A program made the position numbers and the translations under genes. From Sulfitobacter sp. (lineage in GTDB: Bacteria > Pseudomonadota > Alphaproteobacteria > Rhodobacterales > Rhodobacteraceae), in contig JAPKCR010000031.1 of NCBI GenBank assembly GCA_026421135.1, positions 1 through 10,280 of the forward strand: a stretch of DNA of 10,280 nucleotides, given 5' to 3'. Below, piece after piece: positions 1 through 10,280 of the stretch (position 1 is its first letter; every line of letters starts with the position of its first letter). Under the pieces are notes generated by a model that had not been told where the DNA came from, searched no databases, and was given only the letters and a program-made list of their open reading frames with translations.

Positions 1-477
1 CTGGCTGATGTTGTCATGCGCTATCTTGTTGGTAGCCCGACGATCTGGACAGCCGAGCTGGCCACGTTGATTTTTGGGGTCTACGCGGTCATCGGCGGCG
101 GCTATCTGCTAACCGAGCGCGGGCATGTGAACGTCGATATCTTTTATGGCCGCATGTCGCGCAGGCGCAGGTCGTCGCTGGATATTCTTACATTCCCGTT
201 GTTCTTGCTGTTCGTCGGTGTGTTGCTTTGGCAGGGCTGGGATATCGCATCCGAGGCGATTGCAGATTTAGAACGATCGAATTCTGTCTGGAAGGCTCCG
301 CTATGGCCGACAAAGGCGCTGATCCCGGTCGCCGCTATTTTGCTGTTGTTGCAAGGCCTCGTGCGTCTTTGGTCCGACATCCGCGTATTGCGCGGGCTGC
401 CGATCCCTGAGGATGTCTTTGGCAAACCGGGTGAGCCTGACCAAAACGAAACAGATGCACAGGAGATGCAAAGATGA
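1..477 (+). CDS. TRAP transporter small permease (DctQ/FcbT2 type), 5' partial
   Basis: Small membrane subunit of a tripartite ATP-independent periplasmic transporter. It pairs with the large permease to import an organic acid delivered by a periplasmic binding protein. The frame is open from base 1, and the codons before the ATG at 16 read LADVV, continuing the family's first helix ending (V-V-M-R-Y-L-x-G-S-P-T-I-W), so the true start lies upstream of the window and ATG 16 is internal. Three hydrophobic segments are visible: AELATLIFGVYAVIGGGYLL, a second around LDILTFPLFLLFVGVLLW, and a third around ALIPVAAILLLLQGLV. The first of the usual four is mostly lost. The stop overlaps the next start (ATGA, 474-477), which indicates an operon with translational coupling. 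The family call is firm. The substrate cannot be read from this subunit. Confidence 0.9.
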   Translation: MADVVMRYLVGSPTIWTAELATLIFGVYAVIGGGYLLTERGHVNVDIFYGRMSRRRRSSLDILTFPLFLLFVGVLLWQGWDIASEAIADLERSNSVWKAPLWPTKALIPVAAILLLLQGLVRLWSDIRVLRGLPIPEDVFGKPGEPDQNETDAQEMQR

Positions 478-1787
478 GCGTCGAGCTTCTTACCCTATTG
501 TTCTTCGGCGCATTGCTCTTGTTCTTGATGCTGGGCACCCCGCTGGCCTTTGTGCTGGGCGGTGTTTCAGTGGTGTTCTTGTATTTTGAGATGGGATCGA
601 TCGGGTTCTATTTGCTGGCCTCGAAAATGTGGGAGACGATGCAATCGCCGACCCTAATGGCGGTGCCGCTCTTTGTGTTCATGGCCATTTTGCTTGAGAA
701 ATCGGGGGTCGCGAATGACCTTTACGATATGATGCACCAATGGTTTGGCGGCTTGCGCGGCGGTTTGGCCATCGGCACGGTTCTGATCTGCGTGATCTTT
801 GCCGCCATGTCAGGAATTTCCGGCGCGGCGGTTGTGACAATGGGCACCATCGCACTGCCCAAAATGCTTGAGCGAGGGTATGATAAGAAACTGGCGCTAG
901 GGGCGATCAACGCGGGCGGCGGATGGGGCATTCTGATCCCGCCGTCAATCTTGATGGTGCTGTATTCGCTATTGACCGAAGTGTCAGTTGGCCGCCTGTT
1001 TGCCGCGGGCATCGGGCCAGGTTTGACCCTGTTCGTTCTGGTAACGCTTTATATCGGCGGGCGCTGCTGGTTGCAGCCGCATCTGGGCCCGGCATTGCCC
1101 GTGGAAGAACGCGCAAACTGGTCGCAAAAACTTAGATCCCTCAAGGCAGTGATTTTGCCAATCCTGATTGTAGTGATCGTTCTTGGCGCGATTTTTGGCG
1201 GTTTTGCCACCCCGACCGAGGCTGCCGCAATCGGTGTGTTCGGATCGCTTGTGGCGACATTGATCAATGGCCAGCTAACATGGAAGGTGTTGCATGATGC
1301 GTCTATTGCCACGCTCAAGCTCACAGCTTTGGTGATGTGGATTTTGTTCGCCGCACACGCATTTTCGACCGCCTACACGGCATTAGGAGCACAAAGCCTG
1401 ATATCTGATCTGATGGCGTATATTCCCGGCGGGCGTTGGGGCGCGTTGTTCTTTATGCTGGTTTTGCTGTTCTTCTTTGGCATGGTTCTTGATCCTGTGG
1501 GTATCATGCTGATCACCTTGCCGGTATTTTTGCCGGTGGTGCGGGATGCCGGATTCGATCCGATCTGGTTCGGCATTTTGTTCATCATCATGATGGAGGT
1601 TGGGTATATGACGCCGCCCTTCGGCTTTAACCTATTTTACCTCAAGGGGGTGGCCCCGCCGGATGTCACCATGGGCGACATCTATGCATCGGTTACCCCT
1701 TATGTCTTGGTGACGTTGATCGGGGTGGCGCTGATTATCCTGTTCCCCGAGATCGCGTTGTATTTCCCAAGGCTGTTCTACGGCTGA
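474..1787 (+). CDS. TRAP transporter large permease (DctM/FcbT3 type)
   Basis: Ion-coupled translocating subunit of the TRAP importer in the inner membrane, 437 residues, normal for the family. The protein is hydrophobic almost throughout, with about 12 predicted segments. Family stretches visible include VPLFVFMAILLEKSG near residues 64-78, FAAMSGISGAAV near 109-120, GGGWGILIPPSI near 148-159, then FATPTEAAAIG and the late VLDPVGIMLITLPVFLPVV. The start is supported by AGGAG at 461-465, 8 nt before the ATG, and by overlap with the small-permease stop. The sequence style fits the mannitol/chloroaromatic/2-oxo-acid branch (COG4664) better than classic DctM for C4-dicarboxylates. That is recalled from family patterns and is not a substrate assignment. 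The binding protein gene is not in the window and probably lies to the left. This is the last gene of the operon, followed by a terminator. Confidence 0.93.
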   Translation: MSVELLTLLFFGALLLFLMLGTPLAFVLGGVSVVFLYFEMGSIGFYLLASKMWETMQSPTLMAVPLFVFMAILLEKSGVANDLYDMMHQWFGGLRGGLAIGTVLICVIFAAMSGISGAAVVTMGTIALPKMLERGYDKKLALGAINAGGGWGILIPPSILMVLYSLLTEVSVGRLFAAGIGPGLTLFVLVTLYIGGRCWLQPHLGPALPVEERANWSQKLRSLKAVILPILIVVIVLGAIFGGFATPTEAAAIGVFGSLVATLINGQLTWKVLHDASIATLKLTALVMWILFAAHAFSTAYTALGAQSLISDLMAYIPGGRWGALFFMLVLLFFFGMVLDPVGIMLITLPVFLPVVRDAGFDPIWFGILFIIMMEVGYMTPPFGFNLFYLKGVAPPDVTMGDIYASVTPYVLVTLIGVALIILFPEIALYFPRLFYG

Positions 1788-1821
1788 TCTGGGGCAGACA
1801 ACGCCTCATCTGGAATGGTTG

Positions 1822-1860
1822 AAGCCGGCCTGCATTTCATGCGGGCCGGCTTTCTAATTT
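1822..1860 (+). terminator. Rho-independent terminator of the TRAP operon
   Basis: AAGCCGGCC (1822-1830) pairs with GGCCGGCTT (1844-1852). The stem extends through a T-G wobble and GCA/TGC (1832-1834 with 1840-1842) to a five-base loop, TTTCA. A T-rich tail, TTTCTAATTT, follows on the + strand. It starts 34 bp after the large-permease stop. The opposite strand has no T-run after the hairpin, so it should act mainly on the TRAP transcript, although the stem lies in the space shared with the convergent operon. Confidence 0.88.
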
Positions 1861-1884
1861 ATAACAGGTCGGTTTTCGGTCTGG

Positions 1885-1900
1885 TGTGGCCTAGGCCACA
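1885..1900. repeat. Perfect 16-bp palindrome over the C45 gene stop codon
   Basis: TGTGGCCTAGGCCACA is its own reverse complement and contains the TAG stop of the minus-strand C45 gene (1891-1893). As RNA it can form a 6-bp stem with a CUAG tetraloop. No T-run follows on the minus strand, so it is a poor intrinsic terminator by itself. It may assist 3'-end formation or be a protein site; the function is unknown. Confidence 0.6.
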
Positions 1901-2985
1901 TCCACCCACCAAGGTACAAAGCTGCGCCAGTCAGGCTGGTGCCCGGCGGCATAGTCCATGCCGACTTTGACCCAGTCGACATCGCCCGAATATTGCGGCG
2001 CGCTCGTCGAACTGCCATACCGCACGACCTTTGACCCTTCCTCGAACGCGTCGAGGGATTGCGCCCATACATCGCCGTCCCAATGCAGGGTCATGCGACG
2101 GTGCAGGGGTTCGTATTCGGCGGTGAACAAAGTACCAAAGCCTTCGCCGTAGCGATCTTGTTTTAGTGGGGCTTTGGTGAATTGACCTACCAAACTCGAA
2201 GGGACAGCCCCCTCTGACAGCACCCCATCCAGATGATCAGATCGTTCGAAGGTTCGGGTAAAGGCCCCCCGGTCGGGCGCACTACCATCGGTTTGGTGGT
2301 TCGTAGCAACAAGGCGCGGCTGCACTTTGGCACCACCCCCAGCGTAGATTTCAACACTGGCTGCAGCACCCGACGCATCGGCGACCACGACATTATAAGG
2401 CATGTGTGACGGCACCCGTTGCAAGGCACGCAGGGCTTGGGGGACGGTCTCGCAGGTCTCCAGCACATAACGCAGGATCGTCGTAATCCCGAACCCCCGC
2501 CCGGTTTCCTGCCGCCCGCCATAAGCCAGCGCGATGCTAAGGCCCGCGTCGTTAATCCCGTCCGATAGCCCCCACAGAAATTCGACCATTCCCATAACAC
2601 GGCGGCCAGTCCACGCGGTATGGAGCAGCAAGCCTTCGTTCAGGTCAGGTGACAGGTCATAGTTGCGTACCAGACGGATGTCGTCCTTGGATGTGGCGAC
2701 TGCCAGCGAACAGCCCCCCAGATAGCTGGGCGGGCACCACGTTGAAAGGAACCGCGCCGCGCGATCCGATCCGCCTGCAAGCTTGGTAAGTTGCGCGTGA
2801 ACCGGCACCAGCTCGGGCATGTATTCGCGCAATGCGGCCTCGCAGGCCGCGCGGTCTGGGCCGGTGTCGCCACCACGACCCACAAACCACGCCTCGTAAG
2901 CGGGCCAGGATCGCTGCCAACGGGCAGTCCATTTGGGGCCGGGGGTTGCTTCGCTGATAGCGTCAAAGGTGAGGGAATGGGCCAT
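1891..2985 (-). CDS. C45-family Ntn acyltransferase/amidohydrolase
   Basis: Predicted self-processing N-terminal-nucleophile enzyme of the family named for acyl-CoA:6-aminopenicillanate acyltransferase, 364 residues. Members cleave or transfer amide-linked acyl groups; the physiological substrate here is unknown. The likely nucleophile is Cys92 in the run LGGCSLAVA, with autocleavage expected between Gly91 and Cys92. The family's RNYD motif follows at 107-110, and TNH around 228-230 carries the conserved Asn. The mid-domain run NDAGLSIALAYGG is also typical. No signal peptide is seen, so a cytoplasmic location is expected. The start ATG lies 1 nt after the esterase stop (TGA-C-ATG), with only a weak ribosome site, which suggests translational coupling as the last gene of the RHH-esterase-C45 operon. 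Penicillin acylation is unlikely in a bacterium of this type. Hydrolysis of N-acyl compounds is the safer guess. Confidence 0.82.
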   Translation of the reverse strand: MAHSLTFDAISEATPGPKWTARWQRSWPAYEAWFVGRGGDTGPDRAACEAALREYMPELVPVHAQLTKLAGGSDRAARFLSTWCPPSYLGGCSLAVATSKDDIRLVRNYDLSPDLNEGLLLHTAWTGRRVMGMVEFLWGLSDGINDAGLSIALAYGGRQETGRGFGITTILRYVLETCETVPQALRALQRVPSHMPYNVVVADASGAAASVEIYAGGGAKVQPRLVATNHQTDGSAPDRGAFTRTFERSDHLDGVLSEGAVPSSLVGQFTKAPLKQDRYGEGFGTLFTAEYEPLHRRMTLHWDGDVWAQSLDAFEEGSKVVRYGSSTSAPQYSGDVDWVKVGMDYAAGHQPDWRSFVPWWVDVA

Positions 2986-2986
2986 G

Positions 2987-4078
2987 TCAAACGTCTTTCA
3001 AAGGGAGGCTAAGAAAGAACCTCATCATCTCAGCACTGGCATCAGGACCGTTCGGATCGGTGAATGATCCAGTGACATTGCCGCCAGACCACGCGTGGCC
3101 TAGCCCGGCGATTGTCCAATGCTCCATCACCGGATGGCCATCGGGGGACAGTACCGTGTTGCGGGCAAAGCTCCGTTTGCCAGCGGTACCATCATCCACC
3201 ACTTGCGGGCCCGTTGCAGCGGCTTCTGCTATGCCTCGACCGTTTGTGTGGTGCACTGTGCTGTCGGCATCGCCATGGAAAACAATTGTCGGGATCGGCT
3301 GCGTATTCTGTCCACGCGCGCCCCCTGATCCCATCGCCGCAAAGGCCGAGGGTACGTCGTGCGCTGCCCTATACGGCAGGCCGGAATGGGCACCAACAGC
3401 GCTAAATACATCGGCGTGGGTCTGACCCAAGATAACCGCCATCGCTGCACCTGCCGACAGTCCCGCGACAAAGCAGGCCCCTTGGGGTATCGCATGATCG
3501 CGTAGCATCTGTTGCGCTAGACCGGCAAGGATCGCCGGTTCGCCCGCTTCGCGCATCTGGTCGGCGGGGCCAAACCAGTTCCAGCAGCTTTGCATATTCG
3601 CCCCGCGCGATTGTGCTGGATAGACCACGATCACCCCGTGCTGGTCGGCCAGTCCGTTCATTCCCGTTCCTTTGGCAAAATCCACGGGCGATTGGGTGCA
3701 GCCATGCAGCATCATGATCAGGCCTTTGGCAGCGGCCCCCTTAAGATCAGGGATATAAACGCGATAGTCACGGCTGCCTTGCGCACAGGTGAAAGTGCCC
3801 CCGTCAAATCGCGCACCCTGCGGCAGGGGTGGTTCAGTCACGTCCGCCGAAGGTATCCCTGATGTGGGGAGGGTGCCTAGGCTTGCCAGAGTCTCACGCA
3901 GACTGCGGCCAACTTTGGCACCATCGAAGGAATTCACGGCGGGTTCTAAGCTACCGCTTGGACTTGATAAACCGCCCTTGGCGAGCGCTTTCTGGATCAT
4001 CTCAGTTGCACCGGCAGGATTGCCTGCTTGCACAAGTTTACTGGCCCGGCGCATGGCCGAGTTGAAATCATTACTCAT
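2987..4078 (-). CDS. PHB-depolymerase-family serine esterase (alpha/beta hydrolase)
   Basis: Alpha/beta-hydrolase of the esterase_phb type (TIGR01840; feruloyl/acetyl-xylan esterases and PHB depolymerases), 363 residues. Visible elements in order: an N-terminal stretch of about 85 residues not needed for the fold (predicted helix at 5-34, then a Gly/Ser/Pro-rich linker); MLHGCTQ around 123-129, which forms the oxyanion region; the nucleophile elbow GLSAG at 206-210 with Ser208; HGDAD around 268-272 for the acid; and GLGHAWSGG with His328. All three catalytic residues are present. There is no evident signal peptide, so extracellular polymer breakdown is not supported; an intracellular ester or short oligomer substrate fits better. 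AAGGAA at 4085-4090 lies 6 nt upstream of the ATG and supports this start. It sits 30 bp after the RHH gene and 1 nt before the C45 gene. Confidence 0.87.
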   Translation of the reverse strand: MSNDFNSAMRRASKLVQAGNPAGATEMIQKALAKGGLSSPSGSLEPAVNSFDGAKVGRSLRETLASLGTLPTSGIPSADVTEPPLPQGARFDGGTFTCAQGSRDYRVYIPDLKGAAAKGLIMMLHGCTQSPVDFAKGTGMNGLADQHGVIVVYPAQSRGANMQSCWNWFGPADQMREAGEPAILAGLAQQMLRDHAIPQGACFVAGLSAGAAMAVILGQTHADVFSAVGAHSGLPYRAAHDVPSAFAAMGSGGARGQNTQPIPTIVFHGDADSTVHHTNGRGIAEAAATGPQVVDDGTAGKRSFARNTVLSPDGHPVMEHWTIAGLGHAWSGGNVTGSFTDPNGPDASAEMMRFFLSLPLKDV

Positions 4079-4108
4079 TTTAGTTTCCTTAATTGGATTA
4101 ATTCGGGG

Positions 4109-4525
4109 TTAGATGATCCGCGCTCCAAGGGCCTTTTTCACCTCGGCACTTGCCTGTATCGCGCCCAGTACGGTGATCGACCCGATGGTCGCCAACGCCA
4201 GTTCGGGCGTGACATCACTGGCGATACGGGCAAGACCCACAACCTTGATGTGGAGCACTTCGTTCGCGGCTTGCACGGCCTCAAGGTCGGCGACCGAATA
4301 GTCGCGCAGGCCCAGTTCCATCGTGTGACGGTCAATTGATTGTGTCACTGTGTCGGATTGGTGATCCAACTGGTTGCGTATGGCGGTGCGGATAAAGTCG
4401 CTGCGGTTCGAATAGAAACCTTCCTGCACCAGCAGATCAATCCGGCCCAGATCGACAAAGCCCAAATTGATCGTAATCTTTTCGTTCTCCGGCATCTTGT
4501 CCCGGATTTGTCTAACGTTGCTCAT
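4109..4525 (-). CDS. Ribbon-helix-helix (CopG/Arc-type) transcriptional regulator with C-terminal domain
   Basis: Small DNA-binding protein of 138 residues. The strand KITINLGF (16-23) would insert into the major groove as a dimeric ribbon. Helix 1 is about 24-36, the turn is GFYSNRSDF (36-44), and helix 2 is about 42-54 (RSDFIRTAIRNQL), a standard RHH fold. About 80 residues follow that RHH repressors often lack, ending DVTPELALATIGSITVLGAIQASAEVKKALGARII. This tail may serve in oligomerisation or ligand sensing; I do not recognise it. The ATG at 4525 is preceded by GGAGAAG (minus strand of 4530-4536), a good ribosome site. An inner ATG at residue 11 is possible but lacks this support. It is the first gene of the operon with the esterase and the acyltransferase, and probably represses itself and them through the palindrome at 4536-4560. 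Confidence 0.85.
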   Translation of the reverse strand: MSNVRQIRDKMPENEKITINLGFVDLGRIDLLVQEGFYSNRSDFIRTAIRNQLDHQSDTVTQSIDRHTMELGLRDYSVADLEAVQAANEVLHIKVVGLARIASDVTPELALATIGSITVLGAIQASAEVKKALGARII

Positions 4526-4535
4526 GATGCTTCTC

Positions 4536-4560
4536 CATCCATATAGATGGTATATGGATG
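4536..4560. promoter_or_regulatory. Candidate operator for the RHH regulator (perfect 10-bp inverted repeat)
   Basis: CATCCATATA (4536-4545) and TATATGGATG (4551-4560) are exact reverse complements around a five-base centre, GATGG. The centre itself pairs with CCATC at 4535-4539, giving nested half-sites of the CCATC/GATGG type, the sort of repeated short half-site that RHH dimers bind. It lies 10 bp upstream of the regulator ATG and touches its ribosome-binding site. The symmetry is seen directly; binding by the adjacent regulator is inferred. Confidence 0.7.
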
Positions 4561-4578
4561 TTTACCGTTGCATTGCAA
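4551..4578 (-). promoter_or_regulatory. Possible promoter of the RHH-esterase-C45 operon
   Basis: On the minus strand TTGCAA (4578-4573) is followed after 16 nt by CATATA (4556-4551), or after 18 nt by TATACC (4554-4549). Both -10 options fall inside the inverted repeat, so a bound regulator would block the polymerase. The match to the sigma-70 consensus is moderate. A second small palindrome, GTTGCA-T-TGCAAC (4567-4579), covers the -35 region. Read-through from the UdgX gene 79 bp upstream is possible, as no good terminator lies between. Confidence 0.45.
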
Positions 4579-4604
4579 CAGGCGATCTCGGTTTATCTGC
4601 GGTT

Positions 4605-6026
4605 TTAGGCCAACATCCGTACAGCAGCTTCAAGATCGTCGCTGAATTGCGCGGTGGCGTCTGCTTTGGCCTGAGGGTCGGGCAGGCGCAGCAGATATGA
4701 TGGGTGCAGGGTGAGCAGGACGGGTGTGCCGGTTGGAGTTTGTTCGACCTTGCCACGACGGGCAAGGATTGCATCACGGCGGCCGGTTAGCCCCTCGGCA
4801 GCAGTGGCCCCCATGCCAAGGATCAACTTGGGCTGCACTTTCGCGATTTCCGCATCCAGCCACCAACGGCAATGGTCGATCTCGGAGGTGTTGGGCCGCT
4901 GATGAATGCGCCGTTTGCCACGCGGCGTGAATTTGAAATGTTTCACTGCGTTAGTGACATAGGCCTGTGTCCGGTCCAGCCCTGCCTTTGCAGCGATCTG
5001 GTCAAAGAGCTGACCCGCAGGCCCAACAAAAGGCCGCCCGCTCAAATCCTCTTGATCGCCGGGCTGTTCGCCGACGATCATCAGTTCGGCATCCATCGGC
5101 CCTTCGCCCGGAACAGCTTGGGTTGCATTACAGTGCAGCGGGCAACGGGTGCAGGCGGCAATCGCGGCGGGCAAGGCGTCTTGTGGGCCGTCCCATGCCG
5201 ATTGATGCGCCGACAGTTGCGCCTGAACTTGCGCCATGCGGGCAGGGGGCAGGGATGGGGCCGCTTGGGCCATGGCACGCGCACGTGCGGGCGCGTCGGC
5301 GATCATCTGAGGGATGAACGCTGCTTCGGGCATGTTCTTCCAGTATTTCTTGGGCATCTCGGATTGCATGGCTTTGACCATCAATCGCGCGGGGTTAAAG
5401 ATGTTCTGGAAATAGGTGATCCAAAGCTGTTCGCTGGCGTCCTCGGGTAGGGTCGGTTTCTCGGTCCCTTCTTGAAACGACAGTCTGCCGTTTTCAAAGA
5501 TGACGGACACATCGGGCGTCAGGATACGCCAATCCATATCGCTGAACCGGCGGACAAAGAAATCGGCGGTGGGTTCGACGGTGTGATAAGTCGGTTCAAA
5601 CCACGCAGCAAAGGACCGGCGCGGGGCATCGGGGCTACCGATCTCGCGAAAGCGGACAAAGGCTTTCATCTTGTGCTGGCAGCGATGCACGTTCTTTTCC
5701 ATCTGTCGCAGGCGCGACAACTCGGCGTCGCCACGATCTGTCATTAGGTGCGGCGCATCCCGAAGCCGCCATAAAAAAGAATAAAGCCGGGCAAAGCGTT
5801 CGGGATCACTGTGCCAAACCACACTGCTGGCCATGCTGATAAAACTGCGCGGCACGGTGATCTGACCATTTGGCCGCAAGGGTTCATCAGTACCAAAAAG
5901 TTCGGGTGCTTTCGTGGCATCGCCCCACAAGATGTCCTCGGGCCGGATACCTGCGGCCAAAAACTGCCGGGCCGCATCACGCCACGCTTGGGCGGTGCCG
6001 ATCTTTGGCATGATCGCGCGGTGCAT
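4605..6026 (-). CDS. DUF4130-UdgX fusion, uracil-DNA-binding/glycosylase-superfamily protein
   Basis: A two-part DNA-repair protein of 473 residues. Residues about 1-250 match the DUF4130 type (TIGR03915) that accompanies the radical SAM partner. Residues about 285-473 are a family-4-like uracil-DNA glycosylase of the UdgX branch. Visible motifs are GEQPGDQED (319-327) for uracil binding and water activation, KRRIH (371-375), and HPSYLLR (441-447). In mycobacterial UdgX the His of KRRIH forms a covalent bond with the uracil-derived abasic site, so His375 should do so here. Likely Fe-S ligands are Cys292, Cys295 and Cys386, with His363 where family-4 enzymes carry a Cys; that assignment is inferred. 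The start at 6026 overlaps the stop of the radical SAM gene by one base (TGATG), implying coupling and co-expression. The N-terminal run WRDAARQFLAAGIRPEDILW fits the expected protein start. Confidence 0.9.
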   Translation of the reverse strand: MHRAIMPKIGTAQAWRDAARQFLAAGIRPEDILWGDATKAPELFGTDEPLRPNGQITVPRSFISMASSVVWHSDPERFARLYSFLWRLRDAPHLMTDRGDAELSRLRQMEKNVHRCQHKMKAFVRFREIGSPDAPRRSFAAWFEPTYHTVEPTADFFVRRFSDMDWRILTPDVSVIFENGRLSFQEGTEKPTLPEDASEQLWITYFQNIFNPARLMVKAMQSEMPKKYWKNMPEAAFIPQMIADAPARARAMAQAAPSLPPARMAQVQAQLSAHQSAWDGPQDALPAAIAACTRCPLHCNATQAVPGEGPMDAELMIVGEQPGDQEDLSGRPFVGPAGQLFDQIAAKAGLDRTQAYVTNAVKHFKFTPRGKRRIHQRPNTSEIDHCRWWLDAEIAKVQPKLILGMGATAAEGLTGRRDAILARRGKVEQTPTGTPVLLTLHPSYLLRLPDPQAKADATAQFSDDLEAAVRMLA

Positions 6027-7261
6027 CAGAACAGGGTAAGCTGTTCTGGTGGTGGCGTGAAACGAGCGCGCAAATCTGCGCTGTCGGTCAGCCCGCTAGG
6101 GGACCAGCCAGCGGCGGTGATGAAACTGCGGGCCTTTTTCATCGATGCACCCATACGCAATAAATCTTCATAGCGCAGAGTTCGGTGGCGGCGGGTGGTC
6201 AGAATACGGTTGACGGTTTTCACGCCAAAACCCGGAACGCGCAATAGCATCTCGCGGGTGGCACGGTTGACGTCCAGCGGGAACACCTCGCGGTGGACCA
6301 GCGCCCACGCCAACTTTGGATCGACCTCAAGGTCTAGGTTCCCGTCAGCTGTGACAGACGTAATCTCGTCCAGTTGGAAATCATAGAACCGCAACAGCCA
6401 GTCTGCCTGATAAAGTCGGTGTTCGCGCTGCAACGGCGGACGGATCAAGGGCAGCTTTGATGAACTGTCAGGGATCGGCGAGAAGGCGGAATAATACACC
6501 CGTTTGAGTTTATAGCTTGAGTAAAGCCGCGTGGATTGCCCCAGTACGGTTGCGTCGTTCGATCCGTCAGCGCCGATGATCATCTGGGTCGATTGCCCCG
6601 CAGGCGCAAAGCGTGGGGGGCGCTTGCCGGTGTGCGACTTGTCCTTTGATACTTCTTTGCGCAACCGGAAATCGGCCATCGCTTTGCGGATCTGGTCGGG
6701 TTTCTTTTCGGGTGCGTATTGCTTGACGGCAGCGTCGGTAGGTAATTCGACGTTGATTGATAGCCGATCTGCCAGCAGCCCGGCTTCGGCGATCAGTTCG
6801 GGCGCAGCATCAGGAATGGTTTTTAGGTGAATGTATCCGCGAAAATTTTCCTCGTGCCGCAGTTTGCGGGCGATTTGCACCATGTCGGACATCGTGGCGT
6901 CCGGCGACCGTATTACGCCTGAGGATAGGAACAGTCCTTCGATGTAATTGCGGCGGTAGAATTCGATCGTCAGCTTTACGACCTCGTCCACGCTGAACCG
7001 TGCGCGGGTGACGTTAGATGAGGCGCGGTTGATGCAATAGCTGCAATCGTAAATGCAGAAATTCGTCATCAGGATTTTAAGCAAACTGATACAGCGTCCA
7101 TCTGGCGCGTAGGCGTGGCAAATCCCGCTGCCCTCGTTTGAGCCCAAGCCTTTACCATCACGCGAGTCGCGTTTGGTCGAACCCGATGAGGCGCAAGATG
7201 CGTCGTATTTTGCCGCGTCGCTAAGAATCGCGAGCTTTTGTTCTACAGTATGTTTAACCAT
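6026..7261 (-). CDS. Putative DNA modification/repair radical SAM protein (TIGR03916 type)
   Basis: Radical S-adenosylmethionine enzyme of 411 residues, found as partner of DUF4130/UDG proteins; the reaction is not known. The 4Fe-4S motif is CIYDCSYC with Cys69, Cys73 and Cys76. Upstream runs KYDASCASSG and GSGICHAYAPDGRCISLLKI are family marks and hold three further Cys (23, 48, 57). The C-terminus has a helix-hairpin-helix (LLRVPGFGVKTVNRIL, about 339-354) for DNA contact. The longest frame starts at 7342, but I choose ATG 7261 for three reasons: homologues begin near the run TVEQKLAILSDAAKYDASCASS; the 27 extra codons would contain a terminator-like hairpin and the promoter; and the LexA box ends 2 bp before this ATG. 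There is no ribosome site in front, which agrees with a leaderless transcript. It is co-transcribed with the UdgX gene. Confidence 0.9.
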   Translation of the reverse strand: MVKHTVEQKLAILSDAAKYDASCASSGSTKRDSRDGKGLGSNEGSGICHAYAPDGRCISLLKILMTNFCIYDCSYCINRASSNVTRARFSVDEVVKLTIEFYRRNYIEGLFLSSGVIRSPDATMSDMVQIARKLRHEENFRGYIHLKTIPDAAPELIAEAGLLADRLSINVELPTDAAVKQYAPEKKPDQIRKAMADFRLRKEVSKDKSHTGKRPPRFAPAGQSTQMIIGADGSNDATVLGQSTRLYSSYKLKRVYYSAFSPIPDSSSKLPLIRPPLQREHRLYQADWLLRFYDFQLDEITSVTADGNLDLEVDPKLAWALVHREVFPLDVNRATREMLLRVPGFGVKTVNRILTTRRHRTLRYEDLLRMGASMKKARSFITAAGWSPSGLTDSADLRARFTPPPEQLTLF

Positions 7262-7296
7262 TCGTTCACTATATGTTCTATTTTGAACCTTGTCAT
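7261..7296 (-). promoter_or_regulatory. Predicted sigma-70 promoter giving a leaderless transcript
   Basis: On the minus strand ATGACA (7296-7291) and TATAGT (7273-7268) are separated by exactly 17 nt, and each matches five of six consensus bases. Standard spacing puts +1 at 7261, the A of the chosen ATG, so the mRNA would have no leader. The -10 lies wholly within the LexA box. The elements are seen directly; the start point is inferred. Confidence 0.65.
7264..7278. promoter_or_regulatory. LexA (SOS) box, alphaproteobacterial GTTC-N7-GTTC
   Basis: GTTC (7264-7267), seven bases ACTATAT, then GTTC (7275-7278) exactly match the direct-repeat LexA site described for Alphaproteobacteria such as Rhodobacter, Caulobacter and Sinorhizobium. 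A further inverted half-site, GAAC, is at 7285-7288. The box covers the -10 element of the predicted promoter, the usual place for repression. It predicts induction of the radical SAM-UdgX operon by DNA damage. Confidence 0.8.
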
Positions 7297-7302
7297 GCAA
7301 AT

Positions 7303-7327
7303 AGGCTGCGGTCAGTCGCCGCAGCCT
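7303..7327 (-). terminator. Stem-loop after the response-regulator gene, likely terminator
   Basis: AGGCTGCGG (7303-7311) pairs perfectly with CCGCAGCCT (7319-7327) around a seven-base loop. It lies 41 bp beyond the receiver gene stop on the minus strand and is followed there by only a short T-run (ATTTGC), so it may be a weak or partly Rho-dependent terminator. It separates the two-component operon from the promoter of the SOS-type operon. Confidence 0.6.
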
Positions 7328-7367
7328 GTCTTTAATGCACACATTTGAGTGATCGAAAGCTGCCGGT

Positions 7368-7739
7368 TCACGTTTCGAGGTTGGGATACACCCGGCGCAA
7401 AGTTTCGATCAGCTTTTGGCTACTGACCGGCTTTTTCACTACGCGATCATCTGGCCCAAGAAAGCTGATCTGGTCTGCGTCATAGGCGGTGATAAAGACA
7501 AACGGGATCCCACGTTCGCGCAGGATGTCGGCAACCGGTTTGGACGTCTTGTTATGTCCTAAATTCACGTCAAGAAAGGCAATGTCAATGTCCCCCTCAC
7601 GCGCCTTTAATTTTGCGTCTTCTAGGTGGATAGACGGGCCAACGACGTTGAATCCGATATCCTCAAGGATATCCGTCATTTCAAAGGCCACGACGACCTC
7701 GTCTTCTACGATGAAAATATTCTGAGGTTTATTGGCCAT
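7368..7739 (-). CDS. Single-domain response regulator (CheY-like receiver)
   Basis: Stand-alone phospho-receiver of 123 residues with no output domain. It has the acidic pair E12-D13 (FIVEDE), phospho-acceptor Asp57 in AFLDVNLG, Thr84 in FITAYD, and Lys103 in VVKKP, so all catalytic receiver residues are present. A longer frame starts at 7784, but ATG 7739 is preferred: it overlaps the kinase stop as TAATG, the usual coupling arrangement, and the protein then begins MANKPQNIFIVEDE, a normal receiver start. The longer version would overlap the kinase gene by 45 bp and add a tail with no domain features. It presumably takes phosphate from the adjacent HWE kinase. Its downstream target, another protein or a phosphotransfer partner, is not in the window. 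Confidence 0.9.
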   Translation of the reverse strand: MANKPQNIFIVEDEVVVAFEMTDILEDIGFNVVGPSIHLEDAKLKAREGDIDIAFLDVNLGHNKTSKPVADILRERGIPFVFITAYDADQISFLGPDDRVVKKPVSSQKLIETLRRVYPNLET

Positions 7740-8929
7740 TAGCTCGCTCTGTCTTCCGTTTCTACGGGCATCCGTAGATGCCACTCAAATCCCTGAGGGC
7801 CAAAATCCGAAGTTATCTCGCCGCCAGTTTCCATCTGCAAAGCACGGCCTGTGATGAAGCTGCCAAAACCTGTTTCCTCCGGTTTTTCAGCAGCGGGACC
7901 ACCCGTCTCGATCCAGTGAAGCTCTATAACCGAACCATCGTCCGTGGCAGATTGTTCCCACGTCATATCGACGCGCCCCTCGGGCACAGACAATGCGCCA
8001 TATTTCACGGCGTTTGTGGCCAGTTCGTAGAATGCCATCGAGAAGGACAAAGCCTGACGCGAAGGGACTTCGATCTTGGGGCCGCTTAGAACAATGCGTC
8101 CGTCACCGATGGTCTCCAAAACGTCTGCGGCCACGGCACCGATGTCAGCGCGGTCCCATTTCGTGCCAACCAGTTTGGAATGGGCCATGGCATAGGCGTT
8201 CAGCCTTTGGTCGATGGTTTCGCGCAAATCACGTTGGACTCTCATCTTGCGCAGGGATTGACTGACAATAGACTTTACCACGCTAAAGGCGTTCTTTACG
8301 CGGTGGTTTAGTTCCGCAATCAGGATGTTCTGCGCCTCGCGCAGATGGCGCTCTTCGTCGATATCAATCAGGGCGACAGATGCGCCGATGCGGGTCCCAT
8401 TCGCATTGATCACGGGCTTTCCTATGATACGCATCCAAAACATTGTTCCATCACCGCGCTGGTAATGTACGTCGATTTCTGAGTGGTCCTCGCCATCACG
8501 GATAACGCGCGACAGCGGATATTCGTGGCTTTGAACTTGGCTGCCATCTTCATGGAAGGACACCCACGCGGCATAGTCTTCGGTATGTTCTGAGTGAATG
8601 ACCGGATGGCGGACCATCTTTTCGACATGACTGTTGCCATAAATGATCCTGCCGTTTGCATCAGCCATCACGACGCCAACCGGGACGGTTTCCATCATTG
8701 CCTCAAGAAAGGTCAAGCGATCCGATGATTTCTCTGACTTGATCCTTCGGCTTTCAGCATTTTTGACGGCCAATGCCTCTTGCAGCTGCAAAAGTTCTGC
8801 CGCCATCTCATCAATAGAATTTGTAGGCATGTATGTTCCCAGACTCTTTAGCAGTGTGTCACGTGACATAAGCCGTGTTATCAATCTGTCCAACAAGAGG
8901 GCTGCGGAACCGGCGGAAAAGCCGTCCAT
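7739..8929 (-). CDS. PAS-domain HWE-family sensor histidine kinase
   Basis: Cytoplasmic sensor kinase of 396 residues with no membrane segment. Residues about 40-70 are probably helical or coiled coil. A PAS domain spans about 75-190 (METVPVGVVMADANGRIIYGNS, ending in the IGASVALIDIDEERHLREAQ linker). Dimerisation/phospho-acceptor helix: AELNHRVKNAFSVVKSIV with His209. ATP domain: Asn306 in ELATNAVKYGALS, the family-defining His338-Trp339-x-Glu341, and the G-box GFGS (354-357). No LOV flavin Cys motif is present in the PAS, so a light sensor is not indicated; the signal is unknown. HWE kinases in Alphaproteobacteria often act in stress pathways. The start is uncertain: ATG 8929 has no clear ribosome site, and ATGs at 8869 and 8830 (after a GGGAA) are alternatives. 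The stop is fused to the receiver start. Confidence 0.92.
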   Translation of the reverse strand: MDGFSAGSAALLLDRLITRLMSRDTLLKSLGTYMPTNSIDEMAAELLQLQEALAVKNAESRRIKSEKSSDRLTFLEAMMETVPVGVVMADANGRIIYGNSHVEKMVRHPVIHSEHTEDYAAWVSFHEDGSQVQSHEYPLSRVIRDGEDHSEIDVHYQRGDGTMFWMRIIGKPVINANGTRIGASVALIDIDEERHLREAQNILIAELNHRVKNAFSVVKSIVSQSLRKMRVQRDLRETIDQRLNAYAMAHSKLVGTKWDRADIGAVAADVLETIGDGRIVLSGPKIEVPSRQALSFSMAFYELATNAVKYGALSVPEGRVDMTWEQSATDDGSVIELHWIETGGPAAEKPEETGFGSFITGRALQMETGGEITSDFGPQGFEWHLRMPVETEDRAS

Positions 8930-8966
8930 CTAGCCCGAAATTGGATATATGACATTGAATCTAAAG

Positions 8967-8981
8967 GGTAATATAATTACC
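8967..8981. promoter_or_regulatory. Perfect 15-bp AT-rich palindrome upstream of the HWE kinase gene
   Basis: GGTAAT (8967-8972) and ATTACC (8976-8981) are exact reverse complements around ATA. It lies 37 bp upstream of the kinase ATG at 8929, in the 153-bp space between it and the metG end, where the kinase promoter must be. I see no confident -35/-10 pair or stress-sigma site here. It is a candidate operator for an unknown regulator. Confidence 0.45.
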
Positions 8982-9036
8982 GAGATTAACACCGGAAGAG
9001 CTTGTTTTTACTCAATCGGTACCAATATTTTCACGC

Positions 9037-9073
9037 GACGCTGCTTTCCGCCGAACTGAGGGCGAAAAGCGTC
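9037..9073 (-). terminator. Imperfect hairpin after metG, possible terminator
   Basis: GACGCT (9037-9042) pairs with AGCGTC (9068-9073), and the arms continue imperfectly through TTTC/GAAA and GCC/GGC with bulges. It begins about 10 bp past the metG stop on the minus strand. The bases after it are A-rich and not T-rich, so intrinsic termination would be weak. Confidence 0.35.
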
Positions 9074-9082
9074 TGCTATCGA

Positions 9083-10280
9083 TCAGGTCCGAACACCCGC
9101 AAATTTCTCGGCCCATTCGTCACGCTGATCGTCGGTGATCTTGGCAAATAGTACCTCTGGCACATCAAAGGCGTGGCCGGGCGCAAGTTGACCCAAAACT
9201 GCAGGCACGTCATCGGGCCATGCGGTGTTAGCGACATGCATGCTTTCCAACATGCTGGCAGCCGTGGTGGGGATAAACGGCGCAGACAGAACGGCATAAA
9301 GCGGGATCAGGTTCAAAGCCAAACGAACTTGTGCCGCGGCCTTGTCCGGGTCGGTTTTGAACGTGGTCCAAGGCGCTTCGGCTTGCAGGTATTCGTTGCC
9401 CGCAGCCCAGATCGCCCGCAATTCAGCAGCGGATTTGCGGACCTCCATCGCTTCCATCGCGGTTTGATAACGCGCGACGCGTTCTGTCAGGTCCGCGATC
9501 AGCGCGTGTTCAGCAGGACCGTATTCGCCAGCCTCTGGCACTGCTTCGGTGAACTTTGAACGGCAGAATTTAGTGATCCGGCTGATAAAGTTACCCAACA
9601 CATCCGCCAAGTCCTTGTTCACCGAAGCTTGGAAATTCTCCCATGTGAATTCCGCATCGGATGTTTCCGGCGCGTGGCTTAGCAACCACCAGCGCCATGT
9701 GTCGGCGGGCAGGATTTCCAGCGCCTGATCCATGAACACGCCGCGCCCGCGCGAGGTCGAGAACTGTCCGCCGTCATAGGTCAGGTAGTTGAAGGATTTG
9801 ATGTAATCGACCAGCTTCCAAGGTTCGTTGCTGCCCATGATCGTGGCCGGAAAGCTAAGCGTATGGAAGGGCACGTTGTCCTTGCCCATGAACTGGGTAT
9901 AGCGCACGTCGTCGGCACCTTTGTCTGTGCGCCACCAGCTTTCCCAATCGGTACCTTTGCCGGCATCGACCCACTCTTGGGCGCAGGCGATATATTCGAT
10001 GGGGGCGTCGAACCAGACATAGAACACCTTGCCCTCCATTCCCGGCCAATCTTCATCCCCGCGCTTGACGGGCACGCCCCATTTCAGGTCACGGGTGATG
10101 CCACGATCCTGAAGGCCGTCGCCGTCATGCAGCCATTTCTTGGCGATGGAGGTGGTGAGCACGGGCCAGTCAGTTTTCGAGGTGATCCAGTCGTCCAGAC
10201 GGTCTTTCATCTTGGATTGCTTCAGGAACAAGTGCTTGGTCGCGCGCATTTCCAAGTCGGTTGCACCCGATACGGTCGAG
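9083..10280 (-). CDS. metG: Methionyl-tRNA synthetase, C-terminal part (5' end beyond the window)
   Basis: Class I aminoacyl-tRNA synthetase that charges tRNA-Met in the cytoplasm. About 399 codons are present. The frame is open to the right edge and reads [17 protein letters not shown], an internal part of MetRS, so the start and the HIGH motif lie outside the window. Visible features are the catalytic-core run [12 protein letters not shown] and the KMSKS-equivalent loop QFSTSRGRG (codons at 9752-9766 for QFSTS), of the form usual in this bacterial MetRS group except that its first residue is Gln where Lys is common. The helical anticodon-binding domain then follows from [22 protein letters not shown]. 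The protein ends soon after this domain, with no C-terminal EMAP/Trbp111-like extension. A TTG at 10253-10255 opens a long frame but is not a start. Confidence in the family is very high. Confidence 0.96.

Follow-up and report, generated by a model that had tools for sequence, protein, structure and literature searches.

How a gene is transcribed and translated when the operator of its presumed repressor lies directly against its start codon is the question raised by the 5′-end of a radical SAM gene in Sulfitobacter sp. The gene is part of a 10,280-nucleotide stretch of DNA (contig JAPKCR010000031.1), the whole of which was analysed and is referred to here as the window. The answer that emerges from the sequence and from comparison with relatives is that a LexA-repressed, leaderless promoter very probably drives an operon encoding the radical SAM protein and a DUF4130-UdgX fusion.

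The operon and its proteins

The first gene of the operon (6026..7261, minus strand) encodes a 411-amino acid radical SAM protein that matches TIGR03916 (rSAM_link_UDG) with 582.5 bits against a cut-off of 343.5, and that carries the cluster motif CIYDCSYC (CxxxCxxC). We take COG4277 to be the same family. The second gene (4605..6026, minus strand), whose start overlaps the radical SAM stop by 1 nt, encodes a fusion of DUF4130 (TIGR03915) and UdgX (TIGR03914), as judged from profile matches and a KRRIH motif. The UdgX part scores 338.9 bits (cut-off 189.95) and possesses both the GEQPG motif and the KRRIH loop, the histidine of which presumably makes a covalent bond; the KRRIH of the window aligns with the KRRIH of the solved chain 6iod. 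Together, the radical SAM and DUF4130-UdgX proteins constitute a putative repair system of unknown chemistry.

Of 164 loci, 154 extend beyond the radical SAM stop; UdgX is the next gene in 152 of these, the two genes overlap by 1 or 4 nt in 112 loci, and Shine-Dalgarno pairing of -5 kcal/mol is present at the UdgX start in only 13 of the 152. Of 295 genomes searched in the family, the window's own among them, 60 contain the radical SAM gene, with 58 scoring over the cut-off; in a sample of 40 relatives, which likewise includes the window's own genome, 14 have it over the cut-off. Radical SAM proteins from Hoeflea (L178 and L179) and Pleomorphomonas (L207), genera that we take to belong to the Rhizobiales/Hyphomicrobiales, are 82%, 82% and 73% identical to that of the window, respectively, and these identities suggest that the operon has been transferred between orders.

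Genes for an HWE histidine kinase (PAS) and a response regulator adjoin the repair operon on the same strand (7368-8929). A hairpin formed by a 9-bp perfect inverted repeat (7303..7327, minus strand) lies between the response-regulator stop (7368) and the promoter of the operon. The region around it (7295-7340) folds at -20.5 kcal/mol with a z-score of -4.03, the T tract is weak, and the hairpin is not among the terminator-like sites found in a scan of 7150-7420. It is possible that this hairpin is an insulator or terminator, which may shield the unit from the upstream kinase and response-regulator genes.

Operator, promoter and start codon

Read on the gene (minus) strand, the start region consists of GAACATATAGTGAAC, 2 nt and an ATG (7259..7261) whose A is position 7261. 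GAACATATAGTGAAC (7264..7278, minus strand) is a GAAC-N7-GAAC repeat identified as a LexA operator by its exact motif and its conservation, with LexA binding predicted; as GTTC-N7-GTTC, it is the sole exact match on both strands of the window. A -10 hexamer, TATAGT (7268..7273, minus strand), is located inside the operator at -12 to -7 from the start codon, and a -35 hexamer, ATGACA (7291..7296, minus strand), is found upstream across a spacer of 17 nt. This arrangement had been described in an earlier note on the window, which placed an exact box at 7264-7278 over the -10 of a promoter with a 17-nt spacer, put the predicted +1 on the A at 7261, and saw no ribosome site before it. All of these elements were recovered. 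A neutral promoter scan of 7150-7420 returned one match, ATGACA-17-TATAGT (10/12), in the same place, compared with an average of 0.2 in shuffled sequences; the promoter model predicts transcription to start on the A of the ATG, which would yield a leaderless mRNA; and the best Shine-Dalgarno duplex before the ATG (-2.3 kcal/mol) is not convincing.

Conservation of the box was assessed in 142 distinct upstream regions, mostly from Rhodobacterales, from which identical upstream stretches had been removed. The set comprises 72 regions from the 80 named loci and 70 from other genomes, and takes in a few records from other orders (Hoeflea, Pleomorphomonas) as well as some that are apparently mislabelled. 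Fragments or weak matches (L015, L068-L072), a broken match (L099), a locus with no start (L192), a weak radical SAM match in G193 and a second, weak one in G090 were left out before counting, and two family loci, L310 (box at -17) and L312 (box at -19), stand outside the 142. In a first set, the box abuts the ATG in 14/14 full-length loci, including that of the window. The expectation in the earlier note that orthologues would keep the box at the same offset is confirmed in the larger set, where GAAC-N7-GAAC begins at exactly -17 in 83 of the 142 regions, at -18 in 23, at -19 in 3 and at -20 in 1; these 110 regions are referred to as the abutting group. A further 24 regions form a shifted group with the box at -28 to -31, 2 have the box in GTTC orientation at -16, and 2 have it further upstream. 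An exact box is absent from 4 of the 142, and two loci (L095 and L097) look leadered. The start codon chosen is ATG in 142/142 regions.

Two layouts can be recognized. In the layout of the window and most relatives, the operator is superimposed on the -10, as GAACA[TATnnT]GAAC-NN-ATG. In the second layout (for example L200, L203 and L215), TTGACGAACnnnnnnnGAAC is followed by a TATAAT-like hexamer and then the ATG, such that the operator fills the spacer. Both layouts should block RNA polymerase, and neither displaces the predicted +1 from the A of the start codon by more than a few bases.

Similar upstream stretches were clustered before the register of the promoter was counted. TTG is positioned exactly at -35 in 48/72 clusters of the -17 group, where the first -35 position is T in 55/72 clusters and A, as in the window, in 10/72. 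TTG lies at -35 or -36 in 20/22 clusters of the -18 group, and also in 11/14 clusters of the shifted group, though the operator of the latter is 11-14 nt further upstream. Because TTG keeps its place where the operator has moved, the -35 is tied to the start codon and not to the operator. A simple weighted sigma-70 consensus of our own, searched from -90 to +15 with no region dropped for shortness, places the best +1 within -4 to +1 of the A in 91/98 abutting clusters (73 exactly on the A), in 14/14 shifted clusters (12 exactly on the A) and in 6/8 clusters of the remaining group, where the rates in shuffled sequences are 7.7%, 8.6% and 10%, respectively. The controls for this model are lexA and uvrA of the same family, for which the +1 is near the A in 1/30 and 0/30 loci.

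Shine-Dalgarno pairing points in the same direction. Pairing of -5 kcal/mol or better is found in 7/110 abutting and 0/24 shifted regions, as compared with 27/30 lexA, 29/30 uvrA and 16/30 recA loci of the same family, the recA start positions being uncertain in some rows. With a laxer cut-off of -3.45 kcal/mol, pairing is found in 33/110 abutting regions, 6/24 shifted regions and 27/30 recA loci. The weak pairing is partly forced in the abutting group because the operator occupies the place of the Shine-Dalgarno sequence, a constraint that does not apply to the shifted group. The control loci are the best-scoring 30 from 61 genomes searched per gene, and they carry the GAAC/GTTC direct repeat at lexA (28/30), uvrA (25/30) and recA (25/30), at positions from -35 to -106 apart from a single uvrA, with a questionable start, that has it at -20. 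The window's own genome (G000; 87% complete, 851 contigs) has no lexA, recA or full uvrA match, probably reflecting assembly gaps; lexA and recA are present in a genus mate (G014). Collectively, the -35 TTG locked to the start codon and the weak or absent Shine-Dalgarno pairing support the leaderless reading of the earlier note, a reading that depends on sequence comparison.

Three other explanations have to be weighed against a LexA-repressed leaderless promoter. That the box is a chance motif and the gene is outside LexA control is suggested by the motif taken alone: at least one exact box occurs in 56/200 shuffled windows (mean of 0.35 per shuffle), and as a lone motif the box is thus not beyond chance. 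It is lifted above chance because the box, the -35 TTG and their distance to the start codon are conserved in relatives, the position of the box being kept in 110 + 24 of the 142 regions. Further evidence against chance is that the motif recurs at lexA, recA and uvrA within the family, that 15/17 orthologues from other classes have a LexA box of another type (CTG-N10-CAG) at this gene, and that the gene pair has been assigned to the SOS response in the literature (PMC8565304). Given the conservation of the box, this explanation is rejected as having next to no probability. The choice of start codon is a separate matter. Initiation upstream (TTG at 7300, GTG at 7342) or at an internal codon would give the mRNA a leader or alter the length of the protein, and an upstream open frame does exist in the window (GTG at 7342, TTG at -39). 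However, 37/142 orthologues have no alternative in-frame ATG, GTG or TTG from the upstream stop to codon 9, and the upstream starts would sit above the conserved promoter. An internal start would remove conserved sequence, since the match to the family profile begins at residue 6 when the protein is taken as 411 aa. The use of a different start codon is therefore very unlikely.

The remaining explanation accepts SOS control but assumes a leadered mRNA, transcribed from a promoter further upstream, with LexA at the start codon acting as an elongation roadblock and the ATG being read without a Shine-Dalgarno sequence, which is the case for many genes in alphaproteobacteria. There are precedents for its components in Caulobacter, where leadered genes without a Shine-Dalgarno sequence are common (PMC4117421) and where a LexA box in a coding region is suspected of blocking elongation (PMC12907096). 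Against these stand the columns of the alignment, which hold at most 0.17 bits from -60 to -40 but 1.0-1.7 bits at the TTG columns (-35 to -33) locked to the ATG, as well as the single promoter of the neutral scan and the predicted +1 on the A in 73/98 clusters. The leadered explanation is improbable, if less so than the other two, and a LexA-repressed leaderless promoter is the preferred reading.

Reach beyond the family

Outside the family, 44 other alphaproteobacterial regions were considered without clustering. An abutting box (-15 to -21) is present in 20 of the 44, and the +1 falls within -4 to +1 of the A in 19 of these 20. For the remaining 24 regions the +1 is near the A in 5, and strong Shine-Dalgarno pairing is found in 8/24 as against 1/20 of the abutting regions; many alphaproteobacteria outside the family thus look leadered.

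In other bacterial classes, the 15/17 orthologues with a CTG-N10-CAG LexA box have it within 60 nt of the start, and Shine-Dalgarno pairing of -5 kcal/mol is found in 0/17. The absence of pairing says less here because lexA in the same genomes is also mostly without it (2/16 with pairing of -5 kcal/mol, and 10/17 for recA). A leaderless start in these classes is not supported, as the model puts the +1 near the start in 2/17, and it is for this reason that the leaderless layout is claimed for Alphaproteobacteria only. At two loci of another class (L368 and L377, family f189), a CTGT-N8-ACAG LexA box overlaps the GTG start of the TIGR03916 gene.

A search of 120 genomes with GAACAT-N5-GAAC-N1-4-ATG gave 78 matches, distributed over 54 genomes, compared with 7 for a control pattern; going by their coordinates, 14 of these matches mark the start of the radical SAM gene. 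Among 30 pattern loci that were inspected, 3 are the radical SAM gene (L119, L131 and L138), whereas the other 27 begin an open frame of less than 100 aa (20 loci) or of 105-501 aa (7 loci). Because these other loci mainly begin short frames, the abutting layout looks mostly particular to the radical SAM gene, with other cases in the family possible.

Related boxes were also noted elsewhere. The box of Caulobacter CCNA_01391, a gene considered as a possible orthologue of the radical SAM gene, occurs in 29 of 385 genomes of the class. In one genome (G668), an identical box, GAACATAACAAGAAC, is situated 11 nt before an ATG at two loci (L331, 1501-1515; L359, 1437-1451), and the two genes that bear it look paralogous and, by eye, are not the radical SAM gene; the same GAACATAACAAGAAC box is given for Caulobacter ccna_01391 and ccna_02355 (PMC12700426). 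On another contig of the window's genome (L104; contig C408, 1322-1347), overlapping boxes share a half-site, GAAC-N7-GAAC-N7-GAAC, with no clear gene start nearby.

Mechanism and comparison with known systems

LexA binding, induction, the exact 5′-end, leaderless translation and translational coupling are predicted from these sequence features, and the proposed sequence of events is as follows. In undamaged cells, LexA would occupy GAAC-N7-GAAC and occlude the promoter, with RNA polymerase blocked whether the operator lies over the -10, as in most relatives, or in the spacer, as in a minority. Following DNA damage, RecA-driven cleavage of LexA would free the promoter, and transcription would initiate at the A of the start codon, or no more than about 4 nt away, generating an mRNA that lacks both a leader and a ribosome site. 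Translation of the radical SAM protein would then start at the 5′-terminal AUG, and that of DUF4130-UdgX would be coupled to it through the overlap of the stop and start codons. The operator is found in at least two places and the predicted start in one, suggesting that the position of the operator and the site of transcription initiation evolve independently. In practical terms, the start-locked promoter offers a candidate leaderless SOS gene that is easy to test, suggests that activity should be sought once DNA has been damaged, and indicates which start codon is the correct one to use when the radical SAM protein is expressed.

A tie between the gene pair and the SOS response had been drawn in the earlier note, and it is supported by the conserved box, but it is not new. 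The COG1573-COG4277 (uracil-DNA glycosylase/radical SAM) pair was predicted to be SOS-regulated in Bacteroidetes in PMC8565304, which credits earlier reports of SOS control of a uracil-DNA glycosylase system of this type in Verrucomicrobia and Alphaproteobacteria to its references 7 and 65 (Erill 2016, da Rocha 2008). The gene pair is of the same kind and under the same LexA control as in the window; the Bacteroidetes use other LexA motifs, however, and the portion of PMC8565304 available makes no mention of the start codon, the promoter register or a leaderless mRNA. Neither a leaderless mRNA for this operon nor a start-locked LexA box was found among the matches listed from the open-access literature. 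SOS control of the gene pair is thus already known, and the fixed leaderless layout appears to be new as far as the search extended.

The nearest parallel for a leaderless first gene is the acuR-acuI-dddL operon of Rhodobacter sphaeroides, where a leaderless mRNA was proven by 5′ RACE, with the +1 on the A of the first AUG of acuR (PMC3017554). Like the operon of the window, acuR-acuI-dddL is repressed, lacks a Shine-Dalgarno sequence and has its +1 on the A (a prediction in the window); unlike it, the operon responds to a TetR-type repressor and acrylate rather than to LexA and DNA damage (PMC3017554). Translation of acuR, the leaderless first gene, is far weaker than that of the genes behind it (PMC3017554), and by analogy less of the radical SAM enzyme than of UdgX may be produced. 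Against such a dose effect, leaderless and leadered mRNAs are translated with similar efficiency in Caulobacter (PMC4117421). A tentative extension of the preferred reading, and one that we consider more doubtful than probable, is that selection acts on the ~35 nt spanning the operator, promoter and start codon as a single unit in Alphaproteobacteria. On this view, leaderless initiation would be a functional component of the SOS response, with the 5′ AUG of the mRNA being used in damaged cells and the dose of radical SAM protein held low relative to UdgX, and the leaderless start would have been retained by selection even after a displacement of the operator by approximately one helical turn.

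Caulobacter has many leaderless mRNAs, with 375 reported (PMC4117421), and 171 are reported in S. meliloti (PMC3616915). Known damage-response genes resemble the window in part. The Caulobacter gene CCNA_01391 is an early SOS gene with the LexA box GTTCttgttatGTTC (PMC12700426), and a separate study describes its primary transcription start as leaderless (PMC4287350), the two reports being combined here. In Mycobacterium tuberculosis, the translation start of lexA, an SOS gene, coincides with its transcription start (PMC2897130), as is predicted for the radical SAM gene of the window, but the phylum is a different one and the gene is lexA itself. The RDR/DdrO system of Deinococcus, a genus in which leaderless mRNAs are important, has sites for a damage-response repressor near or over the transcription start (PMC8072749, PMC5552922); it differs from the window in that the repressor is DdrO and the motif is not the same.
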